Positions 1 to 64,000 of a stretch of 64,000 bases of DNA are shown here, piece by piece. The notes under the pieces were generated by a model. It searched no databases, was not told where the DNA came from, and saw only the letters and a list, made by a program, of their open reading frames with translations. Source of the DNA: Vibrio hannami (GTDB taxonomy: Bacteria; Pseudomonadota; Gammaproteobacteria; Enterobacterales; Vibrionaceae); NCBI RefSeq assembly GCF_029589055.1, contig NZ_JARQZP010000007.1:496001-560000 (forward strand), in the 5' to 3' direction. Position numbers and translations under genes: made by a program. Every line of letters begins with the position of its first letter. Position 1 is the stretch's first letter.

Positions 1-650
1 CCTGTCCAGTTGCTACCGGCCAATGAGCCCATTGTCCAGAGGGAAAGATCCCTCAAGGCCTGATCATCGGCAAAATAGTTCATCAACCCCAAGCCTGCTC
101 CTGCCAAAGCACTGATAGCTACACCAGCCAGAAGCATCATAGAGACAGAGGTACCGCTTGTGGTGGTACCAAGTCTGTAAACCATAATAGTGGTCATGGT
201 TCCGCCCAAAAATGCAAAAAGCGGCACGGTTCCAAACAGAAGAAGAGCAGGATACTCCTGAGCCAGACTGCCAAAAAGAACAATGGCTAAGGCGGCACCC
301 AAGGAAGCACCTGCCGAAACACCAATAATGCCCGGGTCTGCTAATGGGTTTCTGAACAGCCCCTGCATCACTGCGCCACACAAAGCCAGTGTAGCGCCTA
401 TTGCAACTGCTAAAAGAGTACGTGGAAGGCGCACTTGTTGGATGATCAGCTCAACATGAGGAGCTAGACCGTTATCAGGGTAAATAGCGCCAGGAATAAT
501 AGCGGTAAAGCTATCAGACAGAGAGATATCCATAGGCCCAATAGCCACTGATGTGACTATGGCCAAATACAGCATGGTCAGGCCGAAAGGTATCAGAAAC
601 TTCACTGATACACGCCCGAGAGATTTTGGTTTAACAGGTTTTGAATCCAT
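1..650 (-). CDS. hutC: HutC, heme ABC transporter permease (3' end cut by window edge)
   Basis: Inner-membrane permease of the FecCD family, expected to move heme from periplasm to cytoplasm with HutB (binding protein) and HutD (ATPase, outside the window). Reading leftward from the ATG at 650, the frame is open to the window edge (about 216 residues). It begins MDSKPVKPKS and contains hydrophobic helices and the FecCD-type stretch PRTLLAVAIGATLALCGAVM, followed by a QGLFRNPLADPGIIG motif. The start lies 20 bp after the hutB stop, so it is co-transcribed with tonB-exbBD-hutB. Family identity is clear; the heme substrate is inferred from the neighbours. Confidence 0.9.
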   Translation of the reverse strand, partial: MDSKPVKPKSLGRVSVKFLIPFGLTMLYLAIVTSVAIGPMDISLSDSFTAIIPGAIYPDNGLAPHVELIIQQVRLPRTLLAVAIGATLALCGAVMQGLFRNPLADPGIIGVSAGASLGAALAIVLFGSLAQEYPALLLFGTVPLFAFLGGTMTTIMVYRLGTTTSGTSVSMMLLAGVAISALAGAGLGLMNYFADDQALRDLSLWTMGSLAGSNWT

Positions 651-670
651 TATTTTTATTACTTATTTGA

Positions 671-1516
671 TCAATTTGTGCTGAATTCTTTTGAGAATCG
701 TTGATTTAGTTCGCCTGAAAGTTTGATGCTCTCCAGTCCAAATCCGCCAATCAGTGCTGTGCCAGGAATAGGGACAATGTTGCCATTATGACCTGCTGGC
801 GTTGCCATTAGAAGAGGGTATTTTTTAACAATTCCTTGCGCGCCTCCCATAGCATCCCATGTTCGTTGTGAAACCAACAGGTATTCAGGCTTCATTTCGA
901 TAATAGATTCTACAGAGATGCTTTTGTATGAACTGAAGCTACTGCTAGCCGGGTTTTCACCTCCCGCCAGTTGAATGATCTTGTCTATTGAAGTATCTGC
1001 GCCTGCTACACTAAGCGGTCGGCCACTGGTCATCAAGAGAAACATCACATTGGGGGAATCAGAAAGCTTTTGCTCCTGAAGATATTCGATCTGTTTTCTA
1101 GCCTTAGCCTTAATGGATTCTGCTTTCTGTTCAGTGCCAGTCACTTTTGCTACTTTATCAATTCGGGCATACAGGTCTTCAATTTTATCGCCTGATGAGG
1201 TTACAACTACGTCAATCTTGCTCTCTTTAAGAACGGAAAGTGTGGCCTCTGGGCCCATCTCATCTGAACCGATTATCACTGAAGGCTGAAGAGCCAGTAA
1301 CCCCTCTGGTGACAGTTGCCGGTGATACCCAACAAGCGGTAGTTCATCCTGCGTGACCAAAGCTTTACTTGTACTATCTACGGCAACCAACTGATCATTT
1401 GCTCCCAAAGCGTAGATTAGTTCAGTAACACTAGAACCTGCGCTAATAATTCGTTCTTTAGCCTGAACCGATAAGGTTGCGAGTAAAAGAGGCAATATGA
1501 ATGTTATTTTTTTCAT
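671..1516 (-). CDS. hutB: HutB, periplasmic heme-binding protein of ABC transporter
   Basis: Substrate-binding protein (281 aa) that should capture heme in the periplasm and pass it to HutCD. Residues 1-19 are a signal peptide (MKKITFILPLLLATLSVQA), then a TroA/FecB-type fold starting KERIISAGSSVTELIYALGA, with the typical LVGYHRQLSPEGLLALQPSVI region near residue 65. The ATG overlaps the exbD stop codon (ATGA), which implies translational coupling. Length matches HutB/HemT proteins. The heme assignment rests on context with hutC, tonB1 and hutWXZ. Confidence 0.92.
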   Translation of the reverse strand: MKKITFILPLLLATLSVQAKERIISAGSSVTELIYALGANDQLVAVDSTSKALVTQDELPLVGYHRQLSPEGLLALQPSVIIGSDEMGPEATLSVLKESKIDVVVTSSGDKIEDLYARIDKVAKVTGTEQKAESIKAKARKQIEYLQEQKLSDSPNVMFLLMTSGRPLSVAGADTSIDKIIQLAGGENPASSSFSSYKSISVESIIEMKPEYLLVSQRTWDAMGGAQGIVKKYPLLMATPAGHNGNIVPIPGTALIGGFGLESIKLSGELNQRFSKEFSTN

Positions 1517-1941
1517 GAAGTACTGTCTTCCATTATGATATTAGTTGCGCTGATATTGTTACTCTGCAAAAAAGCGAGGAGTTTAAGCATAGACTCCACA
1601 TCCGCTTTTTTATCTGCAGCAATAACCAACGTTTTTTTCGGGTTAGCTTTTACCCTTTGGATAAGATTTGAGGAGAAGGCTTCCCAGTTATTGAATGAGT
1701 CGCCATCTATCGCCCATCTAGGTTTATCTGCCAGAATCGCAACACTTATGACTGCCTTTTCCGGAGAAGAGAGCACATCTCCGTCTTCAGTTTGAGGTAT
1801 GTTAATGTCCATGGTGTGGACGCTGATATTGGTGGTTAGTAATAGGAACACCATCACGATAAATACCAGGTCAAGCAGAGGAGTTAGATCCGGAATCACT
1901 GAACTTGCCGATGTGTGGGGAGTGCGTCGCGAGCGAATCAT
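1513..1941 (-). CDS. exbD: ExbD, TonB-system proton channel subunit
   Basis: Energises TonB together with ExbB using the proton motive force at the inner membrane. The protein has 142 residues: a short cytoplasmic N terminus, one transmembrane helix at about residues 20-42 containing the conserved membrane aspartate (LTPLLDLVFI, D24), then a periplasmic domain. The start overlaps the exbB stop by ATGA and its stop overlaps the hutB start. Position between tonB/exbB and hutB matches the TonB1 operon known from Vibrio. Confidence 0.94.
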   Translation of the reverse strand: MIRSRRTPHTSASSVIPDLTPLLDLVFIVMVFLLLTTNISVHTMDINIPQTEDGDVLSSPEKAVISVAILADKPRWAIDGDSFNNWEAFSSNLIQRVKANPKKTLVIAADKKADVESMLKLLAFLQSNNISATNIIMEDSTS

Positions 1942-2641
1942 GCCGTTTCCCCGGCATTAATTTCGCATACTCCGCTTGATGTTCGAGCACATATAACCTT
2001 CGACGGTTTGCTGTCGAGGGTGATGCCTTCAAGATATAAGTTGCAGTGGTTTAGCGCATGCTCAATTTTCCCGATAGAGCGATCTGCCCAGATTTGTAAT
2101 AGATGAGATCCTGAAATAGCTGGCAAAGCGATGAACAATCCCGCAGCTGTGGTCGACATTGCAAGGCCAAGTCCGCTGGCAAGATCGGATGGGGCAATCG
2201 AACCAGAGGTATGTGCCAGATCTTTAAACATCTCAATAAGTCCAAGAACTGTACCTAAAAGCCCAACTAATGGGCTAATCACACCAATAATAGTTAGGAA
2301 TTTAAGCCCGGAGCTGTATTGTTGGCGTTTTTTTCTAGCCAGATGCTCACAGTATCTTCTCTCAGGGCTTTTTCGAAATGTCGGTGATTGAGCAGCATGA
2401 TAACGCCTTGTGCCAACGTGTTTTTCTGACTACTTTGCTGCTTGAGCAGTTCATCAAATGCCAGTTTGTTATTGAGGTCGATACTATTAAGGTGATTTAT
2501 CAACTTACGACTATTGATCCGGGAATTAATGAGCAGATAGAAGCAACGTTCCAAAATGATCAGCATCGCCAAAAGTGACATAGCAGTAAGTGGCCAGGTC
2601 ATCATGCCTAACTGAGAGTGGATAACCGAAAAAGTTTGCAT
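1938..2641 (-). pseudogene. exbB: ExbB, TonB-system proton channel subunit; reading frame broken by one base
   Basis: MotA/TolQ/ExbB family. The N-terminal part (2641 down to 2294) reads MQTFSVIHSQLGMMTWPLTA and then runs out of frame after SIWLEKN. The C-terminal part (about 2327 down to 1938) continues with GLKFLTIIGVISPLVGLLGT and the conserved TVLGLIEMF helix. Adding one A to the A7 run at 2328-2334 (T on the plus strand) restores a full-length protein of about 234 aa (EKKRQQYSSGLKFL). The site reads GAA AAA AAC, so a -1 ribosomal shift on A AAA AAC would also join both halves. The start is 3 bp after the tonB stop, and the stop overlaps exbD. A sequencing error in a homopolymer is the simplest explanation; a true null would disable TonB1. 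Confidence 0.88.
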
Positions 2642-2644
2642 GTT

Positions 2645-3412
2645 TTAATCCAGTTTAAAATTTACAGGTATTCGTACTCGGTGGCTTACTGTGTGACCAC
2701 CTTCTTGATGTGATTTGAATTTCCACTTAGCTACTGCAGCTAAAGCGGTTTTATCCAGCAGTTCATGACCGGATGAAGTGTGAATGATTTGTCTGGTTTG
2801 CAGGCCAGATTCATCTAGCCAAATTTCTATAACAACTTTTCCTTCAACCCCACGCTTTCGGGCTACTCTCGGATAGCGAATAGGAGAAGGTTTTGTAGTA
2901 AAGCTGGGCTTTTTAATCAGTTTTGGCTGGCTGGATTGTGCCTGTACCAGAGTAGACTCAGATACTTTTTCTACGCTTTTTTGCTCAGGGTCCTTAACTA
3001 ATTTTATAAGCTCACGCTTTTCTACTACTTGTTGTGGATCTGATTTCTCTACATTCTTCTTAACTGCTCTGTTAGGTGGCTTACTTACGGGTTGTGATTT
3101 ATTTACCACCTTTTTTTGAATAGGTTTTTTATTCGTTTTCTCAACTATTTTCCGAGTAGGTTCTGTTTTTTTTTGAGGAACTTCCTGATTTTTAGGCTGT
3201 GGTTCAATGGTTTTCTTAAGTTTTGGTTTATCTGTTTTTATTTCTTTAGATATCGGCTCAATTTCTGGCCTGGAAATGAACTGGATGTTCACTGAAGCGC
3301 CAGGTCTTTGAGTGCTAATAGTGATGGGATTTTGTACTGGCATTGCAGACACTACCATTGCATGTAGCGCAATTGATATCGCTGAAAAAACAATGTATCT
3401 GGGAAAATTCAA
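2645..3412 (-). CDS. tonB: TonB energy-transducing protein (TonB1 type)
   Basis: Couples the ExbBD motor to outer-membrane TonB-dependent receptors. The 255-aa protein has an N-terminal signal anchor (about residues 6-24), a long Lys/Pro-rich periplasm-spanning region (about 50-165, many KP/PK repeats), and a C-terminal TonB domain from about 170 (SPIRYPRVARKRGVEGKVVI) with the YP motif and a C-terminal PVNFKLD. The start appears to be TTG at 3412, preceded by GAGG about 8 bases away. It is first gene of the leftward heme operon, so it should be iron-controlled through the Fur-like site upstream. Confidence 0.93.
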   Translation of the reverse strand: MNFPRYIVFSAISIALHAMVVSAMPVQNPITISTQRPGASVNIQFISRPEIEPISKEIKTDKPKLKKTIEPQPKNQEVPQKKTEPTRKIVEKTNKKPIQKKVVNKSQPVSKPPNRAVKKNVEKSDPQQVVEKRELIKLVKDPEQKSVEKVSESTLVQAQSSQPKLIKKPSFTTKPSPIRYPRVARKRGVEGKVVIEIWLDESGLQTRQIIHTSSGHELLDKTALAAVAKWKFKSHQEGGHTVSHRVRIPVNFKLD

Positions 3413-3488
3413 TGCGTAAACCTCGTAGAAAACCAGCTGAAATTAATCTTTATACTGTTCGGAATGATTCGGAATTTAGCACATAACT

Positions 3489-3525
3489 TAATGAGAATGC
3501 AAATGATAATAAATATCAATTGACA
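3489..3525. promoter_or_regulatory. Probable Fur box between tonB and hutW
   Basis: The AT-rich divergent intergenic region contains TGATAATAAATATCA, an inverted repeat TGATA-N5-TATCA. It sits next to AATGAGAATGCAAATGATAAT, which resembles the repeated GATAAT hexamers of Fur operators. It lies between two heme operons reading outward and could repress both under iron sufficiency. Operator identity is inferred from pattern and context. Confidence 0.6.
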
Positions 3526-3595
3526 ATAATTGTAATAACTGCGTAAACTCTGTATCCATTGGTACGTAAGGGTTGTTGGTTAATGGTTAACAATT

Positions 3596-4960
3596 ATGAT
3601 AAATCAATTGAACATAAATATGAGTGATGAATTGGTGGTGGGGAAAGCGACGCCTGACCCAATTCGTTATGCTTTTGAACGTAAAATTTCAGCTCATGCT
3701 GGTGGATGGACTAAGCCAGTCTCACCGGAAAGTACCCAGAGTGTATTGTGCTCTGCTTTGACTGAGAATGAAGTAGTATCAGGTTCGCGTTGTCTCTATG
3801 TGCATATCCCCTTTTGTCGTGTTAGATGCACGTATTGCAACTTTTTCCAGAATGCTTCTAGCAGCTCACTAATTGACGAGTATTTTTCTGCTCTTTTGGC
3901 TGAAATCGAGTGGAAGTCTAGATTTGACTGGTCCCAGGCAGCTCCGTTCCAGGCTGTTTATATTGGTGGAGGTACGCCGACAGATCTCTCTGCAAAACAA
4001 CTAAAAATATTAGGGAAAAAACTTAGGGAGTCATTCCCGTTAACTCCTGATTGTGAAATAACACTTGAAGGCAGATTAAACCGTTTTGATGATGAAAAAT
4101 TCGAAGGTGCATTAGAAGGAGGGTTTAATCGCTTTTCCTTTGGGGTGCAAAGTTTTGATACCAAAGTGCGTCGAGCGGCAAAACGTCTCGATGATCGTGA
4201 GTACGTTCAGGAGAGGCTATCTCGCTTCACCAGTTACAACGCTGCGCCAATTGTATTGGATCTGCTATATGGGTTACCGCACCAAACGCTTGAGGTATGG
4301 CGTGATGATCTCCAATGCTATCTAGAATCCGGTGCGGACGGTGTCGACCTGTACCAGCTCATTGAGATGAAAGGTCTGCCGATGGAAGCGATGGTTCAGC
4401 AAGGTAGATTACCGATGCCGGCAGATACCCAAATGAAGGCGTCCATGTATGAAATGGGCGTAAAATTCATGGCAGAACACTTCCAGCGTCGATTAAGTGT
4501 GAATCATTGGGCCTCAGGTAACCGAGAGCGAAGTATTTATAACTCTCTTGCTAAGACCACAGCAGAAGTACTACCACTAGGTTCGGGTGCCGGGGGTAAT
4601 GTAGGAGGTTTGCAAATGATGCACCACCGAAAACTAGATACGTACATTGAATCGGTTAAAAAGCAGGAGTTTCCTGTTGGCATGGTGTTTAAGAGTTCTG
4701 AATCTAAAGAGAGTAGTGCAGCTATCAAATGGAGCTTCGATAAGGGATTGATATCCAGAAGGTATCTTCTGGAGGCTTTGGGCTATGACCTTTTCGAACT
4801 GGCTATACCGTTGTTTAAAGCATGGCAAAAGAATGGCTTGGTCGAGCTAAATTCTGATTACGTAAATCTGACACTGGCGGGACAGTTTTGGTCAGTCAAT
4901 CTTGCTCAGATAATGATAAAAATAATTGAAGATAATAAAGAAAATACGCGTGCAGCGTGA
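3596..4960 (+). CDS. hutW: HutW, heme-utilization radical SAM protein
   Basis: Radical SAM enzyme of the HemN/ChuW/HutW group. ChuW relatives open the porphyrin ring of heme anaerobically; in Vibrio hutW is part of the heme-use operon. It is 454 aa with the Cx3Cx2C cluster motif at C74/C78/C81 (IPFCRVRCTYCNFF), followed by YIGGGTPT and a HemN-like SFGVQSF segment. The ATG at 3596 has only a weak ribosome site; a second ATG lies at 3620. It is followed by hutX and hutZ in one operon. Confidence 0.92.
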   Translation: MINQLNINMSDELVVGKATPDPIRYAFERKISAHAGGWTKPVSPESTQSVLCSALTENEVVSGSRCLYVHIPFCRVRCTYCNFFQNASSSSLIDEYFSALLAEIEWKSRFDWSQAAPFQAVYIGGGTPTDLSAKQLKILGKKLRESFPLTPDCEITLEGRLNRFDDEKFEGALEGGFNRFSFGVQSFDTKVRRAAKRLDDREYVQERLSRFTSYNAAPIVLDLLYGLPHQTLEVWRDDLQCYLESGADGVDLYQLIEMKGLPMEAMVQQGRLPMPADTQMKASMYEMGVKFMAEHFQRRLSVNHWASGNRERSIYNSLAKTTAEVLPLGSGAGGNVGGLQMMHHRKLDTYIESVKKQEFPVGMVFKSSESKESSAAIKWSFDKGLISRRYLLEALGYDLFELAIPLFKAWQKNGLVELNSDYVNLTLAGQFWSVNLAQIMIKIIEDNKENTRAA

Positions 4961-4973
4961 GGAGATAAAAGGA

Positions 4974-5495
4974 ATGTATTTAAGTCGCTCTTTTGAGGAA
5001 ACATCAAAACTGGTTGAGAATTTTGTAGCCAATGATCCGCATCAGGCTTTGTCGGAAATGGCAAAACAACTTGAGATGAGTGAGGGTGAGGTGACTTTAG
5101 CGCTACCGGAGAAGATGGTTAAGCGTGTAGCAGGAGAGCATGCTGAGTCGATTCTGACTCAACTACCAGGTTGGGGAAAGGTGACTACAATTATTCACTC
5201 CTTTGGATCTATTTTCGAAGCCAAAGCTCCGTTCCCTAAAGGAAAGAACGCAAGAGGTTATTACAACCTTATGGGTGGGAAAGAAGGTCAGCTTCATGGA
5301 CACTTGAAGCTAGACTTAGTGGAAAAGATTGCTTTTGTAAGTAAGCCATTCATGGGAGCTGAAAGTTACTATATTGGTTTTTATGACAAAAATGGTGGCT
5401 GTATATTCAAGGTATACCTGGGCAGGGATAAAAAACGCCAGTTATTTCCGGAACAAGTGGAGCACTTTAATCAGTTAAAAGGGACGTTGAGTTAA
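4974..5495 (+). CDS. hutX: HutX, intracellular heme carrier / utilization protein
   Basis: A cytosolic protein that binds heme and is thought to hand it to HutZ. I choose the ATG at 4974 (173 aa, MYLSRSFEETSKLVENFV) because it has a strong GAGGAG about 10 bases upstream; an upstream frame extension to 4926 lacks support. The central segment TTIIHSFGSIFEAKAPFPKG and NLMGGKEGQLHGHL are family hallmarks. It overlaps the hutW 3' region slightly upstream and ends in TAATG with hutZ. Confidence 0.92.
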   Translation: MYLSRSFEETSKLVENFVANDPHQALSEMAKQLEMSEGEVTLALPEKMVKRVAGEHAESILTQLPGWGKVTTIIHSFGSIFEAKAPFPKGKNARGYYNLMGGKEGQLHGHLKLDLVEKIAFVSKPFMGAESYYIGFYDKNGGCIFKVYLGRDKKRQLFPEQVEHFNQLKGTLS

Positions 5496-6025
5496 TGGAT
5501 ACAAAACAAGAGAGACTTCAAAACCGAGTTGGTCCGGAAGTGGCAGAGTTCAGAGAAACTCAGAAAACGCTGCAACTGGCGACAATCACTCCTTCAGGAG
5601 TACCACACGTTAGCTATAGTCCGTTTGTATACCTGCCGGATGGGTACTATATCCTGGTGAGCGACATCGCTCAGCACGGTCAAAATTTACACAATAATAA
5701 AAGCATCTCAATCATGATGATTGAAGATGAACAAGATGCAAAAAGCATCTATGCACGGAAGAGATTGAGCTTTGATGCTCAGGCAGTCCACATCGAACGT
5801 GGTTCAGAGCCATGGTTAAACGCTATTCAGGCTCTTGAAACTCGGTTTGGTGAGATTGTCAGTAATTTGAGCAACCTCGGTGATTTCAATCTATATCGAC
5901 TTGTTCCTGAGCAAGGGCGTTTTGTTAAAGGGTTTGGCAAAGCGTTTGAAGTATCGGGCAGCGACATGGTTGAATTTGTTCACCTGAATGAAGGCCATAA
6001 AAGTATCAATAAACAGGCCTCCTAA
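5495..6025 (+). CDS. hutZ: HutZ, heme-utilization (heme-degrading) protein
   Basis: A 176-aa pyridoxamine-oxidase-fold protein; HutZ homologues bind and break down heme with help from HutX. The sequence MDTKQERLQNRVGPEVAEFR, LATITPSGVPHVSYSPFVYL and a C-terminal GRFVKGFGKAFEV are typical. The ATG overlaps the hutX stop (TAATG), so translation is coupled. No indel or truncation is seen. Confidence 0.93.
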   Translation: MDTKQERLQNRVGPEVAEFRETQKTLQLATITPSGVPHVSYSPFVYLPDGYYILVSDIAQHGQNLHNNKSISIMMIEDEQDAKSIYARKRLSFDAQAVHIERGSEPWLNAIQALETRFGEIVSNLSNLGDFNLYRLVPEQGRFVKGFGKAFEVSGSDMVEFVHLNEGHKSINKQAS

Positions 6026-6109
6026 CTAAAAACTCAACTTAACGCACTTAGTTAGTGGGCAGGTTTGCTGTCCGCTATAGGCTTCGTGCGCCCAAAATAT
6101 GGAATAATA

Positions 6110-8320
6110 ATGTTTAAGACAACAAAATTAGCGGCGGCAGTGAGTACTGCATTGACTGCATCATTAATGCTGCCAGCAGTGGCTCAAGCGGAAGAATCCT
6201 ATACATTTGATGAAGTTGTGGTTTCCGCAACCAGAACAGAGCAGAACAAATCTGATGTGTCTGCTTCTATTGAATCAGTTTCTTCCGAAGATCTGGATAA
6301 AACACTTTCTAAAGATCTTTACGATGCAGTTCAATACACCCCCGGTGTAGAAGCAACAACTTCAGGCCGATTTGGTGTATCTGGCTTCAATATTCGAGGT
6401 ATGGATGAAGGCCGTGTGAAAACGGTAGTTGATGGGGTTCAACAAACAGCACCATTTAATCCAGGAGGAGGTAGTGTTCAGGCTATCTATCCCAATGCAA
6501 TAGAAGTCGACACATTAGCGGGTATCGAGATCAACAAAGGGCCATCTTCGACCCTATACGGCTCAGACGCTATGGGTGGTGTGGTTTCTATGAAAACTAA
6601 AGATCCTTCGGACTTTTTAGTGACGGATGGTGAGGAGTCTAGATTCGGTATCAAATCGAGCTACTTTTCAGCTGATGATCAGTTTAAAAATACGCTAACC
6701 TGGGCGATGCGTCGAGGTGACCTGGAAACCATTCTTATTGGTACTTATGCACAAGGCCATGAGCTGGAAACCTATGGTGACGGGGCTGATATTGATGGCA
6801 GTGACCGTGGATTAGAGAACCCAGCAGATAAAGACCTGAATAACGTTCTAGGCAAGGTTTATTATCGTCTGAATGACACAAACCGAATTGGTTTTGTGTT
6901 TGAGCGTTATGACTATACTTACGATGAAGATTCAAGAAGTAGCAACTACACGTCTCAATACATGGGAATGCCAGTGGTTGGTTATGATAACTCTCGTAGC
7001 ACCGATAATACGGTAAGAACCCGCTATGGCCTTAATTATGAGCTAACTAAGCCAAATGTTGCCTTTGATGAGATGTTTGTTGCTCTGAACTTCCAGACAA
7101 CAGAAACCTCTAATGAAAACTTTGCAACTGTGACCGACTATATGGGAATGGTTGGATACAACGGCGACCGAACTCGCTTACGCCAGGCGAAAGATGAGTC
7201 TATTCAGTTCGATAGTCAGTTTAACAAAGTCATCTTTACTGATAGTGCAAGTCATGAGCTTACCTACGGATTGACTTACATAGGCACAGATTTTTCGCTG
7301 GATAACGTAGATATTTACCATGATAACGGAACCAGTCAGCCGGGTGCGACAACTATACCTGATGCTAAGGTGACGCAATGGGGTGTATTCTTGCAAGACA
7401 ATGCTTTCTTGCTCGAGGACACTCTAGTGTTAAATGCGGGGATTCGCTACGATTCGTTCGAAGCAGATCCGTCTTCGGACGATGGTTTCACAACGACTCG
7501 CAGCAAAAATAGTAACGATGCCTGGACAGGTAAAGTGGGTGCGGTTTATCACCTGAACAGTGAGCTAAGTACTTTTGCCCAGATTAGCCAGGGTTTCAAA
7601 GCGCCTACTGTAGAACAGCTATATTACGAGTATGATACTGGTGCGGATTACATCCCAAATCCTGATTTAAAAGCAGAAACCAGTACGTCCTACGAGATTG
7701 GATTCCGCCATCAAGGCGATGCAACAAATCTAGAACTCATTGGTTTTGTTACTCAATATCGTGATTTTATTGACTCAGAAGATGTCGATAATGGTGACCC
7801 TGACCCTGACCCTGACCCTGACCGTGATGCATTTACCATCGTAAACCGGGATGAAGTTGATATATCAGGCGTGGAGTTCAGTACAACCGTGCGATTGGAT
7901 AAAGCAGTGTCGTACGCTCCAAAAGGTTTATATACCCGACTTTCTATTACCTATCTTGATAGTGAAGATCAAGCCACAGGCAAATCTCTTGACTCTGTAG
8001 CACCTCTTTCTTCTATTATCGGATTGGGCTATGACAATGTTGAGAAAGGCTTCGGAACACTAGCTTCATTGAAACTAGCAGCTAAAAAAGATGCTTGGTC
8101 TGACGAAGAACAGATCGATAGTGCTGGTTATGGCGTAATGGATATTACGGCGTACTACAAACCAGTAACAGACCTTACTATATCAGCAGGTTTGTTTAAC
8201 GCGTTTGATAAGAAATACTGGACTTATCAGGACGTGAGAGGGTTGGATGCAGACGACAACAAAGACTTCTACAGCCAGCCTGGAAGAAACTGGGGTGTAT
8301 CATTGGATTACCAATTCTAG
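6110..8320 (+). CDS. TonB-dependent heme/hemoglobin-type outer-membrane receptor
   Basis: An outer-membrane receptor that should import heme (or a heme protein ligand) using TonB. Starting at the ATG at 6110 it is 736 aa: signal peptide residues 1-27 (ending AVAQA), TonB box DEVVVSATRT, plug domain to about 165 (FNIRGMDEGRVKTVVDGV), then a 22-strand barrel ending LDYQF. It has GFKAPTVEQLYY and NPDLKAETSTSYEIGF, variants of the FRAP and NPNL motifs of heme receptors such as HutA/HemR. A GACCCT hexamer repeat (7796-7819) encodes a DP tract. It lies 84 bp after hutZ, so is probably in the same regulon. Hemoglobin versus free heme specificity cannot be read from sequence. Confidence 0.88.
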   Translation: MFKTTKLAAAVSTALTASLMLPAVAQAEESYTFDEVVVSATRTEQNKSDVSASIESVSSEDLDKTLSKDLYDAVQYTPGVEATTSGRFGVSGFNIRGMDEGRVKTVVDGVQQTAPFNPGGGSVQAIYPNAIEVDTLAGIEINKGPSSTLYGSDAMGGVVSMKTKDPSDFLVTDGEESRFGIKSSYFSADDQFKNTLTWAMRRGDLETILIGTYAQGHELETYGDGADIDGSDRGLENPADKDLNNVLGKVYYRLNDTNRIGFVFERYDYTYDEDSRSSNYTSQYMGMPVVGYDNSRSTDNTVRTRYGLNYELTKPNVAFDEMFVALNFQTTETSNENFATVTDYMGMVGYNGDRTRLRQAKDESIQFDSQFNKVIFTDSASHELTYGLTYIGTDFSLDNVDIYHDNGTSQPGATTIPDAKVTQWGVFLQDNAFLLEDTLVLNAGIRYDSFEADPSSDDGFTTTRSKNSNDAWTGKVGAVYHLNSELSTFAQISQGFKAPTVEQLYYEYDTGADYIPNPDLKAETSTSYEIGFRHQGDATNLELIGFVTQYRDFIDSEDVDNGDPDPDPDPDRDAFTIVNRDEVDISGVEFSTTVRLDKAVSYAPKGLYTRLSITYLDSEDQATGKSLDSVAPLSSIIGLGYDNVEKGFGTLASLKLAAKKDAWSDEEQIDSAGYGVMDITAYYKPVTDLTISAGLFNAFDKKYWTYQDVRGLDADDNKDFYSQPGRNWGVSLDYQF
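7796..7825 (+). repeat. In-frame GACCCT hexanucleotide tandem repeat inside the receptor gene
   Basis: Four perfect GACCCT copies (7796-7819) are followed by a variant GACCGT (7820-7825), giving an Asp-Pro tract in what is likely a surface loop. Because the unit is six bases, copy changes by slippage would alter loop length without breaking the frame. Confidence 0.9.
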
Positions 8321-8366
8321 GTCGCTTAGAGGTACCTTAAATAATTCAGGTACATACTAACTTTAT

Positions 8367-8400
8367 CGCCATAGCCTACTATTAGGTTATGGCGTTTATT
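8367..8400 (+). terminator. Rho-independent terminator after the receptor gene
   Basis: CGCCATAGCC and GGTTATGGCG form a 10-bp stem with one mismatch, followed by a T-rich tract (TTTATTTAT). It is 46 bp after the receptor stop and just before the ABC transporter start, so the latter may depend on read-through or its own promoter. Confidence 0.75.
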
Positions 8401-8414
8401 TATGTGAGATATAT

Positions 8415-10208
8415 GTGAACAACAATCAAATAAGAATAAATAGAAGTTGGCTGTTAACTGAAGCCAAAAAACACAAAAACAAACTTATCTTTGCAAACCT
8501 AATTGCGATATTCGCAGCCGTGATTGCAGTGCCTATTCCGCTGTTAATGCCGGTGATCGTCGATGAAGTCCTACTAGGGCAGCCCGCTGGTGGCTTAGAA
8601 CTTCTAGGTAAGCTTTTACCCGAGAGTCTGCATACTAATCAGGGGTACATTGGTCTGGTTCTGTTTCTTGTTATCTTTATGAGGCTGGCGAGTCAGGCTC
8701 TGAATATCTTGCAGACAAGACAATTCACGCTGGTGTCTAAGACTCTGACTTGTTATCTGCGCAAGCAACTGCTGGATAAGCTTGGTCGCATCAGCATGCG
8801 CCAGTATGAAGAGCGAGGAAGCGGTGGGCTAACTTCGCATCTGGTTACCGATATCGAAACTATTGATAGCTTTATTGGTTCTACACTTAGCAAGTTTGTT
8901 GTTAGCTTACTCAGCACCGTTGGAGTTGCTCTGGTTCTATTCTGGCTTGATTGGCGTCTTGCTCTGTTTATCATTCTTCTGAACCCGGTAATTATTTATC
9001 TGTCTCGTAAAATGGGTCAGCGAGTAAAGGCGCTCAAAAAACATGAAAATCAGTCTTTTGAGCGTTTTCAGCAACGTTTGGTTGAAACGCTGGATGGGCT
9101 ATATCAATTAAGAGCTTCTAACCGGGAACAGGAATATCTCAAGCGTTTAAAACACGATGCGGATCTTATAAGAAATGATGCCGACAGTTATGCGTGGCAA
9201 TCGGATGCTGCCAATCGCCTATCGTTTTCTTTGTTCCTCGTTGGCTTTGAAATTTTTCGCGCCGTAGCCATGGTGATGGTGTTATGGGGTGATTTGACTG
9301 TAGGGCAGATCATCGCTGTTTTTGGTTATCTCTGGTTTATGCTTGGTCCAATTCAGGAACTACTGAGTATTCAATATGCCTGGTTTAGTGCGTCTGCTGC
9401 TATGACAAGGCTGAACAATATTCTGGCTTTAGAGGAAGAATTCAGACCAGTTGCTCAGGTAAATCCTTTTAATCAGGATCAGGCTATTGATGTTGAGTTT
9501 CGTAATGTCTCTTTTTCTTATGATGATGAAAAGCAGGTGTTGGAAAACTTGAATCTGGACATTCCAAAAGGCAAAAGGGTTGCTCTGGTTGGCGCGTCTG
9601 GGGGAGGGAAGTCTACACTGATTCAGATTTTGCTTGGCATCTATCAGAAAAACAGTGGTGATATCTTAATTAATGGTTATCCGATAGAGCAGGTGAGTTA
9701 CGAAGCGTTAAGAAAACAGATGGCGGTTGTATTGCAACAACCGATGATCTTTAACGACAGTTTAAGGCAGAACCTTACGCTTGGTGACGAAATAGCAGAT
9801 GATCGCCTATGGCATGCTCTGGAAGTAGCGCAGTTAAAAGCATTTGTTGAAGAACAGCCTTCTGGGCTTGAAACCGAACTAGGCAGACAGGGTATACGTC
9901 TATCAGGAGGTCAGAGGCAAAGGCTTGCTATTGCCAGAATGGTATTGGCAAACCCAGAGTTGGTTATTCTTGATGAGGCAACATCGGCTCTGGATACCTC
10001 AACAGAAGCCGCTTTGCATTCTGCGCTTACAGAGTTCTTAGAAGGGCGAACAACACTGATTGTTGCTCACAGGCTTTCTGCAGTAAAACAGGCAGATCTA
10101 ATCTATGTGCTTGAAGACGGGAAAGTGATTCAGACTGGTCAGCACCATGAACTCGTTAATGAACCGGGCTTATATCAAACTTTGTATGGGACTTTACAGG
10201 CGGGGTAA
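8415..10208 (+). CDS. ABC transporter, fused permease and ATPase (type I exporter)
   Basis: A 597-aa half-transporter of the MsbA/exporter class. A six-helix membrane domain occupies about residues 20-330, then an ATPase with Walker A GASGGGKST (about 393), signature LSGGQRQRLAI (about 495), Walker B LVILDEATSALD (about 514) and a switch histidine in IVAHRLSAV. The start is GTG at 8415; the ATG two bases earlier is immediately stopped. The ribosome site is weak. Its place directly behind the heme genes suggests a role in iron or heme homeostasis (for example exporting excess heme or a siderophore), but the substrate is not identifiable. Confidence 0.85.
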   Translation: MNNNQIRINRSWLLTEAKKHKNKLIFANLIAIFAAVIAVPIPLLMPVIVDEVLLGQPAGGLELLGKLLPESLHTNQGYIGLVLFLVIFMRLASQALNILQTRQFTLVSKTLTCYLRKQLLDKLGRISMRQYEERGSGGLTSHLVTDIETIDSFIGSTLSKFVVSLLSTVGVALVLFWLDWRLALFIILLNPVIIYLSRKMGQRVKALKKHENQSFERFQQRLVETLDGLYQLRASNREQEYLKRLKHDADLIRNDADSYAWQSDAANRLSFSLFLVGFEIFRAVAMVMVLWGDLTVGQIIAVFGYLWFMLGPIQELLSIQYAWFSASAAMTRLNNILALEEEFRPVAQVNPFNQDQAIDVEFRNVSFSYDDEKQVLENLNLDIPKGKRVALVGASGGGKSTLIQILLGIYQKNSGDILINGYPIEQVSYEALRKQMAVVLQQPMIFNDSLRQNLTLGDEIADDRLWHALEVAQLKAFVEEQPSGLETELGRQGIRLSGGQRQRLAIARMVLANPELVILDEATSALDTSTEAALHSALTEFLEGRTTLIVAHRLSAVKQADLIYVLEDGKVIQTGQHHELVNEPGLYQTLYGTLQAG

Positions 10209-10214
10209 TTGTTG

Positions 10215-10298
10215 CTGTACGCTAGGTCTCGACATAATCGGAATGGTTGTGGTGGAACAAACATACAAGGGTATGGACGCCCTTGTTTAAGCGTACAG
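10215..10298. repeat. Nested inverted-repeat element downstream of the ABC transporter
   Basis: A perfect 9-bp inverted pair (CTGTACGCT at 10215-10223, AGCGTACAG at 10290-10298) surrounds an inner hairpin, ACAAGGG (10265-10271) with CCCTTGT (10280-10286). It occupies the otherwise gene-free gap between the transporter and rne and resembles short palindromic intergenic elements of marine gammaproteobacteria. Confidence 0.5.
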
Positions 10299-10354
10299 GG
10301 ATGTCTCGAGCGGTTTGTGGAACCATGACCATTTTGATTCTTGAATGACTATAT

Positions 10355-10388
10355 AAAAAAGAGGCTGCCATTCGGCAGCCTCTTCTAT
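10355..10388 (-). terminator. Rho-independent terminator of rne
   Basis: GAGGCTGCC (10361-10369) pairs perfectly with GGCAGCCTC (10374-10382) around a 4-base loop. Read on the minus strand the stem is followed by a T6 run, 21 bp after the rne stop. A weaker T-rich tail on the plus strand means it may also stop rightward transcripts. Confidence 0.88.
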
Positions 10389-10409
10389 TTTTAAATCAAA
10401 GCCAGTAGC

Positions 10410-13340
10410 TTAATAACCTTCAGGTTTTGTCATTCCTGACGATGCCTGATTGGTTGCTACCTGACTACCTGCGCCTTTCGGCTGGTAGCGTTCTTCACGG
10501 AACGGAGCAGCTATCACTTCAATCTCTTTGATTTCCTGTGGACCAGGTGCTTTCGCCATTGGAGAAGATACTTGTGCAGTAAATGCCTTCTTCTCGATAG
10601 TTTCTGCTTTCGCTGGTATTTCGGATACTGCCTGAGCTTCAGTAACTTCTTCAGTTTGCTCAACAACAGGAGCCTCAGCCATAACAGGAGCGGTTTCCTG
10701 TACAGCAGGCTGCTCTGCCACTACTGGAGTTTCTACCACTGGGGTTTCAACTACTTCAGCTTGTACCGGATTATCTTTAACAGCAGGTTTAACTACCGGA
10801 GCTTGCTCAACAACAGGGCGACTGATAATCACTTTACCCATTGCCATTTCAGGGCAAGCGAATCCGCCAAGTACAGGCAGTTCAACTTTCTCGTTCTTAT
10901 TACGACGTTCTTTACGCTTCGGTGGCTTAGGAAGGTCGTACCTAGGCATAACTTTACCCATTGCCATCTCTGGAGAAGCAACCCCACCTTTACGTAGGCG
11001 GAATGGGTTAGGTCTGCGGTCACGTCCACGACGGCGACGCTGACCATTTGCTCTCAGGTGACGAGGAGAACGGCGATTACGGCGTTGTTTGCCTTCTTCA
11101 CGTTCTTCACCTTGCTGAGGTGCTTTTTGCTTAGGCTTGTCTGCTTCAGCTTTTGCAACTTTAGCTTCAACCGTAGCTTCGGTTGTTGCTGCTTGCTCTG
11201 CTGCTGCAACCTGATCTTTAACGCGAACCTGCTTCTTAAGCTGACGGCGTTGGCGACGTTGTTTAACCTGAGCAGTTTTCTCTTCAGCACCTTTCTCAGT
11301 ACCAGCATCTGCTGCCAGCTTTTTGCCTTCTTCAGCAACCTTTGAAGGTTTCGCTTTTCTATCCTGCTTAGGTTTGCGGTTCTGTTGCTCTTTACGACCT
11401 TCAGTCGCTTTTTCTTGCTGAGCTTCATCAGCCTTTGCAGGGCGGCGTTTACGCTTGTTCGGATCGCGATTATCACGGTTTCCGCTGCGACGACGGTTAT
11501 TTCTGTCACGGCGGTTTCGATTGTTATTGCGATCTTTCTTCTCTTGTTCTTGCTTCTGTTTTTCTTCCTCTTCTTTCTTCTTCGCTTCAGCGTCAGAAGA
11601 ACCAAACAGGAAGCTACCCAGAGCTTTGAACAGGCGAGTGATAACACCTGGCTTGTTCTCAGTTTCTTCTACTTTCTTCTCAGGTGCAGCAGCTGGTTGT
11701 GGTGCTGGAGCAGGAGTAGGAGCAGACTGAGCTGGTGCAGCAAAGCCTTTAAGTGCAGGCTCTTCAATCTTCTTAGGCTTAATTTCAGCTTCAGATGGAT
11801 CTTTTTCTTCAGCTTCTTTCATTGCTTCTAGTTTCTTAGGAAGCAGGTAAGAAAGCAGATCTTGTTGTTCACCTTCACGCACACGGATCACTTCAAAGTG
11901 AGGAGTTTCCATGTCTGAATTTGGAACGATAATGATCTTCACATCCTGATGTTTCTCGATGTGATTGATGGAGCGACGTTTCTCGTTAAGCAGGTACGAA
12001 GCAATAGCAACAGGTACAATTGCTAGTATCTGAGCGCTGTTCTCTTTTAGTGCTTCTTCTTCAATTAGACGAAGTACAGAAAGTGCCAGAGATTCATTGT
12101 CACGCACAACACCAGTACCTGAACAGCGAGGACAGATATGGTGGCTAGCTTCTGCCAGAGAAGGGCTCAGACGCTGGCGAGACATTTCAAGAAGTCCGAA
12201 ACGTGAAATTCGGCCAATCTGAACGCGAGCGCGGTCCATACGAACGGCTTCACGCAGACGGTTCTCAACTTCACGCTGGTGGCGTACTGGTGTCATATCG
12301 ATAAAGTCGATTACAACAAGGCCACCAAGGTCACGTAGACGTAGTTGACGTGCAATTTCGTCAGCGGCTTCAAGGTTAGTATTCAGAGCCGTTTCTTCGA
12401 TATCACCGCCCTTTGTTGCACGAGCGGAGTTGATGTCGATAGAAGTCAGTGCTTCTGTTGGGTCAATTACAATCGAGCCACCAGATGGTAAGCGAACTTC
12501 ACGCTGGAAAGCAGATTCAATCTGGCTTTCAATCTGGTAGTGGCTGAATAGTGGCACTTCACCTTCGTATTTCTTAACTCGATTTAAGAAGTCAGGGCGA
12601 ACAAGTTGGATGTGTTGGCGTGCACGTTCGAAAATAGTGTTGCTATCGATAAGGATTTCACCAATATCGCGACGCAAGTAATCTCGAATCGCACGTACGA
12701 TAACATTACTTTCCTGATGAATTAGGAAAGGAGCAGGGTTCGCATCAGACGCCTCTTTAATCGCATTCCAATGATTCAGAAGTACGTTTAAATCCCACTC
12801 CAGTTCTTCAGCACTTTTACCTACACCAGCAGTACGAACAATCAGCCCCATGCCTTGCGGCAGGTCAAGAGTGCTAAGTGCTGCTTTAAGTTGTGTACGC
12901 TCATCACCTTCGATTCGGCGAGAAATACCGCCAGCACGAGGATTGTTTGGCATAAGAACAAGATAACTACCAGCAAGTGAGATGAAAGTAGTTAGAGCAG
13001 CGCCTTTGCTGCCACGCTCTTCTTTCTCAACCTGTACAATAACTTCCTGGCCTTCCGTTAGCACTTCTTTGATGCTAGGGCGGCCTTGATAGGTGTAACC
13101 TTCAGGGAAGTAATCGCGGGCAATTTCTTTTAGAGGAAGGAAACCGTGTCTTTCAGCGCCGTAATCAACAAATGCGGCTTCCAGACTTGGTTCGATGCGG
13201 GTGATGCGGCCTTTATAGATATTGGCCTTCTTTGATTCATGACCTGGACTTTCGATATCAAGATCGAAAAGTCGCTGGCCGTCAACCAAAGCGACACGCA
13301 ACTCTTCTTTCTGAGTTGCGTTAATTAACATTCTTTTCAT
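10410..13340 (-). CDS. rne: RNase E, degradosome scaffold endoribonuclease
   Basis: The essential endonuclease of mRNA decay and rRNA/tRNA processing, tethered to the inner membrane. It has 976 aa: N-terminal [21 protein letters not shown]1 domain about 35-125, catalytic core with [15 protein letters not shown] and [10 protein letters not shown] carrying the metal-binding aspartates, and the zinc-link CPRCSGTG near residue 405. From about 510 it is a disordered Arg/Lys/Glu/Ala-rich scaffold. The tail contains the motif PEMAMGKV twice ([15 protein letters not shown] and [15 protein letters not shown]). It has its own terminator and a long leader, consistent with autoregulation known in E. coli. 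Long ORFs on the opposite strand are shadows of its biased codons. Confidence 0.97.
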
Positions 13341-13977
13341 TGTAGAAATTCTCGTTGTCTTCTTTTATATCAGCTGACTTGTCGCTTTGCTTCGATACTG
13401 ATGGTGCCAGATCCCATGGTTTACGGATGCAACCTCTCGGCTGGAAGGGATGCTCGGGGACACTCCAGTCATCAGATATACATTACAGTCTTGATACCTG
13501 ATCCACGTCTTGGGTGGTATATAACTCAACATCAGTGAACGATGAGTAGAACGACAAGTACACCTCATCCCGAATGTCTTACGCCGCTGCTGCAGTCGAA
13601 AAATGAAGTAGTCTACTCATATTGCATTATTTTTATGCTCTGGATTGTCGGAAAAAGTGTAAAATATAACCAATCCGTCCATTACAAACGTGAACTATAG
13701 CAGCGTGAAGAAAACACGGCAATCTGCTTTGTTATAAACAGGATAAAAAATTGAACCAGACCGATTTTTCTTGTTTTTATTGTATTGAAAAATATGGGAA
13801 ATATTGCATTTGGTTTATTTTTGTCCAATTTGAATCCCTAACTTTATTCACAGGTAGGCCTGAATTAGGAAATTACAACTTAAGTTTCCCTTTCGGTCGG
13901 ATATTTTTTAGAATGTCGCGCTTGGTGAAAAACACCATGACAACCCCGGAACACACAGATTTTCTGAGCCAGAGCGA
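13341..13977. other. Divergent rne / rluC intergenic region with probable rne 5' leader
   Basis: No convincing gene is seen in 637 bp. The first 300-350 bp to the right of the rne start are moderately GC-rich and contain several imperfect complementary segments, as expected for the long self-regulatory rne 5' UTR known in enterobacteria. The half nearer rluC is AT-rich. A 76-codon frame at 13751-13981 has an unlikely composition (many Phe/Tyr/Ile) and no ribosome site, so I do not call it. Leader assignment is inferred from gene position. Confidence 0.5.
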
Positions 13978-14921
13978 ATGAATGAGATAAAAACCAAAGT
14001 CCAGTTTGTAGAAATAGACGAAGATATGGCTGGGCAGCGTATTGATAATTTTTTGCGTAATCAGCTTAAAAATGTTCCCAAAAGCCTGATTTACAGAATT
14101 ATTCGTAAAGGAGAGGTGCGGGTAAATAAAAAACGCATCAAGGCAGAGTATAAGCTTAAGGCGGGTGATCTGGTAAGGGTACCACCGGTAAAAGTGGAAG
14201 AAACTGCACAGGCTGATGTGCCAAATACTAAGCTAAACAAAGTGGCTGAGCTTGAGCATTGCATCATCTATGAAGATGACCACATGTTGATCCTTAATAA
14301 ACCTTCCGGTACAGCGGTACACGGTGGGAGTGGTTTGTCATTTGGTGCTATTGAAGCATTGCGTGCTCTGCGTCCACAGGCAAGATTTTGGAGTTGGTGC
14401 ATCGTATAGACAGAGATACTTCGGGTATTTTGCTGGTCGCCAAAAAACGTTCTGCACTACGACATTTGCAGGCACAGTTCAGAGAAAAAACGGTGCAGAA
14501 GTATTATTTCGCTTTGGTAATGGGCGAGTGGAAAAACAGCTGCCGTACTGTCAATGCGCCACTGCTTAAAAATGAGGTGAACAGTATTGTTCGTGTAAAC
14601 CCAAACGGTAAAGCATCGGAAACCCGATTCAAGATACTTGAGAAGTTCAAGGACGCTACGCTCATTCAGGCGAGTCCGATTACCGGAAGAACACACCAGA
14701 TCCGGGTGCATACTCAATATACTGGTCACCCGATTGCCTGGGATGACCGATATGGTGATCGCCGTTTCGATGCTTATACGGGGAAATTCGGCCTAAACAG
14801 ACTTTTCCTGCATGCCGCGAATATCAAGTTTACTCATCCGGGTACAGAGAAAGAGATGGATATCTCTGCACCGATGGGTAATCAGTTGGAAAAGGTTCTT
14901 TCAGGTTTACGCAAAGCTTAG
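13978..14921 (+). pseudogene. rluC: RluC, 23S rRNA pseudouridine synthase; frame broken by one base
   Basis: RluC makes pseudouridines in 23S rRNA (positions 955, 2504 and 2580 in E. coli). The N-terminal part (13978-14409) has the S4 RNA-binding domain (QRIDNFLRNQLKNVPKSLIY) and the start of the catalytic domain, then leaves frame after RPQARF. The rest (from 14388) continues LELVHRIDRDTSGILLVAKK with the catalytic aspartate, and ends PMGNQLEKVLSGLRKA. Inserting one T in the T4 run 14386-14389 restores about 314 aa. There is no classical slippery site, so this looks like a sequencing error or a recent mutation. Confidence 0.88.
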
Positions 14922-14936
14922 TTGGTAGGGGGCCGG

Positions 14937-15518
14937 TTAGAGAACCTCAATCCCTTCTTTAGCTAGCATATCAATCAAAGTGATCAGGGGAAGGCCGATC
15001 AGTGTGTTCGGATCTTTCCCTTCTAACTTGTTGAACAGCGCTATTCCCAGCCCTTCACTTTTAAAACTGCCGGCACAGTTTAATGGCTGTTCTTTATTTA
15101 TATAGCTTTCAATCTGCCGATGAGTCAGATTTCTGAAATGGACAGTAAAGGTATCGAGTTCAACCTGCTCGCTGCCAGTTTGGGTGTTGTAAACAGCAAC
15201 TCCAGTATAAAAGTGAATTTGCTTACCGCTTGCTTTTGAAAGCTGTTCAATAGCCTTTTCTTTTGTATGAGGTTTGCCAACAATTTCGCCATCAATAACA
15301 CAAACCTGATCTGAACCGATAATCACTGCCGGAGAACTGGAAAAGCAGCTTTTTGCTTTGCCTAGCGCTAGTCTTTTAACCAATTGTTCTGGTTTTTCTT
15401 TGTTGAATGGACTTTCATCAAAGTCTGGCTGAGCGACAGTAAAACTAACGCCTAGTTTCTCCAAAATGGACTTTCTAAAAGGGGAGGTTGAGGCAAGAAT
15501 AAGGTTTAGATTTGGCAT
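14937..15518 (-). CDS. yceF: Maf-like nucleotide pyrophosphatase, YceF type
   Basis: A 193-aa Maf/HAM1-type house-cleaning enzyme hydrolysing modified nucleoside triphosphates (YceF prefers m7GTP). It begins with the family motif LILASTSPFRKSILEKLG; the middle has IIGSDQVCVIDGEIVGKPHT with the conserved catalytic Asp, and CAGSFKSEGLG near the C terminus. It is divergent from yceD with a 116-bp gap. Gene order rluC-yceF-yceD-rpmF is as in enterobacteria and vibrios. Confidence 0.92.
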   Translation of the reverse strand: MPNLNLILASTSPFRKSILEKLGVSFTVAQPDFDESPFNKEKPEQLVKRLALGKAKSCFSSSPAVIIGSDQVCVIDGEIVGKPHTKEKAIEQLSKASGKQIHFYTGVAVYNTQTGSEQVELDTFTVHFRNLTHRQIESYINKEQPLNCAGSFKSEGLGIALFNKLEGKDPNTLIGLPLITLIDMLAKEGIEVL

Positions 15519-15634
15519 AGAAAAATTCTGCTTTAGGTATCTTGGTAACCATAATACTTCGAGAGGAAAAAAAGCGTAAGTTTTTTGCCTTTTCCTTTGA
15601 CTCGAAGCGAATTGAAGGCTAATATTCGCGCCCT

Positions 15635-16159
15635 ATGCAAAAGGTAAAAATACCGCGAACGGTTGATCCGGCGAAAGCAGCTCAGAAGCGACTTGATTAT
15701 AATGGTATTATTCAAGTTAGCCTGTTGAAGCGTGTAGCTGAATCGGTCGAAGGCGTAAAACGCGACGCAGAAGTCTCATTGTCATTTGAGCTTGATGAAC
15801 AGCGATTAGTCGTTATCTCTGGTAAAGCTAACGTCGAAGTCGATTTAGAGTGTCAGCGTTGTAACGAGGTTTTCGCACATGAGTGCGAAGTTCAGTTTAC
15901 TTATACTCCTTATTACAGTGAGAAAAGTGAGCAGGACGCACCGGAAGAGTACGATTTGGTAGATCTGAACGAGTACGGTGAAGTTGATCTCATACAATTA
16001 GTTGAAGACGAGTTCATTCTTGGATTACCTCAAGTAGCAATGCACGATGAAGCGGATTGTAGCGTTGATTCGAGCAACTTGGTGTTTGGTGACCTTCCGG
16101 AAGAAATTGTGGAAGAGAAGCCGAATCCGTTTGAAGTTTTAAAAAACTTAAAGCGATAA
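15635..16159 (+). CDS. yceD: YceD, DUF177 rRNA-accumulation protein
   Basis: A 174-aa YceD/DUF177 protein; the family is needed for normal 23S rRNA levels in bacteria and plastids, by an unsettled mechanism. It begins MQKVKIPRTVDPAKAAQKRL, and has the conserved LECQRCNEVF motif (about residues 69-78) and a downstream acidic region EEYDLVDLNEYGEVDL. First gene of the yceD-rpmF-plsX-fab run. Confidence 0.93.
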   Translation: MQKVKIPRTVDPAKAAQKRLDYNGIIQVSLLKRVAESVEGVKRDAEVSLSFELDEQRLVVISGKANVEVDLECQRCNEVFAHECEVQFTYTPYYSEKSEQDAPEEYDLVDLNEYGEVDLIQLVEDEFILGLPQVAMHDEADCSVDSSNLVFGDLPEEIVEEKPNPFEVLKNLKR

Positions 16160-16189
16160 GCCTTTAAGAATAACATAGGAGTAGGGTCC

Positions 16190-16342
16190 ATGGCCGTACA
16201 AAAGAGTAAAAAGTCACGCTCAATGCGTGGTATGCGTCGTTCACACGATGCACTAACTTCAGCTGCACTTTCTGTAGACGCAACTTCAGGTGAAACTCAC
16301 CTGCGTCACAACGTGACTGCTGACGGTTACTACCAGTGGTAA
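16190..16342 (+). CDS. rpmF: Ribosomal protein L32, C terminus altered by a one-base insertion
   Basis: Part of the large ribosomal subunit. The ATG at 16190 follows [25 protein letters not shown] and [17 protein letters not shown] match L32 fully. The frame then reads Q-W-stop (50 aa) instead of the usual YYRGKKVINK ending. Removing one base (A at 16335) gives CGT GGT AAA AAG GTA ATC AAC AAG TAA, ending at 16361 with a normal 56-aa L32. This is most likely a sequence error; otherwise the organism has a shortened L32 tail. Confidence 0.93.
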
Positions 16343-16370
16343 AAAGGTAATCAACAAGTAAGGTTGCCTT

Positions 16371-17396
16371 TTGCAAAATATTACCGTTGCACTTGATGCA
16401 ATGGGCGGGGATTTCGGTCCTCGCGTCACAGTGCCTGCCGCCGTGCAGGCATTGTCGCATTTCCCAGAGCTAAAAGTGATTCTTGTTGGTGATCAGGGTG
16501 AGATCACAACACAGTTAGCACACCTAAAGACTTTACCCAGCGAACGCCTGTCAATCCGACATGCTGATCGTGTCATTTCAAATTCTGAAAAACCATCCCT
16601 TGCACTTAGAAATAGTGCAGGAAGTTCCATGCGTATTGCTATTGACGCTGTTTCTGACGGCGAAGCCGATGCTTGTCTCAGTGGTGGCAATACCGGCGCA
16701 TTGATGGCGTTATCCCGATTCCGGTTAAAACTGTTGCCTGGTATAGAAAGACCAGCTTTGGTTTCAGCCCTACCTACAGCACAGAGAAACAAAACCTGGC
16801 TACTGGATCTCGGCGCGAACGTGTCGGTAGATGCGGATACTTTGTTCCAATTTGCCGTGATGGGCAGTGCTTTAGCCAAAGAACACTTGAATCGGCCTCC
16901 TCGCGTCGCCATCTTAAATATCGGTGAAGAAGATATAAAAGGGAATGATTTAGTTAAGCGCTGCGCAGAAATGCTCAGCAAAACTAAATCGGTTAACTTC
17001 ATTGGCTACATTGAAGGTGATCAGCTTCTTCACGATGCTGCGGATGTGGTTGTGTGTGATGGCTTTGTTGGCAATGTTTGTCTTAAAACCTGCGAAGGTG
17101 TTGCGCATCTATTTATTGCCAAGCTGAAAGAGCACATGATGGCGTCTAACATAAAAGGCTGGATCGCAAGAAAACTGTTCTCTGAACTGTTTAATGAGCT
17201 AAAAACGCTGAACCCCGACCAGTATAATGGTGCAAGTTTGTTAGGATTGCGCGGCATCGTGATAAAAAGTCACGGAAGCGCTGATATACCTGCTATTATC
17301 AATGCAATAGGTGAGGCGGTACACGAGGTCAAAAGACAGGTACCCAGCCAAATAAGTGATCGTTTAGAAGCGGTCTTACTCGAGAGGCACTATTAG
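16371..17396 (+). CDS. plsX: PlsX, phosphate acyltransferase
   Basis: Converts acyl-ACP to acyl-phosphate for phospholipid synthesis (PlsX/PlsY pathway). It is 341 aa, starting at TTG 16371 with TAAGG about 10 bases upstream. [20 protein letters not shown] at the N terminus and [17 protein letters not shown] are hallmarks; [17 protein letters not shown] lies near the C terminus. Just 28 bp behind the nominal rpmF stop (9 bp behind its corrected stop), it precedes fabH by 5 bp. Confidence 0.95.
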
Positions 17397-17401
17397 TCTT
17401 C

Positions 17402-18382
17402 ATGTTTAGTAAAATTCTAGGTACAGGCAGCTACCTGCCGTCTCAGGTGCGTTCTAACGCAGATTTGGAGAAAATGGTAGATACAAGCGATGAGTGGATC
17501 GTTACCCGAACAGGTATAAAAGAGCGTCGAATCTCAGCAGAAAATGAAACTGTTGCGGATATGGCAACAGAAGCAGCTCGCAACGCTATTGATATGGCGG
17601 GAATCGATAAGAACGATATCGATATGATTCTTGTTGCAACCACAAGTGGTTCGCATGCCTTCCCATCTGCAGCCTGTCAGGTTCAGGCAAATCTTGGTAT
17701 CAAGCACTGTCCTGCATTTGATATGGCGGCAGCGTGCTCAGGATTTGTATATGCACTGTCTGTTGCGGATCAGTATATTAAAACAGGCCATTGCAAAAAC
17801 GTTCTTGTGATAGGTTCTGATGCACTTTCAAAATCTTGTGACCCAAGCGATCGCTCGACCATCATCCTGTTTGGTGATGCTGCGGGTGCGGTTGTTGTTG
17901 GTGCAAGTGAAGAACCAGGTATTTTGTCTACCACAATTAATGCAGATGGTCGCTTTGGCGATCTGCTGAGCCTGAAATACCCTAACCGTCGTGAAGAGAT
18001 CGACAGTGAATGGGAACATAACGACGATATTAATAGCTGGTTACACATGGCAGGTAACGAGGTATTTAAAGTCGCAGTGACTCAGTTGTCACGTCTGGTA
18101 ACAGAGACTTTGAAAGAAAATGGCATGGATAAGTCAGAGCTAGACTGGCTAGTTCCGCATCAGGCGAACATGCGTATTATCTCTGCTACCGCTAAGAAGC
18201 TGGCAATGCCAATGGAGCAGGTGGTTGTTACCCTTGATCGTCATGGTAATACGTCGGCCGCGACAGTACCAACGGCTCTGGATGAAGCTGTACGAGATGG
18301 CCGAATCAAGCGAGGTCAGACACTTCTGCTGGAAGCGTTCGGTGGAGGGTTTACCTGGGGCTCTGCACTAGTAAAGTTTTAA
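17402..18382 (+). CDS. fabH: FabH, beta-ketoacyl-ACP synthase III
   Basis: Condenses acetyl-CoA with malonyl-ACP to start fatty-acid synthesis. The catalytic triad is visible: Cys in [12 protein letters not shown] (about 113), His in VPHQANMRI (about 254), Asn in [13 protein letters not shown] (about 284). The protein is 326 aa, about ten residues longer than the E. coli enzyme, from an acidic insertion [18 protein letters not shown] before LHMAGNEVF. It overlaps nothing and follows plsX by 5 bp. Confidence 0.96.
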
Positions 18383-18396
18383 TTTGATTCAAAATT

Positions 18397-18423
18397 AAAG
18401 GGTGGTTTCAACCATCCTTTTTC
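18397..18423 (+). terminator. Hairpin after fabH (terminator or attenuator)
   Basis: AAAGGGTGGT (18397-18406) pairs with ACCATCCTTT (18411-18420) with one wobble, followed by a T run. Located between fabH and fabD, it probably trims expression between the operon segments rather than ending it fully. Confidence 0.7.
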
Positions 18424-18466
18424 TTAATACATATTTTATGTTGAGTTGCTTAAAGGAAAAATAACT

Positions 18467-19390
18467 ATGAGCAAGTTTGCTATCGTATTTCCGGGCCAGG
18501 GTTCACAAGCAGTAGGAATGCTGTCTGAGCTTGGCGAACAGTACGAAGTTGTAAAAAATACATTTGCAGAAGCATCTGAAGCACTAGGCTATGACCTATG
18601 GGCGTTAATCCAGAATGGTCCTGCAGAAGATTTAAACCAGACATTTCGCACTCAGCCTGCGCTGCTAGCATCTTCTGTAGCTATCTGGCGTGTATGGCAG
18701 GAGCTTGGTCTTGAGCAGCCTGAATATCTGGCTGGTCATAGCCTTGGTGAGTACTCTGCGCTAGTGTGCGCGGGTGTTATCGACTTTAAAGAAGCGATCA
18801 AGCTGGTAGAGCTTCGTGGTCAGGCAATGCAAGAAGCAGTACCTGCTGGCGTTGGTGCGATGTATGCGATCATTGGTCTTGCGGATGATGCTATTGCAAA
18901 AGCATGTGAAGAAGCGGCTCAAGGCGAAGTAGTATCACCAGTTAACTTTAACTCACCTGGTCAGGTGGTTATTGCTGGTAACAAAGCGGCTGTAGAACGC
19001 GCTGGCGCATTATGTAAAGAAGCGGGTGCGAAACGTGCACTTCCTCTTCCTGTGTCTGTTCCTTCTCACTGTGCGCTTATGAAACCTGCGGCAGAAAAAC
19101 TAGAAGCAGCTCTGCAAGCTATTGAATTTAATACGCCTGCAATCCCAGTGATCAATAATGTTGACGTTATTGCTGAAACGGATCCTGCGAAGATCAAAGA
19201 CGCGCTTGTTCGCCAGCTATACAGCCCGGTTCGCTGGACAGAAGGCGTTCAGAAGATGAGCGAAGATGGTGTAGAAAAGCTGCTTGAACTTGGTCCTGGT
19301 AAAGTACTTACTGGTTTGACTAAGCGTATTGTTAAAACGCTTACTGCTGCTGCGGTAAACGATGTTGCGACGTTAGACGCAGCAAAATAA
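18467..19390 (+). CDS. fabD: FabD, malonyl-CoA:ACP transacylase
   Basis: Transfers malonyl from CoA to ACP. I take the ATG at 18467 (307 aa, MSKFAIVFPGQGSQAVGM) because AAAGGA lies in front of it. The active-site Ser is in LAGHSLGEYSALVCAG (about 92) and the His in VSVPSHCALM (about 200). It precedes fabG by 17 bp. Confidence 0.96.
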   Translation: MSKFAIVFPGQGSQAVGMLSELGEQYEVVKNTFAEASEALGYDLWALIQNGPAEDLNQTFRTQPALLASSVAIWRVWQELGLEQPEYLAGHSLGEYSALVCAGVIDFKEAIKLVELRGQAMQEAVPAGVGAMYAIIGLADDAIAKACEEAAQGEVVSPVNFNSPGQVVIAGNKAAVERAGALCKEAGAKRALPLPVSVPSHCALMKPAAEKLEAALQAIEFNTPAIPVINNVDVIAETDPAKIKDALVRQLYSPVRWTEGVQKMSEDGVEKLLELGPGKVLTGLTKRIVKTLTAAAVNDVATLDAAK

Positions 19391-19407
19391 TCGTTGAGGT
19401 AATAAAA

Positions 19408-20142
19408 ATGACTCTAGAAGGCAAAATTGCGCTAGTTACAGGCGCTAGCCGTGGAATTGGCCGCTCAATCGCGGAACTTTTGGTTGAACGCGGTGCCACA
19501 GTAATTGGTACTGCGACAAGCGAAAATGGCGCAGCGGCTATCAGCGAATACCTTGGCGAAAACGGCAAGGGTATGGCTCTTAATGTGACTCAGCCAGAAT
19601 CTATTGAATCTGTGCTGAAAGCAATTAACGAAGAATTTGGTGCTATCGACATTCTGGTAAACAATGCCGGTATCACCCGTGATAACCTGTTGATGCGTAT
19701 GAAAGATGACGAATGGACAGATATCATGGATACTAACCTTACGGCTATTTTCCGTCTTTCTAAGGCTGTATTGCGTGGAATGATGAAAAAACGTAACGGA
19801 CGTATCATTAATGTTGGTTCAGTTGTTGGTACTATGGGCAATGCTGGTCAGACCAACTACGCTGCTGCTAAAGCGGGTGTAATTGGATTTACTAAGTCAA
19901 TGGCACGTGAAGTCGCTTCACGCGGTGTTACAGTGAATACTGTTGCACCTGGTTTTATTGAAACTGACATGACAAAAGCGCTGAACGATGAGCAACGTGC
20001 TGCTACACTATCTCAAGTGCCTGCAGGTCGTTTAGGCGATCCTCGTGAAATTGCTTCAGCAGTGGCATTTTTGGCATCTCCGGATGCTGCTTATATCACT
20101 GGTGAAACACTTCACGTGAATGGTGGTATGTACATGGTTTAA
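19408..20142 (+). CDS. fabG: FabG, 3-oxoacyl-ACP reductase
   Basis: NADPH-dependent reduction of beta-ketoacyl-ACP. A 244-aa short-chain dehydrogenase: nucleotide motif TGASRGIGRSIAELL at residues 11-25, NNAG at about 86, catalytic YAAAK (about 151-155), and C-terminal ITGETLHVNGGMYMV. AGGT precedes the ATG. It ends before a 167-bp gap that likely carries a promoter for acpP. Confidence 0.97.
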   Translation: MTLEGKIALVTGASRGIGRSIAELLVERGATVIGTATSENGAAAISEYLGENGKGMALNVTQPESIESVLKAINEEFGAIDILVNNAGITRDNLLMRMKDDEWTDIMDTNLTAIFRLSKAVLRGMMKKRNGRIINVGSVVGTMGNAGQTNYAAAKAGVIGFTKSMAREVASRGVTVNTVAPGFIETDMTKALNDEQRAATLSQVPAGRLGDPREIASAVAFLASPDAAYITGETLHVNGGMYMV

Positions 20143-20309
20143 GTTTTTGTGTGAAATTTGCACATGATTTAAGTCAAAAATGTATCTAATTTCGGTTAAA
20201 TTCGTAAAAATTGTGGTTTGACCAGCATGGTCTCTCTTGCAACTTTGAAAAGTTTGAATAAACTACGGAAAACTATCGCATAGAGCGAATCTGTAAAGGA
20301 AAAGAAAAA

Positions 20310-20543
20310 ATGAGCAACATCGAAGAACGCGTAAAAAAAATCATTGTTGAACAACTAGGTGTAGACGAAGCTGAAGTTAAGAACGAAGCTTCTTTTGTTG
20401 ACGATCTAGGCGCTGATTCTCTAGACACAGTTGAGCTAGTAATGGCTCTAGAAGAGGAATTCGACACTGAGATTCCTGATGAAGAAGCTGAGAAAATCAC
20501 TACTGTTCAAGCTGCAATCGACTACGTAAACAGCGCTCAGTAA
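20310..20543 (+). CDS. acpP: AcpP, acyl carrier protein
   Basis: Carries acyl chains on phosphopantetheine. The 77-aa acidic protein has the attachment Ser in [18 protein letters not shown] (S37). An AAAGGAAAAG ribosome site lies directly upstream. It is followed by a strong hairpin terminator, which helps set AcpP much higher than fabF. Confidence 0.98.
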
Positions 20544-20556
20544 TATTATTCTCTTC

Positions 20557-20586
20557 CAGGCGGTCACCCTTGACCGCCTGAGTTTT
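20557..20586 (+). terminator. Rho-independent terminator between acpP and fabF
   Basis: A perfect 10-bp stem CAGGCGGTCA (20557-20566) and TGACCGCCTG (20571-20580) with a CCCT loop, then AGTTTTA. The modest T run suggests partial read-through into fabF. Confidence 0.85.
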
Positions 20587-20638
20587 ACCTAATATCTTTA
20601 AATCCTCTCAACTTAAATCAATCCCGGAGAATAATATC

Positions 20639-21883
20639 GTGTCCAAGCGTCGCGTCGTTGTCACTGGCATGGGTATGTTGTCGCCGGTAGGCAACACAGT
20701 AGAATCTTCATGGAAAGCCCTGCTAGCAGGTCAAAGTGGTATCGTTAATATCGAACATTTTGATACGTCAGAATTCACAACTCGTTTTGCTGGTCTGGTA
20801 AAAGACTTTAACAGCGAAGAGTACATGTCTAAAAAAGATGCTCGTAAAATGGATCTATTTATCCAGTACGGCATTGCGGCTGGTGTTCAGGCACTAAATG
20901 ATTCCGGCCTGGAAGTAACAGAAGAAAATGCAGCACGTGTTGGTGTGGCGATTGGTTCTGGTATTGGTGGTCTTGAGCTGATTGAAAACGGTCATACAGC
21001 GTTAACGACCAAAGGTCCTCGTAAGGTTAGCCCATTCTTTGTACCATCAACCATTGTAAATATGATTGCTGGTAACTTATCAATTATGAAAGGCTTACGT
21101 GGTCCAAACATTGCTATTTCTACAGCATGTACGACTGGTCTTCACAATATCGGCCATGCAGCTCGCATGATTGCATACGGTGATGCAGAAGCTATGGTGG
21201 CTGGTGGTGCAGAAAAAGCATCCACTCCACTGGGTATGGCTGGATTTGGTGCGGCTAAAGCGCTGTCTACCCGCAATGATGAGCCACAAAAGGCTTCTCG
21301 TCCTTGGGATAAAGACCGTGATGGTTTCGTTCTTGGTGATGGTGCGGGTGTGATGGTTCTTGAAGAGTACGAGCACGCGAAAGCACGTGGCGCGAAAATC
21401 TACTGTGAGCTAGTTGGCTTTGGTATGAGTGGTGATGCTTACCACATGACTTCTCCAAGCTCAGATGGTTCAGGTGGTGCGCTTGCAATGGAAGCCGCTA
21501 TGCGTGATGCAGGCGTAACCGGTGAGCAAATTGGTTACGTTAATGCGCACGGTACTTCAACGCCTGCGGGTGATGTCGCTGAACTGAAAGGTATCAAGCG
21601 TGCACTTGGTGAAGAGGGTGCTAAGCAGGTACTGGTTTCTTCTACTAAGTCGATGACTGGTCACCTACTGGGTGCGGCAGGTTCTGCTGAAGCTATCATC
21701 ACTGTTATGTCTCTTGTTGATCAGATGGTTCCGCCAACAATCAACCTGGATAACCCAGATGATGACTGTGATATGGATCTGGTTCCAAATACTGCTCGTA
21801 AAGTGGAAAACATGGAGTACGCTCTGTGTAACTCATTTGGCTTCGGCGGTACTAACGGTTCTCTAATCTTTAAGAAGATTTAA
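20639..21883 (+). CDS. fabF: FabF, beta-ketoacyl-ACP synthase II
   Basis: Elongating condensing enzyme that also controls temperature-dependent unsaturated fatty-acid content. The 414-aa frame starts with GTG at 20639 behind GGAGA (CCCGGAGAATAATATC). Active-site Cys in [15 protein letters not shown] (about 164), His in [11 protein letters not shown] (about 304), His in [12 protein letters not shown] (about 341). The end is followed by a clear terminator. Confidence 0.97.
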
Positions 21884-21928
21884 TGATAAAGATTGGATTT
21901 AGAATCTAAGTCTAATAAAATTATTTTC

Positions 21929-21966
21929 AAGCGGCTTGATGCGCGTAGCATTAAGCCGCTTTTGTT
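21929..21966 (+). terminator. Rho-independent terminator after fabF
   Basis: AAGCGGCTT (21929-21937) pairs with AAGCCGCTT (21953-21961) around a GC-rich loop, followed by TTTGTTTT. It closes the fab run. Confidence 0.85.
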
Positions 21967-22278
21967 TTGAACGCTGGTAATTCAGAGCAGAAAGAATCAC
22001 CGAATGTACCCGATTCCATGAACCGCTAATGTTATTTATGCGTGTTGATGATGTCTCATTGTTCAGGCATGTTCATTCCATCGGGTACACACGGTAATCC
22101 TTTATTAGGTTTATGTAGCCCAAGAACTTACAAGGTATCTAAGGGAGCTGGGTGGTTGTGGAGTAAACCTACTTTTCAGGGAAGAAAAGTCGGAGCCTAC
22201 ATGGATGTACTTGTGGCGTTTTACGGAACAATTACCTAGCTTCCTTTGCCAAAATGGTAAAACGCTCGAGGAAAGCAA
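21967..22278. other. Gene-free gap fabF-pabC with an imperfect inverted repeat
   Basis: About 310 bp. TGTACCCGAT (22005-22014) and ATCGGGTACA (22080-22089) are a perfect inverted pair. Extended outward they read GTTCAT-N3-ATCGGGTACA on both arms, so the 90-bp block may be a small palindromic repeat. A 65-codon frame at 22042-22239 has no ribosome site and no recognisable content. A pabC promoter probably lies here; I could not single one out. Confidence 0.5.
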
Positions 22279-23085
22279 ATGATGATTTTGGTTAATGGAA
22301 AGCCGAAAGATTCGATATCGGTAAAAGACCGCTCATTTCAGTATGGCGATGGTTGCTTTACCACCATGCTGACAGTGGATGGTAAGATACAAAACTGGCC
22401 TTTGCATATAGAGCGAATGGAAGCCTGCCTGAGCCTGCTTAGAATTAAACTTCCAGATTGGAAGGTTATTGAAGGCTGGTTGAATGATATAGCAACTACA
22501 GACCCGTACGCAGGTCTAAAGCTTCATATCTCCCGTGGTGAGGGTGGAAGAGGTTATAGCGCTACTGGAGCTAACGAACCAGTTGTTACAGTCAGCTCGT
22601 TTCCATTTCCTGCGCACTATCTGGATTGGCGTGAAAATGGCGTAGAGCTTGGCGTTTGCGAGCGCCGACTTGGGCATACTCCGATGTTGGCAGGACACAA
22701 ACATAATAACCGTCTTGAGCAGGTATTATTAAAAGCTGAGGCCGATGAATCCGGCTATCCGGATGCTGTGGTTCTGGACATCAATGGCCACGTAGTTGAG
22801 ACTACGATGGCAAATCTGTTCTGGGTCAAAGGTCAAAAGCTCTACACACCAAGCATGGAGCATTGTGGTGTCGCCGGAACTATTAGGCGGCTAATCATTC
22901 AGGATGCGAAATCTAACGGTTTAAAAGTACTGGTAGGAGATTTCGAGCTGGACCATTTAAACAGTGCAGACGAAGTGTTTATGACTAACTCTGTATTAGG
23001 CGTTGCCCCGGTGACGAAAATAAACAATAAGGCCTTTCCTATAGGGCCAATTACACGACGTTTTCAGGAGAGTCAGAGTTCGTGA
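22279..23085 (+). CDS. pabC: PabC, aminodeoxychorismate lyase
   Basis: A PLP enzyme giving 4-aminobenzoate for folate. The 268-aa class IV aminotransferase-fold protein has DRSFQYGDGCFTTM, and the PLP lysine in MLAGHKHNNRLEQVL (about residue 138). ETTMANLFWV and NSVLGVAPV are conserved. ATG-ATG follows CGAGGAAAGCAA. The stop overlaps the mltG GTG start. Confidence 0.94.
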   Translation: MMILVNGKPKDSISVKDRSFQYGDGCFTTMLTVDGKIQNWPLHIERMEACLSLLRIKLPDWKVIEGWLNDIATTDPYAGLKLHISRGEGGRGYSATGANEPVVTVSSFPFPAHYLDWRENGVELGVCERRLGHTPMLAGHKHNNRLEQVLLKAEADESGYPDAVVLDINGHVVETTMANLFWVKGQKLYTPSMEHCGVAGTIRRLIIQDAKSNGLKVLVGDFELDHLNSADEVFMTNSVLGVAPVTKINNKAFPIGPITRRFQESQSS

Positions 23086-24101
23086 TTAAGAAATTATTAT
23101 TTCTGGTGTTTATTGCCATTGCTTTAGCGGCAGGTGGCGTTTTTTATGGATTGGGGCAGGTCGAAAAATACCTCGAACAGCCATTGAATATTCAACAACC
23201 TTCGATTATTACCATTAAGAGTGGTACTAGCTTTCAAGGAGTTTTGAAGCAGCTTGAAGCGAACCAGTGGATTGAGCCTAGTGATTTTTCCCGCTTTGTT
23301 CGCAGGGCGAAACCCGAACTGGTTCATGTAAAAGCAGGTACATTCCAGCTTCAGCCAGATATGACCTTAACTTCTGCGCTACTTTTCCTAGCAGAAGGTA
23401 AAGAGCACCAGTTTGCGATCACTTTTGTCGAAGGCAGTCGTTTCAGTGAGTGGCGAGACATTCTGAAGCAGTCTGAATCGTTAGTTCATACAATCGATGA
23501 ACTTTCGGAGAAAGAGATTGCTGATAAGCTTGGTATTGAACGCGAAAAACTTGAAGGCTTGTTTCTTGCGGAAACTTATCACTACACGGCCGGAACGTCT
23601 GATCTCGATATCCTTAAACGCGCCAATGACAAACTGACTTCTGTGCTAAATGCTGCATGGGAAAGCCGCCAGGACAAGCTTCCTCTGAAAAATTCATATG
23701 AAGCATTGATACTTGCTTCGATTATTGAGAAAGAAACCGCTGTCGAATCTGAAAGAAAACAGGTTTCTTCTGTATTTGTTAACCGCCTGAACCGTCGTAT
23801 GCGTCTCCAGACAGACCCTACAGTTATCTATGGTATGGGTGATAAATATAAAGGTAATATCAGGAAAAAAGATTTACAGACACCGACACCTTATAACACC
23901 TACACCATTAACGGATTGCCACCAACACCCATTGCGATGGCCGGAGAGGCTTCGATCGAAGCGGCGGTGAACCCTGATGAGACAAAATACTTATACTTTG
24001 TCGCAAGCGGTAAGGGCGGACATGTCTTTTCGAAAACATTGGTGGAGCACAACAGAGCTGTGCGCGCCTATCTGAAACAGCTAAGAAAAAATAAATCATG
24101 A
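23082..24101 (+). CDS. mltG: MltG, endolytic murein transglycosylase
   Basis: Cuts nascent glycan chains at the inner membrane. A 339-aa YceG-like protein: one N-terminal membrane helix (about 4-24), LysM-like region, then the catalytic domain with the Glu in [20 protein letters not shown] (about 218) and [19 protein letters not shown]. The GTG start overlaps the pabC stop, and its own stop overlaps tmk (ATGA). Confidence 0.95.
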
Positions 24102-24733
24102 GCAACGCAAAATTTATTGTAGTAGAAGGGCTTGAAGGCGCGGGCAAGAGTACGGCAATCGCTGCTATTGAAGCCACTTTAAATAAACATGGTATCCAGG
24201 ACCTCGCTAAGACACGTGAGCCGGGGGGCACAGCTCTGGCAGAGAAAATGCGTGCATTGATTAAAGAAGAGCACGAAGGCGAAGAGCTACAGGATATCAG
24301 TGAGTTGTTGCTGCTGTATGCAGCGCGTGCTCAGTTGGTAGAAAATGTTATCAAGCCGGCACTTGCAAAGCAGCAGTGGGTAATTGGTGACCGTCATGAT
24401 ATGTCTTCTCAGGCTTATCAGGGTGGAGGTCGTCAGTTGGATCGTGATGTGATGCAGACACTTAAAAACGTTACGCTGGGTGAGTTTAAGCCGGATTTGA
24501 CGTTATATCTGGATATTGACCCTAAGCTGGGCTTAGAGCGTGCTCGTGGGCGTGGAGAGCTAGATAGAATCGAGAAAATGGATATCAGCTTTTTCGAGCG
24601 TACCCGTGAAAGATATCTGGAGCTAGCAGGTAGCGACAACAGCGTTATTACCATCAATGCAGGCCAGACGATAGAGGAAGTGACAGGTGATATTGTCAAT
24701 GCGCTTGAAAACTGGCTTACAGTAAACCGTTAA
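24098..24733 (+). CDS. tmk: Tmk, thymidylate kinase
   Basis: Phosphorylates dTMP to dTDP. 211 aa, P-loop GLEGAGKST at residues 11-19, DRH motif in [18 protein letters not shown] and lid region [18 protein letters not shown] overlap with mltG; followed by holB after 1 bp. Confidence 0.96.
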
Positions 24734-24734
24734 A

Positions 24735-25700
24735 ATGACTTCAATCTATCCCTGGTTATTACCGGTTTGGAACAAATGGCAAGCGTTATCTGTTGCTGAC
24801 AGAGCGCCTGCCGCTATGCTCTGCTCGTCACCAGAAGGTATGGGCATTTCTAGCCTGGTGAAACACTATGTTCGCACTCTGGTTTGTACAGAATCAAAAT
24901 CAGAACCTTGTGGATTTTGCCACTCCTGTGCGTTGAGTGAGTCTGAAAACCACCCTGATATTCACTGGGTAGCCCCTGAATCTGAAGGGAAGAGCATTAC
25001 TGTTGATCAGATTCGCCTATGTAACCGTTGGGCGCTTGAATCCTCACAATTAGGTGGGAAGCGAGTTATCGTGATCCAGCCAGCAGAAGCGATGAATGAG
25101 TCAGCTTCTAATGCCTTGCTGAAGACCTTAGAGTCGCCGCCAGAAAACTGCCTGTTTTTATTGCTATCAAACAACAGAAGCAAATTGCTGGCAACGATAA
25201 TAAGCCGCTGTCAGTTATGGGATATTGCTGAGCCGAATATAGAGATAACTTACGATTGGCTTAAATCTAACTGCGAAAAGCCTGTATCTTACAATGGAAT
25301 CAGGTTGAGCAAAGGAGCTCCGCTAAAAGCGCTTGAGTTCTTTACTGACGGAGACAGCGATCGCTACTTTGAGCTGGAAAAGTGTTTTAGTGAAGAGATA
25401 GTTAAGTCCATCCCGGACACGCCTAAACTATTTAAGTGCATCAAAGAAGAGCCGTTAAAAAGCCTTTATTGGTTAGCATTACTATTGTCTGATATCCAGA
25501 AGGTACATTTTGGCGTTGTGGAAACCGGGTTATGTGGCGCAAGCACGTTACTTGCGGAGCATATTAGTTATCAGAATGCTTACGAGTTCAGTAACAGACT
25601 GAACAAACTAAGAGAGCAACTGGTTACCTATACGGGCTTAAATACTGAGCTATTATTTACAAACTGGGTATTAGAATTACACGAGGAAATATGTTCGTAG
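24735..25700 (+). CDS. holB: HolB, DNA polymerase III delta prime subunit
   Basis: Clamp-loader stator subunit. 321 aa; a zinc knuckle CTESKSEPCGFCHSC (about 50-65), no Walker A lysine as expected for delta prime, and the SRC-like motif in TIISRCQLW (about 155). The N-terminal AAA-like fold and C-terminal helical domain fit. It overlaps the tatD-type gene by 10 bp. Confidence 0.92.
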   Translation: MTSIYPWLLPVWNKWQALSVADRAPAAMLCSSPEGMGISSLVKHYVRTLVCTESKSEPCGFCHSCALSESENHPDIHWVAPESEGKSITVDQIRLCNRWALESSQLGGKRVIVIQPAEAMNESASNALLKTLESPPENCLFLLLSNNRSKLLATIISRCQLWDIAEPNIEITYDWLKSNCEKPVSYNGIRLSKGAPLKALEFFTDGDSDRYFELEKCFSEEIVKSIPDTPKLFKCIKEEPLKSLYWLALLLSDIQKVHFGVVETGLCGASTLLAEHISYQNAYEFSNRLNKLREQLVTYTGLNTELLFTNWVLELHEEICS

Positions 25701-26458
25701 ATTCTCATTGTCATCTCGACAAACTTGATTACGAAGAGCTGCATCACGACATCTCTGATGTTATCAATAAAGCCAATGAGGCAAGAGTAACTGAGATACT
25801 GTCTGTTGGTGTAACACTGGATGCATTTCCAGAAATGATCAAAATGATCACGCCATTTGATAACGTTTATGCCTCTTGCGGTGTACATCCTCTGGATGTA
25901 GAAAGCCCATTTGCGCTGGATGAGTTCCACCATTTTGCTAAACATTCTAAAGTGGTCGCGATTGGTGAAACCGGGCTTGATTATCACTACAAGCCAGAAA
26001 CAGCGGATTTACAAAGGCTTCGTTTTGAGCAACAGGTTTCTCTGGCTGTTGAAGTTGATAAGCCTCTGATTATTCATACCCGTGAGGCTCGTGAAGATAC
26101 TCTTGCGATTTTGCGAAATGGCCATACTGAAAAATGCGGCGGTGTTATTCACTGCTTTACAGAGGATATGGCGTTTGCAGAAAGTGCAATGGAGCTTGGC
26201 TTCTATATATCGGTTTCCGGTATAGTGACTTTTCGTCAGGCTACAGAGCTTAAGGAAGTGGTTAAAGCTTTACCATTAGAGCGTTTATTGATTGAAACCG
26301 ATTCCCCATATCTGGCTCCGGTTCCTCATCGTGGTAAACAAAATCAGCCTGCTTATGTGGTTGAAGTTGCACAATATATCGCTCAGTTGAAAGGCATCTC
26401 TTTGACAGAAGTTGCTACGACAACAACACAAAACTTCCGTGATCTTTTCCTTAAGTAA
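25691..26458 (+). CDS. ycfH: TatD-family metal-dependent deoxyribonuclease (YcfH)
   Basis: A 255-aa TIM-barrel hydrolase. Metal ligands appear in MFVDSHCHLDKLDYEE, IGETGLDYHYK, IIHTREA, VIHCFTED and IETDSPYLAPVPHRGKQNQP. The last gene of the pabC-mltG-tmk-holB run; a strong hairpin follows 12 bp after the stop. Exact substrate is uncertain in this subfamily. Confidence 0.93.
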   Translation: MFVDSHCHLDKLDYEELHHDISDVINKANEARVTEILSVGVTLDAFPEMIKMITPFDNVYASCGVHPLDVESPFALDEFHHFAKHSKVVAIGETGLDYHYKPETADLQRLRFEQQVSLAVEVDKPLIIHTREAREDTLAILRNGHTEKCGGVIHCFTEDMAFAESAMELGFYISVSGIVTFRQATELKEVVKALPLERLLIETDSPYLAPVPHRGKQNQPAYVVEVAQYIAQLKGISLTEVATTTTQNFRDLFLK

Positions 26459-26470
26459 TTAAAGACAAGC

Positions 26471-26510
26471 GCTGAGTGATTGGTGTATCCAAATCACTCA
26501 GCCGTATTTA
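26471..26510 (+). terminator. Terminator-like hairpin after ycfH
   Basis: A perfect 11-bp stem, GCTGAGTGATT (26471-26481) with AATCACTCAGC (26492-26502), followed by a moderately T-rich tract (CGTATTTATT). Confidence 0.75.
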
Positions 26511-26718
26511 TTGCCTTACTCTTTTCTAAAGCTTTCTGGCGACTCTCATTCTTTAATCTCTTCTCAATTTTGCTACAACAGCAAGTTTATCTGTTCCAAA
26601 GCTATTGAAATAAAACATTAATGCGACAGTTTTGCGTTACGTACTAATATTAAAACTATGTGGGAGGTAGTAAGAGCCCTGGATTTGGTTTATTCAAACT
26701 TTGTCAGGAGTGCAATCT

Positions 26719-28149
26719 ATGAAAAACTTGTTTGCTGAATTACAGAAGGTCGGTAAAGCATTGATGCTACCGGTATCTGTTCTTCCTGTTGCTGGTATTT
26801 TACTTGGTGTGGGTGCCGCAAACTTTAGCTGGTTACCCGATATTGTCTCTAACATCATGGCTCAGGCTGGTGGTTCTGTGTTTGGGCAGATGCCTTTGCT
26901 TTTTGCTGTTGGTGTTGCTCTGGGTTTTACTAATAACGATGGTGTAGCTGGCCTCGCGGCAATAGTTGGCTACGGTATTATGGCAGCTACCCTTGGTGTT
27001 ATGGCTTCGATTATGGGGGTCGATAAGATAGACACCGGTGTGCTTGGCGGTATTCTTGCTGGTAGTGTCGCTGCCTGGACATTTAATCGGTTCTTCCGTA
27101 TCCAGTTGCCGGACTACTTAGGATTCTTTGCTGGTAAGCGTGCAGTTCCTATTATTACTGGCTTCTTAGCTATTGCGCTTGGTTTACTTCTTTCTGTTGT
27201 GTGGCCTCCTATTGGTGCGGGTATCGAATCGTTTTCTCACTGGGCAGCTAACCAGAACCCGCAGGTTGCGTTTGGTATTTACGGAATCGTAGAGCGGGCG
27301 TTGATTCCTTTCGGTCTTCACCATATCTGGAACGTACCTTTCTTCTTCGAAGCGGGTAGTTGTGTCAATGCTGCAGGTGAAGCACGTACGGGTATTTTGA
27401 CCTGTTACCTCGAAGCTGATGCCGCATCTCGCGCTGCTGGTAATGGTTTTGGTCAATTGGCTGGTGCTTATATGTTCAAAATGTATGGCCTGCCTGCTGC
27501 TGCTATTGCGATAGCTCATTCGGCTAAGCCAGAAAATCGCGTTAAGATCATGGGTGTGATGGTTTCTGCAGCATTAACATCATTCCTTACGGGGATAACA
27601 GAGCCTATTGAGTTCTCATTCCTGTTTGTTGCTCCTGTTCTTTATGCGATTCACGCTCTGCTTGCAGGTTCGGCTTTTGTGCTTACCAATACACTTGGAA
27701 TGGTGCATGGTACATCGTTCTCACACGGACTTATCGACTTTATTGTTCTATCTGGTAACTCACAGAAGATGATTATGTTTGTAGTGTGTGGCCTGGTTTA
27801 TGCTGCTATTTACTACACAATTTTCCGCGCGGTTATTAAGGCGATGGATCTTAAAACCCCGGGACGTGAAGATGAAACGGAAGATGCGGGAGCTGCAATC
27901 AGTGACAATGAGATGGCTGGTGAGCTGGTTGCTGCCTTCGGTGGTAAAGTTAACATTACCGGGCTAGATGCTTGTATTACTCGTCTTCGAGTTGCAGTTG
28001 CTGATACTGATGCAGTCGATCAGGACAAGTTAAAACAACTCGGCGCAGCTGGTGTTGTGGTTGTTGCTGGTGGTGTTCAGGCAATATTTGGTACCAAGTC
28101 TGATAACCTAAAAACCGATATGGATGAGTGGATTAAAACTCACGGCTAG
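26719..28149 (+). CDS. ptsG: PtsG, glucose-specific PTS enzyme IICB
   Basis: Takes up and phosphorylates glucose. Start at the ATG at 26719 (476 aa) with CAGGAG eight bases upstream; the frame also extends to a TTG at 26701. The IIC domain (about 1-385) begins [20 protein letters not shown], with HHIWNVPFF and [11 protein letters not shown]; the IIB domain (about 395-476) carries the phosphorylated Cys in [11 protein letters not shown]. The mlc repressor gene is 8 kb downstream. Confidence 0.96.
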
Positions 28150-28193
28150 CCGTTTACCACTGTTTTTATAGACCCGAATTTCATCTCATAACG

Positions 28194-28217
28194 AGCCCCA
28201 TATCCCATGGGGCTTTT
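28194..28217 (+). terminator. Rho-independent terminator of ptsG
   Basis: AGCCCCAT (28194-28201) pairs with ATGGGGCT (28207-28214), followed by TTTTG. Confidence 0.85.
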
Positions 28218-28311
28218 GTCATTTTTCTGTGTATTTTTTGTTCGCATATTGATTTTGTTTCTCGAATATAAATACTAGGGCGTTATTAAAATAAGCACTA
28301 TGGGGAACGCT

Positions 28312-28752
28312 ATGTATAAGCGTATATTATCTGTTGGCATGCTTGCCATAGCCATATCTGGAACGGCTTATAGCCAGGAGCAGGGTGGTACACCGTCAAA
28401 TGTAAAATTTGGCTTTGGTATTGATCCTGGTTTCAGTGTTTTACTTCAGTTTGACAACAAAATTAACCTTGCGGTTGGTAATGACGGGGTGACTGCAGAT
28501 TATCTATTCCGTAAAGGCCCTTTTGATAATCAAGATATTCCGTTCACCTGGTATGTCGGTGGTGGCGCAAGAGTTGGCTGGGGTGATGATAGTCGAGACT
28601 TCGGTGTCCGAATGCCACTCGGATTGAACTGGGGCTTTTCTCCTAACTGGGAAGCCTATGGGCAAATACATCCAGAGCTGGAATTCAACAACCGCAAGGA
28701 TGATTTGAAATTGGGTATGGGGGCGGCAGTCGGAATCCGATACGATTTTTAA
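28312..28752 (+). CDS. Small outer-membrane beta-barrel-like protein of unknown function
   Basis: 146 aa from the ATG at 28312, which has GGGGAA upstream. Residues 1-21 are a signal peptide (ending TAYSQ); the rest is Gly/aromatic-rich with alternating strands (FGFGIDPGFSVLLQF, FTWYVGGGARVGWGDD, GVRMPLGLNWGFSPNW, AAVGIRYDF) and ends in Phe, as barrels inserted by BamA do. No motif names a function. It is a lone gene between ptsG and metS with terminators on both sides. Confidence 0.75.
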   Translation: MYKRILSVGMLAIAISGTAYSQEQGGTPSNVKFGFGIDPGFSVLLQFDNKINLAVGNDGVTADYLFRKGPFDNQDIPFTWYVGGGARVGWGDDSRDFGVRMPLGLNWGFSPNWEAYGQIHPELEFNNRKDDLKLGMGAAVGIRYDF

Positions 28753-28788
28753 TGGCTCTGAACTGCTTTTAAAGCTTAGATAAAAGAA

Positions 28789-28822
28789 AACGCCGGCTAA
28801 CTACTTAGCCGGCGTTCTTGTT
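28789..28822. terminator. Bidirectional terminator between the barrel gene and metS
   Basis: A perfect 12-bp stem AACGCCGGCTAA (28789-28800) and TTAGCCGGCGTT (28805-28816) with a CTAC loop; A-rich on the left and T-rich on the right, so it can serve both converging genes. Confidence 0.88.
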
Positions 28823-28831
28823 ATCTAGTCA

Positions 28832-28933
28832 TTATTTTTGCTGACTATCCATTGCGCGCTTAATACAGAACGCTGCGCCACCCCAGGTTACACCCAGGCC
28901 GATAATCATCATGATAATTGCACCGAAAGTCAT
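28832..28933 (-). CDS. metS: MetS, 33-residue small subunit of methionine/alanine importer
   Basis: Sequence MTFGAIIMMIIGLGVTWGGA then AFCIKRAMDSQQK: one membrane helix and a charged tail. It matches the tiny partner subunit that accompanies MetP-type sodium symporters (described in Corynebacterium as required for transport). It starts 2 bp after the metP stop and runs in the same direction, so it is translated from the same mRNA. It is too short for usual ORF thresholds. Confidence 0.85.
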   Translation of the reverse strand: MTFGAIIMMIIGLGVTWGGAAFCIKRAMDSQQK

Positions 28934-28935
28934 AA

Positions 28936-30405
28936 TTATGCCTCCACTTTCTGTTGTGGTTTGCTCATTACGTTAACAGCAACACCAATGATTAGTAGAA
29001 CAGCCATCAGGCCCCAACCAAGTTTCATATCGTAGCCGCCGTAACCTTCCTGAATCAGGTGAATCAGCTTCTGACCAACGATGATAGCAAGCATAATTGG
29101 TGTAATGAATCGTAGGCAGACCTCAAACCAACCACCGATAGAGAAGTCAGAGTACTTGTTCACGTAGTCGCGAACATCAGCCAGCTTAACGAACCATGCC
29201 ATCAGTACAATTTCAACCAGACAGCTACCCAGAATACCAACGTTGTTCACGAAGTGGTCAACAAGGTCTAGTAGTAGTAGGCCGCCATCAGTAGCGAATG
29301 CCATAGAGATTGCGAAACCAACGCCACATACGATAGTTGCCGCTTTTTTACGAGACCAGTTCAACTTGTCGATGATTGCTGAAGTTACTGCTTCAATGAT
29401 AGAGATTTGTGAACTCAGGCCTGCAACAACTAGTGCAAGGAAGAATAGAGGGCCAAGAATGTATGGCGCAGGAAGCAGGTTGATTGCTGCTGGTAGCGTT
29501 ACAAACGCAAGACCAACACCAGCACTTACTACCTCTGTTAGTGGTTTACCTTGCTCTGCAGCCATGTAGCCTAGTACAGAGAAGATCATAACACCAGCCA
29601 TGATAGAGAAACCACAGTTGATCAACACTGTCATAAATGCGTTATTGTTGATGTCTGATTTCTCAGGTAGGTAGCTTGAGTATGCCAGCATGATTGCGAA
29701 ACCGATACTTAGGGTAAAGAAGATCTGACCGTAAGCAGCAGCCCATACGTTAAAGTCAAAGATTTTGCTGAAATCTGGCTTGAACAGGTAGTTAACACCA
29801 TCTAAAGCACCAGGAAGCATAATCATGCGAACAATCAGTGCAAGTACCATGAAGAATAGTACTGGCATCATGATTTTTGCTGCGCGCTCGATACCTGCTT
29901 TAACGCCGCCAGCGATAGCTGCGTATGTGATACCCCATGCAATTAGCATTGCGCCAGCAATCTTCCACTGCATGCCACCAAGGTTAGTTGGTGAGTTGTC
30001 ACCAAGACCTAGGTATTCACTGAAGAAGAATGCGTTAGTATCTGTGCCCCACTCCTGAGTGAAAGACATACCGAAGTATGAAATTGCCCAACCAATAACA
30101 GCAACATAATAAACTGCGATTGTTGCAGCGACACCAATCTGGAACCAACCAAGCCACTCATACTTAGCGTTAATACGCCCAAGAGTGATTGGTGCAGAAC
30201 CACGATTACGTTGACCCATAGAAAATTCCAGGATCATAAATGGAATACCTGCGGTGAGCATGGCAAAAAGGTAAGGAATTAAAAATGCGCCACCACCGTT
30301 TTCGTACGCCATATATGGGAAACGCCAAATGTTACCCAGGCCAATTGCAGATCCAACTGCGGCAAGAATGAATCCCGCACGGGATCCCCATTGTTCTCGC
30401 TTCAT
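28936..30405 (-). CDS. MetP-type sodium-dependent amino-acid transporter (NSS/SNF family)
   Basis: A 489-aa inner-membrane symporter of the neurotransmitter:sodium family. I choose the ATG at 30405 because AAAGGAG lies 7 bases upstream. The first helix has the classical GSAIGLGNIWRFPYMAYENGGG signature, which includes sodium-site residues. About 12 membrane helices follow, ending in an HLIQEGYGGYDMK loop and the last helix. With the adjacent metS the likely substrates are methionine/alanine; direct evidence is lacking. Confidence 0.9.
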   Translation of the reverse strand: MKREQWGSRAGFILAAVGSAIGLGNIWRFPYMAYENGGGAFLIPYLFAMLTAGIPFMILEFSMGQRNRGSAPITLGRINAKYEWLGWFQIGVAATIAVYYVAVIGWAISYFGMSFTQEWGTDTNAFFFSEYLGLGDNSPTNLGGMQWKIAGAMLIAWGITYAAIAGGVKAGIERAAKIMMPVLFFMVLALIVRMIMLPGALDGVNYLFKPDFSKIFDFNVWAAAYGQIFFTLSIGFAIMLAYSSYLPEKSDINNNAFMTVLINCGFSIMAGVMIFSVLGYMAAEQGKPLTEVVSAGVGLAFVTLPAAINLLPAPYILGPLFFLALVVAGLSSQISIIEAVTSAIIDKLNWSRKKAATIVCGVGFAISMAFATDGGLLLLDLVDHFVNNVGILGSCLVEIVLMAWFVKLADVRDYVNKYSDFSIGGWFEVCLRFITPIMLAIIVGQKLIHLIQEGYGGYDMKLGWGLMAVLLIIGVAVNVMSKPQQKVEA

Positions 30406-30896
30406 AACTACTCCTTTACGGCATTTCTCTGAGACATGAAGCATTTACCTGTGCATTTCGAATGACATGCTGCAACCCTTCAACATAATAAAGCGCCAAA
30501 GGCGAAAAGACTTTGCTCTAATGTCGAAATAAGAGTTACAAACTAGGTTTTTATTCTAATTTAACAGATAAAACTCAGAGTATTATTCTAATTTATGCAA
30601 TGTGTGTTTGCGAAAACTGAAATATTCAGCTACGCGTGACAAGAAGACTACAGTTTAATGTGACCTAAAGCAATAGAAAGTAATTGTTAAAAAATATGTT
30701 TTTTTGAGTTAAAAATGAGTACTGGTGTGGGAAATAAAGTGATTTAAGTTGGATAATTGATTTGTGATGGTTGAATTGTCTCTGTTGTTTCTATGTGTCA
30801 GATGTTGTGACTGCAATGCTTTTTAGCGTGTATGACTGAAAAATATGCAAAAAACATAATTTTATTACGGTAATAGCCGCTGACTATAGTGAAAAT
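30406..30896. other. Gene-free AT-rich region upstream of the sodium symporter
   Basis: About 490 bp with no supported gene. It should hold the metP promoter and leader on the minus strand. I see no strong hairpin, tandem repeat or recognisable operator. Confidence 0.5.
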
Positions 30897-31487
30897 TCAG
30901 AATTTTATAACCATTCCGATATTGCTCTGTACCTGACCTAACCAGTCACTTTCAAATTTTATCAAACACTTACTTGTCTCAACCGAGGCTGAAGAAGTAC
31001 ATACCGAGTACGTTTTACTGTCTGTGAGAATACCGAGCCAGCGAAGTTGAGCCTGTAGTGCTATCGTTTCGTTGAACTTATACTCCAAGCCACCAAATAC
31101 TGAAGCTGAAAACTCGTAGTCAGATTTAGCCCAGTTCGTATCCAGGTAGGTGCTTCCCAGACTAAGCCCCAGATAGGGAAGTATCTTCTCAGAGGAGGAT
31201 TGATAATAGATTGCACTCTGGAAATGCAGGTGCTGCATCGTCAGGCTAAGAGGTTGGTTAGTTACGTTAGTATCTTGTCGTGAGTAGAACAGACCTATTC
31301 TTCCTTTATCTAGGTTGGTTGTTAGGCTTAAGTTGTAGTTTTCCGATGACTCGATATTAAAGTACTCACTGCTCTCGTTCTCTATTTTCCCACCCGCAGT
31401 GTACCCGATAGCAGGTGACAAAAATAACCTGGCATAAGCTGTATTGCCAATACTGAGTAGTAGCATGAAAAATAACAATTTATTCAT
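30897..31487 (-). CDS. Outer-membrane beta-barrel protein of unknown function
   Basis: 196 aa. Residues 1-19 form a signal peptide (ending NTAYA); then RLFLSPAIGYTAGGKIENES, amphipathic strands such as NYNLSLTTNLDKGRIGLFYS and FSASVFGGLEYKFNET, and a terminal Phe (GMVIKF). This is the layout of an eight-stranded OmpW/OmpA-like barrel. It is divergent from the small membrane peptide and patatin genes. No specific function can be named. Confidence 0.75.
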   Translation of the reverse strand: MNKLLFFMLLLSIGNTAYARLFLSPAIGYTAGGKIENESSEYFNIESSENYNLSLTTNLDKGRIGLFYSRQDTNVTNQPLSLTMQHLHFQSAIYYQSSSEKILPYLGLSLGSTYLDTNWAKSDYEFSASVFGGLEYKFNETIALQAQLRWLGILTDSKTYSVCTSSASVETSKCLIKFESDWLGQVQSNIGMVIKF

Positions 31488-31619
31488 AACTTCATCCGAT
31501 ATTTATCAAAATCCCGTACTATAATTGTGACTATAACTACATATTCAAAAAGGTTTTTTGTTGAGTTCTTGAGGGTACCTCACACATCTGTTATTAAAAT
31601 GTTAACCAAGGAGGCTTTT

Positions 31620-31709
31620 ATGGATAAAGACTTAAATTACACTTTAATGATTGTGGTAGCGGCATTTGCAGTGATCATCGGATTAGGTGTCATTGCGATA
31701 GGTGCTTAA
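31620..31709 (+). CDS. 29-residue single-helix membrane peptide
   Basis: The ATG at 31620 is preceded by a near-perfect AAGGAGG (31608-31614). The product MDKDLNYTLMIVVAAFAVII then GLGVIAIGA is a short charged N terminus and one hydrophobic helix. It stops 12 bp before the patatin start, suggesting co-expression. A longer frame to 31527 exists but lacks a ribosome site. Function unknown; it could be a regulator or membrane anchor for its neighbour. Confidence 0.7.
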   Translation: MDKDLNYTLMIVVAAFAVIIGLGVIAIGA

Positions 31710-31721
31710 CTTGAGGTAGGG

Positions 31722-32861
31722 ATGTCCAATAGGGGCGTAGTTACTGGTACCCAGACCTTAACCAATACCTCCAGATACGTGAAATACCTGGAGGGAAGGA
31801 CTGCGCTTATTGCGCAGGGTGGCGGCCAGAGGTCGATATTTACCTCTGGCGTACTCGATTCTTTTATACTTTCCAATTTCGATCCTTTCGATATTTTTTA
31901 TGGCACCTCGGCAGGTGCATTAAACATATGCGCGTTTCTATGTCGACAGAATGGGCTTGGAAAATCCTTCATTCTTGATTTAACTACTAACGATAACTTC
32001 TTCCACCTATTTAGCTATATCAGGCGTAAACAGGGGCTAAACCTTGAATGGGCGCTTGAGCGAATTTGTGACTATCCATATAAGCTTGATCTGGATATGG
32101 GCAGACGTTCTTTGAGAGACAGAATTGCATTAGCCGCGGTTACAGATTCGAAGCATCTGAATGATCACTATTTGCCAATTCTTGATGACAATTGGTATGA
32201 CGTGATGAGGGCAACTTGCGCAATACCCGGAATTTATTCCGATGAGATAATGATTGATGGCGTTAGCTATGTTGATGGCGGTGTCTCTGCTGCAATTCCT
32301 GTACAGGAGGCCTGGAGAAATGCTGCAAGAAATATTGTTGTGATTCGTACAGAATGTTTAGATGAAAATGAAGAAGAGCAATCGCCTGTAACAGACAGAG
32401 TTTGGTATAGGGAGCCAGTCGCGAATATGCAGGAGCGTTGGCAGGGTGTTTTTAATGACTGGAAAAGTGAGTGGAGTGATTTCTGGCAGGATCAGCTCAG
32501 TCGTTCAAAAGAGGCGAAGCCACACAAGAAGCATCTGAATATGCTTAATGGAGGGCGCTGGCTGTTTGGTGCTGATGACATCTATCGTCTGAGCCATCTT
32601 TTCGGGGATAAGTTTGACTCTGGTATTGCTGATCTAGTCATGGTGCATTACCAAACTTACGCGCTCACCCAGGAGTTTTTGCTAAGTCCACCTGATGATT
32701 GTTTTATTGTGCAGATTACCCCTCATGAATCGTTAAGAGCATCACCACTGCTTAGCAAAGAAGAAGACCTTTTACATGACTATGAGTTGGGTTTGATGGC
32801 AGGGTATAACTATATAGACAGTTATGTTGAGACGAAAAACCTTCAGTGGAAACAAAAATAG
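31722..32861 (+). CDS. Patatin-like phospholipase (RssA/YjjU type)
   Basis: 379 aa. The Ser-Asp dyad is visible: oxyanion loop IAQGGGQRSIF (about 30-40), nucleophile elbow GTSAG (about 61-65) and catalytic Asp in DGGVSAAIP (about 186). The C-terminal 150 residues are helical with a Trp-rich segment (MQERWQGVFNDWKSEWSDFW) and a DUF-type tail as in YjjU proteins. It is expected to hydrolyse acyl chains of phospholipid; the substrate is not known. Confidence 0.85.
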   Translation: MSNRGVVTGTQTLTNTSRYVKYLEGRTALIAQGGGQRSIFTSGVLDSFILSNFDPFDIFYGTSAGALNICAFLCRQNGLGKSFILDLTTNDNFFHLFSYIRRKQGLNLEWALERICDYPYKLDLDMGRRSLRDRIALAAVTDSKHLNDHYLPILDDNWYDVMRATCAIPGIYSDEIMIDGVSYVDGGVSAAIPVQEAWRNAARNIVVIRTECLDENEEEQSPVTDRVWYREPVANMQERWQGVFNDWKSEWSDFWQDQLSRSKEAKPHKKHLNMLNGGRWLFGADDIYRLSHLFGDKFDSGIADLVMVHYQTYALTQEFLLSPPDDCFIVQITPHESLRASPLLSKEEDLLHDYELGLMAGYNYIDSYVETKNLQWKQK

Positions 32862-32882
32862 GCCCTTTAGAAAGAGCCTATA
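32852..32882 (-). terminator. Terminator of pykA overlapping the patatin stop
   Basis: ATAGGCCCT (32858-32866) pairs with AGAGCCTAT (32873-32881) with one mismatch. On the minus strand the stem is followed by ATTTTTGTTT. The stem includes the stop codon of the patatin gene. Confidence 0.7.
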
Positions 32883-32896
32883 GTCGTCCTATAAGT

Positions 32897-34342
32897 TTAT
32901 TCCACAGTAAGAATTCTCATACAGTTAGTGGAACCGATAATGTCCATGACGTCACCCTGAGTCATGATTACACTATCACCCGCATCGAGTAATCCACGCT
33001 CTTTTAATGTCGCCAACGCAGCCTGTGCGGATGGAAGCCCAGCATCAGCGTTACTATCAAAATATACCGGAGTGACGCCACGATATAGAGCCGCTCGGTT
33101 TAACGTGCTTTCATTTCGGGATAGAGCGAAGATGGGTAATCCTGAGCTCAATCTGGACATCATCAGCGGTGTGCGGCCTGATTCCGTCAGAGTCACAACA
33201 GCGCTAATTCCATCCATATGGTTCGCCGAATACATGGTTGCCATAGCGATGGTTTCTTCCGGAGCGACGAAGCGACGTGTCATTCGGTGACTGGAGACAT
33301 TAACCGATGCCATTTTTTCCGCCCCCATGCACACTTCTGCCATCGATTTAACGGTTTCTACAGGGTATTGTCCAGCCGCTGTTTCTCCGGACAGCATTAC
33401 GGCATCGGTACCATCGAGTACAGCGTTTGCTACGTCCATCACCTCTGCCCGTGTCGGCATTGGTGCTGCCATCATGGACTCCATCATTTGAGTCGCAGTA
33501 ATTACTGTACGGTTCATGCTACGAGCACTTCTGATAAGCTGTTTTTGTACCCCGATTAATTCGGGGTCACCAATCTCAACTCCCAGATCACCTCGAGCTA
33601 CCATAATTGCGTCCGATGCCATCACGATGTCATCAATGCTTTCCTGATCACTGACGGTTTCTGCTCTCTCTACTTTCGCTACGAGCTTTGCCTGTAAGCC
33701 AGCATCTCTGGCCAGACGACGGGCATATTTCATGTCTTCACCATTCCGGGGAAAGGATACCGCGAGGTAGTCAACCTTGATCTCTGCAGCAGTGAGGATA
33801 TCGCGTTTGTCTTTTTCAGTCAGAGCCGCAGCAGATAACCCACCGCCTTTTTTGTTTATGCCTTTATTGTTAGAAAGCGGACCGCCAATCGTTACATCGG
33901 TATGTACTTTGTTTCCATCTACTGAAACGATTTTGAGTTGTACCCGTCCATCATCCAGTAGTAGGGTATCTCCAATGGATACATCTTGTGGCAGCTCTTT
34001 ATAATCCAGCCCAACCCCTTCCTGATCACCTTCTCCTGCAGGAAGATCACTGTCGAGTGTAAAACGGTCTCCTACATTGAGATGAATCTTTCCTTCTTTA
34101 AAGGTTGATACCCGGATCTTTGGTCCTTGTAAGTCGCCTAGTATGGCGATGTGGCGGTTGTATTTGGCTGCCAGCGTGCGTACTTGATTTGCTCTTCTTA
34201 TATGGTCTTCGGGGCTACCATGCGAGAAATTCATCCTGACTACGTTTGCCCCTGCCTGAATAATGGCTTCCAGGTTATCGTCTTTATCAGTGGAAGGGCC
34301 AAGTGTTGTCACTATTTTGGTTCGTCTGAGTCTTTTGCTCAT
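32897..34342 (-). CDS. pykA: PykA, pyruvate kinase II
   Basis: Final ATP-forming step of glycolysis. 481 aa from the ATG at 34342 (GGAG six bases upstream): [62 protein letters not shown], the active-site segment AKVERAE and [20 protein letters not shown], and C-terminal [19 protein letters not shown]. It resembles E. coli PykA throughout (type activated by AMP/sugar phosphate), not PykF. Divergent from mlc. Confidence 0.96.
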
Positions 34343-34686
34343 GGGATACTCCACATTCCTTTAGGCTGCTGTTTTATGATAGAACGGGCGGTTTTAGTTA
34401 TCTGTTTTTGCCTGCCTACCCGTGCAACATTAAGTATATGCACTGATAGAACTATTTGTGTCGTTGTTGACAACTTTATACTTAGGCATATATGCATAAA
34501 GTTTAAAAAATTATTAATGAAGCTCAGAAAAAAGAAGTGGATATGCAAAAGCAAGACAGATATTCTGCTATTTTGCTGTGAAATGTGATTAGTACGTGAT
34601 GCTGGTCACGGCAATATAGCAAGTGACTTCACAATTAGTTCGCAAAGTAAAAAAATTAGTCGGTTCATACTGTTTTGGAGTAGAAG
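34343..34686. promoter_or_regulatory. Divergent pykA / mlc promoter region
   Basis: 344 bp without a supported gene. TTGACA at 34467-34472 followed after 16 bases by TATATG (34489-34494) could be a sigma-70 promoter reading toward mlc. The AT-rich TATGCATATATGCC on the other strand may serve pykA. The assignment is by pattern only. Confidence 0.35.
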
Positions 34687-35901
34687 ATGTATTTGGCTCA
34701 ACCCGGCCATATTGACCATATAAAACAGGTTAATGCAGGCCGCGTATATAAATTGATTGATCTTTACGGTCCTATCTCCAGGATAGATCTTTCAAAAATA
34801 AGTGAGCTCGCTCCTGCCAGCATAACGAAAATCACCCGAGAGCTTATTGATGCTAACCTGGTGCACGAGACGGTGGTTCAGGAAGCGACCAGTCGTGGGC
34901 GTCCTGCGGTTGGTTTGCAAACGCTAAATGAAGGGTGGCAGTTTCTTTCTCTGCGTCTTGGACGCGGATACCTTTCAATAGCACTACACGATCTTGGTGG
35001 TGATGTTCTTGTCGATACCAGAATTGATGTTCATGAAGATGACCAGGACGACTTGCTTGCCCGACTTTTGCATGAAATCGATGAGTTCTTCCAAACCTAT
35101 GCTGACCAGCTCGATAGGGTAACCAGTATCGCAGTAACGATTCCAGGGCTTGTTGATCCAGCCTCAGGGGTTGTTCTCCAGATGCCACACTACAATGTAA
35201 AGAACATGCCGTTAGGCTCCGCGATTTTTGAAGCGACTGGATTGCCTGTATTTATGGCAAACGATACTCATGCTTGGGCGTTGGCGGAAAAACTATTTGG
35301 TAACTCGCAGAAAAACGAAAACTCTGTTCTGTTCTCTATTCACCACGGCCTTGCTGCCGGGATCATTCTCGATGGACGATTGATTCAGGGGCGAAATGGT
35401 AACATTGGTGAGTTAGGGCATATCCAGGTTGTCCCTAATGGGGAAGTTTGCGACTGTGGCAATAAAGGTTGTCTGGATACGGTTGCAAGTTCGAAGGCGG
35501 TTAGGGGTGAAGTAGAACGCCGGCTTGCCGAAGGAGAGGAATCTTCTCTTTCATCTCAAAATATTACGATTGAAAATATTTGTAGCGCTGCTGCTGATGG
35601 TGATCCCCTCGCTGTTGATGTGATTGAAAAGCTTGGCCACTATCTTGGTTCTGCTATTTCCATCGTTATTAATCTATTCAACCCGGAAATCGTGTTGATT
35701 GGTGGCGTTATCAATCAGGCTAAATCAGTTTTATATCCTGCGATTCAGGCTAGTATCAAACAACAATGTTTGCCCATTTATTATGAAGATCTTGAGATGG
35801 TTGAGAGTCGTTTCTACAAGCAAGCAACCATGCCTGGTGCGGCACTGATTAAACAGGCGATGTACGATGGTCAGCTTCTGATGAAAGTGGTTGAAGGATA
35901 A
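34687..35901 (+). CDS. mlc: Mlc, ROK-family repressor of glucose/PTS genes
   Basis: 404 aa. An N-terminal winged helix (about 12-80; GHIDHIKQVNAGRVYKLIDL, ISRIDLSKISELAPASITKI) and a ROK sugar-kinase-like domain with the zinc-binding GHIQVVPNGEVCDCGNKGCL (about 245-265). It is full length like E. coli Mlc, which represses ptsG and is sequestered by unphosphorylated PtsG. With ptsG 8 kb away and pykA beside it, the same job is likely. Confidence 0.92.
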   Translation: MYLAQPGHIDHIKQVNAGRVYKLIDLYGPISRIDLSKISELAPASITKITRELIDANLVHETVVQEATSRGRPAVGLQTLNEGWQFLSLRLGRGYLSIALHDLGGDVLVDTRIDVHEDDQDDLLARLLHEIDEFFQTYADQLDRVTSIAVTIPGLVDPASGVVLQMPHYNVKNMPLGSAIFEATGLPVFMANDTHAWALAEKLFGNSQKNENSVLFSIHHGLAAGIILDGRLIQGRNGNIGELGHIQVVPNGEVCDCGNKGCLDTVASSKAVRGEVERRLAEGEESSLSSQNITIENICSAAADGDPLAVDVIEKLGHYLGSAISIVINLFNPEIVLIGGVINQAKSVLYPAIQASIKQQCLPIYYEDLEMVESRFYKQATMPGAALIKQAMYDGQLLMKVVEG

Positions 35902-36057
35902 AGCTCGCAATATATTATCTGGCGCATCCATCATAAACGGTTATGAGCTATAGTAGTTACTGAGAAAAAGCTTTATATTGAAACGCGCTTGTATTGGTAT
36001 CCAGGCGATTTAGATAAAGCGATAACCTGATTTTTTTCCAGCTTAGTGAGAAGTGGT

Positions 36058-37008
36058 ATGTCCGGAGTTTTAAGTACAGTTGATCAACGAACAAATTTGG
36101 TTGGTGAAAACCGTCTAGAGTTGTTGATGTTTAAGCTAAATAGCCGACAGCTATTTGCTATAAATGTATTTAAAGTAAAAGAGGTATTGAAAGTACCGGT
36201 TCTGACTAAGATGCCCGGTGCTCACCATCATGTTACTGGCGTTGCCTCTTTAAGAGGGGAGTCTGTTCCTGTTATTGACCTGCGTGCAGCGATTGGCTTT
36301 CCTCCTGCCAGAGGTGAAGATTTGGAAGAGAACCTTATCATCACTGAGTATAACCGCTCTATCCAGGGTTTCCGCGTCGGGCAGGTGATGAACATTGTGA
36401 ATACAGCCTGGACCGAAATTGAACCGCCCCCAGCCACTGCAGGACGTTCTAACTACCTTACTGCTATTACTCAGATAGAGCAGGATGGAGCGAAACACAT
36501 TGTTGAAATTATCGATGTGGAAAAAGTGCTTGCTCAGATTGTTGATTATGATGTTTCAATCTCTGACGAGGTGTTGGACCAGGATCTTGTTGGGCATATG
36601 GCGGGCAGAAACGTTCTGATTGTAGATGACTCATCGACGGCGCGTGGTCAGGTTAGGGGAACATTAGAACAGCTTGGGTTAAATATTATCGAATGCAGTG
36701 ATGGTAAGCAGGCCTGGGAACTGCTTAAGCGCTGGGCTGATGAAGGTAAAGATATTTACCAGGAAATCATGATGCTGATTACGGATGCAGAAATGCCTGA
36801 AATGGATGGTTACCGACTAACGTATGAAATCCGCCAGGATGCGAGAATGAAAGATCTGTTTATCACTCTAAACACGTCTCTTAGCGGCAGTTTTAATGAA
36901 GCGATGGTTGAGAAAGTGGGGTGCAACCGCTTTATTTCTAAGTTCCAGCCAGACTTGCTGGTGGATGTTGCTCAGCAAAGAATGCGTGAAATACTTGGCC
37001 ATAAGTAA
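36058..37008 (+). CDS. cheV: CheV, CheW-receiver coupling protein of chemotaxis
   Basis: 316 aa from the ATG at 36058 (a GTG at 36046 is also in frame). Residues about 15-165 are a CheW domain (LMFKLNSRQLFAINVFKVKE, VTGVASLRGESVPVIDLRAA). Residues about 180-310 are a receiver domain with VLIVDDSSTARGQ, the phospho-acceptor Asp in LITDAEMPEMDGYRL and a conserved Lys in FISKFQPD. It links chemoreceptors to CheA. It stands alone with its own terminator. Confidence 0.94.
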   Translation: MSGVLSTVDQRTNLVGENRLELLMFKLNSRQLFAINVFKVKEVLKVPVLTKMPGAHHHVTGVASLRGESVPVIDLRAAIGFPPARGEDLEENLIITEYNRSIQGFRVGQVMNIVNTAWTEIEPPPATAGRSNYLTAITQIEQDGAKHIVEIIDVEKVLAQIVDYDVSISDEVLDQDLVGHMAGRNVLIVDDSSTARGQVRGTLEQLGLNIIECSDGKQAWELLKRWADEGKDIYQEIMMLITDAEMPEMDGYRLTYEIRQDARMKDLFITLNTSLSGSFNEAMVEKVGCNRFISKFQPDLLVDVAQQRMREILGHK

Positions 37009-37027
37009 CTTGATGATTACTTATGAG

Positions 37028-37053
37028 AAGGGTGGCAAAGTCCACCCTTTTTA
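37028..37053 (+). terminator. Rho-independent terminator of cheV
   Basis: AAGGGTGG (37028-37035) pairs with CCACCCTT (37042-37049), followed by TTTTT, 20 bp after the stop and directly before the dnaE2 3' end. Confidence 0.88.
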
Positions 37054-37073
37054 GTACCTGGTAAATGTAATGA

Positions 37074-40000
37074 CTAATGAAAGTCTCTGGATTTTGTCGC
37101 CAACTCTCCAAGCTTGTCGGTCAGGTCAATTAACTTCCCGGCGATAACATGGATAACCTTTCCATCGTGTTCAATAATACCTTTTACTTTTAGTATCTTC
37201 GAAGATATATAAGCCTGTTGTTGTGCTCTTGCGGTTCCTGACCAGACAACCACATTGATATTCCCGGTATCGTCTTCCAATGTAAAAAAGGTCACTCCGG
37301 CTGCGGTTCCAGGGGATTGTCTTCCCGTTACAACACCAACTACAGTCACCAGCGATTTATGAGGCTTATTGAGGAGATCTTTCTGACGGGTGAATCTACC
37401 GAGCTGACCTGCTTGATCAAGTAAGGTTATTGGGTGAGTTTCCAGTGACAGTCCGGTTGAGGCATAGTCTTCGACCAGAGTGTCATAATCACTTACCTGA
37501 TGTTGGTAAGCATTGTCAGTTGGTTGGTATTGTTCAAAGAGTGGTAGATCGTTAATGGAATCCATCAACTCCCAGCGAGCGGAATATCTGTCCCCTGATA
37601 ATTCTTCTAGGGCATTCGCTGATGCCAGGGCTTCTAAATCCCCTCGGTTTAAGCCGATATTTTTTATTTGAGTAATATGAGTAAACAGAGACTTCTTTCT
37701 GCCGAGTAATAGCTGTTTTGCTCCCTGAGCGGACAGGCCTTTAACCAACCTGAAACCGAGGCGGATAGCATAACGTTTCCGGTCAGAGCCGGAAGAAGAT
37801 ATACGAACTACTTTGTGGTCGTACTCGGAGTAGTTAGCAGATACTGGAAGTATTTGTATATGGTGCCTTCTGGCATCCTGAATAAGCTGGGAAGCACTAT
37901 AAAACCCCATAGGTAAACTATTAAGAAGGGATGTATAGAATGCTTCGGGATAATAATACTTCAACCAGGCGGAGCAATAAGCCAGAACTGCAAATGAAGC
38001 GGAATGACTTTCTGGGAAGCCATATTCACCAAAACCACATATTTGATCGAAGATACGTTCAGCAAATTCAAGTTCATAGCCGCGTTCAAGCATGCCATCG
38101 ATTAGCTTTGATTTAAATTTAAACACGTTACCGTGTTTCTTCCATGCAGCCATTGCTCTGCGCAGTTGATCTGCTTCACCACCAGAGAACCCGGCCGCGA
38201 CCATCGCGAGTTTAATCACCTGTTCCTGAAAAATAGGGACGCCAAGAGTTCGTTTCAGAACCTGTTCCACTTCTTTAGATGGGTAGCTCTCTCGTTCAAT
38301 TTTATCTCGTCTTTTCAGGTAAGGGTGGACCATATCACCCTGAATCGGCCCGGGACGAACGATCGCAATCTGGATTACCAGGTCATAATAGTTGGCAGGT
38401 TTCAGGCGAGGTAACATACTCATTTGTGCCCGCGATTCAATCTGGAATACGCCAATGGTGTCTGCTTTCTGAATCATGTCATAGACATTCTTGTCATCTT
38501 GCATACGCGTGATATCAGCAATACTTAGGCTCCGTCCTTCATATCTTTTAATCAGATCGAAGCACTTACGTATTGCGCTAAGCATGCCTAAAGCCAGAAC
38601 ATCAACTTTGAGTAACTTCAGGCTCTCCAGGTCGTCTTTATCCCACTGGATAACCGTTCTGTCAGGCATTGAGGCATTTTCTACAGGCACTAGCTCATAA
38701 AGTGGGCCAGCAGAAATAACGAACCCGCCCACATGCTGAGACAGGTGTCTTGGGAAGCCCATAATATCGTTGACCAGTTGAATAAATTGCTCACCTTTGA
38801 GTGAGTCAGGGTTAAGCCCTAGTTCAGTTATTTGAGCCTGCCAGCCCAAAGAGCGGTCGCGTCGATTGATGTTTTTAATAAAGAAATCGAGCTGGGCTTC
38901 TGAAATCCCTAATGCTTTACCAACATCCCGAACTGCACTTTTAAAACGGTAACTAATCACGGTAGCAGCGATGGCTGCGCGTTCGCGACCATATTTTTTA
39001 TAGATGTATTGAATAACTTCTTCTCTGCGTTCGTGCTCAAAATCGACATCAATATCAGGTGGCTCATCACGTTCTTTACTAATAAAGCGTTCAAACAGAA
39101 CAGAAATCTGCCGCGGATCGACAGAGGTGATTCCTAGGCAGTAACAGACCACGGAGTTAGCAGCAGAGCCACGCCCCTGGTAAAGAATTCCTTTTTCTTT
39201 GGCGAAGACAACCAGATCGTGGATGGTGAGAAAATAAAAAGGGTAATCTACCTCTTCAATCAGGTTCAGCTCTTTATCTATTGTCTGTTGAATTTCCGCT
39301 GTAATTCCTTCCGGAAAGCGTTCTTTTTTCCCTTGTTCAACTAATTCACGCAAATAGCCCATCGGGGTTTTACCATCCGGAACCAGCTCTGATGGGTACT
39401 GATACATAATTTCGTCCAGTTCGAACTGGCAACATTCAGCAAGATGGTGGCTTTCCTTTAGCCATTCAGGCCGAAAAACTTTTCTGAGCTTCTCTTTAGG
39501 TCTCAAACTTCGTTCTGTATTGGTAATCAGGTGTTTTTTGGCATCTGATACTGAAGTGTTCAACCGAATTGCAGTCAGAGTATGTTGTAGTGGTAGCCGC
39601 GTTGCAGAATGCATCAGTACGCCACCACAAGCTGTAATTGGTAGGTGAAACTGATGAGCCAATCTTTCACAATATCGGATATAGCTTTTATCACCGCTTT
39701 CTAGGTGCCTTTGGGCACCGATCCATAACCGTTCCTTGTGATGTTTTGAAAGCCAGTCTCCCCATTGGTAATCCGCATGTTTATTGCAGGGTAGCCAGAG
39801 AACAAAACAGTGCTGAAGAGACATCAGATCCCACTCAGAGAGATTATATTCTCCTTTTTCAGCTCTTCTTCGAGCATTGGTGATAACACGACAAAGCTCT
39901 TTATACGCCTCTATGTTTGGGCAGAGTAAGACTATTTGGCATTCTGCATTCAGCCAGAACATACTGCCAATAATCAGTTTGATTTTCAGGTTATGCTCTT

Positions 40001-40178
40001 TTTGGGCTGAGTAAGCTCTTACTACTCCGGCTACAGAGCATTCATCAGTAATCGCGATGGCTGAGTAACGAAGAAAATCCGCCTGCAATATCAGCTCTTC
40101 CGGATGAGATGCACCGGTAAGAAAGGTGAAATTGCTCTGGCAGAAGAGTTCTGCGTATTGAATCTGTTGCTCTTTCAT
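37074..40178 (-). CDS. dnaE2: DnaE2, error-prone DNA polymerase III alpha paralogue
   Basis: The translesion polymerase of the SOS ImuA-ImuB-DnaE2 mutasome. 1034 aa: PHP domain at the N terminus (AELFCQSNFTFLTGASHPEE), polymerase core with the aspartates in PDIDVDFEHERREEVIQYIY (about 374-395), IGVFQIESRAQMSMLPRLKP, and a C-terminal OB domain (GVTFFTLEDDTGNINVVVW). It lacks the beta-tau tail of replicative DnaE. Third in the cassette; 168 bp and a palindromic element separate it from imuB. Confidence 0.94.
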   Translation of the reverse strand: MKEQQIQYAELFCQSNFTFLTGASHPEELILQADFLRYSAIAITDECSVAGVVRAYSAQKEHNLKIKLIIGSMFWLNAECQIVLLCPNIEAYKELCRVITNARRRAEKGEYNLSEWDLMSLQHCFVLWLPCNKHADYQWGDWLSKHHKERLWIGAQRHLESGDKSYIRYCERLAHQFHLPITACGGVLMHSATRLPLQHTLTAIRLNTSVSDAKKHLITNTERSLRPKEKLRKVFRPEWLKESHHLAECCQFELDEIMYQYPSELVPDGKTPMGYLRELVEQGKKERFPEGITAEIQQTIDKELNLIEEVDYPFYFLTIHDLVVFAKEKGILYQGRGSAANSVVCYCLGITSVDPRQISVLFERFISKERDEPPDIDVDFEHERREEVIQYIYKKYGRERAAIAATVISYRFKSAVRDVGKALGISEAQLDFFIKNINRRDRSLGWQAQITELGLNPDSLKGEQFIQLVNDIMGFPRHLSQHVGGFVISAGPLYELVPVENASMPDRTVIQWDKDDLESLKLLKVDVLALGMLSAIRKCFDLIKRYEGRSLSIADITRMQDDKNVYDMIQKADTIGVFQIESRAQMSMLPRLKPANYYDLVIQIAIVRPGPIQGDMVHPYLKRRDKIERESYPSKEVEQVLKRTLGVPIFQEQVIKLAMVAAGFSGGEADQLRRAMAAWKKHGNVFKFKSKLIDGMLERGYELEFAERIFDQICGFGEYGFPESHSASFAVLAYCSAWLKYYYPEAFYTSLLNSLPMGFYSASQLIQDARRHHIQILPVSANYSEYDHKVVRISSSGSDRKRYAIRLGFRLVKGLSAQGAKQLLLGRKKSLFTHITQIKNIGLNRGDLEALASANALEELSGDRYSARWELMDSINDLPLFEQYQPTDNAYQHQVSDYDTLVEDYASTGLSLETHPITLLDQAGQLGRFTRQKDLLNKPHKSLVTVVGVVTGRQSPGTAAGVTFFTLEDDTGNINVVVWSGTARAQQQAYISSKILKVKGIIEHDGKVIHVIAGKLIDLTDKLGELATKSRDFH

Positions 40179-40228
40179 ATGTAATCAAAGCGATAAAGAG
40201 GAAACTTACGGTTTAGGTTGGATGATAA

Positions 40229-40322
40229 GGGTGTGGCTCGTTGAGCAGGTGTTCGCAGCATGGATGCTGCGTCCAAGCCTCCATGGATGGATTTACGGCG
40301 TCCTGAGCGATGAGCTTCACCC
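40229..40322. repeat. 94-bp palindromic element between imuB and dnaE2
   Basis: The ends are imperfect inverted repeats: GGGTGTGGCTCGTTGAGCAG on the left, and GGGTGAAGCTCATCGCTCAG on the other strand from the right. Inside are hairpins such as CGCAGCATGGATGCTGCG and a CCATGG core. This is the form of a small non-coding mobile or palindromic repeat, inserted in a normally tight operon. Confidence 0.6.
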
Positions 40323-40346
40323 TTGTCATTTCTTAGGTTGTATGTA

Positions 40347-41734
40347 TTAACTAAAAACCCCATGAATAAACCACTGCTTATTTTTATTTCTAAATACCCA
40401 CAGCCAGCGTCCGGTACTGCTTCGTACGACAAAGTAATCCCGGACAATTTCTCCTGCATCCCACCACCCCGTAGCTAACCTTTCCGGCCCTTGCATAATG
40501 GAGACTTTCTCATTTAATGGCTCTGGTTCCGGAAGCAAAAAGCTAGGCCGGAGCCTATTGGTTTTATTGTGCTGCGACTCAGTACTCATCGGAGGGCAGA
40601 GTAGGGTGGTCTTTTCCGGACGAGGGTCATCGGTTAGTGTGATACCACTTACAGCTTCATTACCTAGCTTTGCCTGAAGAAGGGATATCAGTTCAAGGGC
40701 AGAGTGGTTACCTACCTGACCATCGAAGATATCGCTATGTGCAGGCTGAAGTTGTTCGACCCTTTTAGCTTCCAGAGTTAAACCAATAACCGGAGCATCA
40801 AGCTGAAGTGATTCCAGTGTTAATTGGCTTAGCCTTTGCCATTTTCCGGCAAGGTAATCTCCCTGCGCAGAGCTAAAAGTCACGCTTTGATCGGGTTTAT
40901 CTCGCAGATGAAGGGATAGGGTTAATTCATAAGCAACCTGATCTCTTATCTTTAAGAATGATTCCAGCAGAACGAATAATTTGCGCAGAGGTTTTTCCAG
41001 CCATTGAACATTCTCTATCTCGTACAGCAATTCCAGATAACGCTTAAAAGACTCTGGCGGATAGTAAAACTCAACAGGGTGTTTAAAACGTCCGGTAAGT
41101 CGGCCGACGTAATTGACCAGATTGATATCGAATCGCTTGGCTACTTCTGATATATCCAGTTCCAGTAACTCATTAAGCGTACGGATACCAACCCTGTTTA
41201 GTTTTTCTGTAGTTTTGATATCAAGATCGGTTGCGGCTAATGGGTAAGTTTTTAGTTGTTTCTCTAATCTTGCCTTGTTGTCTGCAATTTGATTCCAACC
41301 AGCTTGTGCCATCAGGCGAGCAGCCAGTGGTGAAAAGGCTGATGCGTAATAATATTCGAATTCCTGTGTATCTAAATGTGATTTCAGAGCATGCCAGTAG
41401 CTTTCAAGGCCGTCGTACAAGGTCAACATATTGCTGGCTTTCAACAGTAATCCCGATGGCGGAAAAAGTGCAATATCGGAAGTCAGTAGATAGAGCCAAT
41501 GAGCAATCTCTTTCAGTTTTTTTCCTCAGCTTCGGGCTTATAAGGATGCACCTGAAGGCTTGGGCAGAGTGATGCTGCGCTCCCTAGTCCCATTCCTAAA
41601 CGAATACCTTGCTGTTCAGCAACCGAATTTGCCTGGATAATGGTCGCTTTATCGATAATACAGACAGGACCACTGAGCTCTGAAAAAAGAGTATCCAGTT
41701 GTAGTTTCGGAAAATGCAGGTAGAGCCAAAGCAT
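40347..41734 (-). pseudogene. imuB: ImuB, Y-family-like mutasome protein; frame broken by one base
   Basis: ImuB links DnaE2 to the sliding clamp and lacks polymerase activity. The N-terminal part (41734-41513) reads MLWLYLHFPKLQLDTLFSEL to HPYKPEAEEKN-stop. The next frame continues LKEIAHWLYLLTSDIALFPP, LLLKASNMLTLYDGLESYWH and runs to 40347. Adding one A in the A7 run at 41517-41523 restores about 462 aa. The site reads GAA AAA AAC TGA, again a possible -1 slip heptamer. The ATG overlaps the imuA stop (TAATG). Confidence 0.88.
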
Positions 41735-42417
41735 TATGCATGGCCTCTTTTGAGAGTCGGGAATGCAAGGACCGGCTCATTTGTAGCTGGCCTTGTCAAT
41801 GAAGGCCACAACCTGGACATATCGATCTGGAAGGTAGAATTGAGCCAACCTCCTTTTCTTTTGCTAACAGATACTTCTAACCCTAGATCGGTCGCTTTTA
41901 ATGTGAGACTAAGAGATATAGGAAGGGTGACTTGAAATTTTTGTTCTGTTCTGAAGAAAAAGTGCAAGCAGCCTCCGGTTTCGCTGGCAACCTGTAGGCG
42001 TCTTGCCTGATGTACTTCTAATGAGGAGTGCCATAAACAAACACTTCCACAGGCACCACTTTTCAGGCTCTGTTCAGCAGCCCATAAAGCATCTTTATCA
42101 TTTTTAGGATGAATCATGATAACTCTACTTAAATCGATGTTTTGCTGTTCAAGAAACTCTGCACACAGATAGGCTGGAGGATTAATAAAAACAGAGAGTC
42201 TCTTCTGGCTGTTTTCCCTGATATAAGGCGTGAGCAAACGAAGTTCACCAATACCGGTATCAGACAAAATTTCAACCACGCCATGCTTTGGAAAGCCACC
42301 CTGTAGTTGGCGATCCATCTCTTTGTAGCCAGATGATGTCACCTCTGTCATCGGCTTTTGTTCAGAGCCTTTCCAGAGTAGTTTTCTGTTATTTATAAGA
42401 TCAGTGAGTACATTCAT
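41734..42417 (-). CDS. imuA: ImuA, RecA/SulA-like translesion synthesis protein
   Basis: 227 aa, the first gene of the SOS mutagenesis cassette. It has a RecA-like core with degenerate P-loop (MDRQLQGGFPKHGVVEILSD) and RVIMIHPKNDKDALWAAEQS. The family works with ImuB and DnaE2 in damage tolerance. The start at 42417 is only 10 bp from a LexA box, so transcription must be tightly SOS-controlled. Confidence 0.9.
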   Translation of the reverse strand: MNVLTDLINNRKLLWKGSEQKPMTEVTSSGYKEMDRQLQGGFPKHGVVEILSDTGIGELRLLTPYIRENSQKRLSVFINPPAYLCAEFLEQQNIDLSRVIMIHPKNDKDALWAAEQSLKSGACGSVCLWHSSLEVHQARRLQVASETGGCLHFFFRTEQKFQVTLPISLSLTLKATDLGLEVSVSKRKGGWLNSTFQIDMSRLWPSLTRPATNEPVLAFPTLKRGHA

Positions 42418-42427
42418 AATAAAATAC

Positions 42428-42443
42428 CTGTATATATGTACAG
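42428..42443 (-). promoter_or_regulatory. LexA (SOS) box controlling imuA-imuB-dnaE2
   Basis: CTGTATATATGTACAG matches the gammaproteobacterial SOS consensus CTG-N10-CAG with an AT-alternating core, flanked by TAC and TA. It lies 10-25 bp upstream of the imuA start. Confidence 0.93.
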
Positions 42444-42497
42444 TATATTTAATTATAAATGAGGATCAAGGCTAGAAAAAGAAATGGTGGCAAAACT

Positions 42498-42634
42498 ACT
42501 CGTTACCATGCTATGCGTGGTAATGCATATCATAGGTGAAATCACCCGAATGAGCGTAGAAAGTATGAAGGTAAGATTTTATGGCAGATCTGTCTAAGTC
42601 AGGTATGTATTCCCACGGGAGGACCGTGGGAACA
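42498..42634. repeat. REPIN-like palindromic pair, family 1, degenerate copy
   Basis: Left arm ACTCGTTACCATGCTATGCG / TGGTAATGCATA (42498-42530); right arm TATTCCCACGG-GAGGA-CCGTGGGAA (42608-42632), a perfect 9-bp stem, in opposite orientation. It resembles the two copies flanking lolA. Found between imuA and yciK. Confidence 0.6.
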
Positions 42635-42661
42635 ATGGGTAAGTTTTGTGAAGAGGTTGCG

Positions 42662-43402
42662 TTACTTAGGCTGAGCGTCGATACACTGGCCGTTAACGTC
42701 TTTACCTTCTGGTGCCATCAAATAAAGGTAAAGCGGCATAATATCCAGTGGTGTTTTCAATAAGCTGGAGTCTTCCGCAGGGTAAGCTTTAGCACGCATC
42801 CCTGTGCGGGTGCCGCCTGGGTTAATCGCGTTTACCTGGATATTGGTATCGCTTAGTTCGTCAGCCAGAACCTGCATCATCCCTTCGGTAGCAAACTTAG
42901 AGATAGAGTAAGTACCCCAGAAAGCTCTGCCAGAGTGCCCAACAGTAGATGTAGTAAATACAATTCGAGCGTCTTCAGATTGGTGAAGTACAGGAAGAAG
43001 TGCCTGAGTCATCAGGAACTGAGCTTTTACATTCACCTGCATCACATCATCAAAGGTATCTTCACCAATTTGATCAAATGGGCTGATAACACCAAGAAGG
43101 CCAGCGTTATGTAATACACCATCAAGCTTACCAAACTGCTGTTCAATGGTTTCAGCCATATCAACATAGTTTTGCTTCGTCGCGCCTTTCATATCCAGAG
43201 GAATAATTGCGGGTTGAGCATAGCCGGCGGCTTCAATTTCATCGTAGGTTTGTTCTAGTTTTTTTACTGTGCGACCCAGAAGAATCACCGTTGCGCCATG
43301 TTCGGCGTAACTTAGAGCGGCTTGTCTACCAATACCGTCGCCAGCGCCGGTAACCAGAATGACTTTGTCCTTTAGTGTGTGTTTTGCTACAGAATATTCC
43401 AC
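42662..43402 (-). CDS. yciK: YciK, short-chain dehydrogenase/reductase
   Basis: 246 aa SDR enzyme with VTGAGDGIGRQAALSYAEHG (about 16-35), HNAGLLG, catalytic Tyr-Lys in GTYSISKFATEG (about 160-170). It starts with GTG at 43402 behind GAGAAA. YciK is a conserved SDR next to sohB in enterobacteria and vibrios; its substrate is not established. Confidence 0.92.
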   Translation of the reverse strand: MEYSVAKHTLKDKVILVTGAGDGIGRQAALSYAEHGATVILLGRTVKKLEQTYDEIEAAGYAQPAIIPLDMKGATKQNYVDMAETIEQQFGKLDGVLHNAGLLGVISPFDQIGEDTFDDVMQVNVKAQFLMTQALLPVLHQSEDARIVFTTSTVGHSGRAFWGTYSISKFATEGMMQVLADELSDTNIQVNAINPGGTRTGMRAKAYPAEDSSLLKTPLDIMPLYLYLMAPEGKDVNGQCIDAQPK

Positions 43403-43534
43403 TTTCTCGTATCTCTATCTTATTAATTATTGTAAGAACTCATAACGCTTTTAGCAGGAACTGCTTGAAAGAGAATTAAGCCCTTGTATCATGACGGGAT
43501 GATTACATAAATCTCATGTATTGAGGAAGCAAGA

Positions 43535-44596
43535 TTGGAATTTTTGTTAGATTATGGCCTGTTTTTAGCTAAGATCGTGACCTTTGTAGTTGCGATTGCT
43601 GCTGTATTGATTGTTGCGAAAGGCGTTTCAGGTAAGCCAGGTGGCGCAAAAGGGGAGTTAGAGATAACCAACCTGACAGAACAGCATAAAAACACGGTGG
43701 AAGTGATGGAGCATCATCTTCACGACGGCACCTTTATCAAAGAGCGCGATAAAGTCGAGAAGAAGGCGGCAAAAGAGAAAGCTAAGTCTCGTAGCAAAGA
43801 GGTGAAGAAAGCAGCCAAAGAAGGTGAGCTGGAAACAACTCGCGAACCACATCTGTTTGTTCTCGACTTTAATGGCAGCATCGATGCGAAAGAAGTGGCT
43901 TCTCTGCGTGAAGAGGTAACCGCCATCCTTTCTGTAGCAAGAGAAGGGGATGAAGTATTGCTTCGCCTTGAGTCTGGTGGCGGTATGGTCCATGGCTATG
44001 GCCTTGCATCTTCTCAGTTAGACAGACTAAAAGCAGCAAATCTGCCTTTGACTATTTCGGTTGATAAAGTGGCAGCAAGTGGCGGTTATATGATGGCATG
44101 TATTGCCGACAAAATTGTCTCTGCGCCATTTGCTATCGTTGGCTCTATTGGTGTGATTGCACAGCTTCCAAACTTTAATAAACTGCTTAAAAAGCACGAT
44201 ATTGAATTTGAGCAGCTAACTGCTGGTGAATATAAGCGCACACTGACGATGTTTGGTGAGAACACTGATAAAGCTCGTGAGAAGTTTAAAGAAGAGCTGG
44301 AAGAAACTCATGTGCTTTTCAAAGACTTCATTCGTGAACGTCGTCCTGAACTGGATTTAGAAAAGGTAGCAACGGGTGAACACTGGTTTGGTACTACAGC
44401 GAAAGGTCTAGGTCTGGTAGATGAGATACGCACTTCTGACGACCTTGTCGTTGAAGCTTGCAAAGAAAAGACGGTTCTTTCTATTCACTATGTTCAGAAA
44501 AAGAAAATGTCAGATCGTCTGGCTAAAATTGGTGGTGATGCAGCAGACAACCTTCTGATGAAGTGGATTCAGAGAGGGCAAAGACCGATCGTTTAG
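43535..44596 (+). CDS. sohB: SohB, inner-membrane serine protease (S49)
   Basis: 353 aa from a TTG at 43535 behind GAGG. One N-terminal membrane helix (about 5-30), a Lys/Glu-rich linker (about 55-105), then an S49 peptidase domain with nucleophile Ser in VDKVAASGGYMMACIA (about 180) and catalytic Lys in TAGEYKRTLT (about 232). It is divergent from yciK, as in E. coli. Confidence 0.94.
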   Translation: MEFLLDYGLFLAKIVTFVVAIAAVLIVAKGVSGKPGGAKGELEITNLTEQHKNTVEVMEHHLHDGTFIKERDKVEKKAAKEKAKSRSKEVKKAAKEGELETTREPHLFVLDFNGSIDAKEVASLREEVTAILSVAREGDEVLLRLESGGGMVHGYGLASSQLDRLKAANLPLTISVDKVAASGGYMMACIADKIVSAPFAIVGSIGVIAQLPNFNKLLKKHDIEFEQLTAGEYKRTLTMFGENTDKAREKFKEELEETHVLFKDFIRERRPELDLEKVATGEHWFGTTAKGLGLVDEIRTSDDLVVEACKEKTVLSIHYVQKKKMSDRLAKIGGDAADNLLMKWIQRGQRPIV

Positions 44597-44598
44597 TT

Positions 44599-44724
44599 TA
44601 AAGGTTACAGAACGAGCTTCGCTCTACAGGTAAAGGGTAACCGGTTAAGAATTAAAAGCGCGAGTTGATGAGCTCGCGTTTTTGTTTCACAATCTTCCGT
44701 AACCCGTAACCCGTAACCCGTAAC
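44599..44724 (+). repeat. Composite repeat: GGTTACAG block, terminator, CCGTAAC x4
   Basis: After sohB: AAGGTTACAG, a small GAGC-TTC-GCTC hairpin, TACAGGTAA, then a terminator stem CGCGAG (44659-44664) / CTCGCG (44673-44678) with T5, and finally four exact CCGTAAC heptamers at 44697-44724. The left block has the same plan as the element after pyrF and the heptamers are inverted relative to GGTTAC. Confidence 0.75.
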
Positions 44725-44851
44725 CATAAATAATCCACATTTCTACTCGCCCCCAATCCTATTTCCCCCTATAATATGCCGCCGTTAAAGCAAGCTCTCA
44801 TACCTTTTACTCTGACTTTTAAGCTTGCTAAAAAATAATTTGGAGAAACAA

Positions 44852-45532
44852 ATGTCCTCTAATACACCGGTTGTAACCGTTGATGGACCTAGTGGTGCTG
44901 GTAAAGGCACTTTATGCATGATGCTGGCGGAAAAATTAGGTTTCCACCTACTCGATTCCGGAGCAATCTATCGAGTATTGGCTCTGGCTGCTATTCACCA
45001 TGGCGTTGATACCGAGTCTGAAGATGCATTAGTACCACTGGCAACACATCTGGATGTTCAGTTTATCGCTGAAGGTGACCTGGTTAAGGTTATCCTTGAA
45101 GGGGAAGATGTTTCTGGTGAACTACGTAAAGAAGAAACCGGAATGGCTGCGTCTAAAGTAGCAGCCTTACCTCGAGTCAGAGAAGCTTTGCTACGCCGTC
45201 AGAGAGCTTTTGCAACGGAACCAGGTCTGGTTGCAGATGGCCGTGATATGGGTACAGTGGTATTTCCATCAGCAGAAGCTAAAATATTCTTAGATGCAAG
45301 TGCAGAAGAGCGTGCAAATAGACGCATGAAGCAGTTGCAAGACAAGGGGTTAAGTGTTAAATTTGACCACCTTTTGAGCGAGATCCAAGAACGTGACCAC
45401 CGAGATCGTAACCGAGCGGTTGCGCCGTTACGTCCTGCGGATGACGCTTTAGTGCTTGATTCTACATCACTTTCTATTGATGAAGTGGTGGAAAAAGCAC
45501 TTGAATTTATCGAATCTAAGTTGTCTCAGTAA
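44852..45532 (+). CDS. cmk: Cmk, cytidylate kinase
   Basis: Phosphorylates CMP/dCMP. 226 aa from the ATG at 44852 (TGGAGA upstream): P-loop GPSGAGKGT at residues 11-19, [12 protein letters not shown], and the NMP-binding core [22 protein letters not shown] at 44770-44775 may be its promoter -10 element. Followed by rpsA after 98 bp. Confidence 0.95.
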
Positions 45533-45540
45533 GAGGCAAC

Positions 45541-45638
45541 AGGAGGTCGGTCGCATGGAAGATGACTGGCTAATTTATCAACCCCACGCGGTAGGATGCC
45601 CGTGGAAGTTTAATATTGAAGATCAAATTAATGACTGA
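45541..45638 (+). promoter_or_regulatory. rpsA leader with a 27-residue upstream ORF overlapping the start
   Basis: A perfect AGGAGG (45541-45546) precedes an ATG at 45555. The frame encodes [20 protein letters not shown] then IEDQIND and stops at 45636-45638, overlapping the rpsA ATG at 45631. CCACG/CGTGG (about 45584-45605) forms a hairpin. In E. coli the rpsA leader folds to mediate S1 autoregulation. Whether the peptide is made is unknown. Confidence 0.5.
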
Positions 45639-47301
45639 ATCTTTCGCTCAACTCTTTGAAGAGTCTCTAAACGAACTAGAATTCCGCCAAGGTACTATTG
45701 TTAAAGGTACTGTAGTAGCAATTGAGAACGGTTTCGTTCTTGTTGATGCTGGCCTTAAATCTGAGTCTGCTATCCCAGCAGAGCAATTCAAGAACGCTGC
45801 TGGCGAACTTGAAGTAGAAGTTGGTTCTGAAATCGACGTTGCTCTAGACGCTGTAGAAGATGGCTTTGGTGAAACTCAGCTTTCTCGTGAGAAAGCTAAG
45901 CGTCACGAAGCTTGGATCGTTCTTGAGAAAGCATACGAAGAAGCTGAAACTGTTGTTGGTATCATCAACGGTAAAGTTAAAGGTGGTTTCACTGTAGAAC
46001 TAAACGGTATCCGTGCGTTCCTACCTGGTTCACTAGTAGATGTTCGCCCAATCCGCGACACTGCTCACCTAGAGAACAAAGAGCTAGAGTTCAAAGTAAT
46101 TAAGCTAGATCAGAAGCGCAACAACGTTGTTGTTTCTCGCCGTGCTGTTATCGAATCTGAAAACAGTGTTGAGCGTGACGAGCTTCTTGAAACTCTACAA
46201 GAAGGCAGCGAAGTTAAAGGTATCGTTAAGAACCTTACTGACTACGGTGCATTCGTAGACCTAGGTGGCGTTGACGGCCTACTACACATCACTGACATGG
46301 CTTGGAAGCGTGTTAAGCACCCATCTGAGATCGTAAACGTTGGTGACGAGATCCTAGTTAAAGTTCTTAAGTTCGACCGTGAGCGTACTCGCGTATCTCT
46401 AGGCCTTAAGCAGCTAGGTGAAGATCCATGGGTAGCAATCGCTAAGCGTTACCCAGAAGGTCACAAGCTAACTGGTCGTGTAACTAACCTAACTGACTAC
46501 GGCTGCTTCGTTGAAATCGAAGAAGGCGTTGAAGGTCTTGTACACGTTTCAGAAATGGATTGGACTAACAAGAACATCCACCCATCTAAAGTGGTTAACG
46601 TTGGCGACGAAGCTGAAGTTATGGTTCTTGAAATCGACGAAGAACGTCGTCGTATCTCTCTAGGTCTGAAGCAGTGTAAAGCTAACCCATGGCAGTCATT
46701 CGCTGAAGCTCAGGCTAAAGGCGATAAAGTAACTGGTAAGATCAAGTCTATCACTGACTTCGGTATCTTCATCGGTCTTGAAGGCGGCATCGACGGTCTT
46801 GTACACCTATCTGACATCTCTTGGAACGTTCCAGGTGAAGAAGCAGTACGTGAATACAAGAAAGGCGACGAGATCTCAGCAGTTGTTCTTGCAGTAGACG
46901 CAGAGCGTGAGCGTATTTCTCTTGGCGTTAAGCAAATGGAGAACGACCCGTTCAACGCATTTGTTGCTGACAACAAGAAAGGTGCTCTAGTTAACGGTAC
47001 TGTAACTGCAGTTGACGCAAAAGGTGCTACAATTGAAATTGTAGAGGGCGTTGAAGGTTACATCCGTGCTTCTGAAGTATCACGTGACCGTGTTGAAGAT
47101 GCATCTCTAATCCTAAGTGCTGGTGACAGCGTTGAAGCGAAGTTCACAGGTGTTGACCGTAAGAACCGCGTAATCAACCTATCTATCAAAGCTAAGGATG
47201 AAGCTGAAGAGCAAGAAGCAATGGCTTCACTGAACAAAGCTGATGAAGGCGCGTTCGGTAATGCTATGGCTGACGCATTCAAGGCTGCTAAAGGCGAATA
47301 A
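45631..47301 (+). CDS. rpsA: RpsA, ribosomal protein S1
   Basis: Binds mRNA and helps ribosomes start on structured leaders. 556 aa from the ATG at 45631 ([20 protein letters not shown]), as in E. coli, with only a weak ribosome site, which is characteristic of self-regulated rpsA. Six S1 repeats are visible, for example [40 protein letters not shown] and [20 protein letters not shown]. Codon use is strongly biased, as expected for high expression. Confidence 0.97.
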
Positions 47302-47309
47302 TCGTTCTG

Positions 47310-47334
47310 AGGGAGCCTGATGGCTCCCTTTTTT
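47310..47334 (+). terminator. Rho-independent terminator of rpsA
   Basis: GGGAGCC (47311-47317) pairs with GGCTCCC (47322-47328), loop TGAT, followed by TTTTTT. Confidence 0.9.
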
Positions 47335-47390
47335 CGATAATAACCTTTAAGATACCCAATGCGTTGGGATAACACAGTAATGAGGGATAT

Positions 47391-47675
47391 ATGACTAAAT
47401 CTGAACTTATTGAAAGACTCTGTGCTGAACAAACTCATCTTTCTGCTAAAGAAATTGAGGATGCCGTTAAGGACATTCTAGAGCATATGGCTTCTACCTT
47501 AGAAAGCGGTGACAGAATTGAAATTCGTGGTTTTGGCAGCTTCTCATTGCATTACCGTGAGCCTCGTGTAGGGCGCAACCCTAAAACTGGTGAGAAGGTT
47601 GAACTTGAAGGTAAATACGTACCTCACTTCAAACCTGGTAAAGAACTGCGTGAACGCGTAGATATTTACAGCTAA
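47391..47675 (+). CDS. ihfB: IhfB, integration host factor beta subunit
   Basis: DNA-bending histone-like protein. 94 aa: [20 protein letters not shown], then [20 protein letters not shown] and [21 protein letters not shown] lies upstream of the ATG. The beta-arm Pro is in RNPKTGEKV. Gene order rpsA-ihfB is conserved. Confidence 0.97.
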
Positions 47676-47693
47676 ATCATTAGTTAGAGTTAT

Positions 47694-47728
47694 AAAAAAG
47701 CGGCATATCTCCATATGCCGCTTTTTTA
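47694..47728 (+). terminator. Rho-independent terminator of ihfB
   Basis: A perfect GCGGCATAT / ATATGCCGC stem (47700-47708, 47713-47721) flanked by A6 and T6, giving a bidirectional form. Confidence 0.92.
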
Positions 47729-47814
47729 TGTCATGAAATCGAAGATTAGCGTGGTTTGTAAAGGCGATTTGCTGCATAATCAGAGGTCGGCGAAGACCCA
47801 GGGAGTAATGAACG

Positions 47815-48090
47815 ATGAAAATTATAAAAATCATTCTTGTTATCGCGCTATTCTTAGTTGCACTGGCATTAGGTGCACAAAATCAAGAAGTTGTAACATT
47901 CAACTATTTACTGGCAAAAGGCGATTTCCATTTATCTACTTTGCTGGGTGTGGTATTTGTGTCAGGTTTTGCATTAGCGTGGTTAATATTTGGCAGTATG
48001 CAACTGAAATCACAACTAACCATCAAAAAGTTAAACCGTCAGCTTAGAAAGCACTCTTCTTCTACACCTGCTGTAGAGAACAAAGCTTAA
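47815..48090 (+). CDS. lapA: LapA, lipopolysaccharide assembly protein A
   Basis: 91 aa with two membrane helices (about 3-22 and 40-62): MKIIKIILVIALFLVALALG and FHLSTLLGVVFVSGFALAWL, followed by a basic cytoplasmic tail. LapA works with LapB and FtsH to control LpxC levels. lapB begins 25 bp downstream. Confidence 0.92.
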   Translation: MKIIKIILVIALFLVALALGAQNQEVVTFNYLLAKGDFHLSTLLGVVFVSGFALAWLIFGSMQLKSQLTIKKLNRQLRKHSSSTPAVENKA

Positions 48091-48115
48091 TTGCGTATAA
48101 AGGTTTTACTAATCG

Positions 48116-49285
48116 ATGCTTGAGCTACTTTTCCTGTTGCTACCCATTGCAGCCGCTTATGGTTGGTATATGGGTAACCGTAGTGCGCGTCAGGATAAGC
48201 AGGAGCAGTCTCATCAGATATCCCGTCAGTATGTGACGGGTCTAAACCTTCTTTTGTCCGATCAATCGGATAAAGCGGTTGATCACTTCATTGAACTCCT
48301 TCAGGTTGATAATGAAACCATTGATACCCATTTAGCGCTGGGTAATTTGTTTCGTTCACGAGGTGAAGTTGATAGAGCCATTCGTATTCACCAGAACCTG
48401 ATTTCACGATCCGGTTTAACCATCGACCAGAAGAACCTCGCACTGCAACAGTTGGCGAAGGACTATATGGTCTCTGGCTTTTTAGATCGCGCAGAAAAGA
48501 TCTTTGAACAGCTCGTGGATGAGCCCTCCCACAAAGAAGCTGCACTAACGCAACTAGTCGCCATTTATCAACAGACCCGTGAGTGGAGCAAGGCGATTTA
48601 TTACGGGAATGCGCTAGTGAAATTAGGGCGCAAACGTATGAAAGCCAATATTGCACATTTCTGGTGTGAAATGGCAATGCAAGAACAAAGAGAGCAGAAT
48701 GTCTCAAAGGCTATTCAGTACTTTAAGCGAGCTCTTTCAGAAGACCCTAAATGTGTTCGGGCAAGCATCTCTCTTGGTAAGATGTACCTTGAAAATGAGG
48801 ACTACAAAAGCACCATCAAGTATATGGAAATGGTGCTAGAACAAGATATAGATTTTATTGCCGAAGTATTGCCGACCATCGCTGAGTGCTATCACCATTT
48901 AGGACAAGAACAGCAGCTGGTAGAGTTTTTGAGAGCTAGTATCTCAGCTGGTGCTGGGGTGTCTGCTGAACTTATGCTTGCCCAGATGGTGGCGCATCAT
49001 GAAGGAACGGCTTCAGCTCAGACCCTGCTAACACGCCAGCTTTTGAAAAACCCTACAATGAAAGGGTTCCATCGCCTTATGGATTACCACCTTGCGGAAG
49101 CTGAGGAAGGCCGAGCGAAAGATAGTTTGACTACACTTCAGGCGATGGTTGGTGAACAAATAAAAGTAAAACCACATCATCGATGTCGAAAATGTGGTTT
49201 TTCAACCCATTCACTCTATTGGCATTGCCCTTCCTGTAAAGGGTGGGGAACGATAAAGCCAATTCGTGGATTGGATGGGGAGTAA
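48116..49285 (+). CDS. lapB: LapB (YciM), TPR/rubredoxin regulator of LPS synthesis
   Basis: 389 aa. An N-terminal membrane anchor (MLELLFLLLPIAAAYGWYMG), a string of TPR repeats (about 40-320), and a C-terminal rubredoxin-like CRKCGFSTHSLYWHCPSCKG with two CxxC pairs (about 357-375). LapB stimulates FtsH-mediated degradation of LpxC. Confidence 0.95.
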   Translation: MLELLFLLLPIAAAYGWYMGNRSARQDKQEQSHQISRQYVTGLNLLLSDQSDKAVDHFIELLQVDNETIDTHLALGNLFRSRGEVDRAIRIHQNLISRSGLTIDQKNLALQQLAKDYMVSGFLDRAEKIFEQLVDEPSHKEAALTQLVAIYQQTREWSKAIYYGNALVKLGRKRMKANIAHFWCEMAMQEQREQNVSKAIQYFKRALSEDPKCVRASISLGKMYLENEDYKSTIKYMEMVLEQDIDFIAEVLPTIAECYHHLGQEQQLVEFLRASISAGAGVSAELMLAQMVAHHEGTASAQTLLTRQLLKNPTMKGFHRLMDYHLAEAEEGRAKDSLTTLQAMVGEQIKVKPHHRCRKCGFSTHSLYWHCPSCKGWGTIKPIRGLDGE

Positions 49286-49307
49286 TTTTTAGCTATTTCT
49301 ATCATTT

Positions 49308-49428
49308 GTCATCCCCGCGAAGGCGGGGATCTAGGTTAGTTTGTAGAAATAACTTCAGTTAATATATTTTTATTTCAGGTTTTGTAAGTAGATTCCAGCC
49401 TGTGCAGGCGCACGGCTAGTGGAATGAC
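49308..49428. repeat. REPIN-like palindromic pair, family 2, copy 1
   Basis: Left arm GTC-ATCCCCGC-GAAG-GCGGGGAT-CT (perfect 8-bp stem, 49311-49330); right arm starting AGATTCCA and ending TGGAATGAC (49390-49428), inverted relative to the left. It fills most of the lapB-pyrF gap. Confidence 0.75.
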
Positions 49429-49464
49429 GTGAATTTGGGTTTTATTAGAATTTTAGGAGAGAAA

Positions 49465-50160
49465 ATGCTGGATCAAAAAGTAATAGTAGCACTGGATTAC
49501 GACAATCAGGCGGATGCGCTTGCGTTTGTTGACCGAATCGATCCTGCTTCTTGTCGCCTGAAAGTGGGTAAAGAGATGTTTACCTTGTTTGGCCCTGAGT
49601 TTGTGAAGGAACTTCATAAACGAGGCTTCTCGGTATTTCTGGATCTTAAGTTCCACGATATTCCAAATACCTGTTCAAAAGCGGTAAGAGCTGCTACAGA
49701 GTTAGGTGTATGGATGGTGAACGTACACGCTAGTGGTGGCGAAAAGATGATGCGTGCGTCGCGTGAGATACTCGAACCGTATGGTAAAGATCGTCCGCTA
49801 TTGATTGGCGTAACAGTGCTTACCAGTATGGAACAAAACGATCTTGCGGGCATTGGCCTGGATATGGCACCTCAGGATCAGGTAATGCGACTTGCAACAC
49901 TTACTAGGAATAGTGGTCTTGATGGGGTTGTATGCTCTGCTCAGGAGTCTTCGATGCTAAAAACAAGCTTGGGTCAGGATTTTAAACTAATAACACCGGG
50001 AATTCGCCCTGCTGGCAGCGCTGCTGGTGACCAGAAGCGTATTATGACTCCGGTAGAAGCTGTGAATGCAGGCTCTGATTATCTGGTTATTGGTCGCCCG
50101 ATAACTCAGGCAGCAGATCCTGCAGCGGTATTGGCGGAGATTAATAAAACTCTAGGTTAA
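49465..50160 (+). CDS. pyrF: PyrF, orotidine-5'-phosphate decarboxylase
   Basis: Last step of UMP synthesis. 231 aa from the ATG at 49465 (TAGGAGAG upstream): [14 protein letters not shown], the catalytic [12 protein letters not shown] (about 60-71), [20 protein letters not shown] and [12 protein letters not shown]. All active-site motifs intact. Confidence 0.96.
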
Positions 50161-50164
50161 AGAG

Positions 50165-50321
50165 CAAAGGTTACAGGTTACCGGACGGGCTTCGCCTTAC
50201 AGGCAACAGGGAAAACAAAAGCGTGAAGGTTTGCCTATCACGCTTTTTTCATATTTCTCATCCTGTGTCACTTGTCACTTGTCACTTGTCACTTGTCACC
50301 TGTCACCTGTCACCTGTCACC
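50165..50321 (+). repeat. Composite repeat: GGTTACAG block, terminator, eight TGTCACY heptamers
   Basis: Related to the element after sohB: AAAGGTTACAG, GGGC-TTC-GCC hairpin, TACAGGCAA, then a bidirectional terminator AAAAGCGTGA (50217-50226) / TCACGCTTTT (50238-50247). Next come four TGTCACT (50266-50293) and four TGTCACC (50294-50321) heptamers. The last base lies in the stop codon of miaE. Confidence 0.8.
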
Positions 50322-51091
50322 TAAACTGGAATCCCACTATGGAACTTAAAATCATCATCTGGTGATAAAATAAGCTCAGCTTCTATTTTTCCAAAGTAAG
50401 TAACTCTTTCTGAAATATCTTCACCAGCTATCTGCTCTGCCAACTCCAGATAATCCTTATAATGTCTTGCTTCTGAACGGAGCAGAGAAACATAAAATCT
50501 GGCAATATCGTCATCCATATGGGGAGCCAGTTTAGCGAAACGCTCGCAGGAACGAGCTTCTATAAATGCTCCAATAATCAACTTGTCGACCAGCGCACCT
50601 GGCTCATAGGTTCTCATATTACTAATCAGGCCTTTTGCATATCGTCCCGCAGTGATATTTTCATATGGAATACCCCGGTCTTCCATAATTTCCAACACCT
50701 GATAAAAATGATGTAGCTCTTCTTTGATTAGCAATACCATCTTATCGATAAGATCCCGGCTATAAGGAGAGTCTGCTTTCGCGATGATTGATTTGGAGAT
50801 ATTACTTTTTCCCTTCAGTGTCTCTAATGAACCAGCCTGTCGGTATGCAAAATCCTCGTAAGGCTTAAACCAGTCAAGCAACGCTGCAGCGCTACTGGGT
50901 TCTACGGCATATTTGCGAATGAGATACATGGCTGATTGACCTGCTTTCAGCTCACACATCAAATGATCGACTAAAACAGTCTTTAAGTTTTCAGGTTTCT
51001 TAGCTTCGATTATCCATTTATCGGGAGTAGCACACTGTAGAAACTGGTTTATCGGCTCGAGAAGGCTTTGGTATTCAGAAAGTATATTCAT
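50321..51091 (-). CDS. miaE: MiaE, tRNA 2-methylthio-N6-isopentenyladenosine hydroxylase
   Basis: Adds a hydroxyl to ms2i6A37 in tRNAs. A 256-aa diiron protein: iron ligands in KEELHHFYQVLEIM (about 122-136), GAFIEARSCERFAKL (about 175-190) and SLLRSEARHYKDYLEL. The stop codon abuts a heptamer tandem array. Confidence 0.92.
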   Translation of the reverse strand: MNILSEYQSLLEPINQFLQCATPDKWIIEAKKPENLKTVLVDHLMCELKAGQSAMYLIRKYAVEPSSAAALLDWFKPYEDFAYRQAGSLETLKGKSNISKSIIAKADSPYSRDLIDKMVLLIKEELHHFYQVLEIMEDRGIPYENITAGRYAKGLISNMRTYEPGALVDKLIIGAFIEARSCERFAKLAPHMDDDIARFYVSLLRSEARHYKDYLELAEQIAGEDISERVTYFGKIEAELILSPDDDFKFHSGIPV

Positions 51092-51161
51092 AGTAAGAGT
51101 CTGGTTTTATACAAAAAGGGCCGCATAAAGCGACCCTGGAGTTGATTTTATAGATAAGTAC

Positions 51162-51926
51162 TTACCATTTTTTCTTTTCGCCAAAAAGCGCTTCCATATC
51201 GCTATTACGCTCTTGCTCTTCCATAGCTAACAGGTCTTCAGCATTTTGATCTTTCTTATTTTGTTCTAGTTTATCAAGCATCCCCTGAAGCTTTTCTCGC
51301 GCCTGATTAGAATAAGAGTCATTTTTAGGCGCCAGAGCGTCGAGCCCTTTCTTAAGTAGTTGACGTGCAGTACCTACCTGATTACGCATTACCGCTTCGT
51401 TTGCACGTTTGATAACGTTCTCGATATTAATTCGGATCTGGATAGTTTCTAAACGGGCGTTCTCGGTTACATAAGATTGTGTATTGAAACGACCTTTATT
51501 GTGTTCGCTGCGAATAGTGTCGCGGAGTCTCTTAACCAGTTTAAGCATTATTATCGCTTGTTTATCACTGGTTGGAACTTTAAAAGATGTACTTTCGCCG
51601 CCGCTATAATTTTCTTTAAGCTGCTGAACCTGATTCTTCATATTTTCTCTACGCTGAGCTAGCTGGCGGTTTTTCGGATCCAGCTCACACATGGCATCCA
51701 GAGCATCAAGAATACGTTGGTTCAGGCAGACAAGTAGCTCCTGGCTAAATGGAAGGTGGTGAGCGTTACCAATAAGATCTTCCGTTGCATCTATGATGGC
51801 AATGTAGCGTGCAGACTCTTGTTTTCTTGCTGACTCAACCTTAGTGCGGTACTGAAGCATGACGTTATAGCCGATCACCAGAACGAGAAGTACAGCAACA
51901 AGAATTATAATTAAACCAATATTCAC
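51162..51926 (-). CDS. Membrane-anchored coiled-coil protein of unknown function
   Basis: I prefer the GTG at 51926 (254 aa, starting MNIGLIIILVAVLLVLVIGY) over the in-frame ATG at 51965, because GGATG lies just upstream and the protein then starts with its membrane helix (about 3-22). The rest is mostly helical and highly charged, with long heptad-like stretches (RLRDTIRSEHNKGRF, ARQLLKKGLDALAPKN, REKLQGMLDKLEQNKK) and an acidic/basic tail ending EALFGEKKKW. No catalytic motif is seen. Function unknown; conserved position between miaE and cysB. Confidence 0.75.
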   Translation of the reverse strand: MNIGLIIILVAVLLVLVIGYNVMLQYRTKVESARKQESARYIAIIDATEDLIGNAHHLPFSQELLVCLNQRILDALDAMCELDPKNRQLAQRRENMKNQVQQLKENYSGGESTSFKVPTSDKQAIIMLKLVKRLRDTIRSEHNKGRFNTQSYVTENARLETIQIRINIENVIKRANEAVMRNQVGTARQLLKKGLDALAPKNDSYSNQAREKLQGMLDKLEQNKKDQNAEDLLAMEEQERNSDMEALFGEKKKW

Positions 51927-52083
51927 AAAGTTACATCCAAATAAGTGTTTACAATTGGGCGTCAAATAGAATACACCAAACTTGCGTATTCAGCACATCA
52001 TTATCAATGTTGATATTCGACAACGTAACGAAAAACGCAGAATAGTTATAAATTCTGTGTGTTTGGTTACAAAACTAGCATAG

Positions 52084-53175
<1,092 letters not shown>

Positions 53176-53231
53176 TTTTCTTCCTTTCCGAAATCCTTCT
53201 CCTTAGAATGGCGACAAACTAAGGGGAAGGT

Positions 53232-54425
53232 ATGTTATCCAGATTTTCACAACTCGACTCACTGTTAACCCAGTGCCAGAATTATTGGCGAATAGAGCCT
53301 TTTCAACTGAGTAGTAAAGATACTCTTCCCTGGAACGATTCGAATAACGAGCTTGTAGAGTGGCTGGAAAAACTTTCACCTGAACAGGTTGTTGCTTACA
53401 AGGCCGATACAAAAAGCCTGATACATGCCATTTCGCTGTTTCTCCCTTTTATAAGTGAGCTTGAAGAGCTTATAAAATTGCCAGAAGAAAAGATAAACGA
53501 ACTCCAACTTGAAAGAGGCCTGGATACTGGTATACCTGGCCGAAAACTGACACAAATAGTATCAATGGGTACTTGTTCTTTGCAGCATCACGTTGGTGAC
53601 GAATGGTTAGAATGGTGTTCTGGAAAGGGGTATCTAGGGCGAATTTTAGCGGCTAAGTCAGGCGAAAAAGTTACAAGCCTAGAGTGGCAGAATGAACTTT
53701 GTATTTCTGGTCAACAAGAAGCCGATACACGCCATTTGCCGATGGAGTTTGTACAGGGGGATGCCTTTTCTCCTGAGGTGGAACTGCTATTTAAACCAAA
53801 TCAACATGCTGTAGCTCTGCATGCTTGTGGTGATTTGCATGTTCAACTGATTCGTCGTGCTACCGAGCATCATCTAAAAGGAATCACTATATCTCCATGT
53901 TGTTACCACCTTATCCGTGATGATTTATATCAACCGCTTTCTGAGCCAGCAAAACAGTCGACGTTGAAATTTAGTAAGTCGGAACTGAGAATACCTTTGC
54001 AGGAAACAGTGACTGGCGGAGAAAGGGTCAAAAAGCACCGTGAGCTTGAAATGAGCTACAGGTTAGGATTGGACTTATTGTTAACCTTGGAAACAGGCTC
54101 CAAGGAATACGTCTCTATTCCAAGTGTTAAAAAGTCCGAACTTGCTAATGGCTTTGAATATTTCTGTCGTTGGGCTGCTGAGAAAAAGGGCTTGTGTTTA
54201 CCTGAGGTTGATTTGGAATTCTGGTGTCAGAAAGGGATAGAGCGTTTCTGGAAAATGGAAAAAATCAGTTTAGTTCAACAGGTTTTCAGAAGGCCGCTGG
54301 AAATATGGTTAGCTTTAGACCGGGCACTATATCTGGAAGAGAAAGGGTATAAGGTGTCAGTGTCTACGTTCTGTGAGAAAAGCGTAACGCCGAGGAATAT
54401 TTTGATTCACGGGGGCAGGATTTAG
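53232..54425 (+). CDS. SAM-dependent methyltransferase, uncharacterised
   Basis: 397 aa. The middle holds a Rossmann methyltransferase domain: WLEWCSGKGYLGRILAAKSG (about 128-147, glycine-rich SAM loop), VTSLEWQNELC, VALHACGDLHVQLIRRATEH (about 195-214) and a metal- or substrate-like SPCCYH motif. This resembles the Methyltransf_25/GSTCD type of Vibrio and Shewanella proteins. Target unknown. It is preceded by AGGGGAAGG. Confidence 0.8.
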   Translation: MLSRFSQLDSLLTQCQNYWRIEPFQLSSKDTLPWNDSNNELVEWLEKLSPEQVVAYKADTKSLIHAISLFLPFISELEELIKLPEEKINELQLERGLDTGIPGRKLTQIVSMGTCSLQHHVGDEWLEWCSGKGYLGRILAAKSGEKVTSLEWQNELCISGQQEADTRHLPMEFVQGDAFSPEVELLFKPNQHAVALHACGDLHVQLIRRATEHHLKGITISPCCYHLIRDDLYQPLSEPAKQSTLKFSKSELRIPLQETVTGGERVKKHRELEMSYRLGLDLLLTLETGSKEYVSIPSVKKSELANGFEYFCRWAAEKKGLCLPEVDLEFWCQKGIERFWKMEKISLVQQVFRRPLEIWLALDRALYLEEKGYKVSVSTFCEKSVTPRNILIHGGRI

Positions 54426-54504
54426 GTTACAGGAAAGAAAAAAGCGTGGAGGTTTGCCCCTCACGCTTTTTGCATATTTATCACTGTAACCTGTAACCTG
54501 TAAC
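54426..54504. repeat. Composite repeat: GGTTACAGG, terminator, CTGTAAC x3
   Basis: TTAGGTTACAGG, terminator stem AAAAAGCGTG (54439-54448) / CACGCTTTTT (54462-54471), then three exact CTGTAAC heptamers (54484-54504) just before the ald stop. Smallest of the three terminator-bearing copies. Confidence 0.78.
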
Positions 54505-54505
54505 C

Positions 54506-55630
54506 TTAGTTAAACATCGCAATTGCTGTTTCAGGCTCAACGTATTCAAGGTCAAAACCTTCAGCAACCTCTTTGCATGTCACTTTACCGTGAATCACAT
54601 TCAGGCCAGCCAGGAATCCTTGATCTTCAAGAAGCGCTTCTCTGTAACCTTTATTGGCAAGTTTAATGATGTATGGCAGCGTTGCATTATTTAGAGCAAA
54701 AGTAGAAGTTCTGGCTACGGCGCCTGGCATATTGGCCACGCAGTAGTGAACAACATCATCAACAATGTATGTTGGATCCGCGTGTGTTGTTGCATGAGAA
54801 GTCTCGAAACAGCCACCCTGGTCGATTGCTACATCAACAATCGCTGCGCCCGGTTTCATCTTCTTAATATGCTCTTTAGTCACCAATTTAGGCGCTGCTG
54901 CACCAGGGATAAGAACCGCACCTACTACTAAATCGGCTTCAAGAACATGCTTCTCTAGTGCATCCTCGGTAGAGAATACTACTTTCGCGCGTCCCTGGAA
55001 CTCTTCATCCAGAGCTCTCAGTGTATTGATGTTCCTATCCAGAATAGTGACATCTGCTCGCATGCCTACCGCCATTCTTGCCGCATTAGAACCGACGACA
55101 CCACCACCAACAACAACGACCTTAGCTGGTTCAACACCAGGCACACCACCTAGAAGAAGACCACGTCCACCGTGAGATTTCTCCAAAGTTTGAGCTCCAG
55201 CCTGAATAGACATGCGTCCTGCGACTTCAGACATTGGCGCTAATAGTGGAAGATGACCCGCATTATCTGTTACAGTCTCATATGCTATACAGATGGCTTT
55301 ACTCTTGATAAGCTCATCTGTCTGTGGAAAATCTGGTGCAAGGTGTAAATAGGTGAACAATATTTGCCCTTCACGGAGCATGGCACGCTCAACAGATTGA
55401 GGTTCTTTAACCTTTACAATCATGTCTGCTTTGGCAAATACGTCTGAAGCAGTTGGAAGAATGGATGCACCCACTGCGACGTAATCGTCGTCAGAAAAGC
55501 CGATGCCCGCCCCTGCATTGGTTTCAACAAAGACTTGGTGTCCATGAGAGGTAAGCTCTCTCACGCTGGCTGGAATCATACCAACACGATATTCGTGGTT
55601 TTTGATTTCTTTAGGTACGCCAATGATCAT
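54506..55630 (-). CDS. ald: Ald, alanine dehydrogenase
   Basis: NAD-dependent interconversion of alanine and pyruvate. 374 aa: MIIGVPKEIKNHEYRVGMIP with the pyruvate-binding Arg, VKVKEPQ (catalytic Lys), HLAPDFPQT, NAD-binding VVVVGGGVVGSNAARMAVGM, and DVAIDQGGCFETSHATTHAD. Divergent from lrp, whose product is its likely regulator. Confidence 0.95.
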   Translation of the reverse strand: MIIGVPKEIKNHEYRVGMIPASVRELTSHGHQVFVETNAGAGIGFSDDDYVAVGASILPTASDVFAKADMIVKVKEPQSVERAMLREGQILFTYLHLAPDFPQTDELIKSKAICIAYETVTDNAGHLPLLAPMSEVAGRMSIQAGAQTLEKSHGGRGLLLGGVPGVEPAKVVVVGGGVVGSNAARMAVGMRADVTILDRNINTLRALDEEFQGRAKVVFSTEDALEKHVLEADLVVGAVLIPGAAAPKLVTKEHIKKMKPGAAIVDVAIDQGGCFETSHATTHADPTYIVDDVVHYCVANMPGAVARTSTFALNNATLPYIIKLANKGYREALLEDQGFLAGLNVIHGKVTCKEVAEGFDLEYVEPETAIAMFN

Positions 55631-55786
55631 CCTGACTCCTTAATATTTATTGGTTGTATTAACTGTTTGTAGGGCATTTTGTTAGAGATATTAGCTAGTA
55701 TATAAATCAAATGGGAAAATTTGATTCTGAATATTAATAAATTGTAGTATATATTTTTGCAAGGAAGTATTAAGGTGGAATAAAAA

Positions 55787-56281
55787 ATGGCAGACAACTA
55801 CAAAAAACCGTCTAAGGAACTTGATCGAATCGATCGAAATATTTTAAATGAGCTACAGAAAGACGGACGTATTTCGAATGTTGAACTGTCTAAGCGCGTG
55901 GGGCTTTCGCCTACACCTTGCTTGGAACGTGTTCGCCGTTTGGAGCGTCAGGGATACATTACGGGCTATACCGCACTGTTAAATCCTCAATATCTGGATG
56001 CATCATTGCTTGTGTTCGTTGAGATAACATTGAACCGTGGCGCACCTGATGTATTTGAGCAATTTAATACAGCAGTGCAGAAATTGGATGATATTCAGGA
56101 GTGTCATCTTGTATCAGGTGATTTTGACTATCTTCTTAAAACCCGAGTATCTGATATGAGTGCATATCGTAAACTGCTTGGTGACACACTTCTACGTCTA
56201 CCTGGTGTAAATGACACACGTACTTATGTAGTAATGGAAGAAGTTAAACAGACCAACCAACTGGTTATCAAAACAAGATAG
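55787..56281 (+). CDS. lrp: Lrp, leucine-responsive regulatory protein
   Basis: Global regulator of amino-acid metabolism. 164 aa: helix-turn-helix NVELSKRVGLSPTPCLERVR (about 35-55) and a RAM ligand domain with VFVEITLNRGAPDVFEQF and CHLVSGDFDYLLKTRV. Nearly identical in form to E. coli Lrp. It is divergent from ald over a 156-bp AT-rich region. Confidence 0.96.
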   Translation: MADNYKKPSKELDRIDRNILNELQKDGRISNVELSKRVGLSPTPCLERVRRLERQGYITGYTALLNPQYLDASLLVFVEITLNRGAPDVFEQFNTAVQKLDDIQECHLVSGDFDYLLKTRVSDMSAYRKLLGDTLLRLPGVNDTRTYVVMEEVKQTNQLVIKTR

Positions 56282-56374
56282 CAGTAAATAAAGTCAAAAC
56301 CCTGTCAATTGTTGTCCTGGTTGCGCGGTCTTCAGTTGTTTACTTACTGGGTTTTGGCTTTAATTGGGGTAAAT

Positions 56375-56405
56375 CGAGCGGCTTTGGCCGCTCGGACTGT
56401 TTTTA
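56375..56405 (+). terminator. Rho-independent terminator of lrp
   Basis: CGAGCGGC (56375-56382) pairs with GCCGCTCG (56387-56394), loop TTTG, then GACTGTTTTTA. Confidence 0.88.
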
Positions 56406-56471
56406 TGCTCATTCCATTGTCGAGTTATGAGACTCGGCAACGGAATTAGTATTACAAAATCAGAAAATGAT

Positions 56472-59279
56472 ATGTTCAAAGAGAACAAAGAAAAAATTAC
56501 AACTATTCTTAAGACGTCTGAAGATGAAAGCAGCTTAAACCTCAATGGATTCCAGAGGCTTAGAGAGTTTGGTTTTATCTTTGGCGTACTCATCTCACTG
56601 TTTCTCGCTATAGCACTCTACAGTTTCGACCCGGCAGATCCGTCCTGGTCACAGACATCCTGGGGTGGTGAAGTAAAGAATGCTGGTGGCACCTTTGGTG
56701 CATGGCTGGCCGATACCCTGTTTTTTACCTTTGGTATTCTCGCTTTTATTTTGCCTGCAGTGATTGCCATCATTGGCTATGGGTTGTTTCGAAACCGGAC
56801 AGAAAACGATCCTCTGGACTTGATGTTATGGGGAACGCGTCTGCTTGGTTTATCCATCATGGTTCTTACCAGCTGCGGTCTTGCGGACATTAACTTTGAT
56901 GATATCTGGTACTTTTCTTCAGGCGGTATCGTCGGAGATGTATTGACCAGCTTTACGCTTCCCACATTAAGTGTGCTTGGAACAACACTTGTACTTCTGT
57001 TTCTTTGGGGAGCGAGTCTAACACTACTTACAGGTATTTCGTGGTTGTCTATTGTAGAGTGGCTTGGAAGCATGGCAATTTCGTTTGTTACAGGCGTTCT
57101 GAACCGAGTGCGTGGCAATAAGACCGAAAAGCTTCAAGCTAATACGGACGCTGCGAGTTATACCGATGATGAGAGTGATTCAGAGTTTCATTTCGAGAAA
57201 AAAATCGTAGAGACGCCGGAAAAAAAACCAGAGCCAGCTTCTCGATACAATATTCACATTCCACCATCCGCAGCAGAAGCTGAGCCTCAACAGATGGACG
57301 AGCAGGTTGATGAAGTGCGAGGTGAAGAACTTATTGAAGAGATGGATCCAGGTATTAAGCTTCATTCTACAATAGAAGAACTGGAATCTGTTGCGACTCA
57401 CCATCACGATGCCAGCCATCATGAAACTGTTGAGCATCGGGTAATAGAACCAGTGACACAGGGCTCATCTGAACCGCTGATTGAATCTGAGCCGGAAGAG
57501 CTACAGCAACCAGCCTTTTCGATGGAAGCGCTTGATGAAATCTATCAGGAAGAACAACAGACAGGTGCTTCTGAGCCAGAGGTAACGAATCTTGATGCAA
57601 TAGTAGAAACTACGATGGCAGAAGAAGAGCTCCCCGAAGTCGAAGACATGGCTCAGGCAGAACAAGCCGCGCATTCAGACCCCGATGTAGAGGCGTTTCA
57701 GAATATTGTTCAGGAAGCCCAGAAGAACATGGCTGCTCAGGAGAATCCATTCCTGATGAAGAAGGAGGAGTCGTTGCCGGTGCCAACGTCTCCGATGCCG
57801 ACGCTTGAACTGCTGTATCATCCGGAAAAACGAGAAAATCATATCGACAGAGCCGCTCTTGAAGAGATAGCAAGGTTGGTTGAATCTAAGCTGGCTGACT
57901 ACAAAATTACTGCTCAGGTTGTCGGTATCTTCCCAGGGCCAGTAATTACCCGTTTTGAGCTGGATTTGGCACCAGGTGTCAAAGTAAGCCGAATCTCAAG
58001 CCTTTCAATGGATTTAGCGCGCTCGTTGTCTGCGATGGCGGTTCGTGTGGTTGAAGTTATTCCAGGCAAGCCATACGTTGGCCTGGAGCTACCAAATATG
58101 AGTCGCCAAACAGTATTCTTCTCTGACGTGGTAGGCAGCAAACAGTTCCAGGAAGCAACGTCGCCTACAACAGTAGTGATGGGACAGGATATCGCTGGTG
58201 AAGCCGTGATTGCTGACATCGCTAAGATGCCACACGTACTGGTTGCCGGTACAACAGGTTCCGGTAAGTCGGTTGGTGTTAACGTGATGATTCTGAGCAT
58301 GCTCTACAAAGCGAAACCAGAAGATCTGCGCTTTATCATGATCGACCCTAAGATGCTTGAACTATCCATCTATGAAGGCATACCGCACCTACTTGCTGAA
58401 GTGGTTACTGATATGAAGGATGCTTCCAACGCTCTGCGTTGGTGTGTCGGAGAGATGGAGCGTCGCTATAAGCTGATGTCAGCACTGGGTGTGCGGAATG
58501 TGAAGGGCTTTAACGACAAGCTGAAAATGGCGGCAGACGCAGGTCATCCAATTCACGATCCACTTTGGCAACCGGGCGATAGCATGGATCAGGAGCCGCC
58601 ACTACTTGAAAAACTTCCTTATATTGTCGTTGTAGTCGATGAATTTGCCGACCTGATGATGGTGGTTGGTAAAAAAGTAGAAGAGCTTATCGCCCGTTTG
58701 GCACAAAAGGCACGAGCTGCGGGTATTCACCTTATTCTTGCAACGCAGCGTCCGTCTGTGGATGTTATTACTGGCTTGATTAAGGCGAATATACCGACGC
58801 GTGTGGCATTCACTGTATCAACTAAAACCGATTCCCGAACCATTCTGGATCAGGGTGGTGCAGAGTCGCTACTCGGTATGGGTGATATGCTTTATCTTCC
58901 TCCTGGCTCAAGCCATACCATTCGTGTTCACGGTGCGTTTGCATCAGATGATGATGTTCATGCGGTGGTGAATGACTGGAAGGCGCGTGGTAAACCTCAG
59001 TATATCGATGAAATCACCAATGGCGAGCAGAGTCCGGAAATGTTACTTCCGGGTGAAACGATGGAGTCTGATGAGGATGTTGATCCATTGTTCGACCAGG
59101 TAGTAGAACATGTGGTAGAGACCCGCCGAGGTTCTGTCTCTGGTGTACAGAGACGATTTAAGATTGGCTATAACCGCGCGGCACGTATTGTTGAGCAACT
59201 TGAAGCTCAGGGTATTGTAAGTGCACCAGGGCATAATGGTAACCGTGAAGTGTTAGCGCCTGCACCGCTTAAGGATTAG
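56472..59279 (+). CDS. ftsK: FtsK, DNA translocase of the divisome
   Basis: Anchors at the septum and pumps chromosome ends to dif. About 935 aa from the ATG at 56472 (an ATG at 56427 would give 950 aa; neither has a strong ribosome site). Four membrane helices at about 25-190, an acidic Glu/Gln-rich linker to about 420, then the motor with Walker [20 protein letters not shown], Walker [37 protein letters not shown], and a C-terminal gamma winged helix ([20 protein letters not shown]) that reads KOPS and activates XerD. Confidence 0.95.
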
Positions 59280-59282
59280 ATT

Positions 59283-59316
59283 GGGTTACGGGTTACGGGT
59301 TACGGGTACGGGTTAC
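59283..59316. repeat. GGGTTAC heptamer array downstream of ftsK
   Basis: Three exact GGGTTAC units (59283-59303), a shortened GGGTAC (59304-59309) and a fourth GGGTTAC (59310-59316), followed by AGG and directly by a family-1 palindromic pair. It is the reverse complement type of the array after sohB, without a terminator stem. Confidence 0.8.
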
Positions 59317-59321
59317 AGGTT

Positions 59322-59443
59322 TTCTCGTTCCCACGCTCCTGCGTGGTAATGCATACCTGAGTTCAAGCAGTCTGATAAATAATGTGTTGTGTAGTTTGTT
59401 TCTGCCAGGGCACGCATTCCCTCGGGGACAGTGGGAACGAGAA
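59322..59443. repeat. REPIN-like palindromic pair, family 1, upstream of lolA
   Basis: Left arm TTCTCGTTCCCACGCTCCTG / CGTGGTAATGCATACC (59322-59357); right arm CACGCATTCCCTCGGGGACA / GTGGGAACGAGAA (59411-59443), in inverse orientation. Each arm can fold on itself, and the two arms can also pair. Confidence 0.8.
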
Positions 59444-59510
59444 CTGTGTGCGGAACTTGAACTAAAGATACGGGTCTAGTAAAGAGTCCCTGTTGTTAAA
59501 GAGAATTTAA

Positions 59511-60110
59511 ATGAAAAAACTTTTATTTGTTTTGCTGGCAGTAAGCTTCACTGCATTTGCTACTCCACAGGAAGAGCTTAGCGAACGTTTGACGAAAACG
59601 GATGGGTTTAGTGCTAACTTTTCTCAAAAGGTAATCAGTCCGGAAAATGAACTGATTATGGAGGGTGAAGGTACCGTTGAAATAGCAAGACCGAGCCTGT
59701 TTAGGTGGACAACAGTCATGCCGGATGAAAATGTTCTGGTATCGGATGGTAAGACGCTTTGGTATTACAGTCCGTTTATTGAACAGGTAACCATATACTG
59801 GCAAGAGCAAGCAACAGCTCAGACGCCATTTGTATTGCTGACTCGCAACCGTGCTAGTGACTGGGATAACTACAATGTGACCCAGGAAGGCGATAAGTTT
59901 ACTCTAACGCCGACTGCAACTGATTCGACTCAAGGACAGTTTGTTGTTGAGATTGACGATGGTGGTGTTGTTAAAGGTTTTACGGTGATAGAGCAGGACG
60001 GTCAGCAGGGGCAGTTTGTGTTTGATGAATTCAGCTCAAAGGTTCCAGCAGCAGATAGATTTACGTTTATTGTTCCTCAGGGAGTTGAGGTTGACGATCA
60101 GCGTAATTAG
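59511..60110 (+). CDS. lolA: LolA, periplasmic lipoprotein carrier
   Basis: Shuttles lipoproteins from LolCDE to LolB. 199 aa with signal peptide residues 1-17 ([17 protein letters not shown]), then [40 protein letters not shown] and [14 protein letters not shown], typical of LolA. It is bordered by palindromic pairs on both sides. Confidence 0.95.
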
Positions 60111-60122
60111 AGCTCCAATCCT

Positions 60123-60217
60123 CCCTCGTTCCCACGGTCTCCGTGGGAATGCAGATCTGACTAAAGACGATTGATTCAAGCACGATATGCATTCCAACGC
60201 TGAAGCATTGGAACGAG
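60123..60217. repeat. REPIN-like palindromic pair, family 1, downstream of lolA
   Basis: Left arm CTCGTTCCCACGGTCTCCGT / GGGAATGCA (60123-60151); right arm TATGCATTCCAACGCTGAAG / CATTGGAACGAGAA (60184-60217). A further degenerate arm (TTGTTCTCAGACCTTAATGG / GAATGCA) follows at about 60236-60262. Confidence 0.8.
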
Positions 60218-60277
60218 AAGTTTAAATAATCTAATCTTGTTCTCAGACCTTAATGGGAATGCAAATAGGGACAAATT

Positions 60278-61627
60278 TTGTCAAATTACACCTTAGACTT
60301 CGCTTCCGATGAAGATTTCCGTCCTCTAGCTGCTCGTATGCGACCGGAGACGGTAGAACAGTACATCGGGCAGCAGCATATCCTCGGAGAAGGCAAACCG
60401 CTTCGCAGAGCGTTAGAGGCGGGACAGATTCACTCGATGATTCTTTGGGGGCCTCCGGGTACGGGCAAAACGACGCTGGCGGAAGTGGCGGCGAACTATG
60501 CCAATGCCGAAGTTGAGCGAGTCTCTGCGGTTACATCTGGTGTGAAAGATATTCGTGCGGCAATCGAGAAAGCGCGAGAGAACAAGCTTGCTGGCCGACG
60601 TACTATCCTATTTGTGGATGAGGTGCATCGCTTTAACAAGAGCCAGCAGGATGCATTCTTACCCCATATCGAAGATGGCACGGTTACCTTTATCGGTGCG
60701 ACGACTGAAAACCCTTCTTTTGAACTCAATAACGCACTTTTGTCACGCGCCCGTGTTTACAAGCTTACCTCCCTGAACACACAGGATATTCTTCTAGTAA
60801 TAAACCAGGCGGTTTCCGAACAGGAAAGAGGGCTTGGAAATGTGAAGGCACATTTTGCAGATAACGTGCTAGACAGGTTAGCCGAGCTGGTCAATGGTGA
60901 CGCCAGGATGTCTCTGAACTACCTTGAGCTGCTTTATGATATGGCAGAAGAGGATGCTGACGGCGTTAAGCAGATAACCTTACCATTGCTGGCGGAAGTA
61001 GCTGGTGAGAAGGTATCGCGCTTTGATAACAAAGGGGATATTTGGTACGACCTGATCTCGGCGGTTCATAAGTCGATTCGTGGTTCAGATCCAGATGCTG
61101 CCCTGTATTGGTCTGCCCGAATGATTACTGCAGGCTGCGATCCGCTTTATATCGCCCGTCGTTTACTGGCTATCGCATCTGAGGATGTAGGTAATGCTGA
61201 CCCGAGAGCGATGCAGGTGGCTTTGTCTGCATGGGATTGTTTTACCAGAGTTGGCCCAGCTGAAGGGGTGAGGGCGATTGCCCAGGCTGTGGTATATTTA
61301 GCTTGTGCTCCAAAGAGCAATGCAGTCTATACAGCCTGGAAGCAGGCTTTGACGGATGCTCGCGAGCAACCTGAGTATGAAGTTCCTCATCATTTGAGAA
61401 ATGCGCCTACGAGTCTGATGCAAGATATGGGCTACGGAGCGGAGTATCGATATGCGCATGATGAACCTGGTGCTTACGCTGCTGGAGAAAACTATTTTCC
61501 ACCTGAAATGGCACAAACCCGTTACTATTTTCCAACAAATCGGGGTTTGGAGACGAAAATTAACGAAAAGTTAGATTATCTTGCCTCATTGGATGCAAAA
61601 AGCCTGCAAAAGCGCTATGAAAAGTAG
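60278..61627 (+). CDS. rarA: RarA (MgsA), replication-associated AAA+ ATPase
   Basis: Clamp-loader-like ATPase acting at stalled forks. 449 aa from a TTG at 60278 behind AGGGA. N-terminal [20 protein letters not shown], Walker [17 protein letters not shown] (about 53-68), Walker [21 protein letters not shown], sensor [20 protein letters not shown] and C-terminal tetramerisation region. Order lolA-rarA-serS is conserved in gammaproteobacteria. Confidence 0.95.
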
Positions 61628-61684
61628 TGCTTTTTGTTTATCTTTACCCAGTTATTTTAATTTCAGTCATAAGTCACTAATCTC

Positions 61685-61773
61685 GTCATTCCTGCGAAGG
61701 CAGGAAGCTTATTAATTTTATCGAATGTCTGAGATAGATCCCGGACAATTGCTTAGGCAATTTCCGGGATGAC
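61685..61773. repeat. REPIN-like palindromic pair, family 2, copy 2
   Basis: Left arm GTCA-TTCCTGC-GAAG-GCAGGAA-GCT (61685-61708); right arm AGATCCCGG then CCGGGATGAC (61736-61773) with an inner AATTGC/GCAATT stem. It shares the GAAG loop and GTCAT edge with copy 1 after lapB. Confidence 0.75.
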
Positions 61774-61848
61774 GGATCATGTAAAAGAGATATCGAATCA
61801 TACAAACGATTAGTGTTACTTTGACTTCAAATGTATTTACTCAACTAA

Positions 61849-63174
<1,326 letters not shown>

Positions 63175-63197
63175 TTTGACCGACTGAATGAACTCTT

Positions 63198-63232
63198 CAG
63201 GGCCTGGCTAGATTAGTCGGGCCTTATTTATT
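63198..63232 (+). terminator. Terminator-like hairpin after serS
   Basis: CAGGGCCTGGCTA and TAGTCGGGCCTT form an imperfect stem followed by ATTTATTTTT. It lies between serS and the arsenate-type fusion gene. Confidence 0.6.
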
Positions 63233-63245
63233 TTTAGTGGAATAA

Positions 63246-64000
63246 ATGGTGAGAAAGATTCTATTTTTATGTACAGGTAACTCCGCTCGTTCTCAGTTAG
63301 CTGAAGGTTTGTTTAACCGTATGGCGAAGGGTAACTTTACTGCAGCGAGTGCTGGAACACGTCCCGATGAAGTTGACCCAAGAGTTGTTGAGGTACTTAC
63401 TGAGCATGGTATTGATGCCAGCGCTCTGAGAAGTAAATCGACTCAAGAGTTTGAAGGCCAGACATTTGATTTTGTGATAACGCTATGTGAGCGTGCTAAA
63501 GATGAATGTGGTGTATTTGATGAACAAGGCGATCAGATTCACTGGGACTTTGCAGATCCTAGGGATGCTACAGGCAAAGAGGCGTTCGAAGAGGTTTATA
63601 GAGGGCTAGAAGAGAGAATTTCTCTGTTTCTGTTACTAAATGGTCATCAAGTTGAAGGCGTGTTTGCACCAACTGCTTTTTTTAAAGTAATGAGTGACCC
63701 GCTTCGTCTAAAAATCATTATGTTGCTCGAAGATGAAACAGTGCTGAGTGTATCGGACCTTACCGAGGCACTGGGAGAGAGCCAGCCGAAGGTGTCACGT
63801 CATCTGGCGTTGCTGAGGGATAGTGGCTTCTTACAGGATGAGCGAGATGGCCTGTGGATTTTCTACCGTTTATCTGATCATCTTCCGCTATGGATTAAGC
63901 ATACGCTTCAAACGGTTCGAAATGGTAATCCTGGGATTATTAACCACGAGAAGCATCAGCTTAAACTAGCTGAGCGGAAGAGGCGTTATAAAGGGAAATA
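63246..64000 (+). CDS. Arsenate reductase (LMW-phosphatase type) fused to ArsR-type regulator; stop codon cut by window edge
   Basis: From the ATG at 63246 the frame is open for 251 codons and ends TA at the window edge, so the protein is probably complete. Residues about 1-135 are a low-molecular-weight phosphatase/arsenate reductase domain: P-loop LFLCTGNSARSQLAEGLFNR, two further Cys in TLCERAKDECGVF spaced as the resolving pair of thioredoxin-coupled ArsC, and HWDFADPRDATG. Residues about 142-225 are an ArsR winged helix (FFKVMSDPLRLKIIMLLEDE, SQPKVSRHLALLRDSGFLQD). The usual ELCVCD metal site is replaced by LSVSDL. Start alternative GTG at 63249. Confidence 0.85.
   Translation, partial: MVRKILFLCTGNSARSQLAEGLFNRMAKGNFTAASAGTRPDEVDPRVVEVLTEHGIDASALRSKSTQEFEGQTFDFVITLCERAKDECGVFDEQGDQIHWDFADPRDATGKEAFEEVYRGLEERISLFLLLNGHQVEGVFAPTAFFKVMSDPLRLKIIMLLEDETVLSVSDLTEALGESQPKVSRHLALLRDSGFLQDERDGLWIFYRLSDHLPLWIKHTLQTVRNGNPGIINHEKHQLKLAERKRRYKGK

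Follow-up and report, generated by a model that had tools for sequence, protein, structure and literature searches.

An ArsC–ArsR fusion between serS and bioA

The window, that is the whole stretch of 64,000 nucleotides of Vibrio hannami DNA analysed here, ends inside a gene whose 251-residue product joins an arsenate reductase (ArsC) domain of the LMW-PTP type to an ArsR-type repressor. The gene is found at 63246..64000 of the forward strand, on which the domains and motifs below also lie. Its reading frame is open at the window edge and was completed with the adjoining genome sequence (L007, 2247-3002), where the last base of the stop codon is 64001, just one position outside the window.

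Pfam places an LMWPc, or ArsC-like, domain at residues 5-128 (63258..63629, corresponding to the genome match C7:559258-559629; 83.4 bits for a cut-off of 23.2, domain E-value 2.4e-23) and an ArsR-type winged helix, HTH_5 (PF01022), at residues 151-196 (63696..63833; 48.6 bits for a cut-off of 22, domain E-value 7.2e-13). As originally predicted, an arsenate reductase and a repressor thus share a single uninterrupted chain, with a short linker at about residues 129-141 between them. The winged-helix model NF033788 scores 81.5 bits, above its cut-off of 55, which confirms an ArsR/SmtB winged helix. In the AlphaFold2 model (mean pLDDT 84.8, pTM 0.57) confidence is low only in the linker (about 60, residues 131-140) and the tail (38-59). 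Both domains are well modelled; their mutual position is modelled poorly, given the pTM and the weak linker confidence.

The P-loop, CTGNSAR, spans C9 to R15 (63270..63290); C9, N12, R15 and S16 are found in all 57 proteins first aligned, and so is the resolving pair C81 and C88, within LCERAKDEC (63486..63509). A D104-P105 motif follows at 63555..63560, its proline present in 57/57 and its aspartate in 37/57, relatives such as L048 and L053 being without the latter; the Asp of such a DP motif is the general acid, a role that D104 may hold here. The N-terminal half therefore carries the complete catalytic and resolving cysteines claimed for it, C9, C81 and C88, together with R15. These are the only cysteines of the protein, its winged helix being cysteine-free. 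In E. coli ArsR, C32 and C34 serve the arsenite site. The alignment puts a degenerate version of this motif at residues 167-172 (63744..63761), LSVSDL in place of LCVCDL: where ArsR has ELCVCD the fusion reads VLSVSD, CVC having become SVS with Ser168 and Ser170, so that the lack of ELCVCD was also rightly called.

The best PDB fold matches are arsenate reductases, the first of them Deinococcus ArsC2 (8p5n), crystallised with arsenate. With this protein and the pI258-type enzymes (1jf8, 1ljl) the TM-score reaches 0.87-0.90 by target length, and the C-x5-R loop (C9, R15), the resolving pair and the DP motif are shared; in pI258 ArsC the resolving cysteines are C82 and C89. Unlike these enzymes, the domain is fused to a repressor and remains below the cut-offs of TIGR02691 (90.4 versus 174.3 bits) and PRK13530 (75.3 versus 215 bits). 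For the winged helix the closest NCBIfam model is PRK10141, the E. coli-type, As(III)-responsive ArsR; its score of 92.6 bits lies below the cut-off of 97, and here the equivalents of C32 and C34 are Ser168 and Ser170.

The gene stands between serS upstream and a convergent bioA downstream. NCBIfam recognises no arsenic family among the 20 neighbouring ORFs scanned, so the fusion is a local orphan. Around and downstream of it these ORFs encode SerS, BioA, BioB, BioF, BioC, BioD, HtpX and an SDR oxidoreductase, two of the ten matching nothing at the limit used; the ten upstream (48116-61627) include LapB, PyrF, MiaE, CysB, alanine dehydrogenase, Lrp, LolA and a RarA-type ATPase, again with two unmatched. 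The arsenic transporters or methylases that were to be looked for downstream are not among these neighbours. Just past the window (L007:5519-8210) bioF and bioD code for 350 and 160 residues, compared with 397 and 227 in L039; frameshifts or assembly errors are possible.

A terminator-like hairpin with a T-rich tail follows serS (63199..63225, forward strand), one of two such sites in a terminator scan for which shuffled sequence leads one to expect 0.9; this hairpin makes separate transcription of the fusion gene probable. The promoter scan found no sigma-70-like promoter. Across its start codon, at 63226..63247 and without strand, an inverted-repeat comparison detected the AT-rich repeat ATTTATT-N8-AATAAAT. 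It has the N8 spacing of the relatives' operator described below and overlaps the tail of the serS terminator; it is missing upstream of the three serS-context orthologues, and we take it as a lead only.

Relatives, their gene contexts and a shared operator

Full-length matches (E<1e-80) occur in 69 of the family's 329 genomes; the window's genus accounts for 31 of them, a sister genus, g9, for 37, and one lies elsewhere. Together with the two domain E-values, this recurrence means that the fusion is not a product of chance. We fetched all 31 fusions of the window's genus and 24 of the 37 of g9. A match of 60% is found in Vibrio campbellii. Outside the family the distribution is patchy: at E<=1e-40 the class sample of 369 genomes adds just one, whereas samples of the phylum, the order and a Pseudomonas-like family hold more matches, some of which cover the ArsC part only. 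A single-protein scan of the whole collection relied on overly specific peptide patterns and therefore returned one match, the winged helix of a Tissierellales MAG. In L190, L231, L232 and L233 and on Pseudomonas plasmids (hits H2-H4, H6 and H7), arsC and arsR are neighbouring but unfused genes, with an intact CVC; this is a likely state before fusion.

Among the first 57 aligned fusions, 24 are co-directional with varH, gapdh and arsJ genes (including L129, from outside the family) and 12 divergent from them. Four lie beside pyk with arsR in the locus, six beside an MFS gene, four between serS and bioA, two beside a GGDEF gene, two in pst operons and three in other settings. In the sister genus the fusion stands at the head of varH-gapdh-arsJ arsenate-efflux operons, 23 of the 24 fetched genes pointing in the direction of the operon. 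In L044, L051 and L091 it is the immediate divergent neighbour of gapdh-varH-arsJ, and no standalone arsR intervenes. Two pstS-pstC-pstA-pstB operons end in an ArsC–ArsR fusion, L049:6834-11581, where the pst families were named, and L053:7866-12441, where they were assigned by similarity. The six MFS-context loci (L041, L042, L094, L095, L096 and L098) pair the fusion with a divergent MFS_1 transporter gene of unassigned substrate; for L041, which was tested, NCBIfam does not call this Pfam MFS_1 protein ArsJ. An arsenate- or phosphate-type signal, as had been suggested, is thus backed by relatives in arsJ and pst operons, and by nothing at the locus itself.

We searched 35 genomes with the standalone ArsR of V. 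hannami at a threshold of E<=1e-12. In genus g9 the fusion is the sole match in 21 of 22 genomes that carry it, these having no standalone ArsR (the exception, G149, has two), and at least one standalone ArsR is present in 9/9 tested g9 genomes that lack the fusion. The g9 fusion occupies the place that arsR has in V. cholerae. From this replacement we infer that it does the work of ArsR there.

The relatives' promoters yielded a 6-N8-6 operator, TATATR-N8-YATATA, whose copies we then counted. Across 59 Vibrionaceae-type loci, the 250 bp upstream of the gene contain an exact copy for 12 of 13 arsR genes, 20 of 58 fusion genes, 8 of 40 gapdh genes and one of two pstS genes, versus 1 of 604 other genes; at one mismatch, 35/58 fusion genes have it. 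In the same type of loci the N8 spacing gave 49 matches, N7 and N9 one each and N4 none; N12 gave ten, a control that tells against the operator. Arms scrambled in three ways gave 0, 0 and 3. Since the motif came from some of the same promoters, only the loci fetched later, from other families, are a fresh test: there 11/57 fusions have an exact copy versus 4/548 other genes, and 36/57 versus 19/548 have one at one mismatch (one of these loci, L188, had previously been seen as L129). At the pstS promoter of L053 an exact copy is found at -99 with one-mismatch copies nearby, and the best copies at the L049 pstS promoter have two mismatches; neither pst fusion has the operator at the fusion gene itself. 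The fusion promoter carries it in 0/6 MFS-context and 0/4 serS-context loci, the present gene included, and no conserved inverted repeat is shared upstream of the fusions of these two contexts. The window holds no copy within one mismatch. The original prediction named two findings that together would refute it, downstream genes foreign to arsenic and DNA binding indifferent to oxyanions; the first is what we see, the neighbours being serS and bio genes, and the relatives' operator is absent at the gene's own promoter.

Two candidate sensor sites and an arsenate-input reading

Two sites were followed across 114 fusions: the ArsC site, defined as C9, R15, C81 and C88, and the arsenite motif CVC. 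Dropped before counting were L054-L056 (own-genome context), L129 (which repeats L188) and L227 (cut by a contig end); L190, L231, L232 and L233 are separate arsC and arsR frames, and L191 is an ArsC part without a winged helix. The ArsC site alone is kept by 72 fusions, both sites by 37, CVC alone by 5 and neither by none (Fisher p 0.006, uncorrected for kinship). A later stop-to-stop check added L202, L214 and L235 with both sites intact, bringing the counts to 72, 40, 5 and 0 of 117.

Overall the ArsC site is intact in 109 and CVC in 42 of the 114 fusions, the four ArsC residues being present in all 57 of the first round. The 56 Vibrionaceae rows keep the ArsC site in 56/56 and CVC in 0/56; in the other 58 rows CVC is found 42 and the ArsC site 53 times. 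All five fusions with a broken ArsC site (L186, L187, L220, L226 and L230) retain CVC, and three of them have acr3 nearby and no arsJ-type gene. Judged from these alignments, the pattern is suggestive of two alternative sensor sites of which at least one must stay. On the tree, in which many forks are weak and branches long, CVC status changes only five times and the ArsC site four times, and an independent-pairs test on these changes has no power.

Erosion of CVC is not peculiar to fusions. Of 32 standalone ArsRs examined, 24 have lost at least one of the two CVC cysteines although they carry no ArsC domain, and of the eight with an intact CVC, four come from outside the family. The standalone Vibrio-type ArsRs of L024-L037 and L133 have CVC eroded to CVA, CVG, CVN, SVG or SVN, which suggests a general trend in arsJ operons towards losing the arsenite site. 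Because of these 24 proteins and of V. cholerae VC1068, reportedly eroded as well, CVC loss by itself does not point to the ArsC domain.

With relatives in arsJ and pst operons, complete cysteines and the arsenite motif gone, the protein is best read as taking an arsenate/phosphate-type input through its ArsC domain. We propose, with a probability of roughly one half (0.52), that the fusion is a one-component repressor, acting in trans, in which the ArsC domain is the arsenate input of the ArsR winged helix. Its computed base comprises the architecture, the conserved sites, the gene linkage, the replacement of ArsR in relatives and the operator. From these we infer arsenate as the ligand, a redox step, derepression and the target in trans.

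In this proposal, a thioredoxin-type arsenate reductase domain would have come to serve an ArsR winged helix as its input. The P-loop would take up arsenate, or a compound closely similar to it, for reaction with C9. The C9 adduct, or the subsequent C9-C81-C88 disulfide cascade, may then alter the ArsC domain, and the change would pass through the short linker so that the ArsR dimer releases its operator, which in relatives is TATATR-N8-YATATA ahead of the arsenate-efflux operon. Enzyme turnover could thereby be coupled to DNA binding. What favours the ArsC domain as the input is that the oxyanion loop and the cysteine triad are kept in 56/56 Vibrionaceae fusions, 20 of them without the general acid.

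It is also conceivable, with a lower probability, that the protein is a bifunctional enzyme and plain repressor, whose ArsC half reduces arsenate while the ArsR half answers a different signal. Candidates are 1-arseno-3-phosphoglycerate, arsenite bound at another site, or a further ligand in the winged helix, one that standalone CVC-less ArsRs use too. The 24 standalone proteins that lost CVC without gaining an ArsC domain agree with this, as does the present fusion, which retains D104 along with its cysteines, and the unfused arsC and arsR neighbours of Pseudomonas plasmids, L190 and L231-L233 suggest that the fusion may be no more than a joined gene pair. Against it, 20/56 Vibrionaceae fusions have lost Asp104 with all three cysteines kept, which fits sensing better than turnover. 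In addition, making arsenite would be counterproductive in arsenate-exporting arsJ operons unless acr3 is present, and acr3 lies within seven ORFs of 11/72 CVC-less versus 29/42 CVC-bearing fusions, a nearness that changes 22 times on the tree.

The triad, invariant even where the Asp is lost, would suit a redox or thiol-stress switch in which C81-C88 senses peroxide or the thioredoxin state and not arsenate. HlyU and BigR, which sense thiols or sulfur species, are among the PDB relatives of the winged-helix profile. We find such a switch improbable: thiol-based sensors of the ArsR family keep their cysteines in the winged helix, which has none here; a disulfide switch has no need of R15 and the rest of the P-loop, which serve to bind oxyanions, yet these are as well conserved as the cysteines; and the linkage is to arsJ and pst.

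A known system close to the arsenate-input reading is the var operon of V. cholerae, which is reported to be induced by As(V) with no As(III) made; its authors think that ArsR probably senses As(V), and state as open how an arsJ operon is induced by arsenate without arsenite (PMC9601151). This ArsR, VC1068, is reported to have lost one CVC cysteine by a C-to-A change (PMC9601151), and it resembles the fusion in its related winged helix, its related operator and operon and its eroded CVC. It differs in having no ArsC domain and in heading its operon, whereas the fusion is an orphan. Since an ArsR without an ArsC domain answers arsenate in vivo in V. cholerae, the signal could be carried by the winged helix itself, by a partner or by a metabolite like 1-arseno-3-phosphoglycerate.

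ArsR–ArsC fusions are already in print, among them Leptospirillum ferriphilum ArsRC, proteins of Microbacterium and Sinorhizobium, and the Actinobacteria clusters C4 and C7 (PMC6514093, PMC4443643). They, too, unite an arsenate reductase with an ArsR repressor in a single polypeptide; their names suggest ArsR first, and in the protein here ArsC is N-terminal. The form here appears to be new: its arsenite cysteines are gone and its relatives are tied to arsJ and pst. Among the open-licence papers found on ArsR fusions or arsenate sensing, none describes an ArsC-domain arsenate-sensing repressor in its title or abstract, judged for most by the beginning of the abstract.

The Vibrionaceae branch of the ArsC–ArsR family is, going by its sequences, best read as arsenate-input repressors. 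More tentatively, the family as a whole might be one of direct As(V) sensors, in which the arsenite site decayed in arsenate exporters and the ArsC site near acr3, and which was also wired to pstSCAB. If true, this would illustrate clearly how an enzyme can become a sensor while its two competing sensor sites decay, each in branches of its own; a pst-wired sensor would let an arsenate-exposed cell adjust its phosphate importer. The fusion, which carries an arsenate-binding enzyme domain and replaces ArsR in the sister operons, is a protein in which a single active-site mutation would suffice to probe direct sensing of arsenate. A possible use is as an arsenate-specific biosensor part; the existing ArsR biosensor parts are known as arsenite sensors.

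The orphan gene and the other arsenic genes of its genome

The V. hannami fusion is not encoded in or beside gapdh-varH-arsJ, as some of its relatives are. Contig C6 of the same genome carries an arsR-gapdh-varH-arsJ operon, whose ArsR retains CVC and is 50% identical to the fusion over query residues 2-89. This distant operon is, in our view, the likeliest trans target of the orphan. It has a close version of the operator, TATATTCGCATATCCGTATA (C6:27695-27714), two arm letters off the pattern.

Exact operators are found at 1, 3, 3 and 1 forward-strand places in this and three orthologous genomes, versus 1 each for the reversed control. The copy in V. hannami, at C3:883055, was rejected as an arsenic target, the ORFs around it reading as no arsenic gene. 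For the longer var operator at up to three mismatches, matches equal the reversed control except for the var operon itself.

The operator missing at the gene's own promoter in 4/4 serS-context loci, the absence of arsenic neighbours and the separate ArsR that the genome keeps for its var operon would all be expected if, in the serS-bioA lineage, the gene had drifted to a non-arsenic target or were on its way out. This we consider quite improbable. Four genomes retain the serS-fusion-bioA order along with both domains (the two in A1 at 66-72% identity), and none of the catalytic residues has changed; the protein is therefore under selection.

The arsenate-input repressor proposed here would in any case not be the sole arsenic regulator of its genome, because of the CVC-bearing ArsR on the var operon and of E. 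coli-type ArsC homologues, which the genome also encodes. LMWPc matches number six. Contig C4 holds an arsR/arsC/arsB set in which ArsB is in pieces: at L054:11453-12629 these lie in different ORFs near the arsC and arsR matches, and as the contig is full of short ORFs, they reflect decay or poor sequence.
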